NCBI GenBank assembly: GCA_025526915.1
Contig: JAHLKH010000030.1
Location: 1-64,000 of the forward strand
DNA from: Entophlyctis helioformis
Taxonomy: Eukaryota > Chytridiomycota > Chytridiomycetes > Chytridiales > Chytriomycetaceae
Length of the DNA: 64,000 nt
Direction of reading: 5' to 3'
Part shown: in pieces, positions 1 to 64,000 of the stretch
Position numbering within the stretch: position 1 is the stretch's first letter
Layout of the letters: each line of letters starts with the position of its first letter
The notes under the pieces: generated by a model
Seen by the model: the letters and a program-made list of their open reading frames with translations, nothing else
Told to the model about the DNA's origin: nothing
The model's database searches: none
Made by a program: the position numbers and the translations under genes

Positions 1-68
1 TGGCCGCCATGCTGCTTGATCGCCTGCTGATTGCACTGGATGGCATGGCATGACATGGCATTCCACAG

Positions 69-890
69 AAGGTCAAGGCCAAGCGGTTCACCAAGCGCAG
101 CAACAGCATGTCAATTCGCGGAAACGCTCTTGAGGGCATCATGAATCTGGCAGGCTCGACCACTGGAGAGCGCGCATCTGCTGCGTCTCAAGGCCGCTGT
201 GACAGCCAACAGAGAAGGACATTCCCGTTGTGTGGGCATTTGGCATCGACTTTACAGGCCAAGGTGGTCGGCACGCTGTGTTTGAGAGTTTCTCATCAGG
301 CATCTGCGGTCGTCTGGATATGCCTATGTGCGTCTGATGCCACGCTGTCCATCCATCCGTCCATCTGTGCACCAACTGACCCACACACACACACACAGAT
401 CTACCGCTGCAACGAGAACCTGACCAGCCAGATGTGCCCGCAGTGCAAGCAGCGGATCCCATATAAGAACCGCACCAACCTGCGACGCTACGAGTGCATA
501 CCATGCACGACCGTCTACCACCGCGATGTGCTTGGAGCCACCAACATCGGGATGGTCGCCCTGTGGCATCTGCTCTTTGGACACCGGCCGCTCTACTTGA
601 CGCACACCAAAGCCGACAGCAATCCAGCCACGACAGAGTACCTTGCAGACATCGAGGCAATGCATCTATTCATCCAGGATGTGCACGAAATGCTCCGCCT
701 GTTGTCCCACAGCCTCAAACGCGGAAACACTTCAAGTCGCATGTGGCCTCATGGGACCAGATCAGCCTGCCGTCCTGTGGCGTTCAAGACACGGTCCATC
801 CGTCGTCCAGCAGCGACCACATGCAGACAGCCTGCCCTCAAGTCACTTGACCTGCATCCACACAGTGACTTGTTTGACTACCAACTTTGA
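69..890 (+). pseudogene. Fanzor (TnpB-like RuvC nuclease), 3' part, copy 1
   Basis: This is the C-terminal part of a Fanzor RNA-guided nuclease whose 5' part lies outside the window. Bases 1-68 are the end of an intron (acceptor CCACAG); the exon then matches the second copy at 36.9-37.7 kb. An intron runs from about 324 to the CACAG before 400. The last exon carries the RuvC-II region (NENLTSQMCPQC), a CPQC...YECIPC zinc ribbon and RuvC-III (HRDVLGATNI). Against copy 2 it lacks single bases near 205, 288 and 679, which break the frame, so as assembled it is a decayed or mis-sequenced copy. The stop is TGA at 888-890. Family identity is clear from the RuvC/zinc ribbon order; activity is doubtful. 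Confidence 0.8.
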
Positions 891-1095
891 ATCGGGGGCA
901 CCTCCCGATCGACCTAACGGGTCACTTTTTCTAACGATAAAGGTGAGACCCTCGTTGGATGTGCCTCGCCCGCTGTCGTCGCATGCTCGTTGCTGACTCG
1001 AACCTTCCATCGTGTGATATGCTTGCTTCATTCGACGCCTCTTGCGACGAATTTAATTGCAAAATCCTTGGTAATTGTATCTTTATCGGGCCCAA
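891..1095 (+). ncRNA. Candidate Fanzor guide RNA scaffold / element right end, copy 1
   Basis: About 205 bp directly after the Fanzor stop are nearly identical to the segment after the stop of copy 2 (36694-36899, minus strand), although they are not coding. The segment starts with an inverted repeat (ATCGGGG, loop CAC, CTCCCGAT) and similarity ends sharply at TTTATCGGGCCCAA. In characterised Fanzor and TnpB elements the guide RNA overlaps the 3' end of the element and its guide is read from the flank beyond that end, so this is the expected place. Calling it an RNA is inference; conservation and the common endpoint are seen. Confidence 0.5.
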
Positions 1096-2199
1096 TAAAG
1101 GAAACGCGTTGGAAGTGGCCGGCCTAGTGGTAGCCATCGTCATCGTCCTGCTCGACAAAGGCGCCCCACTTGGAGGCTGCTGCTGCTGCAGTCGTGCGTT
1201 GATCGCCTGCGTCTTGGGCTGCAATCGCTGCTGGTGTGCACGCCGTGTCTCGGCTGGCGTCGCCCACTCCGGGCTGTGCCGTGCTGCCAGTGTTTCCCGG
1301 TGCGCTGCTGGTGCATCTGGATACACTCGGCCATCCTGATGCTCCTGGCCGGCATGGCGCTTTGGCTGTCGCAGCTGCGTGGCATGTGCGTTGCTGTGCC
1401 GCGTTGCTCGCTTGGCTGGCTGGCGGCCGGTCGCTCTGCGGGACGAGGATGCGTCTGGGATCACCCACGAGACGTGCTGCTCGATCTCGCACGGGTCGTC
1501 GCTGCCATGTGCGTCTGCCTCGCCAGCGCGGCTGTCGTCCTGCTCCTCGGGCTCGACAAACAGGCTCCAGTCTGTCCGGGGATGCCGTGGTGCTGGCTGT
1601 GCGTGGCTCGCCGGCTGCTGGAGCGATCGAGCCTTGGAGAAGATGGGGGCGCGATGGCCAGGCGGCAGCGGAGGCTGGATGTCTGCGTCCGCTGTTTGTG
1701 CTGCTTGAGATGCCTCTGATGCCTGTGGTGCCTCAGCTGCTTGTGCTGCAGCCGCACTCACGGCCGTGTGGATCAGGACGGCCGCGGCCTGGTCGCGCTC
1801 GGCAGCCTGCATGGAGATCTGCTGCACGGCGGCTCTGCACTCTGCGGCGCTGTGCGACTCGAACAGGACCTGCCGCGCACGGGACGGTGAGTTGCAGTGC
1901 ACACACGCGGGTAAGGCGAGTAAGGCGAGTAAGGCGAGTAAGGCGAGTAAGGCGGGCGGGACCCACGCGCATGAGCGACTGCGTCTGGTTGCAGACCCGG
2001 CAAGTCCACTTGGCCGACTTCTTGGCCTGCAGCAGGGGGCGGGCGTAAGTGTGCGTGTGTGTGAGCGTGGGCTTGTTGGCGGGCTTGTAGGCTGGATGGC
2101 TTATAGGCAGGCAGGCAGCACACCACAGCAGCGGGCACCGACCTGCTGCACCTGCGGCAAGCGGCACTGGCAGCAGCGGACAGCCACAAAGCCCGGCAT
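931..2199 (-). CDS. MRNIP-like protein (MRN complex-interacting protein family)
   Basis: Three exons: 2143-2199, 1967-2026 and 931-1869. Exon 1 encodes MPGFVAVRCCQCRLPQVQQ and exon 2 AKKSAKWTCRVCNQTQSLMR, together the N-terminal CxxC...CxxC zinc motif and the KKSxKWTC block of animal MRNIP/UPF0544 proteins, which bind the MRE11-RAD50-NBS1 complex. Exon 3 has the following AECRxxVQ helix and a WSLFVEPEEQ stretch resembling the second conserved short block, then low-complexity Q/A/R-rich sequence. The last ~55 codons (below about 1095) are read from Fanzor right-end DNA, so the native C-terminus was replaced when the element landed here. Intron 2 holds a 9-bp tandem repeat. Confidence 0.75.
1911..1954. 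repeat. 9-bp tandem repeat, about 5 units
   Basis: Unit GTAAGGCGA repeated about five times inside intron 2 of the MRNIP-like gene. A simple minisatellite; no function visible. Confidence 0.85.
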
Positions 2200-3067
2200 G
2201 CGCGACGTTCGGACAAGATTGGGCGACGCTGCGCTGCGGCTCTTGAACGGCCTGTGTGCGTGTGTCTATGTAAGTGTGTGGGTCTGCGTCTATGTCTGCG
2301 AGCGATCGCTGCCCAAGGCCACGATGCCCACAGCCAAGCGAACCCACGAGCCTGAAACACAAGTGTTGCTCTTACCCAAACGCAGCGAAAGTGTAAGTGC
2401 AAAGTCGCTGGTGATGCTACAGACGCACAGACGCACAGCCGCACAGACAGACACACACATGGACAGCCGCTGCCAACGGAGGCACGCACGCAAGGCAGGC
2501 AGCCGTGCGACACTCGCCTTTCCCGCAGACGCCTGCAAGTGTCCGCCGTGCCGTGCCGAGCAGCCAGCCATCAGCCAGCCAGCCAGCAGCCAGCCAGCCA
2601 GCAGCGGCTGTTCCAGAATGACGTCGCCGCCGTTTCGGCCTGGTGACGACACCATCAACCACCACCAGCACCAGCCAGCCAGCCAGCCAGCCATCAACGT
2701 GCGTACTGACCGGCCCGCTCTTTGCTCTGCCGCCTTTCTGCTGCTCTTTCCCGCATTCCTGTCTTCTCGACGCCTGCTCGACGCCTGCTCCTGGACATCT
2801 CGGCCCTTGCCTCGGTACGTCGGCTCGCATGCCCTTGCGCTTGTTGCCTGCCTGCTTGCTTGGCTGCCCGCACATGCGGCTGCTGCCCTGCAACTGCCCT
2901 GGCGGCGGCCCCCGCCTCTCCCGATCGGCATGCTGACATTCCACCCTTGCATGCCTTTCCATCCGACTTGCCTTCCGACTCTGGTCTCGCTCGCAGCCAC
3001 CACTCAATCTCGACACACAACCTGACAGAATGTCTTCCCTTCCCCTGCAGACCAGCGCCAGCACCCG
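2200..3067. other. Divergent promoter region, no gene seen
   Basis: Spacer between the divergent MRNIP-like (-) and CHY/RING (+) genes. It contains CA-rich runs around 2440-2460, CCAG-type tetranucleotide tracts near 2570-2605 and 2672-2692, and pyrimidine-rich stretches with short spurious ORFs on both strands. I see no RNA gene or conserved coding sequence. Confidence 0.5.
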
Positions 3068-5123
3068 ATGGATCAGTCGGTCGCTTCATCGTCCCACTCC
3101 CAGTCCCAGTCGCGCGGACAGCAGGCCGTCTCGCAGAGCCACAACCAAAACCGGATGGCTTTTGAGCGCTTCACGGACGGCCAGGCCCCGCTTCTTGAGG
3201 AAGAGGGCGACGAGGACGTGATGGACGTTGACGGCGAATATGACGACGCCTCGGAAGGCAGCGAGGACTACGAGGACTACGACGACGACGAGGACGACGA
3301 CGGTTTTGAGGAAGAGGAGTGCGATCACAACCATAACCACAACCACCAGCACAACCACCAGCACCACGATCATGCCCACGCACATGGCCACACTCATGCT
3401 CACGACCATGGGCACCAGCACGGCCAGCAGCAGATGCAGCAGATGCAGCAGACCCAACCCCCTGCCGATCCGCAAGAGGCCATCGTGCAGAGCCAGGCCG
3501 AGCTTCGCAAGCGCATCATGGTCATCCAGCAGAACGCGCTCCTGACTCCTGCTGAAAAGGCGCGGCAGATCCAGGTAGGTTCTCTTGCATCCTCGTTCGT
3601 TTGTTAGTCCCGCCTCATGTCTCGCGTCTCTCTCTCTGACATCGACGGTGTTATTGTCCGTCGGCGATTTTCTGCGTGTTCAGGACCTCATGTCGAGCGG
3701 CTGGACAACGAAGCAAAAGCTGCAGACGAACCGCTCGGCGCTCGCGTCAAACAAGTTGGAGGACAGAGTGGACAATGCCAACATGCTCTCTGAAGAAGAC
3801 ATGGCTCCATCTTGGCATGTACGTTTGATCATCCTCATCCTCTCTTGTCTTTTCTGCATGCATGATACTGACGAGCCCTTCTGCGTGTCGTTTGCCGCCC
3901 AACAGAACCGCGAGGCTGGCATTCTCGGTTGCAAGCACTACCAGCGTGCTGCCAAGCTCCAGGGACACTGCTGTGGCCGCTGGTTTACCTGCCGCTTCTG
4001 CCACGACGAGGTTTCTGACCATAACATTGTCCGGTAAGCCGCCCGCTCGCGTTGCTCTGCTTCACGCCTGTTCTTCTGCGACGCGTCTCGGGGGTTTTCT
4101 GTTCTGCCTTGTCCGACGCGTCGCGAGATTGCCTAAATATGCCCAAATCGAGAAACGCGCATCTAATCAACGTCCCATCTTTTCGGATCACCTCATGGAT
4201 CTCGGAACTTTCTTGCCGCGTGCCTCATCGCGTCTCAACTCCACCGCGCGGTCCATGCGTTGCCTGTGTGCAGCAACCTCACCACAACCATGATGTGCAT
4301 GTTCTGCAACACCGTCCAGCCCGCTGGCCAGGTCTGCGCAAACGCGTCCTGCGGCAAAAAGGTTGCGCGTTACTACTGCGGCGAGTGCAAGCTCTGGGAT
4401 GACGACCACAAGAAGAACATCTACCACTGCAACGACTGTGGCATCTGCCGCATCGGCAAGGGGCTTGGCCAGGACTACTTCCACTGCAAAAGTGCAACGT
4501 GTGCATGGCCATCAGTCTGCAGGGGCCGCCACAAGTGCATCGAGCGCAACCTCGAGTCCGACTGCCCCATCTGCGGCGAGTACATGTTTACGTCGACCAC
4601 CACCGTCATCTTCATGCCCTGCGGCCACTGCATCCACTACAAGTGCCACCAAGAGTACATCCAGACGTCGTACCAGTGCCCGACCTGCTTCAAGTCGCTG
4701 GCCAACATGACCGAGTACTTCCAGCGCATCGATGCCATGCTCGCCCAGCACGAGATGCCGCCCGAGTACAGCAACACCCACAGCCACGTCTACTGCAACG
4801 ATTGCGAAAAGAAATCCAACGCCAAGTTCCACTTCCTCTACCACAAGTGCGGCCACTGCTCGGGCTACAACACCAAGGTGCTCCACACGTTTGAAATCAA
4901 GCCGGACGGAAAGCCAGTCATCACAAACTCGCCCGCCCTGCTCAATGCCGCTCTGCCGTCTGAACCGCCCATGCCGTACGGAGCTGGCTCTCCGTCCATC
5001 GGCCTGCTCGAGTTCCCGGCAGATGCCGCGACACGCTCCAGAAGCCTCAGCGGATCGTCCAACACTCTCGGCGGCCGCACTCGCCGTCCCTCTGCTGCCG
5101 GTGCGGCCTCCATGGACGAGTAA
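3068..5123 (+). CDS. CHY zinc-finger / RING-type E3 ubiquitin ligase, RCHY1 (Pirh2)-like
   Basis: Four exons: 3068-3574, 3684-3818, 3906-4033, 4274-5123. After an acidic stretch and an unusually His-rich region (HNHNHNHQHNHQHHDHAHAH, about residues 85-115) comes the CHY zinc finger (GCKHYQR...CCGRWFTCRFCHDE...DHNIVR), the CTCHY cysteine/histidine array, then a RING-H2 (CPICGEYM...CGHCIHYKCHQEYI...CPTC) and a C-terminal rubredoxin-like CNDCEKK...HKCGHC. The order matches RCHY1, which ubiquitinates substrates such as p53 in animals. Within the CTCHY part (4489-4525) the assembled frame gives CKSATCAWPSVCRGR where the family has CxxCxxCxxxxLxxR; a missing A and an extra G restore it. Start chosen as the first ATG ahead of the acidic block. 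Confidence 0.88.
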
Positions 5124-6149
5124 GCTGGTTGGCCCGACTGGCTTGGCTGCCCAACTAGAGCGTGCATTCGCAAATATTAATGTCCATGTCCCGGTCGCTG
5201 AGTCGCCTCCCTCCACTTTTGCCTCTGGTCCATCTGCCACTTTCTTTCCGAGATGTGCCTAGTTTTTACTACCTACTTTCTGTGTCCCTTTTCCCTTCTC
5301 CTTCTGGCCCGATGATGATGACGGTGTTGTTGTTGTTGATGATGACGGCATTTGATGAATGAACTTCTTGTAGTGTTACAAGTAGGCATTCGACGCCACT
5401 CGAGCCAGACCGATGCGATCTTCTGGTCGCTGTGCCGGATCAACCCATGTGCAATCTCAGGCAGCGTCTCGCCGATGCTGGCTCGTGCATGCGGCGCGCG
5501 TGCAGTGTATCTATAGCAATCCAGTATACGTTTGGCATTTACAGTCGTGTTTGGTCAAGTTTTTCTTCACGTCTTGTTGTGCGTTTCGCGTCGTCAGCCG
5601 TCTGCATCAGCCCGGCTGGATTGTTGAGCGTCAGAAAGAACCACCCTACGGCCAGTGAGTGGCATGGCAATGCAGCTGTCGGGATCTATGACGAGATCCT
5701 GCTGCAACCAGGTCGGACGCCTGGCACAACATCACACTCACACTCACACATGCGCATGCACGCTCTTGACAGACAGCATCTCTCGCACAATCACGCCCGG
5801 TCGCCTCGCACCTGCACATTGTGCGACACACATTGCCAGCACCAATTGGAGCAGCAGCCAGCAACATCAACAAACCCATCACCATTCTGCCTATCCCAGC
5901 CGCTACCTAACCGCTGCCAGCCGCCGCTTAACATGGGGCTCGATCATCAGTCCTCCTCCCATAAGCGCTATGCGTCCACATCCGAATTGTCGTCCAGCCA
6001 GCATCTGCGTGCCCATGTGTCACAGCCTCATCTGGGCCCGTCGGTATGCCAGCCTTCCTTGTCTGAACCGCCATCAAATCAATGGGATCGCACACTGCGA
6101 ATCTGAGAGCCATGTGCTTCTCTGCCCATGCTTGCAACGGCCGTCTGGC
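5124..6149. other. Intergenic, no gene seen
   Basis: 3' flank of the RING gene and 5' flank of the RasGAP gene. There is a GATGATGATG/TTG simple tract near 5311-5357 and CA-rich sequence near 5730-5750. Open frames here are low-complexity and lack homology I recognise; part may be 5' UTR with an upstream intron of the RasGAP gene. Confidence 0.5.
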
Positions 6150-9100
6150 ATGTATCCGTTCCACATGCTGACGCAACTCTCTACCATGACTGCTGGTCGC
6201 AAGCTGACCGTGTATGACCACCGCATCATCGAGCTGCTGCTGTCGGACGACTGCGCGCTGCTCGAGATTGTCTGCCAGAGCACGTTTGTGGGCGACACAG
6301 CCGCAGTCGTTTCAAAGGGCGTCATGACGCTGCTCAAGTACCGCAACCCAAACCTTGCCGAAGAGTTTCTGAAGCGCATCTTCCGATCGCGCGCGTTCGA
6401 GTACAGTGAGTCGTCCATGCCGCTGTTGGTGTTGTGCAGTCTGCAACGCACTCACAGGCTTGCATGCCGGCTGTGCTTGGTCCGCTGGCCAGTTTCCAAG
6501 AGCCGCGATCTGAGCGACATCATCCGCGACAACTCCATGGCAACGATGCTGCTCAATGCGTTTGCAAAGTCGGAGGGGTACGGCTTCCTCAGCATCTCAC
6601 TGACCGCACCGCTCAATGGTATCTTTGCGCATCTCGACTCGTGCGAGATTGATCCGTCCAAGTTGCGGATGCGCATGCCTGGCACGGCTGAAAGCGACAC
6701 GCCAAACTCGTTTGGCGTCCCCAACAAACCTGGCCAGACGACTACGACTGGGTCTGGCGTTGCATTGTCAATGACGCCGTTGAGTATGGCGTCGGCGGGC
6801 GTGTCTGGGAGCGTTGTACTGCAGTCTCCCGTTCGCCGACATCTCCGACTGTAAAGTCTGTCGCGTCCCTTCCAACAGTAGCAGCAGTAGCAGCAGCATC
6901 AAGCACGCCTTTGTCCCCAGTCTCGCCAACATCAACAACAGGCATTCCACTCCCAGCTGGATCGCCAGGATCAGCAGCAGCAACAACAGCGACGCCAGAT
7001 GCTTCTCCCCAGAGCATGTCTCCAACCACAGAGGAGATTGTGATGGCCAACCGGCACAACCTCCAACTAGCGTGCACGCGTCTCTTTACGCACATCTTTG
7101 AAAACCGTCGCCGCATGCCTGCGAGTCTTCGGCGCATGTGCCGGTTTCTCTTGACCACCGTCAACGAAATGGCCGAGCTCTCGCCGCCCGAACTCGCCGA
7201 ACGGTTCCAGCTGCAGATCACACATGGTCATCCGTCGTTTGTCAAGCGCGGCGACACAGTCGCACGAGCAAGCCAGTCTCTTGCGTCTGGCAGTGCAACT
7301 GCATCCACAGCCGGCAGTGCCATGGGGCTTGCGCAGTCCTCCATTTCCATGTCGTTCAGCAGTGTGGGGATCAGCGGCGGCGCGAGCTCGGCCAATATCG
7401 CCGGTGGACCAGGCATGGCCAGTGCCGGAGGCAGCACAAGCTTCCAGGGGCAAGGCGGCATGCCGAGCGTGTCTTCCACGCCGCTTGGTCAGTCGCCTGT
7501 TGGATCCAACTCCAACATTGGCCGCCGCGTCAACTCGGGCGTGTTGCGTCCAGGTAGCACCAGCCAGGAGGCCCTTGACCAGCCGACATCGCCACCTCAG
7601 CAGCATGCACAATCCTCCCAACAGCAACAGCAGCAACAGCAGCAGCAAGGCGGAAACTCTGCATTCAACGCGCCTCGCAAGCTGATCCGCATGCTGTCGT
7701 TCAAGAAAAAGAACCGTGTCGGAGCCAATTCGAGCACGGGCACCGTCAAGGAAGAGTCGGGCAGCAACGCCAGCATCAATAGTGCTGTGGCAACCGGCAG
7801 AGAGAGCGGATCCGTCGACGGCCATATCCAGGGCCACACACGCGAATCAAGCGCGCCAGTGCATTCGTCGCTGCGGCATTCAGACAACACACACGACGGC
7901 CCAATATCGCCAACGGGCATTCCAGACCGACCGCAGTCAGGCAACAGCCACTCACAGTCGCAGGAACATCATCATGGACATGCGCACCATGCGCACCATC
8001 ACAATGGCGCCAATGCAGGCTCCATAGGCACCAAATCCCGTGCACACCATCGCCGCATGTCCGCCTCGCCTTCCTCTGAATCGTCGTCCTCCAAGCACGC
8101 CGACACGACACAACCGTCGTCTGGCGCGTCGCCCGGAGCCCATGCGTCAGGGCTATCCTCATCCGCCACATTCACATCGCCGCTCAATGCCTATGCACAA
8201 AGCCCGCTGGGGTCTCATGGCGGGCTGGGCCACGCCGCCGCCGGCCCCGTCGATGCGGCGGGTGGTGCCGGCGTGCCAGCCGACGACCCGCCACCTGCGA
8301 TTGTTGTTGACGAGCCGTCCAGGTCCACCGACTCGCTCACTCACCGGCCCGTGATTCGCGACCTCCAGAGTCTCGGCTCGCTGCCTGTCCGCCGCGGTGT
8401 CCTGCAAGGATCGGCCGAGAGCGAGGGGCTGGTGGCCAGCTCGACCGCCGCCTCCATGACATCGACGACGTACTTGGCCAGTCGGACGTCTGGAACGATG
8501 CGGCTGGCGAGCGGTGGGTCGACTGCTCTGGCTGCCCCCGTGTCGCCGTCTGCGTTGACAGCAACGTCGGGCTTGCTCGGACCGGGCAAATCCAACACCT
8601 CTGTGTCGAGCGGCGCAACGTCCACATCCATGTCGCCCATGAGTGGCAGTGCGACTGGGTTGAGCACAGGCAGGCCATCCGTGGGCGGCAGTGGCTACAT
8701 GGTTTCGAGCCCCGTGCGGGTAAGTGGCTCCATGGCCGGATCGAGCAATCTGGGTATTGCAATCCCACCCTCGTCGTCGTCGTCCAGCAGCGGAAACACG
8801 CGGGACAGCCAGCTTCATGGCCAACGCGTCATCACGGTCGGCCGGATGCCTAACACAAGCAGAGCGCGTCGTGGGATCGTTCCTGTTCCTCCGCTTCTTT
8901 GTTCCTGGTAAGTCACAGTTGATGGCCTGCACCCAGGTACTGCACCGAGTTCACTCACGCCACGCGTATGGCCTCGACATGCACACAGCCATCACGTCGC
9001 CAGAAACAAGCTCGCTGCTTCTGTCTGATAAACTGACGCCGGCGCGTCGGAGGGGGCTGGTGCTCTGCGGAAAGCTGCTCACGGCGCTCTGCAACGACAT

Positions 9101-10353
9101 TGAGTTTGGCAACAAGGAAGACTATCTGATGTACTTTAACGACTACCTCAAAGGGTACCGCGACTCGATGAAAAACTATATCCACTTTGCGTCGTCTATG
9201 GAGGAGCTGAGCGTGAGTGACTGGTCTGCCTGCCTGTATGAATGCATGCATGCCTGGAGGGTCTGAGGAGTGGTCGGATGTACTGGCGCGATCGTACTGA
9301 CAAGTATACTGCTGGCAGTCGCCGCTGACAAGGGACGGGTTTGGCGGCCGGTCTGTGCGCGAGCCAGAAAGCCTGAGCCGGCAACCCACGTCCAAGGCCG
9401 CCATGACATACAATCCGTCTCTGGTGACTGCAGCTTTCACGGCTGCCACAGCAGCCATCTCGGAGCCGGTCGACACCGAGGGCGAGATTGTGCTGGACGA
9501 CACGCCGCAGCAACGAGCAGCAGAGTTGGACCGGCAAAGCACAATCATCAAGCCCAAGCAGAGCAAGCCGGTGCCGCCGTCAGAGAAGAACGCCAACGGA
9601 GAGCCGACGCCGTCACAAGCAGCCGATGTAGGGTCGTTGCTAGCACCGCCCGACCAAGATCCAGGACTGCCGCGCAAGCTGTCGTCTGTGCACAGAAAGA
9701 CGATTCTGTCGCAGTCTATGCCGGCCCTCACTGTCGAGACCCAACTTGACACGGCGGCCCCATGTGCACCACAAGACTGGCGGTCAACGGAATGGCGACC
9801 AGTCTGCACAAGCAGCCAACGCGTCGCCATCGTCGTCAGCATCAGGCAATGGTGGCGGCGGCGACGCAACAGCAGCATCAAATGGCAAACCCGAGTTTCC
9901 CAGCGTGCACGACATGGCCAGCCATTCCAAAGCGCTCTCGGCATCAGCAGGCCACCTCCAACACGACGCACGCGGCCATCACACGCGTCAGGCGGAGCCG
10001 GCGGCAGCAACAGCACCATCACAGGGGCCATGGGCACGCTAACCCGCCACGGCGACACAGGCGGCCCATCCACCACCACGTCGCCCATCCCGCCGTCCGT
10101 CGTCATCGCCGACCTCACTTCGCTCTTCCAGTGTCTCGTCAAGAGCATCGACAAGGTCGAGCGCGAGGTCGACGACCGTGTGCCGCAGTGGCCCGACGCC
10201 AAGCTGTCGCAGAGCGTGCTCGCCAACTTCAACGACCTCAAGGAGCTGCTCGAGCATGGGCCGTACTCGGAGACGGACAAGACCGGCGGGCATTCCAAGA
10301 AAAAGGCAACGTGGTGGTCGCGGATATTCAAGATCCGCGGGATTTTCAAATGA
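6150..10353 (+). CDS. Ras GTPase-activating protein with a ~510-residue insert in the GAP domain
   Basis: RasGAP proteins switch off Ras by supplying an arginine finger. Exons: 6150-6405, 6493-8719, 8865-8907, 8989-9212, 9319-10353. Landmarks in order: RDNSMATMLLNAF and LDSCEIDPSKL (start of the GAP domain), the helix NRHNLQLACTRLFTHIF...P.SLRRMCRFL, then FLFLRFFVP|AITSPE, the RasGAP signature split by an intron, and GKLLTALCNDIEFGNKEDY. Between the helix (about 7180) and the signature lie about 510 S/G/T/Q-rich residues including a poly-Q run. The C-terminus is basic (KKKATWWSRIFKIRGIFK), suited to membrane binding. Frame changes near 6835 and between 9750 and 10010 look like indel errors. 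Start uncertain among three nearby ATGs. Confidence 0.82.
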
Positions 10354-10523
10354 AGTCGGCTCGCCCACTCACTCACTCACTCGTGTCTGTCTGGTCGTCT
10401 GGCCTGTCGCCCTCTCTCTCGTCCTCTTTCTTTTTGCAGAAATGGAATACATATGGACATGCCATTGCTGAGCGTTGTTGGTTGTGTGACGGGATGTTGC
10501 GGCACGCACGCCATGTCATGCCA

Positions 10524-11921
10524 TCAGTTGGGTTGCAGCGATAGTTGTTGTTGTTGTTGTTGTTGTTGTTTTTGCTGCTGCTGCTGCTGCTGCTGCTGCG
10601 AGATGAATCTGCGGAGGTAGGACGAGCTGATCTTGAGCTCGAAATTCGATGATGAGCTCATGGCGCCCGTGGTGGGCGAGATGACGTCGATGATAAAGAC
10701 ATGCAGCGGGCTGAGGTGGCCCTCTTTCCGGACCTTGTTGACTGGGACGGCAGGCGTCAGTGTCCATGTGCACAACAACCACGAGCGGTGTGGCATACCT
10801 GACTCGCATCCTTTGGCAGTTTCTGCTGATCCGACAATGGCTTGGATGGATGCATCGTCACGCGTTGGTCCGTAGTCGTCCTGTATGGGCACCACATGAT
10901 GGACAATACCGCGACAAATGCGATGCAGAAACGCCTTGGTTGTCGCAAGTCGGTCGGCAACAGGCTCCATGAATGCATAGTCGGCCTTTTTGCGGAGTCG
11001 CTCGGGCTCTGGATCTGTTGAGCATGCATGGCGCTGGGTGAGGATCGCAGGTCGGGCCATGCGTGTAGAGGATGATGCTGTTGGCATACCCATGACGCCG
11101 CAGATGATGCGCTTTGTGGCCACCATGCTGTGGACGACAGCAGGATCTTGTGGCCGGCATGCAGGTGGTCAAACGTGCCGCCAAGCGCCACATGCTCGAA
11201 CGAGTCTGGCATGGGTGGCAGTCTCTGAGGCTTGCGGCTGAACAGACGCGTCTGCCGTTGGTGCATCAGCAGCAACAAGCACAGACGCCGGCACTGGCGA
11301 CAGATCCAGCACCTGAACCTGGCCATGCCGAACAGGAGCAAGGCAGACGGTCAGCAAGGGTGGCAGCCGCGTGCAAGTCTCTGGGCAGGCTACATACCTG
11401 AAGCGTGTTGCCTGGCAGGCACACCACATGCTGTCTGTCGAAAGCCTGTTCGAGACGAGTCAGTCGCGCAGATCCGCAGATCGGCGATGTGCAGCCGACG
11501 GCACCCACCGCCGCATTGACAGCATCCACAAAGACGGCCGAGACCCAGACGCCCTCTGCGGCAAAGTCCACGCATTGTAGCCACACAGGCCATCGATGAC
11601 GACATCCACCGACATCAACGGCACGCCGGCAGCGTACGTCTCGTGCGAGGCTGTAAAGTACAGGTCGGACACGAGCTTGTGGAAGGCCTTCCACGAGGCA
11701 GTCCTGGATCCGTGCATGGCATCCAGGGCGTCGTCGTGGAGCGAGACAAGGACCAGCAGCGAGGGCGGCGGCTGAGCGGGCGTGTCGGACTGGAGGCGGA
11801 TGGCGTGACGAGCAGCGTGTGTGACGAGCCGCAGCGACGAGTCTCGCGGCCCAGTGAGCGAGTGCAGCGGAACGTGCACAACCACAGCCGCAGATGGCAC
11901 CGCAGATGGCACGGCCGGCAT
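10524..11921 (-). CDS. Phosphopantetheine adenylyltransferase (CoA synthesis), Cab4-like
   Basis: Transfers AMP to 4'-phosphopantetheine to give dephospho-CoA. Four exons: 11398-11921, 11090-11318, 10799-11014, 10524-10741. The second exon has FEHVALGGTFDHLHAGHKIL, the nucleotidyltransferase nucleotide-binding HxGH site, followed by VATKRIICGVM; then DPEPERLRKKADY, VVPIQDDYGPT, AETAKGCESVNKVRKEG and LSPLHVFIIDVI, all in the order of yeast Cab4. Exon 1 matches the less conserved N-terminal half (DVVIDGLCGYNAW, VVCLPGNTLQ). Single missing bases are needed near 11575, 11125 and in the second exon's start. The protein ends in a poly-Q tract (10555-10605) not typical of the family. Confidence 0.85.
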
Positions 11922-12032
11922 GGCAGCCGCAGTCGTCGCAGTCGTTGTCGCCGTTTGTCGCCGTCAAGGGGCCACCTGACGACATCGCCCGCAAGCCGAC
12001 GTTGACCTTTTAGCAAACAGCCGCAATCTCAC

Positions 12033-12766
12033 ATGAGCGAAGCAGTCACCGCCAAGTCCACCGTCGGCCCCAACGGCGAGTCGTTTGTGCTCACCAACAA
12101 GGCGCAGTCGCTGGCCAACTACCCGCACGCCCGCCGTGTCGGCGGCTTCATCTTTGTGTCGGGCATCTCGTCCCGCCGCTTCGACAACACATGGGAAGGT
12201 GCGTGCGTCTGCGTGCGTCTGCTTGCATGTCTGTCTGTCTGTGTGCCTGGTGCTGACCGCTGTGGCTCGGTGGCCTCTTGCAGGTGTACGTCCAAGACGC
12301 TGCTGTGCACACACTGGCTGGCTGACTGGCTGGCTGGCTGACCGACCCAACTGACCGTTGCATCCGCCGATCAGGTCGAGGAGCTCGCTGACGGCACCTT
12401 CCGTCTCGACATCAAGGCGCAGACCCGCGCCGTCCTCAACAAGTGCGTATGAGATCAGCTGAGCCAGCGCTGAGCCCACCAGCTGCAGCCACATGGGCAC
12501 CTTCCAGCCTTACTAATCCTCAGTGGAACAGCATCAAGGCCATTCTGAGCGCAGCAGGCGCCGGCATGGAGCACCTGGTGGATCTGACCGTGTTCCTCGT
12601 CGACATGGCCAACTATGCCGAGTTCAACACCGTCTACAACGAGTTTCTGGACAATGCCGAGACGGGCCCGACCCGCACGACTGTGGCTGTCAAGCAGCTG
12701 CCCAACCCGCGGCTGCTGATCGAGATCAAGGCCACGGCTGTTGATCCCTCGGCCCGCTCGGCCTGA
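12033..12766 (+). CDS. RidA/YjgF-family protein, probable 2-aminomuconate deaminase
   Basis: RidA-fold trimer-forming enamine/imine deaminase. Exon 1 (12033-12198) gives GGFIFVSGISSRR.DNTWEG; a central exon around 12375-12442 gives DGTFRLDIKAQTRAVLNN; exon 3 (12532-12766), whose intron has a TACTAAT branch point, gives IKAILSAAGAGMEHLVDLT, FLVDMANYAEFN, GPTRTTVAVKQLP and LLIEIKA. The TRTTV arginine and terminal E match active RidA members. The variant SGISSRRxDNTWEG and convergence with an AMSDH gene 140 bp away suggest deamination of 2-aminomuconate in tryptophan/kynurenine breakdown; that specific role is inference. The exon 1/2 junction is not resolved cleanly. Confidence 0.8.
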
Positions 12767-12902
12767 AGCACGCCGCTGGACGTGACTGTGGAATAAACGA
12801 ACGAGTACTGTTGCATTTGAATGGCCCATCATCGAGCAGCACGGCAAGAAAGAGCGGGTGTGTGGATTGCATTGCATTGCATTGGATTCAACCTGCATCC
12901 GT

Positions 12903-14864
12903 TTACAGCTTGGTGCAAATGGCCGTTTCCTGTGGAATGCAGATGTTAGACAGAGCGGCAGCAGCCAAGCACAGAGACGCGGGCACAGTCTTACGTCGCA
13001 GAAAAACTCCATCGAGTGGTTGCCGCCCTCGCGGCCAAGACCGCTGAGCCTGTGGCCGCCAAACGGCATGTTGAGGTCGCGCACCATCCAGCAGTTGACC
13101 CAGACCGTGCCGACGCGCAGCTGGCGAGCAACGCGGGTCGCGCGCTGGCCGTTCTGCGTCCATACCGACGCGCTCAGACCGTAGCGGGTGCTGTTGGCGT
13201 ACTGGACCACCTCGTCCTCGGTCTTGAAGGGCGTGATCGTCACCACAGGGCCAAAGATCTCCTCCTTTTGCACGCGGGCCTCGGTAGGGTGGACGCCCGT
13301 GATGATCGTCGGACGCACAAAGAACCCGTTGGCCAGGTCGCCGTCCAGGGCACGCACGCCGCCCGCGACGATGTTGGCGCCGCTCTTCTTGGCCACGTCA
13401 ATGTAGTACAGGACCTTTTCCATGTGCTGCTGCGACACGAGCGCACCGAGGTTGGTGGACTCGTCCGCAGGGTTGCCGACCACGAGAGCATCGGCACGAC
13501 GGGCAAGCTCTGCCACAAACTTTTCGTAAATCTCCTCCTGCACAAAGATGCGCGATCTGGTCGATGGGTGCCGGCAGACGGATGTTTCTTGAGTTTAGGG
13601 CAGCACATGAACGCACGCGGGCCGTGAGGATGAGCGCTTACCCGCAAAGACAGATCTCGCCCTGGTTGGAAAAGGATGACCGGACAGATGTCTGGATGGC
13701 CTGCTCAAAGTCGGCATCGGCAAACACAATGTTGGCGTTCTTGCCACCGAGCTCGAGCGACAGCTTCTTGTTCATCTTGGCCGCAGCGCGGTAGATGATC
13801 TCGCCCGTGGCGGTGCCGCCCGTGAAGGAGATGAGCGGCACGTCCTCGTGCTCGACAAGGGGCGAGCCAGCCGACGGGCCGTTTCCAAAGACCATGTTGA
13901 CGACACCGGGCGGCACGCCAGCCTCGTTGAGGATCGAGCAGAGCATCCACGCGGTTACGCTGGTGAACTCGCTGGGCTTGCACACGCTTGTGCATCCATC
14001 TGCGTGGTTTGGATAGACAGATTAGTGGCTGTGCGTATGTGTGTGTGGGTGTGTGTGTGTGCGGGACTGCACGCAGGGACTTACAGGCGATGCACGGACT
14101 GCTCGCCGCCAAGCCAATCCGTGCCGCATGACCCGTTTGTGACCAAGTATTGGTGGCACGGGACCGTTGGATTTTGATTGGGACGGCAGATCAAAATAAG
14201 AGGTCAGCATGGCGATGGAGGCGAGAGAGCCCAGCCAGGCAGAGAGCCCAGCCAGGCAGGCAGAGAGCCAGACACGTACGCAATCTTCCAGGTGAGCAGG
14301 TACAGCGGCAGGTTCCACGGCGAGATGAGAGCCGCAACGCCGACGGGCCTGCGGTGCACGTAGTTGAACGTCACGCCGTCCAGGTCCGTCGTCATCTCCT
14401 TGCTGTGCAGGATCGACGTGGCAAAGAACCGGAAGTTGTGGACGGCTCGGGGGATGTCGATGCTCTTGGCGAGCGACACGGGCTTGCCTGCATGCCACGC
14501 AGCGTCAGTGCACCGTCCACCCGTCAGTGCACCGTCATCTGTCGGTGCACCATCCGTCAGTGCGCTGTTGCCCACCTTGGTCCTGCGACTCGGCCACGGC
14601 AAACTCGTCGAGCCGCTTCTCGAGCAGGTCGGCAATGCGCAGCAGCACGGCGGACCGGTGCGCACGGGTGGTCCTGGACCACGGCTCAAAGGCTGCCTTG
14701 GCGGCGGCGACGGCGGCGTTGACGTCTGCGGCTGCCGAGTCGGGCACAAGCACATGCGTGCGGCCCGTGGCTGGGTTGGGCGAGTCGATGTACGTGCCCG
14801 TCGACGGGGCCACAAAGGCGCGTTGATGAAGTTGGTGAGCGTCTTGGGCTGGTGGTCGGGTCAT
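12903..14864 (-). CDS. 2-aminomuconic semialdehyde dehydrogenase (ALDH8A1-like)
   Basis: NAD-dependent aldehyde dehydrogenase oxidising 2-aminomuconate 6-semialdehyde in the kynurenine pathway. Exons: 14576-14864, 14280-14487, 14085-14098 (14 nt), 13642-13999, 12995-13556, 12903-12929. Motifs: ISPWNLPLYLLTWKIA (cofactor site), VCKPSEFTSVTAWML, ISFTGG, LSLELGGKNANIVF (catalytic Glu), VRSSFSNQGEICLCGSRIFV (catalytic Cys; the CLC form typical of ALDH8A1), EEIFGPVV, and VWVNCWMVRDLNMPFGG. The NCW..R.LN.PFGG block is diagnostic of AMSDH over generic ALDHs. A missing base near 14822 shifts the frame between LTNFIN and AFVAPSTG, so the start is uncertain. Confidence 0.9.
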
Positions 14865-14935
14865 GTTGAGAACGTGGGGAACATGAAACCCGGCGGGCCA
14901 GATCGGCGCATGGCGATGGAGACTGCACACTATGT

Positions 14936-17005
14936 TCATTGCAAAGTCGTCTGGGAGCGATCTGGGAGCGGTCTGGGAGCGGCATCACCAGTTGCGGGCG
15001 TAGGATGCCCGCGGCTTGGCCTCGGCGACATTGCTACCGGCGTCTGTGGCGCGGGCTGTCCAGGCATCGGCGGCACAAACCCGGTATACTGAAAGACAGA
15101 CGACTTGTGCACCGGCACCTCCTCCGACGGCCGCGAGTAGAACGTCTTTGGCCCGTTCTGGTGCAGCTCGGGCGTCACGCTGGCAATCATGGTGAGCGGC
15201 ATGTCTTCGTTCACTCGGTCGACACCGCGGACGCTCGTGACCTTGGTGCTCTTGTTGTTCAGCTTGCTGGTGAGGCTGCCCGCCTTTTTGGTGTGGAATG
15301 CAAACTCTGGTATGTGGCGCGTTGCCTTTGCGTTTGGCTGCGTCGCGTTGAGCGGCAGGCTGGGGCTTCTGGGAGACGACGGGCTCATCTCGGCGCGGAC
15401 GTGCTGGTACATGGGGCTATCGACCGTCGGCGCGCCAGCTGTTGGTCCGTTCATCGATGTCGGCGTGTTGGTGGTGGCCGTCTCGGGGCCATTGCTGCTC
15501 TGTTCAATATCGTCCTGTGGGAGGCCGTTGCCAACCTTGGGGATGGTGATGCGCATCAGAGCAGGGCTGGTGGGCCCGCCTGCTCCTCTGTATGCATGGC
15601 CGTGGCCGCCCACAGCGAGCGTGTTGTCTTCAACAATCTTGCGTGCCGAGATGTAGCTCGTCGTCAAGAACGTGTACAGTTGCAGAGGATAGAGGAACGT
15701 GTCGGCATCTGTTGTTTGCACAGGCGTGTCAGCCGACTGCGTGGTATTTACCCTCTGCAGACAGCCGCAATCAACAGTGTGTGTGCACTCACAGAGCGAG
15801 ACAAACGCCATGTAGTTGGACACCTTGAGGGTGGCGATCAGCACTTGGCCGACTGCACTGAACACGCACAGCAGGATAATGACGATAAAGCTGGGTTGGC
15901 AGAGCAGTTCAAGCCGGTGCGTTAGAGTCTACCGTTCCAGAGCGCATGTAGCCAGACATCAGAGATGGCACATGCGCAGCAACTCACTTGGCGCCTTCAG
16001 TGTCAAACAGGACGCGAGCAAAAAAGTCCTTGGTGCGAACCCCCAGTGTCTTTGAGATGGTGTACAGGAAGGCCATCGAGCACAGGATCGAAAACACGGC
16101 GTAGAAGCCGTGGTACACTGCAATAAAGATCGAGATGGTGGGCTATTGGGCCAAAGCCATTGTTAGTCTGGCGAGCGCAGAGCGATCTCGTGGTTGGCGC
16201 CAGCTTACATCATGGAGCAGGTCACGGTTCTGGCTGACGGCCTCGACGGACCGCACGCCGGTGAGGATACCGCCAACGGAAAAGGCCGTGAGCGACAGCA
16301 TGGATGCCACGCCAAACAGCGCAATAATAATAAACGACGACGATCCAGGCTGTTCAAGTGGCAAGCACTCGTGTGAGCAGGCGCTGCAAGGAGCACACAA
16401 GACGGCGCATCTGTGCAGCGTATTGGCCCAGACAATCGTCGGCATTTGGGACGCACCTGCAGAACCACGCGCACTCGCATGATCATGGTGATGGACAGCA
16501 TCATGTCGGACACCCAGCCAGAGGCAATGAGGATGAAGAAACGATGCAGGTACCACTTCTCGGACACTTTGTAGGGCGAGATGCGCCAGTCGAGGAGCGA
16601 GACATGCGCAACAAGAAAGACGGCCTGGAACAGCCAGGTTGCGAGCGCGAGACGGAAGAAGGTGGTGGACCATGCCTTGGACTTGGACATCATGAGGAGA
16701 CCGGCGGATGCGAGCGTTCTGTTGGACGGTGCGTGCATTGGCAGGTGTGAGTGACGGCTGCATGCACGCGATCGCACAGCGGTTGTGTTCATGGACACTG
16801 TGTGCACACTTCAAGTCCTGTGTTCTGCAACACGGTGCCACCGACAACGCCGCAGGCAAGGTCAAGCGAGCTCAGACGGCCGCGAAGCAACTTACTGCAG
16901 GCCAAGACCGCAGAGGATGGCGGCCCATGTCTGGTATGCACTAGCTGATCGGTCCATGAGAGCGGATGGTTGTCTAGTCTGTCGATGCGGCCGCAGATTG
17001 TCCAT
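14936..17005 (-). CDS. Seven-transmembrane protein, paralog 1 (family not recognised)
   Basis: Six exons: 16896-17005, 16457-16718, 16209-16349, 15988-16142, 15793-15890, 14936-15708. Start MDNLRPHRQTRQ, then about seven hydrophobic helices: AAILCGLGLQ, TTFFRLALATWLFQAVFLV, FFILIASGWVSDMML, FIIIALFGVASMLS, VYHGFYAVFSILCSM, FIVIILLCVFSAVG and LYPLQLYTFLTTSYISAR. The last helix is followed by a ~230-residue Ser/Pro-rich tail predicted cytosolic, holding IASVTPELHQNG, a motif shared with paralog 2. It is colinear with paralog 2 (17412-19598) and paralog 3 (33702-36046). The topology resembles a GPCR but no known family motif is seen. Confidence 0.75.
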
Positions 17006-17411
17006 GTATCAATGTAGTCCGAGTTAGCTGCAGTACATGCGACGGCAGCAGCAGCAGCAGCAGCAACGACGACGATCGCACCTATAGTGTCTGGCTGGTT
17101 GAAACTCGGAGGGGAGCGGGCAGCTTTTGTGTGGACTTTGCAGTGCAAGCATCGGCGTCGGCCGAACGTCTTCGAAACAAAAACGATGAAAAATCAAGAA
17201 AATTTGATTGGTGGCACCGACTTGTGCGGCCGAGACAGGCACTTTTGTGACCCGGTGACGACGCCAGCATCAAGACCGCGTGAATGGTGGCTCAGCGTTC
17301 GTGACGGCAAATGACTGGCCGTCAGGGCGGACGCGGCCGCATGGTCATTCGGCCATTTCAGCCTGATTGCAAGGGCGGGGTTGCTTTCTGTTACGTACTT
17401 CATTGGCTGTG

Positions 17412-19598
17412 CTAGAAAAGGCGAGACCCCCGAGCATCAGGCTGAATGCTGATGCCGTCTTCCGTTGGCGATGCAAGGCTAGACTGCATGCTCTCGGTCG
17501 CCACAAACGACAGATCCTCGTCCAGCTCGCTGATGGCCGAAATGGCCGAGATGGTGGTGTGGGAATCAGCACCTGTGCAGTCACTCGAGCTCGATTTCGC
17601 GGCCGTGGCAGGCTTGACGCTGCTGAACCGGTTCCATCCGGATGGAATGGCTGCATTCGAGGCCCGTGCGTGCGACGTGACCTTGGACGACGATGAGCCG
17701 GATGGCTGGGCGGCAACCTTGGCCGCCATCGACGGTGTCCTGAAGAGCTGCGTGATGGCAACCGACTCGCGACCAAAGAAGCTTGACGTGTTCTTGCGGC
17801 CCAGCTGGTGCAGCTCGGGTGTGATGCTGGCAATGTCTGTGAGGCGCAACGAGCCTGTGGGAGTGGGCGGGCGGTCGGGGGCGTATGCGAGCACCGGCGG
17901 CGTCATGGCTTGCGCTGGGCTGGACAGATTGCTGTGGCTGCCATCCGTGCTGGAGCTGAAGATGCCTGGGCTGTGGGGAAGCAGGCCAAAGTATCCGTTC
18001 GCGAAAGGACCCTTGGCCGGGGCGCTGCTCGTGGTGCCTGTCTGGATCGGCACGACGTTTGTGCCTGCAATGCGAACACGGATGCGCGGCACGTCGCGGT
18101 CCATGGACGGACGGGAAGTATCGCTTGACACAGTGGACAGAAGTCCCACTGATCTGCGGTTCTCGCTTAGCTGGCCAACGCGGCTCGGTCTGGGAGACGT
18201 GCTGGTCGAGAACCGGGTCAGGATCGGGCCGTTGGAGCTCGAGTCGATGGTCTTGATGCTCAGCTTGGCGCGCTCAATGTGCTCCGGAGCGCGCATAAAG
18301 GCAGAAAAGAGAAGAGGGAACAGCCACACATTCATGTCTACGGCAGATCATGTTGAAGCACACGGTCAGCACCACGGCCAGCACTGGATATCATGCGCGG
18401 ATGGCGTCGCGCAGTAGTCATCACTTACATGGCAGAGTGGATGCAAAGTATTCAGCGCTGGTGCTGGTGTTCTTGGCGGAGTGCAACTGGACTGATCCAA
18501 TGAAGAAACACAGCGCAATGGCTGCGACAAGGCTGTGAAGAGTTGGATGAGAGATGCGACGTCAGTGCTTGCGCCATTCGACACCAGACAGCCGTGCGAT
18601 GCAAGCAAGGGTAGCGACTGACCGAGCGCCTTCGTTCTTGAAGAACAGCTTGGCCGCATACGTTCCTTGGCTGTCATAGAGCTTCTGTGCGACAATGTAC
18701 AGGAGCACTGCAGAACTGATGGCGCAGAAGATGGCTTCGACGACATGATAGGTGCACGCAATGGGAGCGATGCTCTTCTGCAATGGCATCACAGCGTGAA
18801 TGTGTATGTCAGTTTGACGGCCAACGGCATGCATGTTGCAAGCGACTTACCCAGAAGTAGACGCTCTCTGTGCTGTCTGTGCTGCCGAGTGCCGCTGCTG
18901 CTTGCACGCCAGCAACAGTAAAGATGAAGTGGACGATGGACTTGGCTCCTGCGGATATGACGATGACAGGCAGCAGCTTGCTTCGTCGCTGTGGCACAGG
19001 GCGGGATTGCGTTTGGAGCATTTTGCCGGATGACGCGTGTTAGTCCCTGAAACGGCCATTGGCGGTGCGAGTGAATAGCCGTGGTGGCACCAAGGGCTCA
19101 CATCGGATTGGTAGACCCTCAGCGACAGGAACGTGCACAGCAGCGTGCCGGCCAGCCAGCCAGCGCACAGCAGAAAGACGAAACGCATCGCAAGCCACGA
19201 CTTGGAGACGGCAAAGCGTCGGACAGACCAGTCGGCCAGGACGAGGTTCGAAGACACAAAGACGGCGAGTGCGAGCCATGCTGCCAGTGTGACACGGGTG
19301 GCGGGCTGAGACCATTTGCTGCGGTTGCCAAGCAGGACGATCGCTGACGATGCGGTCTCGCTGCTCGTGCACACACCGGGTCCAAAAAGAAAGAAAGAAA
19401 GCGTCAGCGCACGGCAGCGTGGGAGACCGAGTCGGGGTCGCAAGGCAGTCCAACTCACTGCAAGCCCAGGCCGCACATGATCGCAACGATGGTAGACATG
19501 GCCGAGACACCAGAGTCACTGGCCATGCCGCCGATTGATGCCGAGTTGGCCATGGCATAGGTGATGTTGTTGGTCATTGAGGCATTGATGATGGTCAT
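17412..19598 (-). CDS. Seven-transmembrane protein, paralog 2
   Basis: Exons: 19459-19598, 19102-19360, 18851-18988, 18623-18777, 18429-18532, 17412-18337. It starts MTIINASMTNNITYAMANSA, shares AIMCGLGL at the end of helix 1 and the intron right after it with paralog 1, and keeps LADWSVRRFAVSKSWLAMRF where paralog 1 has LLDWRISPYKVSEKWYLHRF. A ~290-residue S/T-rich tail contains IASITPELHQLG. The 410-bp gap and same strand suggest paralogs 1 and 2 arose by tandem duplication. Function unknown; membrane receptor or sensor is a guess from topology. Confidence 0.75.
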
Positions 19599-20017
19599 CT
19601 CTAGAGTCTAGACAGTAGGGGGTTGCAGTATGGCGCAGTCAGGGGAGCGTCCGTCCCTTTAAGTGGAAAGCAGCCTGCAAACTTTGAGCCTGGTGCCACC
19701 ATTGCAAGGGTCAAAATGCCATGACGAAAGATTGTCCGTGGCATCGGAGGAAGCCGACATTGGCCGACGTGGTCCGGAAAGAATGCGACCCACTGCGCCA
19801 TGCGCAGGGTTGATCCGATGGCGATGCAGGCCAGTGCCACTGGAAATGGTCAGGGTCCCCGATCGAGAATCTTCAATGGCCGACCACGGACGCCAAAGGA
19901 CAACTCTTCATTCAAGTGATTGGGCCATGTGGTGATGGCGGCCCTGGAAAAGAATCCGCCGACGACGATGGCAGGGATGACGATGGCAGGGACGACGAGA
20001 AAAAGTCCTTGATGGAC
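19599..20017. other. Intergenic, no gene seen
   Basis: Between the 5' end of 7-TM paralog 2 and the 3' end of the CDT2-like gene, both minus strand. Only short shadow ORFs; no repeat or RNA gene recognised. Confidence 0.5.
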
Positions 20018-22045
20018 CTAGACCTGCGAGTGCGGTGACGCTCTGGAGCCACTGACGAGGTTGAGGATGAAGCCACAAGGGACGGGGTCGGTCCTGATCG
20101 TGATGCTGGCAATGGCATTGCTGGCTGGCTGTGGTGCTGGCTGTGCTGCGGCAGAGGCATCAGATCCATCAATCGCAGCATGGTCCGTGATGCTGCCCGG
20201 TGGCAGCATGGCCGTCGATGACGACGAGGACGAGTGCATGACCATGTTGCGTTTGACTGGCGTCCGAGACGACGAACGCGACCGCGACCGAGTGGTCTCT
20301 GCAGCAGACTTGCGCTTGCGTGTTGCCGATGCCGTTCTTGATGAGCTTGCACGTGAGGACGAGGCTGCTGCTGCTGCTGCTCTTGGTGTTGCTGGCGGTG
20401 GCTGTCGTGGCGTCATTGCGTCTGGTTGTGGCGGCATGGGCATCATGACATCCGCTCTCGGCGGCTCTATGGCATCCGACCAGTCATCGCCCACAGACAT
20501 CAAGCCACTCGACTCGACCGCCAGTGCAGCAAAGTCTGTCGATGCTGACTCCACTGGTCCAGAGTCCCGTGCAGATGCAGACCCTGACGCAGACTCTGAC
20601 GCAGCCATGTTGACATGGAGAGCATCGACCTCGCTGGCCAACTCGCTCGTCGGCAGATCGCCAAAGATGTCGCTTGACAGATCGCTTGTGAGCGTCGAAT
20701 GCAGCCTCAGCCGATATGCAGCACCCTCATTCGGCCCGCCTGCCGTTCCACACGCTGTCCATGTGGCCGCCTCGGGCTCGTGGACAGCCGCCCTCAGATG
20801 CTTCACGCCTGGATCGTCTGGAAGACTGTCCAGATCCACGCCTGCGCGCCAAACACGCACGCTCATGTCGTCGGAACACGTTGCCAGCTGCCCAACATCC
20901 CGCGAGCACCAAGCAACACCTGTGGTCTCGCTCTGGTGGCCCTTCAGGAGAAACGGCGTTGACTGCGGACGGTGCAGGTCCCAGAGAAACACGCTGGTGC
21001 TGGACGAGCCGCTGATGAGCATCGAGTCGTCGGGCGAGATGGCGGTGCGGATGTAAAACGACGAGCAGCGGAATGTGGGGTGCGAGAAGCGGTTGACTGC
21101 GGCACCGAGCCCATGTGTGTTGAACTCGTGGATGCTGTCGTCCAGGCAGGATGCGTACAGCTTCGTTCCGGCAGAGTTGAGGCTCAGCGACGAGAAGCCT
21201 GTCACATCCGTAAAACGTCAGCCCAACGACAGCACCAGTGCCAGAAGAGGCAAGTGCGGTGCCAGTTACCGAAAGGACGTCTGCGGAACTTGGATGGAGT
21301 CGATCGCTCGACATCTGCATTCAGGCTGCCTGCGCCACCAACCGCGCGAAGATCCCAGAACTTGACAAGCCTGGCGTGCAACAAGAGTCAGCAAGAAGCA
21401 ACGAGAGAAGGCGCGACGGAAACTGCAGAAGGCAACAGGCTCACCCATCGGCAGAGCCAACCGATGCAACCATGTCGCTCTTGTGGGTCAGGAACTTGAC
21501 GGCCGTGACACTGGCTGTGTGCTTTGCAGGCGTTGCCGTCTGAGGAGGCTGCAGACCGATGCCAGTCATCAGTAAGCCGTCCAGGTCAATCCGACAACAA
21601 TGCTGGCCAGCCGAGTACCTTGGGAGTGCGCGACCGTGACTTTGTGGTCGATGGGACCCTGAGGCCGCCTTGGACGACATGCAGATGCGCATCAGGGATG
21701 CGTATTGCAGGACGCGACTCTCTGTCTGCAGGCGATGCATGCGGCAAGCGCCACTCGCTGGACACACGTCTGTCCCAGATGGCCATGCGGCCGTCCCGCG
21801 ATCCAGTGCAGAAGATGTCTGTTGGATGTCCAGTGTCAGTCCATGGCTTGCTGCATGGCACGAGTGGGGGAGTGACAGGCGATGCTCACCTGGCTGGAAC
21901 GGACTGCACGAGATGGACTTGATGCTGCCACTGTGATCGCGGTACTCGACAAGACACCTTTGCGTCTCAACGTCCCACAGCCGCACGCACGAGTCGCCTG
22001 CCCCCGTGATCTGCCAGACATGTGCGTGTGAGTCTGTGCATCCAT

Positions 22046-22099
<54 letters not shown>

Positions 22100-23193
22100 C
22101 TCCCCATTCATAACGCAGCAACGAATTGCACTCGACATACAATCTGCGTGTTGTCGTTTGTCCACGCGCAGTCAAAGATGGCATTGTCGTGCGCAGCCCA
22201 TTGCAGCACAGGCCGACCTGCCATGCCAACGGCGAAACGGTCAGCCACCTGCCAGCATGCCCACACGTTCATCTGCACAGCAGAGGCTGCACTTACCCAG
22301 CTCGCCGTCTGTCTGGAAGATGCAGACCGATCCGCTCTCGAGCACAGCCGCCAGCAGCTGCTGTTGAAGACCTGTGGAGGGACAGTGCACGCCGTGAGGA
22401 GTGAGTGGCGGCAGACCGGCGACACGCGACGGCCAGACTCACGCCAGCTGTATGCCAGCGCATATGGCGGACTGGCGGGATCGGCTTCCTGTCCAATGTA
22501 TCGGAGATCACGCTCGCTGCTGACAAACGTCCTGGCATACGGCCGCAACGAGACGGCTGCTGGTGCAGGCTGTGGTCAGTCGCGATGGCGGATGCAGGCG
22601 GCAGCACTCGCGTCGGACGCGCACTCACCACGCAAGCGGGTGGACGACGACCAGATGGGCAGCAGCTCTCTGTTGAGCAAGACACGCAGCGGCGAGTCGA
22701 TGTGGATGCGGCTGTTGCACGGCTGCACCCGCTGCCATGGAGTGGCGGGAGTGGCTGTTGGCAGGCGGTCTGCAAGCTGGCGATCCGATGCTGATGCTGG
22801 TGCAGATGCTGGTGCAGCCGTCGAAGCGTCCAACGACGGCATGGCAGCGTCCGAAGCCAAGGAGGACGGCGCAGCGCCAGCGTCTGTTGCTGGTGCGGTG
22901 TCGGACACGCCGCTTGCAGCACAGACGGCGCTGTCAGCAAAGTCGGGCCATGGGCTGCAGCTGTGCGAGGCGTGCGGTGTGCGCATGTTCTGTATGTTCT
23001 GTATGTTCTGCAGCGGCAGCAGGGGCAGCCTGTCCTTTGCGTGTTGTGCGAAGCCCGTCGCAGGCGGACAGCCAGCAGTGTCAGCCGCAGTTGCACAGGC
23101 AGTGCCAGCCGTTGAAGGCCAGACGAGCCAGCCGCCAGCGCCGTTCTCGTCGGTCGCGATCTCGGACATGCGCGCTGAGCCCGTCGCTGGCAC
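20018..23193 (-). CDS. CDT2/DTL-like WD40 protein, substrate receptor of CRL4 ubiquitin ligase
   Basis: CDT2 bridges CUL4-DDB1 to PCNA-bound substrates (CDT1, Spd1-type inhibitors) in S phase. About nine exons: 22629-23193, 22443-22559, 22298-22371, 22141-22217, 21890-22010, 21619-21818, 21445-~21548, 21270-21370, 20018-21198. WD blocks in order: VCIFQTDGELG, AHDNAIFDCAWTNDNTQI, GAGDSCVRLWDVETQRC, DIFCTGSRDGRMAIWDRR, HTASVTAVKFLTHKSDMVAS, LVKFWDLRA, TGFSSLSLNSAGTKLYASC, DDSIHEFN, ISPDDSMLISGSS...FLWD and GVAWCSRDVGQLATCSDD. The TGxSSLxLxSxGTxL and DDxIxxFN blocks are characteristic of DTL. A ~270-residue basic Ser-rich C-terminal tail follows. A CCAG tetranucleotide run sits in the intron at 22045-22100. 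Confidence 0.87.
22045..22100. repeat. CCAG tetranucleotide microsatellite
   Basis: About 13 AGCC/CCAG units inside a CDT2 intron. Similar shorter tracts occur in several other introns and spacers of the window. Confidence 0.9.
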
Positions 23194-23524
23194 TGCTGCT
23201 GCTGCCTCGGCCGTTGCACAGCAGCGTCACGTGACCCTGACTGGGCAGTGCCAGCCGTGCCAGCCGTGCCTGCGATAGGAGCGATCGCTCCGTGCTACGG
23301 CTGTCTGCGTGTCTGTCCCTCTGTCTGTCCCTCTGTCTGTCTGTCCCTCTGTCTGCCTGCCCTCCCACCCTCGGCACTCCCAACCGGCACTCACCGCAAC
23401 ATTGGTTGTTGCTGCACAAGAGAAGCGGCCGACGGTTTCTCCGCACGGCGCGTTCAAATGCGCTTCGCTCGGTCGCTCTTTCTTGTGCTCACCAAGTCAC
23501 TCGCTCACTCGCTCACCACTTCCA

Positions 23525-24548
23525 ATGTCGCTCGGCCGCACCTTTACTCTGCGCACTGGCGCCGTCACGCCCGCCGTCGGCCTTGGCACCTGTGCGTCTC
23601 GCTTGCTTGCTTGCCTGCTTGCTTGTCTATGCAACTGCTGTCTGTCTGCCTTCTAGCGTGTCTGCTCGCCTGTGCTCACACCACTTCTGCAGGGCGTTCG
23701 TCGAAGCCGACCGAGGCGACCACCGCCGTTTCCCACGCCATCAGGGCTGGCTACCGCCACATCGACTGCGCTCTCTGCTACGAGAACGAGCACGAGGTCG
23801 GCCAGGGCATCATCGACGGTGGCGTGCCCCGCGAGCAGCTCTTCATCACGTCCAAGCTCTGGAACACGTTCCACAGACCCGAGCATGTCCCGACCGGCAT
23901 TGCTCAGACGCTCAAGGATCTCGGCACCGACTACCTCGACCTGTACCTCATGCACTGGCCCGTCGCCCACGTCAACCGTGGTGACGGCAACTCTGAGCGC
24001 GATGCCTCGGGCAAGCCGCTGGTCGACACCGAGGTGACCATCGAGCAGACCTGGCGCGCCATGGAGAAGCTCGTCGACGAGGGCAAGACCCGCGCCATCG
24101 GCGTCTCCAACTTCAACATCCGCAACCTCAAGGAGCTGCTTGCATACGCCCGCATCAAGCCGGCCGTCAACCAGGTCGAGCTGCACCCCTACCTGCCCCA
24201 GAACGAACTCCTCGAGTTCTGCAAGGCCAACGACATCCTCGTGACGGCCTACTCGCCTCTCGGCTCGACGCCCGGCCCAGGCTCGGTCCTCAACGACACC
24301 ACCATCGCCGAGATCGCCACGCGTCTGGGCAAGACCCCTGCCCAGGTCCTCATCTCCTGGGCCGTCCAGCGCGGCACCCAGGTCATTCCCAAGTCGTCAA
24401 CCTTGAGCGCATCACGTCTAACTTCCAGGACTTTGTTCTGCCCGACGCCGACTTCCAGGCCATCAACGGCCTTGCTGCTGCCCGTGGCAAGACCACCAGA
24501 TACATTGAGCCCAAGGGCTTCTGGGGCGTCACCGTGTTCGACGACTGA
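23525..24548 (+). CDS. Aldo-keto reductase
   Basis: NADPH-dependent carbonyl reductase, AKR superfamily. Exon 1 23525-23591, exon 2 23693-24548. The intron splits VGLGTW|RSSKPTEA. Catalytic tetrad is visible: Asp and Tyr in HIDCALCYENE, Lys in ITSKLWN, His in LMHWP. Other AKR blocks: IGVSNFNI, PAVNQVELHPYLPQ, VTAYSPLGS. After QVIPKS the frame is lost by one missing G at about 24394; restoring it would give the usual NADPH-binding strand and a C-terminus ending at the TGA at 24546-24548. Whether the break is biological or an assembly error cannot be settled here; the pattern in neighbours favours error. Confidence 0.88.
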
Positions 24549-24748
24549 ACACCGAGCACCAAAGCGAGCTGCGTAACTGCTCATGTGCACCCAATATATA
24601 TCTGGCAGTTTTTGCATCCTGGAGCCAACACACTGCAGCCACGAGTCAAGTTCATGTGTATTCAATATCGCGACAGGCAGAGTGGATAAACGGTGGCAAT
24701 GGTGATGGTGACGGCGATGGCGATGGCAGTAGGGAGAGAGGCAAGAGT

Positions 24749-26835
<2,087 letters not shown>

Positions 26836-26895
26836 GGTATGAGAACCGGGCAGAATCTTGGCGAGTGTTGAAGATCTTGCTTGGTAACCTTCAAC

Positions 26896-27300
26896 ATGGC
26901 GCAGAATGCCGACGCACCGACCATGCCAGACACCGACGCCGAGGGCTACACGGCCGAGCAGCGCAGCATGATCGAGCGCCGCCGCCGAATGACCGACGCC
27001 ATGTACGGCCCAGGCGCATACGACCGGGCCATTGCCAAGGTGAAGCCGCACCGCTGTGCACGGCACTTGGACGACATCTTCGAGGGTGCCAGACAAGCGC
27101 AGTTTGACGTCTCTGGCCCGCTCGGCAACTTTCTGCGGTGTCTGTGGAGCTCGCCGGGCAACGAGCCGCCCCGGCTGTACCCAGACTCGGTGCCGTTCAA
27201 CCTGTCCACGCCCCGTGCACAGTGGTCGCAGTCGCCGTCTGCAGCAGCGACCTCCGACAGCAGCCTCGGCGACAGTGACGGCGGCAGCAATGCGTTGTGA
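26896..27300 (+). CDS. Small hypothetical protein (134 aa)
   Basis: Intact single-exon frame starting MAQNADAPTMPDTDAEGY, with a charged helix (EQRSMIERRRRMTDAMYG), then YDRAIAKVKPHRCARHL and a Pro/Ser-rich C-terminus. No family recognised and no signal peptide or membrane segment. Its ATG is 60 bp from the KMO start on the other strand, so the two probably share a bidirectional promoter. Coding status rests on the open frame and plausible composition only. Confidence 0.5.
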   Translation: MAQNADAPTMPDTDAEGYTAEQRSMIERRRRMTDAMYGPGAYDRAIAKVKPHRCARHLDDIFEGARQAQFDVSGPLGNFLRCLWSSPGNEPPRLYPDSVPFNLSTPRAQWSQSPSAAATSDSSLGDSDGGSNAL

Positions 27301-27434
27301 ATGAATGGGTCTGTATTCGACGCTGCAGGATGTCATGCCGGATGCGATGCAAGTTGCCATGCTAGATGCCATGCCGGATCTGGACCTGGATCTGGGCTGG
27401 CCGTTCATTCAGTGTGCAAGAGCAATGCAGGGCA

Positions 27435-27656
27435 TCACTTGGCGGCATCTTGTGACTCCGGGTTGATTGACTCGGCCGACTCGGCAGTTGCGTCAGGCGG
27501 TGTTGCTTCCTTGGCATGATCATCCGGCATGGGAGGGGCCGTTGTCGTGCGAAGCAGGGATAGCCTGGCAGACTCTTGAACCTCGGCCCAAACACGCTCC
27601 CTTGCTTTCTGTCTTAGTCGTGTCTCTGCCCTCTTGACCGTTTTCTTGCTGCACAT
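27435..27656 (-). CDS. Possible small protein (73 aa)
   Basis: Frame starting MCSKKTVKRAETRLRQKARE: a basic helix followed by an acidic, Ala/Glu-rich tail. No family recognised. It lies alone in the 620-bp gap before the OPT gene. It could be a real small gene or a last exon; support is weak. Confidence 0.3.
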   Translation of the reverse strand: MCSKKTVKRAETRLRQKARERVWAEVQESARLSLLRTTTAPPMPDDHAKEATPPDATAESAESINPESQDAAK

Positions 27657-27920
27657 GTCGCCTTCAGCTCGTGGTAGCTTGGAGGTGCGAGTTGTCGAGT
27701 TGTCGAGTGCAGGTTCAAGCTCGAGTGCATCAGGTGGGCGTGTCCCTGCGAGCAGGTGCTTTGCGCAGGTTCACACGGCCTAGCAACGATGCGCGCTTTT
27801 ACAGAAGCATCGTGAACGGCTCGTGAATGACGTGGCTTGCACGCGGCAGGATCGCCGTGGCTTTGCAGCTCCGTGGCCCGCACGACATCTCCCGCCAATC
27901 TCGCATCCAACACGCTTGCC

Positions 27921-30311
27921 ATGGCCGACCAGGCCAAGCCACCGCGCGACACCAACCGCGAGCAGGATGCCGAAAAGGCGACGCTTGTTGCCACCGACGA
28001 TATCGAGGCCGTCGACGCCATCTACGCCAAGCAGTACACCACAGGCATCGCACCAGAGACCGACGACCCGTCGGCCCCCTCGCTCACCATCCGCATGGTG
28101 TTCCTCGGCTCCATCTTTGCCGTGTTCCTCGGTCTCTGCAACGGTATCTTCTCGTTCCGCACCAACCCGTTCGGCATCACCAACGTCGTTGCCGCTCTGC
28201 TGTCGTACCCGATGGGCATTTTCTTTGCCAGCGTGCTGCCGCTTGGCATCCTCAACCCCGGCCCGTTCACCATCAAGGAGCACGTCCTCGTCTACACCAT
28301 TGCCGGGGCTGCTGGCGGCCAGCCGTACGGCATCGAGAACGTCATTGCCCAAAAGTTCCCTGCGTTCATGGTGCGCCTGCCCTGCTGTCTCACGCCTTGC
28401 TGTCTCACACGTGAATGCATTGTGTATCTGATCACTGTATCTTGCACGCGTCCATCGTGTCCATCGTGTCCATCGCGTCCATCGCGTCCGCCGTTTGTCT
28501 GCTGTGAACCTCCACGTGGCCCCCATAACAGAACGACCCCAACGTCACGTTCTGGAACTCGCTCCTGTTTGTGCTCTCGACCCAGATGATCGGCTACGGT
28601 CTCTCTGGCATGACCCGCCGCTTCCTCGTCCGCCCCGCCGCCATGTACTGGCCCACCGTGCTCCCCACCGTCGCGCTCTTTGTTGCCTTCCACGAGAAGA
28701 GGAGGAGACGACGAGGAGGTCAAGAAGGTCGGCGGCCTCTCTCGCTACGCTTTCTTCTGGCTTGCATTCGTGATCTCGTTCGTCTGGCAGTGGCTTCCAT
28801 CATATTTTGTCGGTGCACTCCAGGCCATCTCGATCCTGTGCTGGATGTCCAACAGCAAGACGATCCGCTACCTCGGCTCTGCGTCGCCCAACATGGGTGT
28901 CGGTGTCCTGTCGTTCACGCTCGACTGGACCAACATAGGTGCCTATGCGCCGCTCGCCTGGCCGTGGTGGGCATCGCTCAACTTGTTCGTCTCCAATGTC
29001 ATCTGCGTCTGGATAGTCATTCCTCTCACCTACTACTACAACTGGTATGGCAACCCGCAGCTGCAGTCCGTGTACACGTTCGAGGACGACACTCCCTTCC
29101 CGCGTGTCAACTCGCCTGCCCTGTTCACGCGCACCGGCAAGCGCATCCGCGCCACGGTGCTGTACGACCGCTCCAACTTTGACCTCAACCAGACCGCGTT
29201 CGACCTCGTCAAGCCCATCTACCTCACTGAGCACTTTGCTACCACGTACGCGCTCTCGTTCACGGCCCTCACCTGCGGTATCTCGCACGTTGGTCTGTGG
29301 TACTACAAGGACATTATCCGCCAGACCAAGGAGATGATTGCCCAGGTCGACGAGGAGACTCCCGACATCCACAACACGCTCATGAAGGCGTACCCGGACA
29401 TTCCCGAGTGGATGTACCTCTGCTGGCTCGCCGTGTGGCTCGTCATCCAGATGATGGTCGGCCTGTTCACTCCCTTCCGCCTGCAGTGGTGGGGTACCCT
29501 CCTCGGCCTCGCTCTCGGCTTCGTGTTCACGATCCCGTACGGCATCATCCAGGCCTCGTCTGGCCAGCAGCTCGGCCTCAACATTGTCACGCAGATCGTC
29601 ATGGGTCTCCTGTCGCCGGGTCAAACGGTTCCCGTGATGTCGTTCAAGTCGTACGGCTACAACATCATGATCCAGTGCCTGTCGCTCTCGGCCGATCTCA
29701 AGGTCGGCCACTACCTGCACATCAACCCCATCCACATGGTGTTCTCGCAGCTGCTCGGCACGGTCATTGGCGCCATCTGCAACACCGCGTCTGTGTGGAT
29801 CGTCATTGCGTACTTCCCGCTCGACACCGGAGACTGGCAGTACAATGGTCACCGCACATTCTTCAACGCCGGTGCCATTTGGGGTGCCATTGGCCCCATG
29901 CGCTTCTTTGGCCCCTCGTCGCCGTACCACCTCACCAACCTCGGCTACCTCATCGGCTTCATCCTCCCCATCCTGCCGTTTGCCGCCAACAAGGTGTACC
30001 CGCACCCGTGGTGGCGCTTCATCAACTTCCCGATCATGTGCTATGTCGCCGGCACGGGCACCGTGCAGTCATCAATCATCTCCGTCTTCATCCTGTCGAC
30101 CATCTTCATGTACAGCATCTTCACGTACAACCACGGCTGGTGGACCAAGTACAACTACGTGCTCTCTGCCGCTCTGGATGCAGGCTCGGGCATCTCGGTT
30201 CTGCTGTCGACCATTATCACTGTAAAGTACCCGCCGCCAGTCCATGCTGCCAACGTGTACCCGTACGACTACTGGTGCACGGGCCGTCCCTATGGTGATT
30301 TTGTGGAGTAG
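27921..30311 (+). CDS. OPT-family oligopeptide transporter
   Basis: Proton-coupled importer of small peptides (OPT/PTR2 type) in the plasma membrane. Exon 1 27921-28370, intron to the ACAG near 28532, then exon 2 to the TAG at 30309. Signatures: FRTNPFGITN, SYPMGIFFASVLP, GILNPGPFTIKEH (the OPT NPGPF motif), QKFPAFM|NDPNVTFWNSLL, QMIGYGLSGMTRRFLVRP, WQWLPSYFVGALQAISIL, QYNGHRTF and KYNYVLSAALDAG, with about 14 hydrophobic segments. The frame shifts by one base at about 28700 within a GA-rich run (AAGAGGAGGAGACGACG), probably an indel error. Convergent with PIG-T. Confidence 0.9.
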
Positions 30312-30625
30312 CTGTCGCGTCTGATCCGTCTCTCTGCGCGCTGCTGCTGCTCCGCGGCCGTGGCTGGTTCACGGCCAGCGCAAATGAACAAGCCTCGTGT
30401 CTGTCACTTGCTGGTATCCAAAAGCAGAGTGAATAGCCATATCGAATGACAGCAGTGTATTCAAGCACCATTCAGTCGTCATTCCAGCGCGTCGGTCAAG
30501 AAGAAGTCGTCGACTCGGCAGATCTGCATCCACACTTTGCTTGTTGGTATGTGAGGCTGGAACACGTTCATTGTGAACAGCGGGACTCGCGGCAATGAGA
30601 TAATGATGGAATAGAGGGCTCGCTC
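30312..30625. other. 3' intergenic spacer, no gene seen
   Basis: Between convergent OPT and PIG-T genes; contains only their presumed 3' UTRs. Confidence 0.5.
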
Positions 30626-33345
30626 TCAAGACGAAGGGTCAACAGCGCGAACCTTGCGCACGGTGGTGGTGGTCGTGGTGGTCGTGGTGGTTTTGATGAC
30701 TGAAGTGGACGATCCGGCCGCAGCGTCGCTGCTCTGTACCACAGTCGTCTGACGAGTCGAGGTCTGGCTGGTCGATCCAGCCGCGTCCTCATCCGTGGCA
30801 TCGCGTGCCTGCAGCTCCACAGACGTGGTAACAACCGACGCAGATGTTGTTGTCGTCGTTGACTTGGACCGCCTCAGCCACGAGAGGAATGCCCACCTGG
30901 TGCTGGGCGGCCGAGCCACTCTCACGGGACGGAACTGGCGCACGAGGGAGTTGAAGACCGAGCCGAAGAAGAGGGCAAAGAGCGTGCACGTGAGAGTGAT
31001 GACGTTGTACGGCATGGAAAAGTCCGGTGTCGGCAGACGCACGAGGAGCGACTCGGTATAGATGCGTGGCCGACGGCCGTTGGTTATGCCGGCGTTGCCT
31101 TTCTGGAAGTTTGCAGTGCTCAGCATTCATCAACCCGGGAGGCAGAGACAGCACGCCGACACTGTCCAGTGTACCACAGGCCGAGCATCGAATGTCAGCC
31201 AACTTGGCAGTTGACGTGGTCGCTGTCGAGCGCCGCTCGGCAAGATCTTACCCCAGCTCGAAGCCGTGGTTCGCGTCCGGATGGTGCTCGGTGTACTTGA
31301 TGAATGCCGTGTCAAAGTCGATGGAGATGGACGTCTTGGATTTTGGCGGCAGAAGCAGGGAAAGCTCGAGCACATTGGGGCGGACGCGATCCATTGCAGG
31401 CTGGTAGAATGTCGACTGGATGATGTCTGTGCAACAGCAAATCATAAGCAGTCAGTCTCTCGGCTGCAGATAGATCCTTGCAAAGAACCGCAAAGTTCAG
31501 ATTACCAGCCGAGCTGCCAATGGATGCGGTCGTTTCCAGTTTGAGCGTGTGCAGATACAGCTTGAGGATCCAAGGGATGGACTCGTAGTATGTGGCAGGC
31601 ACAGCCTCATCCAGGCCATTGTGAAAGTCGATGACGATGCCGCCATGCTCTTGTCCGACACCGCTCATGTAACGATGTGTGCGGATCGGGGACACTCTGT
31701 GGTTGCCTGTGTGATGAGTGAGGGGGTGAGCGAGTGCGTACGTGCGTGAAAGTATGCACAAGACGCTGCACCAAGTGCAGCGTTGGGGCCACCTACGGTT
31801 GTCGAGAGAGTGATCGATCCATGTGACTTGCGTGTTGAAGAGCGACTCGCCAACATTGTATGTGTGGGAAACGAGCGTGTCTGTGGAGGAATCCGTATCG
31901 GGCGTGGGATAAACTTGGACGGCGCTAGGCGGTGCGGGTATGTTGACCTGGACGGTGGTGGATGAAGCAAAGGGGCAGGATCTGGTAGCCTGGCGGTCAA
32001 ACAACGATGTCAACTCCAATCTGTCCGATGCAGTGAATGTCAGCGGGTTACTTCCGGTATACTGCAGTGTACTTCACGGCACGACGGTATACCCTTGGTG
32101 GACGTTGTTCTGATGGGATCCAGCACGACAGCCACGGTCTGCGTGTACTCTGACGCGGTGTCTGAGCAATCGTCGTTCTGCCAACGTTTTGAATGTCAGC
32201 AGCCTCAGCTTTTATGCACACGAGAAAGCCACTCACAATACATATTGGCTGCAGATGCACGCCAATGGATTGGAAGTTGCCATCAAAGACACGGTATGCG
32301 TTGAGCAAGCTGGCGAGCCCCGACTGCACAGGCACATGTAAGCAACATAGAAGTAAAAGTCAAGAAGACAGCCCGCCATGAGCCGAACAGCAGATGACGC
32401 CCATCGCACCTTTGTCTGGCACGGCAGCAGCTTTGCCCACGGCGTCAGGTTCTCTGTGCAGACGGCCTCGCGAGGCAGAGATCCGTATCTGATCTGGAAG
32501 GTGCTCTGGCCTGCAAGCCAGCCATTGGTCCATGTCCATACGCATTGCAGACTTGAAGTTAGCGAGAGATGGCAAGCAGCACGTACGCCATGCAGCATCC
32601 ATGTCCACGTCCATGTCCATACCATGGGAAGCACCAGCAGAAGATGCCGATGCAGTGGATCTGTTGAACGGCGGATGGCTGCCCTCTGGCGCAAACGAGA
32701 GCAGCGGGACCGACGTGACGGTCTGGTCGAGAAAGTTGAGCGACGCGCAGAACAGGCCTGCGAGGGCGTTGGTGAGGCCTTTCCACTTGGCATCGACACT
32801 GCGCACTCGCTGTCAGGTCGGCGTGTCTGCAAAGCGCCGGCAGCAGCAGCAGCAAAGCAGCAGCGACGCCAGTTGGGCACTCACTCGGTCGAGTTGAACC
32901 ACGTCCACAGCTCGACACCGCTGGGGGCCGTCAGGTCCGAATGGCCCCAGCGGTCGTAGCTCCAGCGGCCCTGGGTGAATGTCAGATGCAGCTCGCGCAC
33001 ATCAAAGTTGTGGAACACCTCGCCAATGGACCGGGGCAGCAGCGCATAGTGGTGGGCCTCTCCTGCCACGGCCAAGTGCCACAGCGTCAGTCGCTTGTTG
33101 CCGACGTTGCCGGTGCCAGCATGTGCGACTTGCCATGCTTGCTGGTGCGCACGGTTCGGCGAAAGGTAAACTCGGCAAGCACCTTGCCGTCTGGCATCTG
33201 GGTGAGCGCCAGGTCCTCGTGTACGGCTCGAGCGTGGCTGCAGCACGGACGCCCTGCAGCAGAGCGCCCGGCCCAGCGACCAGCCCAGCGACCAGCAGAC
33301 CCAGCACGAGAGCGTTCAAGCCGAGCGCGCTTCCCGCCAGCATCT
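30626..33345 (-). CDS. GPI transamidase subunit PIG-T / Gpi16
   Basis: Component of the ER GPI-anchor transamidase that attaches GPI to proteins. It starts near [20 protein letters not shown], a signal peptide. Later blocks in PIG-T order: [92 protein letters not shown] (two of the conserved Cys), [54 protein letters not shown] (start of the C-terminal membrane helix) and VRQFRP. At least seven exons. Single missing bases at about 33225 and near 33100 disrupt the N-terminal frame. The cytosolic tail is long and rich in Thr/Val/Lys. Confidence 0.9.
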
Positions 33346-33701
33346 TGGCAATCGCGGAAATGTCGAGTTGAACGGCGCGAGCACTCGAAAATGGCACCAC
33401 GAGCGTGGGATCCTGGACCATGGCGTGGACTGCCGAGTGGCTGCATAATGGACCGTCGAGAGGACCATCGAAAGGACTGCCGAGAGGACTGCATAGTGGA
33501 CTGCCGAGGGACTGCCGAGTGGAATCCCTCCCAGCTGGGCTGCATCGATGCGAAGAACGGGCACTCCCACGCAATCGACGCTGGCGGGCAGCCTTGGTGG
33601 CGCCACTCCAAAAAAGGCAATATTCGGCTGGCTGCAAATTTGCAAGCCATTTGACGGATGCACAAACGTGGCCGACGTTTTGCTGCGAACGCTGCAACAC
33701 C
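33346..33701. other. Divergent promoter with degenerate short repeats
   Basis: Between PIG-T (-) and 7-TM paralog 3 (+). Around 33445-33525 a 13-15 bp motif close to GGACTGCCGAGAG recurs five or six times with variation. Could be a minisatellite or clustered protein-binding sites. Confidence 0.5.
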
Positions 33702-36046
33702 ATGAGCGTTAACCCTGCTGCTGCTGCCGCCGCTGCCGCTGCTGCCCAGGCGCAGGCACAGGCCATGGCCTCCATCTTCCGTCCGGGCGGTCTTGACAAC
33801 GGCCGCTACTTCAACGCCTTCCTCACATTCGCCGGCCTGCTCTGCGGTCTTGGCCTGCACGAGATGGCTGCCTCGGCCATCTTCCTGATGTCCAAGCCCA
33901 AGAAGGCCTGGAACACTGCGCTCTTCCGTCTGGCAGCCCTCTCCTGGCTGTTCACGGCGGCGTACCTGGCGCTGTACATCATCTTCATCGACTACCGCAT
34001 CTCCCTGTGAGTTGAAGCTGCACTGCTGCACCTGCTGTGCACCTGCACCTGCACCTGCACCTTGTGCCGGCCAGGGGCTCCATCGCCATCACCATCGCCA
34101 TAGCCAACGGTGCCTGCGGCTGCCCTGTGTCGTCTTGATTTTCTGTCCGCCTCGCCCTGTGTGCACAGCGGCAACTAACGTGACCATGCCCATCTGCCCC
34201 CCATCCGCTCACGCAGGTACAAGACTGATGAAGACTGGTACCGCAACCGCTTCGTCGCTCTCATGGTTTCGGGCGGCCTGGCTGCCACCTGCCTGTTCAC
34301 CATGCTCCTCGTCCGCCTGAGAATGTTCTTCGAGAACGTAGGTCGCATCACGTGTCCTGGTGGCGTATCTGCTGGCACGCACGACACTGACCCGCCTCGC
34401 TGAACGCCACCTGCACACGCTCAGCCCCGCTCGGTTTCGTTCATTGCCCTGTCGGCCTTTGGTGGCCTGACCATCATCTCGTTCCTGACCTTCTCGGCGG
34501 CCGCGCCTACATGGCCATCAAGGGTCTTGGTGGCTCGGCTGCTGGTGGCAAGGACTTGCTCGCAGACGTACGTGCACGCCCCCCCTTTTCGCCGCTGTCC
34601 CCTGTTTTGCGCCACTTCGCCTCGTCGTGTGATCTAACGTCTGTGCACTCCTTGCATTGCCTTGCCACGCACCACTTGGACGCATCCCCCTCTCTGCAGA
34701 AAACCGTCTCGATTCTCGCTGCCATCGCCCACATTGCCCAGGGCATCTTCTCGACCGTCTGCTCGGTTACCTTCCTGTACTCGATCGCCAAGGCAGTCGG
34801 TCTGTCCAACAAGACCTTCTTCACCGAGGTCTTCCTCCAGCACGAGGGTGGCCGTTTCCTCGCCATCATCCTGCTCTGTCTCTTCACCAGTGCGTGCCAC
34901 ATTTACATCGCGATCAACAAGAACGGACCCGACAACTACATCGTCTACACCTCGTACTACACCGACACCTGGCTCTTCCCGCTCGAGCTCTTCACCTTCC
35001 TGTCGACCAGTTACGTGTCCGCCAAGGAGATTGTCGAGAAGCACACCAAGGGCCTCACGCCAGGCAGCGCGTTCGAGAGCAGCCAGATGCAGTCGCAGAT
35101 CGCCTCGCCCGTCGACTCGATCAACAAGCAGCTGCCTCCTCCCGCCCCTGCCAAGCTCAGCGGCGGCGACTCGGCCATCGGCCAGCCCCAGCTCGTCTAC
35201 GGCTCGTACGGCAACAGCAACATGTACTCGGGCAACACGTACGGCAATGGCGACGTGATTGGCGCCAATCTGGTCGCCAACGTCTCTGCGGCCAACGATG
35301 TGGACATGTACGGCAACAACGTGTCCGCCAACAACACGTTCAGCGCCAACATGAGCTCGGACAAGAGCACCGCCGTCAACGACGATCCCTACAACGGCAT
35401 GTACGGCGCGCCTGCGCCGCCCAAGGCTGGCGAGTCCGAGGACTACAGCTACGCCGTGCAGCAGCAGTTCCAGCAGTACCAGCAGCAGTACCAGCAGTTC
35501 CAGCAGTTCCAGATGTTCCAGGAGCAGCTCAAGGCCATGCAGCAGCTGCAGGAACAGCTCCAGCAGCAGCTCCAGCAGCAGCAGCAGATGATGCAGATGC
35601 AGTCGGTGCAGTCGCCCGCCGGCATGCAGCAGATCCAGAACCTGCAGCTCCAGATCAAGGAGCAGGAGAACCAGCAGCAGCAGCTCCGCGCCAGCTTTGG
35701 CTACGGCTACACCGCCAAGGACTACCTCAACTACGCGCAGAACATGCAGCAGGCACCCGGCAGCGTCAACGGATCCACAACCGGCAGCGCCACCAACGTG
35801 CCGACCACCAACATCTCCATGAAGGGCGGTGCTCCTCAGCGCACCGGCTCCCAGCGCTCCAACACCCAGTACGGCGGATCCACGTTTGGTTCGTCTGCCG
35901 CTGCGACCGGCGCCGCTCCCCAGCCGCCCATTCAGGTCACGTACACTCCCGAGACCTCCAACGTGCCCCTGAACGACAACGGCATGGCTGCCAACACGTA
36001 CGGCAGCCAGCAGGGCAATGCGACCAACAACCGCGAGTGGTTCTAA
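33702..36046 (+). CDS. Seven-transmembrane protein, paralog 3, with Gln-rich tail
   Basis: Exons: 33702-34006, 34217-34337, 34425-34567, 34700-36046. N-terminal Ala run, then LLCGLGLHEMAASAIFLM, FRLAALSWLFTAAYLALYII, FIDYRISLYKTDEDWYRNRF, VSGGLAATCLFTMLL, SFIALSAFGGLTIISFLTF, AHIAQGIFSTVCSVTFLY, FLAIILLCLFTSACHIYI and FPLELFTFLSTSYVSAKEIV. Exon borders and motifs match paralogs 1 and 2, but the intron after GLGL is absent here. One missing base at about 34500 breaks exon 3. The ~330-residue tail differs: Asn-rich, then a Gln-rich coiled-coil (about 35455-35690), which might mediate oligomerisation. Function not known. Confidence 0.78.
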
Positions 36047-36414
36047 ACGCGCTGCTTGTTTGTCGATCCCCCCTGTCAACGGGCAGCCGTGCATTCATCC
36101 TTCCCATTTAGATCCTTGTCCAATCCAATGAACCATCTCTGTAGTCTCGCACATGGCCCGTCACGCTCGTCCATCCCGCTGCATCTGTCCGGATCGGCTA
36201 TGGCCGCTGTTTATGCCTGCCCCTGGAAAGGAGAAGGGAGGCTGGGAGTGCACAGACGCGTCAAGACTGCTCCATAAAGGTGCATTCCATGTGGCTGAAC
36301 TCGTTGCTGACGGCAGCATCCAAGAGCTGATGGATAAGTGTCATGGTTGGACCTGAGCACTTGAATAGATTTATGAATATATTGTACTTGCACAAAGTTT
36401 ACAACAAGAAGGGA
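36047..36414. other. Intergenic, no gene seen
   Basis: 3' flank of 7-TM paralog 3, becoming AT-rich just before tRNA-Asp. No coding sequence supported. Confidence 0.5.
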
Positions 36415-36486
36415 TCTTCAGTAGTATAGTGGCTAGTATCTCCGCCTGTCACGCGGAAGACCGGGGTTCGATTCCCCGCTGAAGAG
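36415..36486 (+). tRNA. tRNA-Asp (GTC)
   Basis: Acceptor arms TCTTCAG/CTGAAGA pair perfectly; D-arm AGTATAGTGGCTAGTAT, anticodon loop CTGTCAC with anticodon GTC, T-arm GGGGTTCGATTCCCC. No intron. A T5 run follows (TTTTT near 36490), a pol III terminator. Confidence 0.95.
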
Positions 36487-36579
36487 CATCTTTTTGTCGT
36501 TTTGCACATCCTTGGACACAAGGACTGCTTTCTTGCCCCAACTGACGCTTCATTTTTGGCAGCCGTTACGGCATCTACG

Positions 36580-36693
36580 TCAGGGAATCACACAACTGAG
36601 GGATCTACGCACGGCCTTGAGCTCGAAGGGGGACGGCATCTCGTGTCTTTGGAATATCGCCAACTTGGATTTTTCCAGTGCATCGAATCGAAC
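36580..36693 (+). repeat. Dispersed repeat fragment (THGL repeat), copy 2
   Basis: Between tRNA-Asp and the Fanzor right end lies sequence like the 3' part of the retroposed insert at 52836-52915; both read TEGSTHGL.LE...HLVS when translated. It ends where the Fanzor-conserved DNA begins at 36694, so the Fanzor element seems to have landed in or beside it. Confidence 0.6.
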
Positions 36694-36899
36694 TTGGGCC
36701 CGATAAAGATACAATTACCAAGGATTTTGGAATACAATTCGTCGCAAGAGGCGTCGAATAGATGCCCGCGTATCACACGATGGAAGGTTCGAGTCAGCAA
36801 CGAGCATGCGACGACAGGCGGGCGAGGCACATCCAACAAGGGTCTTACCTTTATCGTTAGAAAAAGTGACCCGTTAGGTCGATCGGGAGGTGCCCCGAT
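36694..36899 (-). ncRNA. Candidate Fanzor guide RNA scaffold / element right end, copy 2
   Basis: Reverse complement of 891-1095 with a few substitutions, lying straight after the Fanzor stop codon. The 5' stem (ATCGGGG CAC CTCCCGAT) and the terminal TTTATCGGGCCCAA are kept. Beyond this point (lower coordinates) the two loci share nothing. Position and conservation fit the guide RNA of Fanzor/TnpB elements; transcription is not shown by sequence. Confidence 0.5.
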
Positions 36900-39800
36900 T
36901 CAAAGTTGGTAGTCAAACAAGTCACTGTGTGGAATGAGTGACAGGTGACTTGAGGGCAGGCTGTCTGCGTGTTGGTCGCTGCTGGACGACGGATGGACCG
37001 TGTCTTGAACGCCACAGGACGGCAGGCTGATCTGGTCCCATGAGGCCACATGCGACTTGAAGTGTTTCCGCGTTTGAGGCTGTGGGACAACAGGCGGAGC
37101 ATCTCGTGCACGATCCTGGATGAATAGATGCATTGCCTCGATGTCTGCAAGGTACTCTGTCGTGGCTGGATTGCTGTCGGCTTTGGTGTGCGTCAAGTAG
37201 AGCGGCCGGTGTCCAAAGAGCAGATGCCACAGTGCAACCATCCCGATGTTGGTGGCTCCAAGCACATCGCGGTGGTAGACAGTCTTGCATGGTATGCACT
37301 CGTAGCGTCGCAGGTTGGTGCGGTTCTCGTATGGGATCCGTTGCTTGCACTGCGGGCACATCTGGCTGGTCAGGTTCTCGTTGCAGCGGTAGATCTGTGT
37401 GTGTGTGTGTGTGCATGATCGTGTGTCAGTTGGTGTACAGATGGATGGATGGATGGATGGATGGCATATCAGACGCACATAGGCATATCCAGATGACCGC
37501 AGATGCCTGATGAGAAACTTCTCAAACACAGCGTGCCGGCCACCTTGGCCTGTAAAGTCGATGCCAAATGCCCAGACAACGGGAATGTCCTTCTCTGTTG
37601 GCTTGTCACAGCGGCCTTGAGACGCAGCAGATGCGCGCTTGCCAGTGGTCGATCCTGCCAGCTTCATGATGCCCTCAAGAGCGTTTCCGCGAATTGACAT
37701 GCTGTTGCTGCGCTTGGTGAACCGCTTGGCCTTGACCTTCTGTGGAATGCCATGTCATGCCATGCCATCCAGTGCAATCAGCAGGCGATCAAGCAGCATG
37801 GCGGCCGTGTCAATGGGCATCCAGAAACAGAGAAAACGTACCCGTGCATTCAGGAATGGCGTGCAGTACGCATGGCAGCGCAGATCCCAAAAGGCTCTCT
37901 CGCCAGGCTTGACGTTTGGATCGGCATGCTTTGCTGTCTTGAATGCAATGGCCGCCTGGATGTCAGCAGCCTTGGCAAGTCGGTCAGCAAACCTGGCGCA
38001 AGAGGCAGGCACTGTGAGTTGATCTGGTCAAGAGTGCACGTGGCAGAGTCATTGCATGCATACCACCGCTGAAGGTCACGCTCAGCTTGAAACATGCCAG
38101 AGGAGAGCACGTAGTTGGACTCGAGCGTATACGAAAAGTCCCTGAGATCAACCAAGATGCTGGACGCGCCATACAGGTACCGCTGGCCCCAATCAAAGCT
38201 GACAACGCGAACAGTCTGGTAGCCTTGGTCAGTGAACAGATTGTTGGCGTTGATGATGTTGCGCAGTCGCTGTGAGGCGTAAAAGTTGCGCTTGCCCTGT
38301 CATGCCATGGCATGAGTGAGGAATGTGCAATGCATGTGCACCAATGCGCGAGGTTGGCATGCAAGTGGCTTACAGGATTGGGCGTGTATGGCTTGGCGGC
38401 TGATGGGTCGGCTGGATCGGCGGCTGTGGATGGCATGTCAGCCGGTGTGGACAACAAGTGTGCGTCTGGATTGGCACAGCAACTCACATTCGCCATTAAT
38501 GTAATCGGGCTCGCCATCAGCCTCGTCAACAAGCCACGGCTGCTCGCCTGAAGACGCTGCGTTGGGATCTGCAGATCAAGGTGGCAGTCAGAATCCATGT
38601 GTGCACCATCGCATTCAAGCACGCCACATACTGCGAGGTGACTCTGGACGGTTTGTGCGGCAGTCCAGAGCCAGCTGGTAGATGCTGTATCCATCCGTCA
38701 TGATGCTGCCAAGTAGGATCGCCTTGGCTGGTCTTGCTGGACGCACAGCATCAATCGCAGCCTTGATATGCTTCTCGCGCTCCTTGCCATCCAGACCCTG
38801 CTCATCGGCCTCTTGCGTCGCCTTGGCTGTTGCCTTGGCAACCGCGTCCATCTCATCTTTGGCTTCTGAAGGTGTCTGGAAGCGACCTTTCTTGGGGCGG
38901 AGACCTGGGAGAAGGATGTCAAAGATGCAAACCTCGCGACTTGCGCTGAATGCGTCTTGGATATCCTTGTTGGATGACGCAAGAGCTGACTTGGCATCTT
39001 TGTAGCCTTGGAGAAAAGTGCAGAGTCAGCATAAATTGTGTACACATGGCATATACAGGCAGTGCGACCAACCAAGTGCAGCCAGAAGCTGTAGTCTCAA
39101 TGCCTGCAAAGCAGGATCCTGATTGCCACGGGTGCGCTCATCCTTTGTCCTCATCACCGCCCAAAAGAGGGTGGTCTCAGTGATGAGGACAAACGGATCA
39201 CGGCCTGCAGGCTGCGGACACAACTTGAGGGATGAGCCTGCAAGATCACACAACTGCTTGAACTTGCCGGCCTCTGACAGCGACTTGTTGCGCACGACCG
39301 TCGTGAGCCTGTGCAGTGCTTGTGGGATCTCGACAATGCGTCTGTCTTGTCTGGTTGACAGTGGCGTGCCAGACATGGCATCCCCGGTGGCTGTATCCAT
39401 TGCCTTGGCAAATTCCGCTGCCTTGTCAGCAGATATACCAGGAATCAGTCGGTGGATTGCCCAGTCAATGAGCATCGACTGGTGGGTCATGAAGTGCACA
39501 GCAAGCATGCCACAGATGCCCCGTGCCAGATTTTTGTAGATGTCGTTCCGAGCAGCTGTACACAAACTGTCATCAAGCCTGCCAGGCAAAACGGCATGCA
39601 TCATGCTTGCGTCCATGTGCACAATGGCTGACAGCAATGAGCCGGCCTGCGTCGCGTCCATCTTTGCTGCCCGCGCCACACCAGCCCGCATCTTGGTCAT
39701 GCTGTCCCGGATCATCTGCTGCGTCCATTCGCGGTTGATGATCATCTGCATGACCGTCACAATCCACGAGTGGGCAACATGCTTTGTTGCCCGCGGCATG

Positions 39801-41117
39801 ACCAACTCCTGACCGGTGAGAATGTAGCCCAGGTATCGCAGAAGCATCGTGACGGCTCCCTCGCCACTAGAGGTGCTGTTTGTGAGCACCTTGAGCAGAT
39901 CATTTGCCGATGGTACTGCCCGTTGTAGTGGTGGCTCGATGGCTGGTGGTTGGGCATCGGTGCTGCTGGATGCGGCGGCTACTGCTGCTGGTGCTGCTGT
40001 TGCTACTGCTGGTGCTGTGTTGTCGGTGAAGGTGCAGATCTTGACCATTGTGCCCACCTCAAGTCTCACCAAGTCGCCATAGTGAGCAATGTCGGTGTTG
40101 CTGCAGAGCGGGCCCTTGCCGTACATGCGCCGGGCATTAACTGGCCATCTGAGGACGCATCCAGCGGCGTAGAGCCACGCGCTCTCGTCCTTGAAGTGAT
40201 CAGGATCAATATACACATATTCCATCTCACCATTCCTCCTGGCCTCCATGACGCAGAACTTGAGTGGCAGCGGTGCATATGGGTCGAGTGCGACGAGCTC
40301 TTCGACGATGGCGCCGATCATAGTGATGCATGCACGCCGCACGTCGGCCGTGTATCGGTACACGCCGTTGAAGATGTTTCTGAGACCGAACCGCGGGTCT
40401 GTGTTGCCGGCGCCGTCTTGGCCTGGCGTCCAAAATACTTTGCAAGCATTGGATCTCCAGAGAGCATTTCCTGTATGTAGCACAAGTCAACATACACAAA
40501 GCCAGACATGCAGAGCGACATGGCAATCCAAACTCATACCTCCATTTTGACGATCTGCTCAGGGCAATCGTATGTGCTCTCCACTGGCCTTGCCTCATTG
40601 CCATGGATGGCAGCAGCAGCTGTCATGACTGGCAATGCCATCATGCGGTGGATCTTTTCAAGCATCTGCTCTATCGCCGATCTTTCACCACGCTCATATC
40701 TGTCAAAGAATGCACCGGTCAGCACACACATCAAGGCACATGCCATGCCATATGCCACTTACGCCCGTGTCTCGTCCTCAGATGGAGCCTGGCGGGCTTG
40801 CCTGCTCGCATCCTTCTTGTGCTCCTGGATGAACTTCTTGGTCTTGGCCTTCTCAGCTTGCTCAGCTCGCTCCTTATCACGCTCAGCCTGCATGGCCGGT
40901 GTGACCAGGTATGGATCCTGCCGTGGTTGAATGCAATGTTAGGCATGCATCTTGAATGTGCACAAGATGCTCGCAATCACAAGCCTGCAGTTCAACTCAC
41001 AGTCGTCCTTGTGTCTTGAAGCACACCAATGTGAAAGACCTTGTCGCAATCTGTGCCTCTATCATCTGCAGCTCGAGGTGGCAGCAGCATCTTGCATGGT
41101 TTTGGTGGCTTGACGGC
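36900..41117 (-). CDS. Fanzor RNA-guided DNA nuclease (TnpB-like), copy 2
   Basis: Eukaryotic TnpB relative. Exons by eye: 41001-41117, 40763-40917, 40540-40699, 39073-40470, 38642-39006, 38488-38568, 38374-38423, 37842-38296, 37479-37739, 36900-37394. N-terminal half is helical and unrecognised (IFNGVYRYTADVRRACITMI...). Then the Fanzor core: ILLGSIMTDGYSIYQLALD, RuvC-I VVSFDWGQRYLYGAS (Asp codon 38192-38194), a bridge with KRFTKRSNSMSIRG, RuvC-II NENLTSQMCPQC (Glu 37377-37379), zinc ribbon CPQC/YECIPC, RuvC-III HRDVLGATNI (Asp 37266-37268). All three catalytic acids are present. Single-base breaks near 40430 and 38005 resemble the errors in neighbouring host genes. Possibly one transcript with the XPG-like frame upstream. 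Confidence 0.85.
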
Positions 41118-41196
41118 CTGTTGAGTGGAAGGATAAGCAATCGCAGCAAGCCGTCACATGCAAACAGAGCCAGCAAATGCAAAGACGCACCGGTAC

Positions 41197-43454
41197 TCAA
41201 TTGATAATCGACTGCAGCATCTGCTTTGCTTGGTCATAACACTCACCAAATTCTGATGCTCGGAAATCAGCATGCCTGACATCCGTTGGGTTTGTCAGGG
41301 CATTGAGCGTCTTTATGGCCGTTTCGCGAATATCGGCAACAGCTTCTGGGGTCGCGATCCGTGTGCTCCTTCTGAGCGGCTGCTTTGTCTTTTTACCCTT
41401 GACTGTCACACAAATGCCATGATCAGTGGTGAATACACAATGCCACACTGTGTCAACCCGTGCAGAGCGAACCTGGCGTTTTTAGACGCCTGAAAGATGC
41501 GCATTTCAAGCCTGGATACTTCTTGAGCCGCTCATTCAGTCTTGCTATCACATTCTGCTCGCCAGTAATGGATCAAGCCGGCAGCATTGAAGATCAGCAA
41601 CAGCATGCAGTGGACAGCCAAGACACCATCCAAGCCTCGCAAAACCCACCAATGCGTGATAAAGAATCTTGCCAGCCGGGCTGAGCTTTGCATATGCTTC
41701 TTTAGCGATACGCCAGTCATGCACAGCCTGCAGCAGCTGCTTGCTTGCATTCTCGCAGATATCAGCAAGGATGTCGCGGCCGTTGAGAATGTCATTGGCG
41801 AGGAGGTCTGCCGTGCATCGGAGAACGCAGCTAAACACGACACGGCAGCCATTGAGCATGACAAAAACGTCGTCCAGCCGCCTTGTGTTGACAATGTGCT
41901 TGGCGAGCACCATGACTTCATCCCGTGTAACGTGCCAAACCGCACCACTGGCATTGCCCTTCAGCTGCTGTGCCGTGTGGCTCAAGCAGCAGCCACTGCG
42001 GGCCGTGCATGCAGAGGCAGATCTGCCAGTGGCATCCATCAGAGTCAGTGCCATGAGAATCCTCCAGAGATCACAAGCACGCCTACTTTTTTCGAGCCGA
42101 GGCGGTCCTGTTGGCAGTCCTGCTGTTGCCATTGGATGGTGCATGCATTCATGTCAATGCCATGCTGTCCAAGTGCATCCAAAGCAAGACTTACAGCGGT
42201 ATCATTTGAGCAAAAACATCCCCATAACAACCATGGCTTTGGTCTGTGAACTCTCCAATATCCGCTCCAGTTTCGTCACGGTCGAGAAACACCGCAAAGG
42301 CATTGCTGAACGATTGAGCAAGAGGCTTGCCGCCGATCTTGTACATCTGCAACATAAATGAGGCCTTGAAGACGTCCACAAACATCCTGGCAAGGTCTGG
42401 GTCTTGCAGGCGTTGACAGAACTCTGCGACAGTGATCCCTGCCCATGTTGCCTCAAAACGAATGCATGCCATAATGCACTTTGCAGCCGTGACGATCCCT
42501 TGCAAGTCATCATTGCAGCATCACGATAAGTCAAGGTCGCAGCGCATGGCATCCAAAATTGCAAAGCAGGCAAGCCAACTTACCAATCTCATCACAATGA
42601 AAATAGTCATTTCTCGCTGCGGCTGCCGCCAACCGGCAGATGTCAAGAATCTCTGGCAAGTCAAAGGTGGCTGCAATAGATGCTACACCTGGGTGGTTGT
42701 ACGATCTCATCTGTGCAATCTGTCTGCCGCGCATTTGCAGCAGCAGGACAGGGCAATAGCCGGCACAATGAAAGATAAGGTCGGTATCACCACTGATGAC
42801 GACGACCGGCACATTGCTGTCAAGAAAGGCGCGTGAGCCATGGATTGGAGAGGCATGCAGAAGACCAACCAACCTTGCTTCGCGCACGCGGCATGCAATG
42901 CAAACATCCGCCTCGTTTTACAAAGGCACACAGACGACCCTTCCCCAAAGTATCCAAGAAGACCCCCAATGGCCCCACAGATTGCCGCCTTACGCTCGCA
43001 TGTCAATGGAAACGCCCACTGGAGTGACTGGATCTCGTCCCTGGAAGGGCACTCAGTCAGCACGGCATGCAAATCAACAGCAGCAAGTGGCATACTTTGT
43101 GAGCCTGTTGCCTTTCTGGTCTGCTTTTCGCTTGGCCACCATTGTCTGGATCGACAATGCTGCTTCCAAATTTACCCGTGCCCGCTCAGTGCGGACAGCC
43201 TTGATATTGGTGTTGAGAAGCGAGCCATCGACATGGAGCCGGACTGTGTGGAGCTTTCCAATCGATGCTGCGAGGCTGGCAATGAGCGGCTCGAGTGTCG
43301 GCGTCCAGTTTTCCTCTGGCTGTGCCAGCAGTATTGGTGCTGCTTTGTAGATATCGCCAGCAAAAAGACTGAGAACGTCCACATGCACAACACACTGGAT
43401 GGGCGGACGCTCTGTGTTGTGCTGCTGCAGTGTTTGAGGGGGCTGTACCACGAC
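41197..43454 (-). CDS. FEN1/XPG-superfamily nuclease in the Fanzor locus
   Basis: Multi-exon frame on the Fanzor strand. It carries the 5'-nuclease core in order: CVVHVDVLSLFAGD (first metal Asp), VRLHVDGSLLNTNIKAVRTE (DGS...K...R), EADVCIACRVREAS (the XPG-I E-A-D site, read after restoring one A in an AAAA run at about 42915), VPVVVISGDTDLIFHC (two Asp), RNDYFHCDEIGIVTAAK (the GxDY...GIG helix-turn-helix). Then a ~450-residue extension without known domains (FVDVFKASFMLQMYKIGGK; TRRLDDVFVMLNGCRVVFSC; LNERLKKYPGLKCASF). It ends at an in-frame TGA about 80 bp before the first Fanzor exon, so either two adjacent genes or one with an indel. The start exon is not resolved. Confidence 0.7.
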
Positions 43455-43855
43455 CTGAATTGCACCCGAGAGAGGGTTGTGGGATCAAGGGTTTTGCTAC
43501 CACCTGCTTTGTCGATGGGACAGTCGCGCCGACGACCCCATGCGTGTTGGGCGTGCTTGTGTGTTTGTTGTTGCGTGTTGTTGTGTGTCGTGGCAAGTCG
43601 CGATCTGGTGTTTGTTTGCATTGGCATGCTCTGATTGTTTGGCGGCAATGCATGGAGCACTGGTCTGTGTGGTGGAATGGCATGCTCCTCAGAGAGAGAG
43701 AGAGAGCGTTGCACATGACTATGCATTCGCCCCTCTTTATTCATGGAGGACACACACGCACCGCCCAGCGAGACAGCAGGCGCTGCTGTCTGCACCACTG
43801 CCGTTGCTGTGCTCGCATCGCGCAGTGTCAGCACTTCTCAAGGGCTCTCTAGATC

Positions 43856-43968
43856 GACCAATCACAGCGACTCCACCAGGATTGACCAATCACAGCGATT
43901 CCACCAGGAGTTGACCAATCACAGCAATTCCACCAGAATTGACCAATCAGGAATATTCCACCAGGGGT
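43856..43968. repeat. Four tandem 28-bp repeats with CCAAT boxes
   Basis: Units begin at 43856, 43884, 43913 and 43941, each with GACCAATCA followed about 10 bp later by TCCACCAG. They lie just upstream of the XPG-like/Fanzor transcription unit, so they may be promoter elements, subterminal repeats of the element, or both. Confidence 0.8.
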
Positions 43969-43990
43969 AATGGTATGAGAACCGGGCCCG

Positions 43991-44669
43991 AACTTTGACC
44001 CAAAACAACAATTCAGGTGAGTGTGAACAGCGGCGAGGCAGCCGCTGGTGGTGAAGTCGCTGGTGCAGACCCTGTTGATGTGCAGCAAACAGCCTGCGCA
44101 TAACCTTCAAGAGGCACATCATAGCCCACCACAAAAGACTCCAAAAGATGGCCACCAAACCAGACGGGGCAGGAGGACGGTTGTCGGAGAGTCTCCGTGA
44201 CAGCACGTATGAGCGGGCGAGCAAGCGAGCAGGCAAAGGGCAGTTGGCACAATCCTGCCTGCTGCCTGCCTGCCTGCCTGCCTGCCTGCTCGCCAGCTGC
44301 CGTATGGCAGCACCATCGTTCGCATGATGGCTGTCACCCGACCTCTGCCGCAACCGTCCTCCCACCCCGTCTCAAAAGAAACACCCCCCAAAAGAGCCCA
44401 TTTGACCAAGTAAGGGAGCCCAAAGAGACAATGCACGAACTGCAGAGCCACAGAGCTGCTGATGCACCGGATGCTGTTCCATTGCCTTGTGTGTGTGTGC
44501 ATGTGCGTGCATGGGCTGACTGTTGCTTCTTGTGTTGCAGACGACCATGCGGCTGCTGCCTCCGCTGCTGCCTCTGCTGCCTTCCATCGTCGCTCTCGTT
44601 GAACATTGAGCGGCTTTGACTCATCCGTCTCCATCCTCTTGACGGACCTTGCTGCCGACCAGTGACAAC
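43991..44669. other. Intergenic, no gene supported
   Basis: Spacer between the Fanzor locus and the PABPN1-like gene. It has a CCTG run at 44255-44290. A plus-strand ATG at 44148 opens a short frame (MATKPDGAGGRLSESL...) that could be a first exon, but no partner exon was found. Confidence 0.4.
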
Positions 44670-45387
44670 ATGGCAGACCAAGCTGATTCAGAGCAAGTCA
44701 AGGTCGATGCAGTTGAGCCGGCCGTCAATGACGAAGACATGGCTGGCGAGGACGAGGTGCGTCACGCCCTTGTCCTGCAGTGGCAGCCGCGTGGATCGCT
44801 GACCGCTTGCTGGATGGATGACCAGGAGCTGGAGGCGCTCAAGAAGCGTGTCAAGGAGATGGAGGAAGAGGCCGCCAAGCTGCGCGAGATGCAGGCAGAG
44901 GTCGAGAAGGGCATGGACATGGCAACAGACGCTGCAAAGGAGGACGTGGACAGCAGATCCATTTACATTGGCAACGTTGACTACTCGTCCACACCCGAGG
45001 ATCTCCAGGCACACTTTACGTCGTGCGGCATCATCAACCGCGTCACGATCATCTGCGACAAGTTCACTGGCCATCCCAAGGGGTGAGCAGACGCGCTCGC
45101 TGTTGCATGGATGCGTATCCCACCTGTCCGCCTGCTGACCGCGTCCTGCGTGTGTGTCCAGATACGCCTACCTCGAGTTTGCCGATGTGGGCTCTGTGAA
45201 CAACGCCGTGTCGCTCAACGAGTCCATGTTCAAGGGCCGTCTGATCAAGGTTGTTGCCAAACGCACCAATGTGCCCGGCATGAACTTCCGCGGCCGTGGT
45301 GGTCGCCGGCCGTACCGCGGCGGTCCCGGTGGCTTCCGCGGCCGTCCTCCCTACAGAGCCCGTCGCGGCTACTACTCTCCGTACTGA
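44670..45387 (+). CDS. Nuclear poly(A)-binding protein, PABPN1/Pab2-like
   Basis: Binds nascent poly(A) tails and takes part in polyadenylation and nuclear RNA decay. Exons 44670-44756, 44826-45082, 45162-45387. An acidic N-terminus is followed by a coiled coil ([20 protein letters not shown]), then one RRM: RNP2 [13 protein letters not shown]1 KGYAYLEFA (split by the second intron), and [17 protein letters not shown]. The C-terminus is RGG/RGR-rich, the usual methylated tail. The domain order and the EMEEEAxKLRE helix are specific to the PABPN1/Pab2 group rather than cytoplasmic PABP. Confidence 0.93.
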
Positions 45388-45452
45388 GTGGGCCGTCGTC
45401 TGGCCTGCCATTGCTCGGACATGGATCCGACCTGTCACACCCACCTGCATGA

Positions 45453-46211
45453 ATGAACCTGTCCCGACATCCTGACGTGGCTCGCCTCTCGTTTGTCTGG
45501 CCCGCCCTCATTGCAGATATTGACGATCCGACTTTCGCTCTCATCTTGGCGGCATCGTCGCAAAGCATGATGACAACAGCCTTCAGCCTCCGGCACATTC
45601 GCGACGCCCCATACAGGAACGGTGCTCCTGGCCTCGCAGAGCAGCCAGGCCGTGGCGGGGACGACGCTCCTGCTGCCAGCCAGACAAAACCCCGCGTCGT
45701 TGGCCCCGTCTCGCTGCCGCCGTGTCCATCTCGCGGAAGCTGCGTGGCACCTGCGAATGCAAGTGACGCAGCAGAAGCAACACTTTCAAGTGCGCAGGCA
45801 TGCGGCTTGCAGACGACATCCACAGCAGTCGCACTACAGGACCAAAGACCGCACAGGCCGACACTGGCGACGCTGCCGTACGAAGTCCTTGTTCTCATCT
45901 TCGACTTGGTGCTGAAGAGCCAAACATCCGCCCACGTCGCGGTGTCGACAGCGTCGCTTCTGTCAACAATGCCACCGCCTCTCTCGCTTTCGTCTGCCGT
46001 GCTGCGGCCCATGCGGGCCAGCGACGTCGACATGCGGCTTGCCAACCAGGGGACCCTTGCCCAGTGTGCCCGAGTATGCCGGTCCGTCTATGCGGCTGCC
46101 GTGTCGGTCCTATGGCGCGAGCCGCTGGTCGTCACCATGCCGGCCTTTACCAGCTTCATACGCGCTGTCCACATGACGTCAGAGGCCAATCGGCAAACTG
46201 CGCGCCAACAA

Positions 46212-46270
<59 letters not shown>

Positions 46271-48054
46271 ACAACAGCGTATGCTCCGCAGGCAGGTCAA
46301 ACAGCTCGCTCTCGACAACCCGTCTGATCTCTCTCTGTCCGATAAGAAAAAGAATACGGTTGCGGATGCACACACAGCTCGCTTGGCTAGAAAGTCGGGC
46401 ATCAGGTTGGATGTGTTGGACAAGCCAGCCCTCACTGCAACAGTGCGCGTATCGTCCGCAGGATACACTGGGCCACAGCATCTGCGCACTCTGCGTTTGG
46501 ACGTGCACCCGATCTGCCAGCTCATCAATCACGACATCCTCTCAGTGATGGCAGACGGCAACCTCCGACTCCGCCACCTGAGTCTGTCCAACTGCCGCGC
46601 GCTCACTGACGCTGCCATTGTGCAGATGGTTCTGGCAACAGCACATTCACTCGCGTCTCTCGATCTCTCGTACTGCTGGAAGCTGTCTGACATGGCCGTG
46701 CTCATCATTTGCGACGCGCTTGGAGCACATCGCCAGATCTAGCGTTTGGATCTGAGCCACGTGTCACTGCTCTCGGATATTGGGCTTGCTGCCGTTGGTG
46801 ATCAACTGGCGTCAACGCTGCGGTCGCTCAACGTGTCCGAGTGCCGATGCATCTCTGACAGAGGCCTGCTCCACTTGATTGACAAGCTGAATCCGCCCAG
46901 TCGGCCGATATCGGGTCTTGTGACTGGCGACACGGCCCGACGCGGACTTGAGAACGCGCAAGGTAGCGGTGGCAATCTGGTAGAGCTGCGCTTCCGTGGA
47001 TGCTCCAAGATTACCCGCACAGGTGCGTTGAATACTCGGCTGTCTTGGATGCTGGCATCCTTCACATCCTCTCTTTGGCAAGCACCTGACATATGCAATG
47101 TCCAGGATTTGTGCATCTCCTGACTCGGCTCCACGCCACACAGCCACGTCTGCGTATCCTCGAATTCACTGTCCCATCTGCCCCATTAGTAAGCGCGCCA
47201 CTGGAACGGCATTGTGATTGAATGCTGCTTCACAAGGTCTAATCTGGCACGGCAATGCCCTCGCATGTGCAAAGGGAACGCCGCCGTTGCTTCATTCCAT
47301 GCGCACCTTTCCAGTCGATGCATGCGCCAAACTGCACCAGCTGCACATCCACTCGGCGCATATTCTAGACGACGGCATCCTGCTGCAAGTCGTGTCATCG
47401 TGCGCACCGCGTCTGCAAGCCCTGACACTCCAAGACACGTCGCGCACGCAGTCGGACCTGCTTGCGGACATTGTGGGCATGTGTACAAATCTTGTGTCGC
47501 TCTCGCTCTCTGGCGCTGCACATCTGCCGCACGCCGCGATGAATGCTCTTGCTATGCTGCCATCCTTCCACAAGCTGCAAGTCCTGGATTTTTCGTGGTG
47601 CCAGACGCTCAAGGACGACGCGTTGCTTCTGCTTACAACCAACAGCACCGGAAACCGGTCGCAGAGTCTGTCGGCACTGCTGCTATCCAACTGCAGGCAG
47701 TTGACGCTTGCAGGCGTTCACGCTGTCGCGCAATCGTTGCTACCGCCCGCCGGCCATCTGAGTGTCCTGGACATCACGGGCTTGTCAAACAATCATTGTC
47801 TGCAAGAACTGGAAGCCGAGCTCGATGGCATTTGCATACCAGCCGCCGACACGGCTCCTGCCTCTGGCGTTGTTGGACAAGCGCCGTTCAGCAAGCGTGC
47901 CAACGAAATGGCGCTTTCTCTCATGGTGCCTGCCTTTGTCGGCGTTGATGGCAATGACGCGGCTGAACCGCATGTCCTGGTTGGATCGCGTCTTGCTGCC
48001 TTTCAGCACAGTTCCTTGCAAATCTCCTTGGCACCTACCCAGCAGCCACTATGA
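45453..48054 (+). CDS. F-box / leucine-rich-repeat protein (AMN1/Grr1-like)
   Basis: Probable SCF ubiquitin-ligase substrate receptor. An F-box-like motif (LATLPYEVLVLIFDLVL) precedes a poly-Q run of about 21 residues (46207-46268), then cysteine-type LRRs: LRHLSLSNCRALTDAAIVQM, SLASLDLSYCWKLSDMAVLI, LRSLNVSECRCISDRGLLHL, LVELRFRGCSKITRTG, LQVLDFSWCQTLKDDALLLL. Introns at about 47023-47105 and 47189-47274. An in-frame TAG at 46740-46742 interrupts the LRRs, after which the same frame goes on (LDLSHVSLLSDIGLA). Either a nonsense allele or a base error. The start is uncertain; the first ~120 codons are weakly convincing. Confidence 0.72.
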
Positions 48055-48146
48055 TGGCGATCTACATACGTTTCTCCTCCCCGCCTCTTCTTCTCGTAGT
48101 AATGCAGCATGAGCCAATCCTTTTCAACTTTTGTCAATCGCATTGT

Positions 48147-49900
48147 ATGGATTCGGTCGCTTATCTCCCACTGAACGACCATGAGGCTCTGCGGCAGTCA
48201 TTCGAGAGATCTCTGGCAGTCGATGAGACGGCCGGCATGGACAGTGAAACGGACACGAGCATCGGCACCAGCATGAGCACGGCCTCGTCCATTCCGCCAT
48301 CCCCATTCGATTCGCGCACAGCACGTCGCTACAGCCACAGACGGTCGGCCAGTGCGCGTGATGACGAAGACCGCGAAGCTGGTAAACCGCGCATCACGTT
48401 TGTAGACCTGCCTTCCAAACGCGATCGCGCAGTCAGTGAACAGCCTGACGACGAGGCTGCCAATGCTCGGTCCAGTTTGACCGGCACTGCTGCCGGAGAG
48501 AGCTATACAACACCGCCCACCATCCGGCCAAGAGCAGATACCATCACGGCTGCCGGACGCTACCTTGCCTACTTGTCGCGAGATGATATTGTCCAGGTTG
48601 GCACTCCAGCGACGCCTGGCAGGACGCTTGCCTCTGCGCAAATTGACGACCGGATCATTGGGTCCAAACATCATTCTGGTATGGCATCGCCTGTGCAATG
48701 GTGTGTGTGGTGTGTGTGTGGTGTGGTGTGGTGGTGTGTGGTGTGTGTGTGTGGTGTGTGTGTGTGTGCATAGAAGCAAAGCCATTTACTCGCAATGGTG
48801 CCGTGGGATGCAAAAGACAAGAAGCGGATGAGCAAGTTTCTGTCTGGCTTCAAGCGGTTCCACAAGGTGGGTTGGAGAGCCTGGGCTGGCTGGCTCTGAT
48901 TGCGGACAGCTGACACAAGGCGGCGTGCGGCAGACATATTTTGCGTCCAATACCGAGCTGTTTGAGACCCTCAAGAACGGCCAGGCACCAAAGACTGTTC
49001 TCGTTGGATGTTGCGATTCGCGGTGCGTCTGTTGCGTCGCTTGCATCTGGACGTGAACTGTGCATGACTGACGACGGGTGCGGCCCGATCATGGCTTGGT
49101 GCCAACGAACACAAAATGCAGTGTTGATCCAGCCATCTTGACAGACTGCGATCCGGGCGACCTCTTTGTGATCCGCAATGTGGCCAATCTCGTCGCACCA
49201 TACAAGCCAGACACTGGCTTTCATGGCGTGTCCGCTGCACTCGAGTTTGCTGTCAAGGCACTGCATGTGGAAAACATTATCGTGCTTGGACATTCCAAGT
49301 GCGGTGGCATCGACGCGCTCATGAGCGGCGTGTACTCGCAGTTTGAGTTTATAGCACCCTGGATGTCGATTGCCCAACGGGCCAAGGAGAAGACGATCAA
49401 GTATTTTGGCGACAAGCCGTATGACGTGCAGCGACGAGCGTGTGGTATGTAGCGAATGCGCACATGGGTCTTGGACGGGATCTTTGGGCATGGCTGACCC
49501 ACCATGGTGCATGCATACAGAGCATGCGTCAATCCTGCAGTCCCTCGAGAATCTCATCACATACCCGTGGATCCGAGAGCGGCTACAGGCAGGCGAGATC
49601 AACATGACTGGCTGGTACTTTGACTTTGAGAAGGGCGATCTGCTCGGATACAATCCAGACTCGCTCGGCTTTGAGACGCTGGTGATTGATGACTCGCAAG
49701 CGGCAGATGTGCTTTCAGGGCGTGAGCAGGGCATCGACGATCCAGAGCAGCAGGCTGGGTCCAACCAAGAGATGCGACTCGCGCAGGACCAGTCGCTATC
49801 GCAAGACCAGATGCTTGCGCTTGATCAGCAGCAAGAGGAGCCTCGGCAAATGGGAGAGGTGGACGGGATTGACGAGCAGGGCATCCAGGTTGCAGTCTAA
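48147..49900 (+). CDS. Beta-class carbonic anhydrase
   Basis: Zinc enzyme interconverting CO2 and bicarbonate. Core exons: about 48795-48866, 48934-49022, 49122-49444, 49521-49900. Zinc site and dyad: CCDSR|VDP (Cys, then Asp-Arg), GDLFVIRNVANLV, ALEFAVKAL, VLGHSKCGGI (His and Cys ligands), LITYPWI and GWYFDFEKGDL. Upstream, a Ser/Thr-rich frame (MDSVAYLPLNDHEALRQSF..., 48147-48700) is probably the 5' exon, but the splice across the GT-rich tract at 48700-48770 did not resolve, so translation may instead begin at ATG 48795. A Gln/Glu-rich tail of about 60 residues follows the fold. Confidence 0.85.
48698..48770. repeat. GT-rich microsatellite in an intron
   Basis: TGTGTGG-type repeat within the presumed 5' intron of the carbonic anhydrase gene. 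Confidence 0.85.
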
Positions 49901-50010
49901 GGCGTGCTGATCCGCAGCCCGGATCCAGTGCAAGCCATGCCCGTCCTCTGCAATGAAACCCCGCTGACGCCAGCCGCCAGCACTTGGTCCAACGGTCCAG
50001 ATCGTGACAG

Positions 50011-51568
50011 ATGCTCCACAGTCGCCAGTCGCTGCCGTCGCTTGCCGGCCAGGTACTGCTGCTGGCCACAGCTCTGTTTGCGGCCTTTGGCGCTGTTGCA
50101 CAGGCTGCGTCGCTGCAGTTCCGCCTTGACCAGCTCAACGCCGTCAAGGACCGCTCTCGCCCCATCAGCCTCGACTCTGACTCGTTCCGTCTGTACACGG
50201 AGTCGCCTCGCAACTACTCGCTGTTTGTGCTGCTGACAACGAGCTCTGCTGAGCACAACTGCCACCCGTGCCGGTCCGTGCCCTGTGTCTGTCTGCGGCT
50301 GGCCATATGCTGCGGTGTATGCTCTTGTCTCTTGCCCACAGGGCATACGCACTGACACTTGATGGGCTGGCTTGGCTTGGCTTCGCTTGGCGGCGTGCTG
50401 GCTTCGCTTGGCGGGGTCAATGCCATGACGCTTACTTGGACGCTCACCTGGAAACCAAAGCGAGTTTGCCCCAGAGTACAGGCTGGCCACCGAGGCGTGG
50501 GCTCGCTCGTTTGTGCCGGGCAAGGCCTACTTTGCCGAGCTCGACTACCTGCGCGGTGCCGATGTCTTCTCGCAGGTCTGTGCGCTGGACTGCTGCCTGC
50601 GCCACATTGGCTGGATCTGGCCTGGCTGTCGCAAGAAACATGCACTGAGACGATCCGTGACAGCTTGCAGTGCGATCCGTGCCCCTCATGCTGCGCTTCC
50701 CGCCCACGGAAGGCGAGAAGGCTATCCGTGGCGACTACGAGACCTTTGACTTTAACCGCAAGTATGTGCTGCCTTGGCAAGGTGGCTTGCAACCTGTCGC
50801 ATCTGCTGACGCTCTTGCGTGCACTGGTCGACAGCGGCTTGACTGCCGAGCCCTTTGCGCAGTATGTCGAGAGCACGACTGGCATCCGAGTGAGTGCGAG
50901 CCGGTGATCAAGATGCCGTCCATATCTCAGATGCTGACGCCAATGTCTGGCACATCAGCTCAACATCAGACGGCCTGTGGACCACACCAACACGTTCATT
51001 GCTGTTGGCTTTGGTGCGGTTGCGCTGCTCGTGGTTGCCATTTTCAGAGCGCAGATTCTGTCGTTTGTGCAGAGCAAGCAGATCTGGATCTCGTTCACCA
51101 TGGTATGCGATCATCCGTGCTCTGCATGCTTTGCCGCATAAGACTGCAGACACTGACGATGCTGCCAAACAGTTCCTCACGACGCTCATGTGTGCTGGAT
51201 ACATGTGGAACACGATTCGCACACCTCCATACATTGGATCAAACAACGGCCAGGCCCATTTCATGTCCGGTGGAACGCAGTACCAGTTTGGCGTGGAGAC
51301 CCACATTATTGGTTTCCTGTGTACGTTGTCCTGTTGGCCTTGACTGCACATGGGATCCTCGCTAACTAGGCACAATCCGATCACAACAGATGGTGTGTCG
51401 TCGCTTACGTTCATTCTCATGGTGACCTACATTCCGACCATTTCGTCGCCTGAAAAGCAGCGCACGTCGCTGTACATGCTCCTCATGGGACACATTCTGC
51501 TGTACTCGGTCATTCTGAGCTACTTCCGCATGAAGAGCGGCAACTACCCGTTCAAGCTGCTGCTCTGA
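50011..51568 (+). CDS. Oligosaccharyltransferase subunit OST3/OST6 (TUSC3/MAGT1-like)
   Basis: Thioredoxin-like ER subunit that captures glycoprotein substrates through mixed disulphides. Signal peptide (VLLLATALFAAFGAVAQA), redox motif CHPC at the end of exon 1 (50011-50273), then EFAPEYRLATEAWARSF and YFAELDYLRGADVFSQ (50461-50575), VPLMLRFPPTEG, VESTTGI, and four membrane helices: NTFIAVGFGAVALLVVAIF, QFLTTLMCAGYMWNTIRTPP, VSSLTFILMVTYIP and ILLYSVILSYFRMK. The GYMWNxIRxPPY and QFGVETHIIGF blocks are OST3/6 hallmarks. About seven exons; the borders around 50650 are uncertain. Confidence 0.87.
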
Positions 51569-51668
51569 TCTCGCTGTGGAAATGTTTTGCAAGGCAGCCC
51601 TGCTCGCCTTTATTGCTGCAAGACCAAGATCCAGCTGGACGAGCCAGTGTGAATGAATGAGATGCATG

Positions 51669-52217
51669 TCAGGCCTGAAGCTTGCGGAGACGATCGCGAG
51701 CAATCTGGATCATGCTGTCGAGACCAGTCGCCAGCTCTGCCTCTGCTGCGTTGCCCATGCGTGCCTCGATGACTGGGATGATGTCCCGTCGAGGCCGGCC
51801 AGCCACAAACACCACAAACTTGAACCCAAACTTGGCCTCGTAGGCGTCATTGAGAAGCGACAGCCGTGCATTGACCTGTGCATCGTCGCCAAGAGGTGTC
51901 GGATCTGCAGTTGGTGCTGCTGCTGCTGTTGCTGGTTCTGCTCGTGCCGAGTACCCTTGCTCACGGAGCGACATGGCAGACAGCAATGCCTGGGCAGCAC
52001 CAATGCGCGGATGTGCGTTCACCACCACGCGGCGGTCCGTGTCCGACATGTTGTGGATGGCGCTCTCGGCCGCATCGATGAGCAGCGAGTACGAGCCAAA
52101 CGGCCGCTGCAGCCACAGCGCCTTGGCCAGTGGCGGAGCAGTCTCAAACAGCTCGTTGACCGATGCAAAGAAGGCTTCCTGGGGCAGAGCGTTGAGTTGG
52201 TCGATGGGCGGCAGCAT
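51669..52217 (-). CDS. OHCU decarboxylase (uric acid degradation)
   Basis: 2-oxo-4-hydroxy-4-carboxy-5-ureidoimidazoline decarboxylase, the last step of urate to S-allantoin. Single exon, 182 aa, the usual size. It shows LPPIDQLNALPQEAF, the catalytic HPRIG motif, REQGY, NDAYEAKFGFKFVVFVAGR and a C-terminal IARDRLRKL helix. No peroxisomal targeting signal at the C-terminus (ends KLQA). No other urate gene is nearby. Confidence 0.92.
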   Translation of the reverse strand: MLPPIDQLNALPQEAFFASVNELFETAPPLAKALWLQRPFGSYSLLIDAAESAIHNMSDTDRRVVVNAHPRIGAAQALLSAMSLREQGYSARAEPATAAAAPTADPTPLGDDAQVNARLSLLNDAYEAKFGFKFVVFVAGRPRRDIIPVIEARMGNAAEAELATGLDSMIQIARDRLRKLQA

Positions 52218-52312
52218 TGTTGGCGAGTTGGGCGAGCCAACGTAAAGTGTGCGACTGTATTGAAAATGAAAGTAGTGTTGATCTTTACAATATTCGAAAA
52301 ATCGCTCGGTGG

Positions 52313-52385
52313 GGTTTCTTAGTGTAGTGGTTTAGCACCTCAGACTTTGAATCTGATAACCCGAGTTCGACTCTCGGAGAGACCT
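52313..52385 (+). tRNA. tRNA-Gln (TTG), copy 1
   Basis: Acceptor GGTTTCT/AGAGACC with one G-T pair, anticodon stem TCAGA/TCTGA around loop CTTTGAA (anticodon TTG), T-arm CCGAGTTCGACTCTCGG. T5 terminator directly after. Nearly identical to the copy at 56976; the only differences are in the 5' acceptor arm. Confidence 0.95.
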
Positions 52386-52445
52386 CTTTTTGCATTTTTT
52401 TTTGCACAACGTGCCTCCTTGTACATGCTTGCTCTACTGCTCACA

Positions 52446-52940
52446 TCAGGCCTAACCATCCAACGCGACGACGCCAACCTCGCCCCATTCATTGCCCAGA
52501 TCTCGGAAGCCATCGAACACAAACTCCCCGAATCCAACGATCCCGCCGCTCTCACTGCGCTCGGCTTCGACGACGATCTTCTGGCTACGTTTAGGACCAT
52601 CCGAGTATCTACAAGAATCGACCAAGTGTACATAACGCTCCTCGCGGAGGAGTTCTATCCGGTGTTGCGGACATTACAGAGTCTTGGCTCTGTGGTGACC
52701 AGCAACAAGTCAATGCACCTGGAGACGTGCGTCCACTCGCCTCGCGAATGTGCGCATTTCTTCAGGCGGCCCATGGTGTGTTCCAGCGAACTTTATGGAT
52801 ACATCACCATGGACGTGTCGGACCAGGGGGATGACATAACTGAGGGATCTACGCACGGCCTAAAGCTCGAAAGGGTATGGCATCTAGTGTCTTGGGGACT
52901 GGGAATCTTCTTGGAATGAACTTTGGCATCACCTAAAAAA
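52446..52940 (+). mobile_element. 495-bp retroposed insert with 13-bp target duplication (THGL repeat, copy 1)
   Basis: The duplicated target TCTACTGCTCACA lies at 52433-52445 and 52941-52953, and the unfilled site is seen after the second tRNA-Gln (57100 region), where the same flank runs on uninterrupted. The insert ends in CTAAAAAA, a short A-tail. It holds an open frame (ANLAPFIAQISEAIEHKLPE ... STHGLKLERVWHLVSW) of unknown family whose C-terminal part recurs beside tRNA-Asp at 36580. Most likely a LINE-mobilised sequence or a truncated element. Confidence 0.8.
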
Positions 52941-52949
52941 TCTACTGCT

Positions 52950-53490
52950 CACAAGGTTGTTTTGGCCGATTTCGACCCAGCAGTCACTAGTGGAACGTGC
53001 GCAGCCTGGTCGGGAAGCGCGATCAGGTTCGTCTCGAGCTCTATGAGCAAATGCCACGCGTGTTTGCCCTGCAAGAGACGCTGCTGAGCAGCGACGCCTT
53101 CAAGTTCACCGTGCGTGGCTACGACGTGCTGCAGCAACCGATGGAGGGTCGCGGCAAGCGTGGCATCGCCCTTGGCCTGCCGTCGGGCATTGCATCGCGC
53201 GAGGTGCCTGGGGTGCCTGTCGCGCTGATACTCGCGAAAGCACCAAACTTCACGCCTGGACAGTGCTGGACGATCGGTTCGGTGTATGTGGGCAATGTAG
53301 CAGCTCGCGCACCGATCAACGCACCGCGAGTTGACCGTAGCTCGGACCTGTCTGACCACTGGATCATCCACACGTCCTCTGGGCACACAAACGGCGCGCT
53401 GTAGGAAAGGGACCCTGTGGGATGGCTGCCAACGAGTCTGTGCCATTGCTAGTTGGGCGTGCTATGCGAGTACTTGGAACCAAGCAGCCT
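52950..53490 (+). mobile_element. Internally deleted non-LTR retrotransposon (endonuclease 5' part + 3' tail)
   Basis: The 5' part encodes the start of an APE-type endonuclease: WNVRSLVGKRDQVRLELYEQ, FALQETLLSSD (catalytic Glu). From about 53370 it joins straight to the 3' tail of the same family (SGHTNGAL, then CCCTGTGGGATGGCTGCC...), which recurs at 56725-56930 after the reverse transcriptase. Reverse transcriptase is lost. It sits just after tRNA-Gln copy 1. Confidence 0.75.
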
Positions 53491-53606
53491 GATCCATGCC
53501 TGCACACGCTTGACAGTCGCCGCGCCAGCATCGCGCAGATCTGGAATGTTTGGTTTTGTGGCGAGTCTGCCTGGAAACCAACAAACAGTCACAGCGACAG
53601 CAACGC

Positions 53607-56600
53607 ATGGAGCAGCAAGAGAGTGCCAGACTGGCTGGCAAGGCGGTGACGACGGCTGTGGCGGCCAGCACACAGCGAGCGGCTGCGACGGTCAAGGGCG
53701 GCGTGCGCAAGGGAAGCAGCAGCAAGCGACAGCGCTCGGCGTCTCCGTCTTCAGCCCCAACAGCCAGCAACAGCAACGACACAACCAACAGCCACAACAG
53801 CAACGATGCTGCCGTGGCTGCCACGGACGAGATGCCGTGGGGATCGTCGTGGTGGGACAAGCTCCCCGCAGAGATCCGCATCATGATCATGGACTTTGTT
53901 GGCCCTCTCCAGCGCTTCCTCACCGGACAGCTCGGCACCAAGGAGCGGCTCGAGAGCTCCTATAAAACCAGAGCAACTGCCGTGGCGATCTGGGTCGATG
54001 CCTTCAAACGTGACTGGAAGGGCGACCTGGATCTGCTGCCAGACGCATTGCTATGGGTCAAGGAAGGTCTTTGCGAAGCGCACTCTCGGTCCATGTACGA
54101 GCGCCTGTGTCTCCGGTTTCCGGATCAACAGAAACTATACTTGTATCGAGTCGACGAGCCCAGCCAACTGAACGCCTACAATTGCAATGACCGTTTGTAC
54201 TTCTGTGGCCAGTCACTGCTCCACATCCCCGCGCGTCACGGATGGTTCGATCTGCTCGACTTTGAGTACCCGATCACTCTTGGCTGGTGGGCGATCGAGT
54301 ATGGCCATCCAGCTCTCCTGCGCCACCTCGCTTTCACGCTCAAGGTCGTCGATCTGTCCCAGTTTGAGCGGCGTTCTTATCTGCAGCCCATGAATGCTGC
54401 TGCTAGAAGTGGCAGCCTGGAGATTCTACAGATACTACACGACGCGGGCAATAACCACTGCACGGCCCATGCAATGGACGATGCAGCTGCATGTGGCTAC
54501 TTGGACGTGATGCAGTGGCTTCATGCCAACCGGCAAGAAGGATGCACCACAGCGGCTTCGAAGTTCGCGGCTGAGAACGGTCATCTGCACGTCGTCGAAT
54601 GGCTGGTCGAGCACTATCCATCCAAGATTGACAAAGACGCAGTCACGTATGCTGCCCGAAAGGGACACGTTGACATACTCGCGTTCCTTCTTTCTCGGTT
54701 CCCTGACTTTGATGCTCAAGGCGCTATTCAAGCTGCAGCCGAAAATGGACACGTTGACGTTCTCGCGTTTCTGCTTCCTCGGTTCCCCGACCTTAGCGTT
54801 CAAGATGCCATCAGCCATGCCGCGTCTTGGGGTCGCCTTGAAGTGATCGAGTGGTTCCACGCACACCGACCCAACGCTTTCACTCCACGCGTATTCACAG
54901 AGGCTGTGAAACGAAACCATGCCGACATCATGCAGTTCTTGCTGGACTGTGGATATGCGTTTGATGTCGAGACCATCTCGGAGGCCTTCCGTCGCGGTGA
55001 GGAGGCGGTAGCGCAGGTCTGCGCTCTCGTCGACATTATCCAGCGGCGGCGTGCACGCCAGCTGCCCACACACGCAGCATTCATTGACATCAAGAAGGCA
55101 TTTGACACGGTGCCGATCGGCGCACTGCTGTGGAAGCTGCGCAAGATGGGCATCCCGCCACGCACGTACGAGTTCCTCAAGGCACTCTACACATCATCCA
55201 CTGCATGCGCACGATCAGGCAATGTGCTCTCTGAGCCGTTCAACGTCAGGCGAGGCGTCCGCCAAGGCTGCCCGCTGTCTGGCCTCTTGTTCAACCTGTT
55301 CCTCAACGACATACTCGATGGCATCCCTGAGATCAGCATCCCAGCCGTGGCTGATGGTCATGGCATCCGTGGGCTGATGTTTGCAGACGATGTGGTCATT
55401 CTCGCAGAGTCGCATGCAGCATTGGCAGCCGCTGTGGAAGTCGTGGCGGCATGGGCGGACAAGTGGCAGATGGCGTTTGGTGTCGACAAGTGCGGCATCA
55501 TGGCGTTCTTCAAACCACCAACCAACAACGCAGGCAACGACCCGCCGGACGTTGTCATCAAGCTGCATGGAGCGGCGGTGCCCGTGCTGACAGAGTACGA
55601 GTACCTCGGCGTCCTGATCGACCATGAGCTCACGCTCAAGCAGTGGATCAAGTCCAAGGCACAGTCCATACGCAAGGCGACCAGTGCGCTGCACCCGGTC
55701 TTGACCAACAGCAAGCTGTCGCTGCGCTATCGCCACTCCATCTACCTGGGATCCGTCCTTGGCATCGCCAACTACGGTCTCGAGCTGCTGGGCAGCGATG
55801 TGTCAGCACTACACCCTCTGCAGACGGCTGTCAACCAGGGCGTCCGCAAGATGCTCGGCGCACCCATGTACACGCCCGTCGTCCCAATGCTGACAGAGTG
55901 CGGCATCCAAACCATGGTGGCCCGCAGTCTGGTCGCACGCATGCGCCTTCGTCTCAAGACGCCCAAGCTGAAGTCGGCACTCGGCCTGCTCTGCCCCGCA
56001 CAGCCAGCACCCGTTGGTGGACGCCTCTGGTACTGGACACGCCGCTCGATCCAAATCTACAACCGATACATGGCCACGCCCGGCCTGCCCGACGGCGATC
56101 CGGACAGCAAGCCCCGCCTCAAGGCATACGGCCTGGCTGTCACGCTCAAGTCTGCCAGCAAGTGCGACACGGCTGCCATCTACACTGCGTTCCAGATGCA
56201 GAAGACAGCCAATATCATACGAGATCCGGTCTTTGACCCGCGACGCTCGGAAGGTGCACGGTTCCTGATGCTTGCACGTGTGGGCGGCATCTACACGGCT
56301 CGCCGCGCCATCAATGCCAACCTGCTCGACCCAGCCCACCCGTTTGGTGACGGTTCATGCTGCATCATGTGTGGCGAGGATCTGGGAAGCACGCTGGAGA
56401 TTGCGCACTTTGCGCTCGAGTGCACAGAGGAGCGGATCGTGGCTATCCGCACAGCGCACGGGCAGCGTGGCTTGGACGCACGGTTCGCAGCAGCACGCGC
56501 CATTGCAACGCACGAGAATGTGGGACACCCACAGATACGCGGCGATCTTGTACATATTGTTTCTGACGTGGTAAACTTGATGTGGGGGTTAGTCCTTGGC

Positions 56601-56750
56601 GGGACGTGGGGCGAAGCATTCAATGCGGAGCAGATGCGGAACTTCGAGGGTGATGGGTTGGCTATGGTGGGTTTAGCGGACTTCCTGCAAGCGTCTATTT
56701 GGGTGTACCGGTCTGAGCTCTGGGCACACAAACGGCGCGCTGTAGGGTAA
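53607..56750 (+). CDS. F-box-like/ankyrin protein fused in frame to LINE reverse transcriptase
   Basis: One open frame of 1047 codons. N-terminal ~460 residues: low-complexity start, F-box-like WDKLPAEIRIMIMDFVG, then ankyrin-like repeats (MQWLHANRQEGCTT, VEWLVEHYP, ILAFLLSRFPD, VLAFLLPRFPD), as in the gene at 57710. At about 54985 it passes without a stop into a non-LTR reverse transcriptase beginning inside RT block 2 (FRRGEEAVAQVCALVDIIQR), with FIDIKKAFDTV (first Asp), RRGVRQGCPLSGLLFN, GLMFADDVVIL (FADD site), YEYLGVLID and a C-terminal CIMCGEDL...H...C zinc knuckle. The LINE lost its endonuclease and RT start. Catalytic acids are intact. Whether the fusion protein is made is unknown. 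Confidence 0.82.
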   Translation: MEQQESARLAGKAVTTAVAASTQRAAATVKGGVRKGSSSKRQRSASPSSAPTASNSNDTTNSHNSNDAAVAATDEMPWGSSWWDKLPAEIRIMIMDFVGPLQRFLTGQLGTKERLESSYKTRATAVAIWVDAFKRDWKGDLDLLPDALLWVKEGLCEAHSRSMYERLCLRFPDQQKLYLYRVDEPSQLNAYNCNDRLYFCGQSLLHIPARHGWFDLLDFEYPITLGWWAIEYGHPALLRHLAFTLKVVDLSQFERRSYLQPMNAAARSGSLEILQILHDAGNNHCTAHAMDDAAACGYLDVMQWLHANRQEGCTTAASKFAAENGHLHVVEWLVEHYPSKIDKDAVTYAARKGHVDILAFLLSRFPDFDAQGAIQAAAENGHVDVLAFLLPRFPDLSVQDAISHAASWGRLEVIEWFHAHRPNAFTPRVFTEAVKRNHADIMQFLLDCGYAFDVETISEAFRRGEEAVAQVCALVDIIQRRRARQLPTHAAFIDIKKAFDTVPIGALLWKLRKMGIPPRTYEFLKALYTSSTACARSGNVLSEPFNVRRGVRQGCPLSGLLFNLFLNDILDGIPEISIPAVADGHGIRGLMFADDVVILAESHAALAAAVEVVAAWADKWQMAFGVDKCGIMAFFKPPTNNAGNDPPDVVIKLHGAAVPVLTEYEYLGVLIDHELTLKQWIKSKAQSIRKATSALHPVLTNSKLSLRYRHSIYLGSVLGIANYGLELLGSDVSALHPLQTAVNQGVRKMLGAPMYTPVVPMLTECGIQTMVARSLVARMRLRLKTPKLKSALGLLCPAQPAPVGGRLWYWTRRSIQIYNRYMATPGLPDGDPDSKPRLKAYGLAVTLKSASKCDTAAIYTAFQMQKTANIIRDPVFDPRRSEGARFLMLARVGGIYTARRAINANLLDPAHPFGDGSCCIMCGEDLGSTLEIAHFALECTEERIVAIRTAHGQRGLDARFAAARAIATHENVGHPQIRGDLVHIVSDVVNLMWGLVLGGTWGEAFNAEQMRNFEGDGLAMVGLADFLQASIWVYRSELWAHKRRAVG

Positions 56751-56930
56751 GGGTACCTGTGGGATTTGCCAACGAGCCTATGCCATCACTGGTGGGGCAT
56801 GCATTGCGAGCATTTGGAATGAAGCTTTCTTATCCATCAAAATACCCCCCTGTGGGATGGCTGCCTAACAGCGATAGCATTGCTGGTGAGGCATGCATTG
56901 CGACTAGTTGGAACCAAGCAGCCTAATATT
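54985..56930 (+). mobile_element. 5'-truncated non-LTR (LINE) retrotransposon
   Basis: Reverse transcriptase and zinc knuckle plus 3' tail, inserted into the 3' part of an ankyrin gene. The tail (CTGTGGGAT...GGCATGCATTGCGA...TGGAACCAAGCAGCC) occurs at 53405-53490 and, partly doubled, at 56755-56930. No poly-A tail is seen. Confidence 0.8.
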
Positions 56931-56975
56931 GATGGTAGTGTTTATGTTTACAATTTTTCGAAAATTCATCGCGAG

Positions 56976-57048
56976 GGTCTCTTAGTGTAGTGGTTTAGCA
57001 CCTCAGACTTTGAATCTGATAACCCGAGTTCGACTCTCGGAGAGACCT
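56976..57048 (+). tRNA. tRNA-Gln (TTG), copy 2
   Basis: Perfect GGTCTCT/AGAGACC acceptor stem, loop CTTTGAA with anticodon TTG, T-arm as in copy 1, T5 terminator. About 40 bp upstream (TTTACAAT..TTCGAAAA) and the 3' flank (GCACAACGTGCCTCC) also match copy 1, so flanks were duplicated with the gene. Confidence 0.95.
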
Positions 57049-57107
57049 CTTTTTGCTTTTTTGCACAACGTGCCTCCTTGTACATGCTCGTTCTACTCTG
57101 CTCACAA

Positions 57108-57545
57108 GGCTGTTTTGGCGGATTTACATCCAGCAGTCACCCCTGCTGCTGCTGCTGCCCCCTTTTGGGCGACTTGAGGGTTGTTTTATGTTCAGTCAAG
57201 TGATTCTCATTCGCACCTGACAGCAAGTCCCGCCTTGAGGCATATGGCTTGGCTGCCACGCTCAGTTTCTTCCAGCACGCGGCTGCCATATACAATGCGT
57301 TCCAGATGCAGAAGACAGCCAACAGCATTCGTGATCCGGTCTTTGACCCGCGACGGTCGGCCTGGGAAGCATGCTGGAGATTGCGCACGTTGCGCTCGAG
57401 AGGGCAGAGGTGCAGATTGTGGCCATTCGCGCAGCGCATGCACATGGACGCTGCTGGATGCGTTGGTTCCCACGCCACTCTTGCTCTCCACATTGCTCAT
57501 CGTGACGCTCAGCCAACCAGCACGCGCCATCAGTCTCGCTGGTGA
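57108..57545 (+). pseudogene. Remnants of the same LINE (5' scrap and RT 3' part)
   Basis: 57108-57145 matches the LINE 5' flank (AAGGCTGTTTTGGC...CAGCAGTCAC). 57207-57470 matches 56100-56470 of the intact RT 3' region (KPRLKAYGLA, FQMQKTAN, IRDPVFDPRR, LEIAH) with deletions and frame changes. Non-functional. Confidence 0.8.
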
Positions 57546-57709
57546 TCAGCACGCATTCCGAGCGGTTGGAATCGTGCTTGGCACTGCCCCTGGCCGTGAG
57601 TCATCGCCCTGCGGAAGATTGCCACTCAAATCACGGCCAAGCACCTGCGTGGCCGTCCAACGCAAACACTTCCGAGACTGGTTTGTCCCGAACCTCCAAC
57701 CCAACAGCC

Positions 57710-59152
57710 ATGCACTCTTCCGACGGAACCATGACGCCCCCACCATCGCCCATCCAGCAGCCCTCGACGCCGTCGTCACCCCACGCCCCGCAGCTCGACC
57801 CTCCTCTGGGCGACAGCCACTGGGACCGGCTGCCCGCCGAAGTTGTCCAAATCATCTTCGACTGGACAGGTCCTCTCACTCGCCTGGTGAATGGCGTGCA
57901 AACCCGCAGCGAGCTGCGTGCGTGGAGGTCCCGCCGCACAGGCGAGCGCAGCCGGCTGGCGGTCTGGCAGGAGGCCATCCGGCTCGACTGGGACGGCGAC
58001 TTGAATCTGCTGCCGGACGTCGAGCTCAGCATCAGCGATTCATCGTCCGCAGCAGCCGCCGTCATGCTGCAGGTGCGCTCGCGCATCAGCTACCACCGCC
58101 TGTGTTTCCGCTTTCCCAACCAGGCGAACGGGGAGACAGACGCCGATTTGGACGAGGCTCTCAACCACTACGGCATCGGCTACCACGGCGGCCTGCCGAC
58201 ACCGGCTGCTTCGTCTGCTTCGTCGTTGACAGAGCCTGCCACCGACCACACACTGCAGCAGACCCGGCTGACGCAGCACGCCAAGCACGCCCAGCACGCC
58301 CAGCAGACGCATGCCGAGACACACGCACACGCACAGATTGCCGACCGCCGTCGCCTCGGGTCGCAGCTGCGGCAGATTCCAATGCACAACTGCTGGCTGG
58401 ATGTGCTTGACCTGACCTCGTCTCCCATCGCCATTGGCTGGCACGCGATTCTGTTTGGCCATGCCAGCCTGCTCCATCACCTCGCCTTTGACCTCAAGGC
58501 CATCGACCTGGCTCAGTACAGCCGGTTCGGCAGTCTGGGTCTGGCCATGGACCTCGCAGCCACGCATCACACGACACACGTGCTCGACATGCTGCACGGT
58601 GCTGGAAACCGCGCGTGCAGCACAGCCGCCATGGATTGGGCCGCGAGTCACGGCGCGCTCGACACGGTCATCTGGCTCCACACCAACCGCACCGAGGGCT
58701 GCACGACCGAGGCGATGGACGGCTCTGCCGCCGCAGGGCACTTGCATGTCGTGCAGTGGCTTCACGCCAACCGCACCGAAGGATGCACCACGCGCGCCAT
58801 GGAGAGTGCAGCAAAGGCGGGCCATCTCGACGTCGTCGCTTGGCTGCATGCCAATCGTACCGAGGGATGCACGAGCGATGCCATGGACCTCGCCGCCGAG
58901 TACGGCCATCTGGACGTGCTGCAGTTCTTACACGAGAACCGATCGGAAGGATGCACGGTGCATGCCCTGACATCTGCTGCCGAGCGAGGCGATCTGGACG
59001 TGGTCGAGTATGTGGCAAGCACCGTCCAAGATGCAGAGATGATCCAGCAAGCAATGAACATGCTGGAAGAGTCTGGCGAGGAGAGCACGCTCAACTCGAT
59101 CCCGATCCTCGAGGCACGGCTGGCCGAGCTTGAGGAGTCCATGGATGAATAA
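57710..59152 (+). CDS. F-box-like / ankyrin-repeat protein
   Basis: Single exon of 480 codons starting MHSSDGTMTPPPSP. F-box-like WDRLPAEVVQIIFDWTGPL, then RLDWDGDLNLLPD (shared with the ankyrin half at 53607), a His/Gln-rich loop, and at least five ~33-residue repeats of the form HLHVVQWLHANRTEGCTTRA (58615-58960), a variant common in large F-box/ankyrin families of chytrids and some protists. Probably an adaptor of a ubiquitin ligase, by analogy. Same order of flank as 53607 (tRNA-Gln, LINE scrap, ankyrin gene) indicates tandem duplication. Confidence 0.8.
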   Translation: MHSSDGTMTPPPSPIQQPSTPSSPHAPQLDPPLGDSHWDRLPAEVVQIIFDWTGPLTRLVNGVQTRSELRAWRSRRTGERSRLAVWQEAIRLDWDGDLNLLPDVELSISDSSSAAAAVMLQVRSRISYHRLCFRFPNQANGETDADLDEALNHYGIGYHGGLPTPAASSASSLTEPATDHTLQQTRLTQHAKHAQHAQQTHAETHAHAQIADRRRLGSQLRQIPMHNCWLDVLDLTSSPIAIGWHAILFGHASLLHHLAFDLKAIDLAQYSRFGSLGLAMDLAATHHTTHVLDMLHGAGNRACSTAAMDWAASHGALDTVIWLHTNRTEGCTTEAMDGSAAAGHLHVVQWLHANRTEGCTTRAMESAAKAGHLDVVAWLHANRTEGCTSDAMDLAAEYGHLDVLQFLHENRSEGCTVHALTSAAERGDLDVVEYVASTVQDAEMIQQAMNMLEESGEESTLNSIPILEARLAELEESMDE

Positions 59153-59270
59153 AGACGCTGTCAATACGAGGCTCGAAATCAGATGACAGTCACGTGACCC
59201 GTCTCACATTCTGGCTTGTGTCTGGACTTGCACGGCAATTGGACTTTTATCCACTCAATTTCAGCCAGCC

Positions 59271-60446
59271 ATGCCCCCCAAGGTCGACCCCAACCAGGTT
59301 GTTTACGGTGAGTGGCATCGCCTCGAGCAGCAACAGCGGCAGCAGCGCAGCAGGGCACAGCAGGACGACGCATCCACCACACGGGCCACGATGGGATGGA
59401 TGGGATGCATCTGTCCATCCCATCCGCTTGGTCCATCCATCCCTTCCGGCCGCCTGCCAAGTCTCTGCTGCTGCTGCTGCTGCTGCATGGAATCGTCAGC
59501 GTGAATCGACTTGGACACTGACTCTTGGCTGCTGAACATGTGACACGGCGACAACGACAACAACGACAACGGTAACGACTTGACACCAACCAGTTGTTAT
59601 CCGTTCCACCGGTGGTGAGGTTCCTGGTGGTTCCGTCCTTGCTCCCAAGCTTGGTCCCCTTGGTGTTGTACGTATAGCTCGCCATGTGTGCCAAGTCTGT
59701 GCTCCTTTCCAGCAAGTCGCAGTCAACTCGGCAGCAGCAGCAGTGATAACAGCAGCATCACAGACGCATGGCAGCAGCAACCGTACAGGAGCAGCAGTCG
59801 CCGCCCTTTTTCAACACCAGGACTGGACTGCACCTGGATTCGGCTTGTTTCGGATCCCGGCCGGCAGCAGCTTGGAGGAGGATGCACTTGCTGGATCGGA
59901 GCAGAGACAGCAGCGGTGTTGCGGCTGCCGCCTCTGCAATGTGGTACTGACGATGTTGAACGGCATTGGAATGACAACGACAACAGCCCCCAAGAAGGCT
60001 GGTGATGACATCGCCAAGGCCACCCAGGCCTACAAGGGCCTGAAGGTCACTGTCCGCCTTGCCATCCAGAACCGTCAGGCTACCGTCGAGGTTCTCCCCT
60101 CTGCCTCCACCCTTATCATCCAGGCCCTCAAGGAGCCTGCTCGTGACAAGAAGAAGGAGAAGAACAGTATGTTTTGGTGCACACGCTGGCTGTGGCTGCA
60201 TCGGCTGTCGACGCTGACGATTGCATCTGGCATTCAACAGTCAAGCACAACGGCAACATCTCTCTCGAGCAGATCTACGAGATTGCCCGCAAGATCCAGC
60301 ACAAGTCGTACGCCAAGGAGTTCTCTGGCAACGTCAAGGAGGTTCTCGGCACCGCATTCTCTGTTGGCTGCACTGTCGACGGCCAGTCTCCCCAGGACCT
60401 CATCCAGAAGATCCAGTCTGGCGAGATTGAGACCCCCTCTGCGTAA
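59271..60446 (+). CDS. RPL12: 60S ribosomal protein L12 (uL11)
   Basis: Stalk-base protein of the large subunit. Exons 59271-59307 ([12 protein letters not shown]), 59594-59667 ([20 protein letters not shown]), 59987-60166 ([39 protein letters not shown]) and 60241-60446 ([37 protein letters not shown]). All uL11 domains are present and the length is typical. The junction of exons 2 and 3 is one base short of frame (expected GG before TACGTAT), surely an assembly error in so essential a gene. The long third intron (~320 bp) carries only CAG-type low complexity. Confidence 0.93.
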
Positions 60447-60571
60447 ATGCAGCAGTATAAAACCCTGATCGTTCCATCACCCTTTCCATGCCCGTCTGTG
60501 CCATCGCATCACTCGCCGATCTGGCATGCGTCCGCTTGCCATCCTTTGCCGGCAACCTTGAAGCCAGCCGC

Positions 60572-61396
60572 ATGGCAGCAGCAACGCCGAGAACGTACCA
60601 GTGCGCGTTGTATGGCGAGCTGCCACACACCAGCCTGGGCAAGCTGCTTGAGCGCATGGTGGGTCTCTGCGGCGACACTCTGCACCAGGGCTCGTCCCGC
60701 TTCTGCGAGCACGACATCTGCTTCATCCCCACAGGTGCGCATATGCGTTCGAGTGCCGGCGGCCGTCGACAGCCAACTGACGGCTGCTGAGCCAGTCGAG
60801 ACACCGTTTGGGCCGTCACGCAACGACGACATGGTGCTGCGGCTGCGCTCCAGGGCCCTCGACCCGTCCACCGGCGCCTTTATCGACTTTCCCAGTCGCC
60901 AATGGTCTGTGCATGTCCTGCCACCACTGCCGGCATGCCATGTCTCGCTCACATCCGATCCAACGGCAGGACGCTGTCGCATCTGTCGCCGCCAGAGCCG
61001 CCCAAGCCAGGATCCAAGCTCGCCACACACCGCGCCGTGTACCAAGTGCCCATCCAAGGCGACGTGTTCCAGTACATGAGCATGCTCGGATACCGGTACG
61101 GCCGCCCTCTCCAGCCGTCCGACCCATCAACTGACGCATCAACATCAACACATCACCATTAACAGATTCAACTTTGAGTACGTGAGCAGGGGATACCAGT
61201 TCACGCATGGCCGTGTCACCATCACCATCTTCCGAGTGTACCGAGTGCGGACCAGTACCGTGTCAGCAGCGCCGTCCCGCTCGACCCAGACTCGACCAGC
61301 TGGGTTGTGCAGGTCACGTCGCCGATCGTCGCGCAGGATCAAGTCGTCCGCACGAGCGACGAGTTGTTCGAGTTTGCCAACCACGTTGCAGGGTGA
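60572..61396 (+). CDS. Mediator subunit 18 (MED18/Srb5)-like
   Basis: Head-module subunit of the Mediator co-activator. Exon 1: YQCALYGELPHTSLGKLLER, MVGLCGDTLHQG, FCEHDICFIPT (ends about 60735). Next exons: NDDMVLRLRSRAL, VPIQGDVFQYMSMLGYR, then FNFEYVSRGYQFTHGRVTIT and FRVYRV, and finally SWVVQVTSPIVAQDQVV...DELFEFANHVAG with TGA at about 61394. The gyr..yEyv.rGy.F..g.v.I.i.r.yr pattern is typical of MED18. A frame change near 61250 (one base) and an unclear intron near 60905-60955 remain. Confidence 0.75.
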
Positions 61397-61924
61397 GAGG
61401 GCTGCGTCTGCCGCGTGCACGCGTGCATGGCTGCCAAACGGTGGTTGCTGACACGATGCGCTGGCTAGACTCGTGTCGCTGGTGGTGGTTGACCATGCAA
61501 GTCTGCAAAACAGAATACACTACACGACTTGAATCTGTAAAGAATGCATGTCCGGTGCATGGTGAGAATCGTTTATGGGCAACAGTAGGAATGGCAGAAG
61601 GAAGAGGGCGACGAGGTGTCAGGGAGAATATTTTGTAGGGTTTTGGATATTGTGGCATGTCAAAGGTGGGGCGGATGCGTGTGGTACATGAATGCCCTCT
61701 GCCCTCCAGTCCGTGTATTGATGCTGCTGAGAGTCGGTGGTCTGGTGCGGTGGGTGTTGGACGGCGAGCAGAGTGGCGTTGAATAAGGGGTGGGTAACGG
61801 GACTTGGAGAGGATAAGAATATGGGCTATTGTTCACGATGGTGTCTGCTATGCTGTGTGAGGCTGTGACTTGACATGCTGTGCCATGACGTGCTGTGCGT
61901 GTGTGCCGTCGGAGTACAAGAGCG
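61397..61924. other. 3' intergenic spacer, no gene seen
   Basis: Between convergent MED18-like and the acidic protein gene; fairly AT-richer than the genes; no coding or RNA feature recognised. Confidence 0.5.
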
Positions 61925-62632
61925 TCAGAAGAGATCGCCAATGGCAGCCTCGCGATACTGCGGGTCAAACACGAGTAGATCGGCCTCGCTGTCGTCGCTG
62001 TCCGTGTTGCTGCATTGCTGGTCCTGCGTGTGACGCTGCTCATGCTGCTGCGGATGTTGCAGACGGTGCTTGTGGTGATCGCGGCGCTCGGGCTGTGAGT
62101 CTGACAGATCCTGTGCTTGTTGCTTCTCGTGGTCCAGCAGCGCCTGATGGCTCTCAAACAGGTACACTTGCTCGTACTCGTCCTGCGACAGCGACACGTC
62201 GCACATGCTGTCAAGCAGGTCGTCAAAGTCGCTGTCGCTGTATGCATGCGCGCCGCTGTCTTCGCTGTCCGCGTCGTCGATCGTGCCGCGCATGGTGGTA
62301 TCGTCGTCTTGGTCAAACAGCGAAAAGGGCTGGCTGTCGTAGTAGGCGAGGCGGTTGACAAAGGCGAGCTGGCTGTGGACGATCTGCGTGTTCAAGGACC
62401 GAAAGGCCTCCTTTTTGAGTGTGCGGATCGACTGCAGCGACGGCATTTGGTAGTGGTGGTGGTGGGGCAGGACGCTGTGCTTCTTTGTCTGCTGCTTGTG
62501 GGTGTGCTTGTGCGAGTACTGCTGGCGAAGCGTCTTCTTCTTGCACGTGGCCGTCGGTCCAGCTGCTGCGCATGCCGATGCAGCGGACGAGGCTTGCGAG
62601 CTTTTTCTGCTCTGCTGAGTGACAGCGACCAT
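61925..62632 (-). CDS. Hypothetical acidic, His/Gln-rich protein (235 aa)
   Basis: Intact single exon starting MVAVTQQSRKSSQASSAASA. A basic His-rich N-terminal third is followed by a helical core (LKKEAFRSLNTQIVHSQLAF, VNRLAYYD), an acidic stretch (FDQDDDTTMRGTIDDADSED, DSDFDDLLDSMCDVSLSQDE), His/Gln repeats and a C-terminal acidic patch ending AAIGDLF. No known family; the composition suggests a nuclear regulator but that is a guess. Confidence 0.55.
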   Translation of the reverse strand: MVAVTQQSRKSSQASSAASACAAAGPTATCKKKTLRQQYSHKHTHKQQTKKHSVLPHHHHYQMPSLQSIRTLKKEAFRSLNTQIVHSQLAFVNRLAYYDSQPFSLFDQDDDTTMRGTIDDADSEDSGAHAYSDSDFDDLLDSMCDVSLSQDEYEQVYLFESHQALLDHEKQQAQDLSDSQPERRDHHKHRLQHPQQHEQRHTQDQQCSNTDSDDSEADLLVFDPQYREAAIGDLF

Positions 62633-63374
62633 TCAGAGCGAGGAAGCGAGTGTTGTCAGTGCCGGGAGTGGCTGCTGCGGCATGCTGCACTGGCCTGTCG
62701 GCTGGCTGGCCTGGCTAGCCTGGCTAGACTGGACGAGAGCGGCAGAATGCCTCGTTGCCTGCCTGCTGGTGGCCAAATCCAAAAAAGAGGCAGGCACTCG
62801 GCCAGCAAGCCAGCCAGTCGCCGTCAGCGCAACCAAGCCAAGGCGGGAAACCAACACACCTTGCGGCCCAGATACGGACTCAATCGCTGCGAGTGCGAGT
62901 GCGAGTGCGAGTGCGGGCTGTGCAGCAGGCCCTTGTACAGGTCTCGCTCGAGCAGGCCGCCAAAGCCGTCACAGAAGAGGCTGCGATGATGCGGGCTGCC
63001 TGCGCTCGCACGCTCAAACAGCTGCTGGCCAGGGCGGCTTCCCGTCATCTGCCACGGCCCAAGCGTCAGCAGCCTGCATGAACGGCCAGTGGACGTAGCA
63101 CACCTGCAAGCATGCCACACACACACACACACACACACCTATATTGCCGAGGGTCCCGTCAAGCCTTGCGTGGGTCCCGGATCCAATAAAAACGACGAAT
63201 CACGTGCAATGTCACGTGACACTGATTCCACCTGGCCATGTCCAACGTCGATTGATTGTGCCACGGCGACCAACAGACCCGTATTCCTGTTGGTTGGTGA
63301 CATGCGCTCGCAGATGTGTACCGCCCACTGGCCGTTCGTGCTGGCTGCTGACTCGCTCGTTGCCCCATAGTGCT
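62633..63374. other. Intergenic or unresolved small gene
   Basis: Plus-strand frame near 62910-63081 (AVQQALVQVSLEQAAKAVTE, ACARTLKQLLARAASRHLPR) looks helical and coding-like but has no convincing first exon; a GCGAGT hexamer run precedes it at 62890-62920. CA repeat at 63118-63138. Confidence 0.35.
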
Positions 63375-64000
63375 ATGCGATATGGACTGATTGACGACGA
63401 GGAGCTTCCTGCAGAGAGCCCTCTGTCTTCAACGCAGCTTCAGGGCCCGTCCAGCAGTCACAGCCAGAGCCACAGGCAGGGCCGCGTACATGGGCGGGCG
63501 GCAACCGCAAAGTCGCCCTTCAACGTCCCTGCGGCGGCTTCTGGCGCCAACACCAGCGGCTCGCGGCTGATGTGCGTGTTGTGTCCAACTTGGCTGCTGC
63601 TGACGCCATCTGGATGCTGACTGGCTTGATGCGACGACCATCACCACCAGCAGCAGCGGCCGCAGCGGCCGATCAACGCCATCAAGGACCCCCACAAAGA
63701 CCAGTCAGAGCCATGACCAGCATGCTACGCCGCTCCAGACACCGCAGCGCACACCTTTTCAGCCATTCGACGTGCAGCCATTCGACGCTCAGACTCCCTC
63801 TCGGACGCCGGCTTCAAGCGCAACGCACCACTTTTCCCGAACCGTGCGGCTGCTGCAGTCGCCCGACAGAGGCTCGGTTTCACGAGACCAGATCCTGGCC
63901 CAGATCGACTCGGATGCAACGGCCGCCATGCCCGCCAAAGCATCCCAGCATCTGGCCGTCGTAGAGGCCATCAGCAGTCGCGTCCAGGCTCAGATCCAGA
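63375..64000 (+). CDS. S/T/P-rich protein, 5' part (runs off the window)
   Basis: Exon 1 63375-63571 (MRYGLIDDEELPAESPLSST...), intron 63572-63650 with GTGCGT donor, then exon 2 from 63651 to the edge. It contains repeated TP motifs (RSTPSRTPTKTSQ, ATPLQTPQRTPFQPF, AQTPSRTPASSATH) that look like proline-directed kinase sites, and then a predicted helix (VSRDQILAQIDSDATAAM, HLAVVEAISSRVQAQIQ). Not recognised; 3' end missing. Confidence 0.55.

Follow-up and report, generated by a model that had tools for sequence, protein, structure and literature searches.

In the chytrid Entophlyctis helioformis, we identified a family of 7.3-kb transposons with terminal inverted repeats (TIRs) and 8-bp target-site duplications (TSDs), whose one recognisable gene most likely encodes, judging from its reading frames, a single protein of ~1,780 residues in which a putative FEN1/XPG-type 5′ nuclease is joined to a Fanzor. 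Fanzors are the RNA-guided nucleases of eukaryotes, related to CRISPR Cas12. One copy lies in the window, the 64,000-nucleotide stretch analysed here (positions 1 to 64,000 of contig JAHLKH010000030.1, assembly GCA_025526915.1). A first-pass annotation had placed a Fanzor gene paired with a flap-endonuclease-type frame at 36694-43990, an interval that fits the ends of the element (36697 and 43988) to within a few bases. Its presumption of a chytrid genome is also correct.

Among 20 near copies that we fetched, nine align over the full length of the window element in one main block (95.8-97.4% identity), L018 and L021 also do so but in several pieces, and nine are partial. The inverted repeats are ~23 bp long; the 5′ end pattern GGTTCTCATACCATTACCCC has 87 genome matches (≤2 mismatches) and the 3′ end pattern CTTGGTAATTGTATGAATATCGGGCC has 164 (≤3 mismatches), with none for either reversed control. 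A TSD score of at least 7 was reached by 19 of 31 end pairs versus 2% of mismatched pairs, and among 16 exact shared flank words of at least 7, the commonest length is 8 bp (five words), with lengths of 9-12 occurring too. In copies spanning both ends, the XPG-like and Fanzor halves lie inside the same repeats, and some short elements (C35, C436, and C199) have the two ends and a word shared between their flanks. No TAM motif was evident by eye in the flanks used for TSD scoring.

Some loci share flanks: L009, L019, L026, and L028 have common 3′ flanks and different 5′ flanks, and the pairs L012/L021 and L023/L024 have common 5′ flanks. Because these flanks are 99.5-100% identical, we regard assembly chimeras or haplotypes as a likelier origin than transduction. 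A tRNA-Asp gene lies 210 bp from the end of the window element; we claim no preference for insertion beside tRNA genes, as no tRNA was called at 24 of 25 other loci and the exception, at L031, falls within the element.

Table 1. Features of the transposon copy in the window
Feature	Position	Strand	Basis or remark
Whole transposon copy, 7,292 bp	36697..43988	-	Gene on minus strand; ends defined by inverted repeats and duplications
5′ TIR, GGCCCGGTTCTCATACCATTACC	43966..43988	-	End comparison among copies
3′ TIR, window-copy form, GGTAATTGTATCTTTATCGGGCC	36697..36719	-	End comparison among copies
TSD, 5′ copy, AAAGTTCG	43989..43996	-	First base unlike that of 3′ partner
TSD, 3′ copy, CAAGTTCG	36689..36696	-	Flank comparison
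Exon 1, XPG-like N-terminal region (VDVLSLF, HVDGS)	43096..43541	-	Frame broken in window copy; P0001 agrees
Exon 2, ENEADVCIA motif	42874..43040	-	Frame shifted in window copy
Exon 3, SGDTDL and RNDYF motifs	42584..42816	-	Copy alignment
Exon 4, GIVTAA and remainder of XPG-like region	42195..42498	-	Copy alignment
Exon 5, 36 bp	42087..42122	-	P0001 ends here with ARKK; TAG next in unspliced sequence
Intron 5, 64 bp	42086-42023	-	Between exons 5 and 6
Exon 6, linker region	41650..42022	-	Homologous in subfamilies L030-L033
Exon 7	41554-41473	-	Without known domain
Exon 8	41402-41191	-	Without known domain; holds nonsense TGA (41199-41197) in window copy
Exon 9	41117-41001	-	Without known domain
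Exon 10	40917-40763	-	Without known domain
Exon 11	40699-40540	-	Without known domain; exons 7-11 together span 40540..41554
Exon 12, large region of unassigned domain	39073..40470	-	Frame shifted in window copy
Exon 13, TDGYS ahead of RuvC	38632..39006	-	Copy alignment
Exon 14	38568-38488	-	Copy alignment
Exon 15	38423-38374	-	Copy alignment
Exon 16, RuvC-I aspartate (SFDWGQ)	38064..38296	-	Copy alignment, motif
Exon 17	37842..37992	-	Copy alignment
Exon 18, VVWAFGIDFTGQGG core strand region	37479..37739	-	Deposited model P0010 joins exon 18 and 19 homologues at same splice junction
Exon 19, catalytic Glu (NENLTS), C4 zinc ribbon, RuvC-III aspartate (HRDVLGATN), stop codon	36900..37394	-	PF07282, motifs
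Conserved 3′ untranslated stretch, candidate guide RNA site	36720..36899	-	Conservation among copies

The gene has 19 exons and 18 short introns, and in the sister copy L011, it is open throughout as one 1,777-residue protein (5,334 coding bases, 18 GT-AG introns). Introns were picked to preserve the reading frame and afterwards checked across copies; in 17 aligned copies (five of them partial), GT-AG is kept at all introns held, the exceptions being L015 and L021 at acceptor 13. The deposited gene model P0001 has the same exons 1-5. L011 is the only one of eight translated copies that is open throughout, and the window copy is broken: the frame is lost in exon 1, with stops at codons 14 and 18, and in exons 2 and 12, which differ by one base in length from most sister copies. 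The additional TGA near 41199, flagged earlier for resequencing, is real in the window copy, and L011 has a sense codon there. Exon 12 perhaps leads into the equivalent of the Fanzor REC/WED part.

On its motifs, the C-terminal half is firmly assigned as a Fanzor, with a TnpB/Cas12-type RuvC. The D-E-D pattern and a zinc ribbon at the end of the protein bear out the three RuvC acids and ribbon reported in the first-pass annotation (FDWGQ, NENLTSQMC..C, YECIPC, and HRDVLGATN). The PF07282 ribbon is matched by the spliced L011 C-terminus (39.3 bits versus a curated cutoff of 26.3, E = 7.4e-10) and by the window frame (4.8e-9), and L011 fits the motif D-X(125,275)-[TS]-[TS]-X-X-C4-X(5,50)-RD published for Fanzor/TnpB (PMC3627910), with gaps of 188 and 5. 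The catalytic Glu stands just ahead of the ribbon (NENLTSQMC) in L011, L029, and L031 and in the exon 19 reads of L030, L032, and L033, and Fanzor structures are described with this residue on the loop before the zinc ribbon (PMC11423790). The NCBIfam model guided_TnpB is matched by three of four members (best 5.2e-7); for the first member, guided_TnpB (19.4 versus 100 bits) and IS200_TnpB (21.1 versus 425) lie below their whole-protein cutoffs, the matches covering only the ribbon end and the models being built on prokaryotic TnpB. PDB searches with both halves gave no convincing match, and the C-terminal 107 residues drew eight (E 0.4-1.7), with an aminotransferase at the top; RNA-guided or TnpB-like nucleases account for four of the eight.

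The N-terminal half (~385 residues) is probably a FEN1/XPG-type 5′ nuclease, as its ordered motifs and modest profile scores suggest. These residues of the L011 protein hold FEN1/XPG-type acidic motifs, and those listed in the first-pass annotation are present on the minus strand in exons 1-4 (VDVLSLF, HVDGS, NEADVCIA, SGDTDL, RNDY, and EIGIVTAA, the last spanning the exon 3/4 junction). The metal-binding acids follow the order of FEN1/XPG nucleases: D56, D106, E193, D195, D216, D218, and D276 are invariant in four subfamilies, and an eight-sequence alignment has D195, D216, D218, and D276 in all eight and E193 in seven, with Lys at that position in L080. FEN1, EXO1, and XPG likewise have metal-binding acids in order and a Gly-rich stretch after the last Asp; unlike them, the element's version falls below Pfam cutoffs, sits inside a transposon, and is joined to a Fanzor.

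No database match to this region reaches its cutoff, as would be expected if the domain were unrelated and its acidic motifs only resembled those of XPG nucleases, an alternative that we consider unlikely. Pfam XPG_N, XPG_I, and XPG_I_2 gave nothing above cutoff (XPG_I_2 14.6 bits versus 24.2, E = 0.023; the others unlisted), and two unrelated families, DUF7742 (0.018) and FAD_binding_4 (0.022), match this protein as well as XPG_I_2 does, also weakly; exon 1 alone matches DUF7742 at 0.0032, under cutoff. The L032 version has no Pfam match, a PDB profile search with the XPG-like half returned none, and a six-frame genome search with XPG_I_2 and XPG_I did not recover the element, where introns split the motifs. 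The AlphaFold model of P0001 (pLDDT 33) is unusable for a fold call. Bacterial and archaeal genomes, scanned for FEN1-like references, gave 89 pattern matches, none of them confirmed. Against an unrelated domain, the acids are kept in FEN1 order across subfamilies, an MGV start is common to L011, L033, and L032, and EXO1/XPG profile matches on the expected motifs exceed all column shuffles: 28.7 versus 20.3 for the best of 99 with eight sequences, and 22.5 versus 20.2 (59 shuffles) with four, the latter aligned over the EAD, DxD, and DY..G motifs. With eight sequences, hhalign gives a probability of 33% and an aligned part that omits the EAD motif; with four, the probability is 1.9%.

That the XPG-like frame lies upstream of the Fanzor, as first noted in the window, holds across subfamilies and many loci. 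Because a Fanzor exon lies 5.4-13 kb downstream on the same strand at 83 of 145 XPG-exon places, versus none upstream and three on the other strand, we reject the view that a Fanzor element came to lie beside a host XPG gene by chance, to which we give almost no probability; both halves also lie within the same repeats, four further subfamily loci likewise have the two together, and the host EXO1- and XPG-like genes are located elsewhere. Fanzor copies lacking the XPG-like gene had been named as a sign of chance adjacency. An XPG exon lies upstream at 82 of 150 scored Fanzor-exon places, the other 68 being counted together, whether contig ends, truncations, or real absences, and the subfamily copy L029 lacks the XPG part, with a retroelement-like frame in place of its 5′ half. 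A minority of copies may be Fanzor-only. Purifying selection acts on the XPG exons, whose dN/dS is 0.24-0.39 over six pairs (with several dS values near saturation), and the RuvC exons show weaker constraint (0.41-0.70). A search of 5.8 billion proteins with the full-length protein gave none at E ≤ 0.001 among 7,999 candidates scored. Profiles of the two halves, for each of which 8,000 candidates were scored, matched 3 and 10 proteins, all of them from E. helioformis.

The two frames had been put about 80 bp apart and suggested as one protein of roughly 1,900 residues; the adjacency stands, the gap is probably intron 5, and with L011 open there is probably one protein, although a shorter one. 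We judge it improbable that the transposon holds two tightly packed genes, the first of them XPG-like and closed by the TAG that follows exon 5, the second containing the Fanzor and beginning within exon 6 or close to it. P0001 does stop between the halves, exon 6 can be reached from an upstream in-frame ATG (MDATGRSASAC) in the window and L033, and the homologous exon 4-5-6 sites are not open in L032, which mildly favours two genes; however, in L031 and L032 no ATG precedes the conserved part of the open exon 6 frame, and exons 5 and 6 are only 64 bp apart. Exon 4 can also be spliced in frame to exon 6 in L011, in L033 at the same splice sites, and in L031 using a GC-AG intron, but because enumeration readily finds such joins (L031 has 34 open combinations, L032 has 27, and L033 has 8), this is not a strong argument against two genes.

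The nuclease of AcademX DNA transposons is XPG-like, and we know of no Fanzor part in Academ. AcademX is likewise a nuclease-encoding lineage, with duplications of 3-4 bp, and those of AcademH are 9-10 bp (PMC10045372); since the commonest exact duplication here is 8 bp, we reject Academ membership. A literature search for Academ and XPG gave nothing on topic by title among the matches listed. SPu-1 (SpuFz1, a Fanzor1) of the chytrid Spizellomyces punctatus is also a chytrid transposon with inverted repeats, described with RuvC D-E-D acids, a Glu before the C4 zinc ribbon, and no transposase between the repeats (PMC10432273, PMC3627910, PMC11423790), the last of these features being what the 2023 Nature paper reports for Spu-1. 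It is described as ~2.1 kb long, its single frame encoding 633 aa, its repeats measuring 33 bp, and its duplications being putatively TA, whereas the E. helioformis element has 7.3 kb, 18 introns, 8-bp duplications, and the N-terminal XPG-like nuclease. MCi-2 of Mucor circinelloides (Fanzor1 family) has divergent 5′ parts and a nearly identical Fanzor-coding 3′ part (PMC3627910), resembling the dS values of 0.14-0.23 in RuvC exons versus 0.76-2.6 in XPG exons among L011, L031, and L033 pairs. It differs in having no recognisable inverted repeats, 11-12-bp duplications, and a partial Crypton gene in one subfamily, and its section in that paper leaves an XPG part unmentioned (PMC3627910). Searches of open-licence PubMed Central papers yielded no description of a Fanzor-XPG pairing, in agreement with the first-pass annotation.

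For a family in which repeats, duplications, copy numbers, linkage, exon structure, conserved acids, and purifying selection are observed directly, and RNA guidance and nuclease activity are what we infer, we lean towards a TIR transposon with 8-bp TSDs whose single double-nuclease protein would combine RNA-guided cutting with 5′ processing. As its guide, the Fanzor part would use an RNA transcribed across the 3′ end of the element into flanking DNA (the conserved 3′ stretch has a fold z of -1.95 on L011, only slightly better than shuffles), and it would cut sites with a match to this flanking sequence, the vacated donor site being one example. At the cut, the attached 5′ nuclease would trim the 5′ flap or displaced strand, and repair could then copy the element back or ligate it in. 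The R-loops, flaps, and guide RNA proposed in the first-pass annotation would be candidate substrates of this nuclease. A DDE transposase, if needed, would be supplied in trans; domain searches of the element's frames recognised no DDE domain or transposase.

KDZ and hAT transposons make 8-bp duplications, and it is quite possible, if short of probable, that a conventional DDE transposon, moved in trans by a transposase with this duplication length, such as a KDZ type, carries the Fanzor-XPG gene as cargo, the fusion having a side role in protecting or re-copying the element. The element's want of a recognised DDE domain agrees with this, the short elements described above are as expected for movement in trans, and KDZ transposase remnants occur in the genome (four matches on three contigs), but these remnants are few, three of the four carry stops, and a search that was not deep identified no other element with these ends. 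Fanzor1 genes, moreover, are known in elements of several superfamilies (PMC3627910). A genome search for hAT gave no match in any control genome, so its silence says nothing on absence. It seems rather doubtful that the fusion protein is its own mobility machine, with the RNA-guided RuvC cutting and the 5′ flap nuclease preparing ends for TIR elements with 8-bp TSDs without a DDE transposase, and with exons exchanged between subfamilies independently of introns, as if via spliced copies.

What Fanzors do for their transposons is an open question in the field. A Fanzor kept with a flap-type nuclease in many copies and under purifying selection points to a step after the cut, such as strand trimming or the processing of ends or guide; the fusion would provide a defined protein for testing such post-cut processing, and it could suggest a compact cut-and-resect tool.

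The interval picked out in the first-pass annotation corresponds to a single transposon copy, as indicated by comparison among copies and by its inverted-repeat ends. From the 29.57-Mb genome of the chytrid Entophlyctis helioformis, in which the window lies on contig C30, we fetched 20 near copies. Nine of them (L009-L013, L015, L019, L026, and L028) align with the window element over its full length as a single principal block with 95.8-97.4% identity at the DNA level, joined in some copies by a small additional block at the 5′ repeats; two further copies (L018 and L021) match in several pieces, L023 and L024 contain the 5′ part only, and the seven others are partial, some lying at contig ends. 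The termini are, in gene sense, GGCCCGGTTCTCATACCATTACC at the 5′ end and GGTAATTGTATGAATATCGGGCC at the 3′ end, and these repeat patterns have 87 and 164 matches in the genome, respectively, with none for the reversed controls. Target-site duplication was evaluated in 31 pairs of ends; the window and the fetched loci supplied 11 of these and small flank stretches the other 20, the latter including contigs C35 and C436, whose flanks are identical. A flank word common to both ends scored at least 7 in 19 of the 31 pairs, versus 2% of mismatched pairs; the 12 lower-scoring pairs are C22, C60, C67, C141, C198, L009, L010, L012, L018, L021, L026, and L028. Exact words were found in 16 pairs, most commonly of 8 bp (five: AGAAATTC, CAAACCGG, CAAAGCCG, TGCAGTTG, and GGTTCAAG), with others of 7 (four), 9 (three), 11 (three), and 12 bp (one), and some of these words may have been lengthened by chance matches to the first bases of the element itself. 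Several copies have flanks in common, 99.5-100% identical, on one side, on the 3′ side in L009, L019, L026, and L028, and on the 5′ side in L012/L021 and L023/L024; the opposite flanks differ in the 3′ set and in L012/L021, and assembly chimeras, haplotypes, or transduction could each account for this pattern.

Locations of the element, its gene, and associated features
Feature	Location	Strand	Description
Element	window 36697-43988	-	Copy under study
Gene model	window 43541-36900	-	19 exons, 18 GT-AG introns of 55-102 bp
In-frame TGA	window 41199-41197	-	Present in the window copy
3′ stretch	window 36720-36899	-	Untranslated, between stop codon and 3′ repeat
Donor-like motif	window 36844-36852	-	Splice-donor-like AAGGTRAG downstream of the stop codon, in the 3′ UTR; 15 of 16 aligned copies have it
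Repeat array	window 43852-43965		Short array of ~27-bp CCTGGTGGAATCGCTGTGATTGGTCAA-like repeats directly inside the 5′ repeat; number varies among copies
Second copy	window 1-1092	+	Same element, cut by contig start; exons 18-19, 3′ UTR, 3′ repeat
5′ repeat match	window 26830-26847	-	Two mismatches; away from the element
tRNA-Asp gene	window 36415-36487	+	Separated by 210 bp from the 3′ end of the element
Upstream frame of L029	L029 1-3531 (gene sense)		1,177 codons, upstream of the remaining element exons in place of the XPG half; resembles a Gypsy-type polyprotein on visual inspection
Short derivatives	C35:164492-165475; C436:7865-8911; C199:20585-22748		1.0-2.2 kb, with the two terminal repeats and a flank word common to both sides; resemble non-autonomous or 'ghost' elements

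The exon model was built by hand from the copy comparison, and the splice sites present in 17 aligned copies (five of them partial) are GT-AG throughout, the exceptions being acceptor 13 in L015 and L021. Of eight copies translated, only the sister copy L011 has an uninterrupted frame, of 1,777 residues; all seven others, that in the window among them, are broken. The window copy loses its frame in exon 1, where codons 14 and 18 are stops; its exons 2 and 12 are each a single base longer or shorter than in most sisters, and it does carry the TGA reported in the first-pass annotation. Profile searches recovered two deposited gene models, P0001, which agrees with exons 1-5, and P0010, which agrees with the exon 18/19 junction.

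The suggestion that the XPG-like and Fanzor frames encode one protein is supported, and we consider the fusion likely. In its favor are the open frame of L011 and the splicing predicted for exons 4, 5, and 6, which keeps the frame in L011, in the subfamily locus L033, where the splice sites are the same, and in L031 if intron 4 is of the GC-AG type, conventional GT donors having given no open join in L031. Against it, P0001 ends with exon 5, where the unspliced sequence has a TAG, and is thus annotated as an XPG-like gene of 397 residues, and the homologous exon 4-5-6 sites of L032 are not open. Other GT-AG combinations do stay open in L032, but because in-frame joins are easily found by enumeration, splicing continuity supports the fusion without deciding it. 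Neither L031 nor L032 has an ATG ahead of the conserved part in the exon 6 frame. Loci L074 (C102) and L075 (C66) are the 5′ ends of a 9-kb subfamily with ~1.4 kb extra ahead of the XPG exons, including an open stretch with an AT-hook-like RGRGRLRG; in the 7.3-kb form the corresponding interval measures only ~0.4 kb.

Placement of an XPG-like frame upstream of Fanzor recurs through the genome. XPG exon 3 yielded 150 matching stretches, or 145 places after removal of five adjoining others, and 150 of 281 candidate places for Fanzor exon 19 were scored. At 83 of the 145 XPG places, a same-strand Fanzor exon from the scored set follows 3-14 kb downstream (observed distances 5.4-13.0 kb), with controls at the same distance giving none upstream on that strand and three on the other; reciprocally, 82 of the 150 scored Fanzor places have an XPG exon upstream. 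Among 77 typed exon-12 places, both neighbors are present at 43, the Fanzor exon only at 18, the XPG exon only at 14, and neither at two. Of the places with no listed partner (62 XPG and 68 Fanzor), some have theirs among the 131 candidates left unscored, as does L033, whose fetched locus DNA contains the Fanzor exon; others may lie at contig ends or truly lack a partner. Subfamily loci L030-L033 all carry both halves, with XPG-part identities to L011 of 61% (L033), 34% (L031), and 31% (L032); the XPG part is absent from L029.

Fanzor identity, as first proposed, holds: the zinc ribbon scores above the Pfam cutoff, and the published Fanzor/TnpB motif is present with gaps of 188 and 5, the acids being D1433 in exon 16 and, in exon 19, E1619 directly ahead of the ribbon followed by D1656. 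TnpB family models matched three of four members at the ribbon end only (best 5.2e-7), and the first member is far under their whole-protein cutoffs. Profile searches found no relative of this half outside E. helioformis among 8,000 scored candidates, and the family is thus divergent.

The N-terminal half is probably an XPG-type homologue, judging from its sequence, with modest statistical support. Seven acids occur in the order expected of FEN1-type nucleases (D56, D106, E193, D195, D216, D218, and D276 in L011 numbering), and all are retained in four subfamilies. With four further sequences added, for exons 2-4 only, D195, D216, D218, and D276 are present in all eight and E193 in seven (Lys in L080). 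DUF7742 (E = 0.018) and FAD_binding_4 (0.022) score at least as well in this protein as XPG_I_2, which matches with E = 0.023; exon 1 alone gives DUF7742 at E = 0.0032, under the cutoff, and nothing matched the L032 XPG part in the Pfam comparison. Using hhalign against EXO1/XPG, four sequences scored 22.5 (best of 59 shuffles, 20.2) with EAD, DxD, and DY..G aligned, and eight scored 28.7 at 33% probability (best of 99 shuffles, 20.3) with only DxD and DY..G aligned. A PDB search with the XPG half gave no match, a genome-wide XPG Pfam search did not match the split exons, and AlphaFold offered no usable model for this half.

The two halves differ in their divergence, with dN/dS of 0.24-0.39 in the XPG exons (six pairs; dS 0.76-2.6, approaching saturation at the upper end) and 0.41-0.70 in RuvC exons 16-19 (seven pairs; dS only 0.14-0.23). 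The low dS of the RuvC exons indicates that the 3′ half is younger or has been homogenized between subfamilies, a situation reminiscent of MCi-2 in Mucor (PMC3627910). Intron similarity exceeds the mean of the two flanking exons in comparisons of L011 with L030 (15 of 18), L033 (16 of 17, one tie), L031 (14 of 18), and L032 (15 of 18), L029 being left out as it has no 5′ half. This could reflect constraint on the introns; among the near-identical family members, divergence is similar in exons (1.95%) and introns (1.72%), and exon 11 of L011 contains a tract nearly identical to that of L030 (98% over the exon) flanked by family-like introns. From these sequences it looks as though exons have been exchanged between subfamilies, possibly through spliced copies.

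Judged by title or abstract, none of the open-licence papers among the matches listed (including PMC12719977, the one match for Fanzor with FEN1) describes a pairing of Fanzor or TnpB with a FEN1, XPG, or flap endonuclease, in agreement with the first-pass annotation, which knew of none. Conservation of the 3′ stretch is accompanied by a folding propensity slightly above that of shuffled sequences (z = -1.95; 8 of 200 shuffles as good), which proves little since the entire 3′ half is conserved. No DDE transposase was recognized in the element, and KDZ remnants are present in the genome. Most simply, the element can be read as a Fanzor transposon that would be moved or maintained by RNA-guided cutting, directed by a putative guide RNA, and by end processing through its built-in 5′ nuclease, whether or not a transposase also acts in trans.
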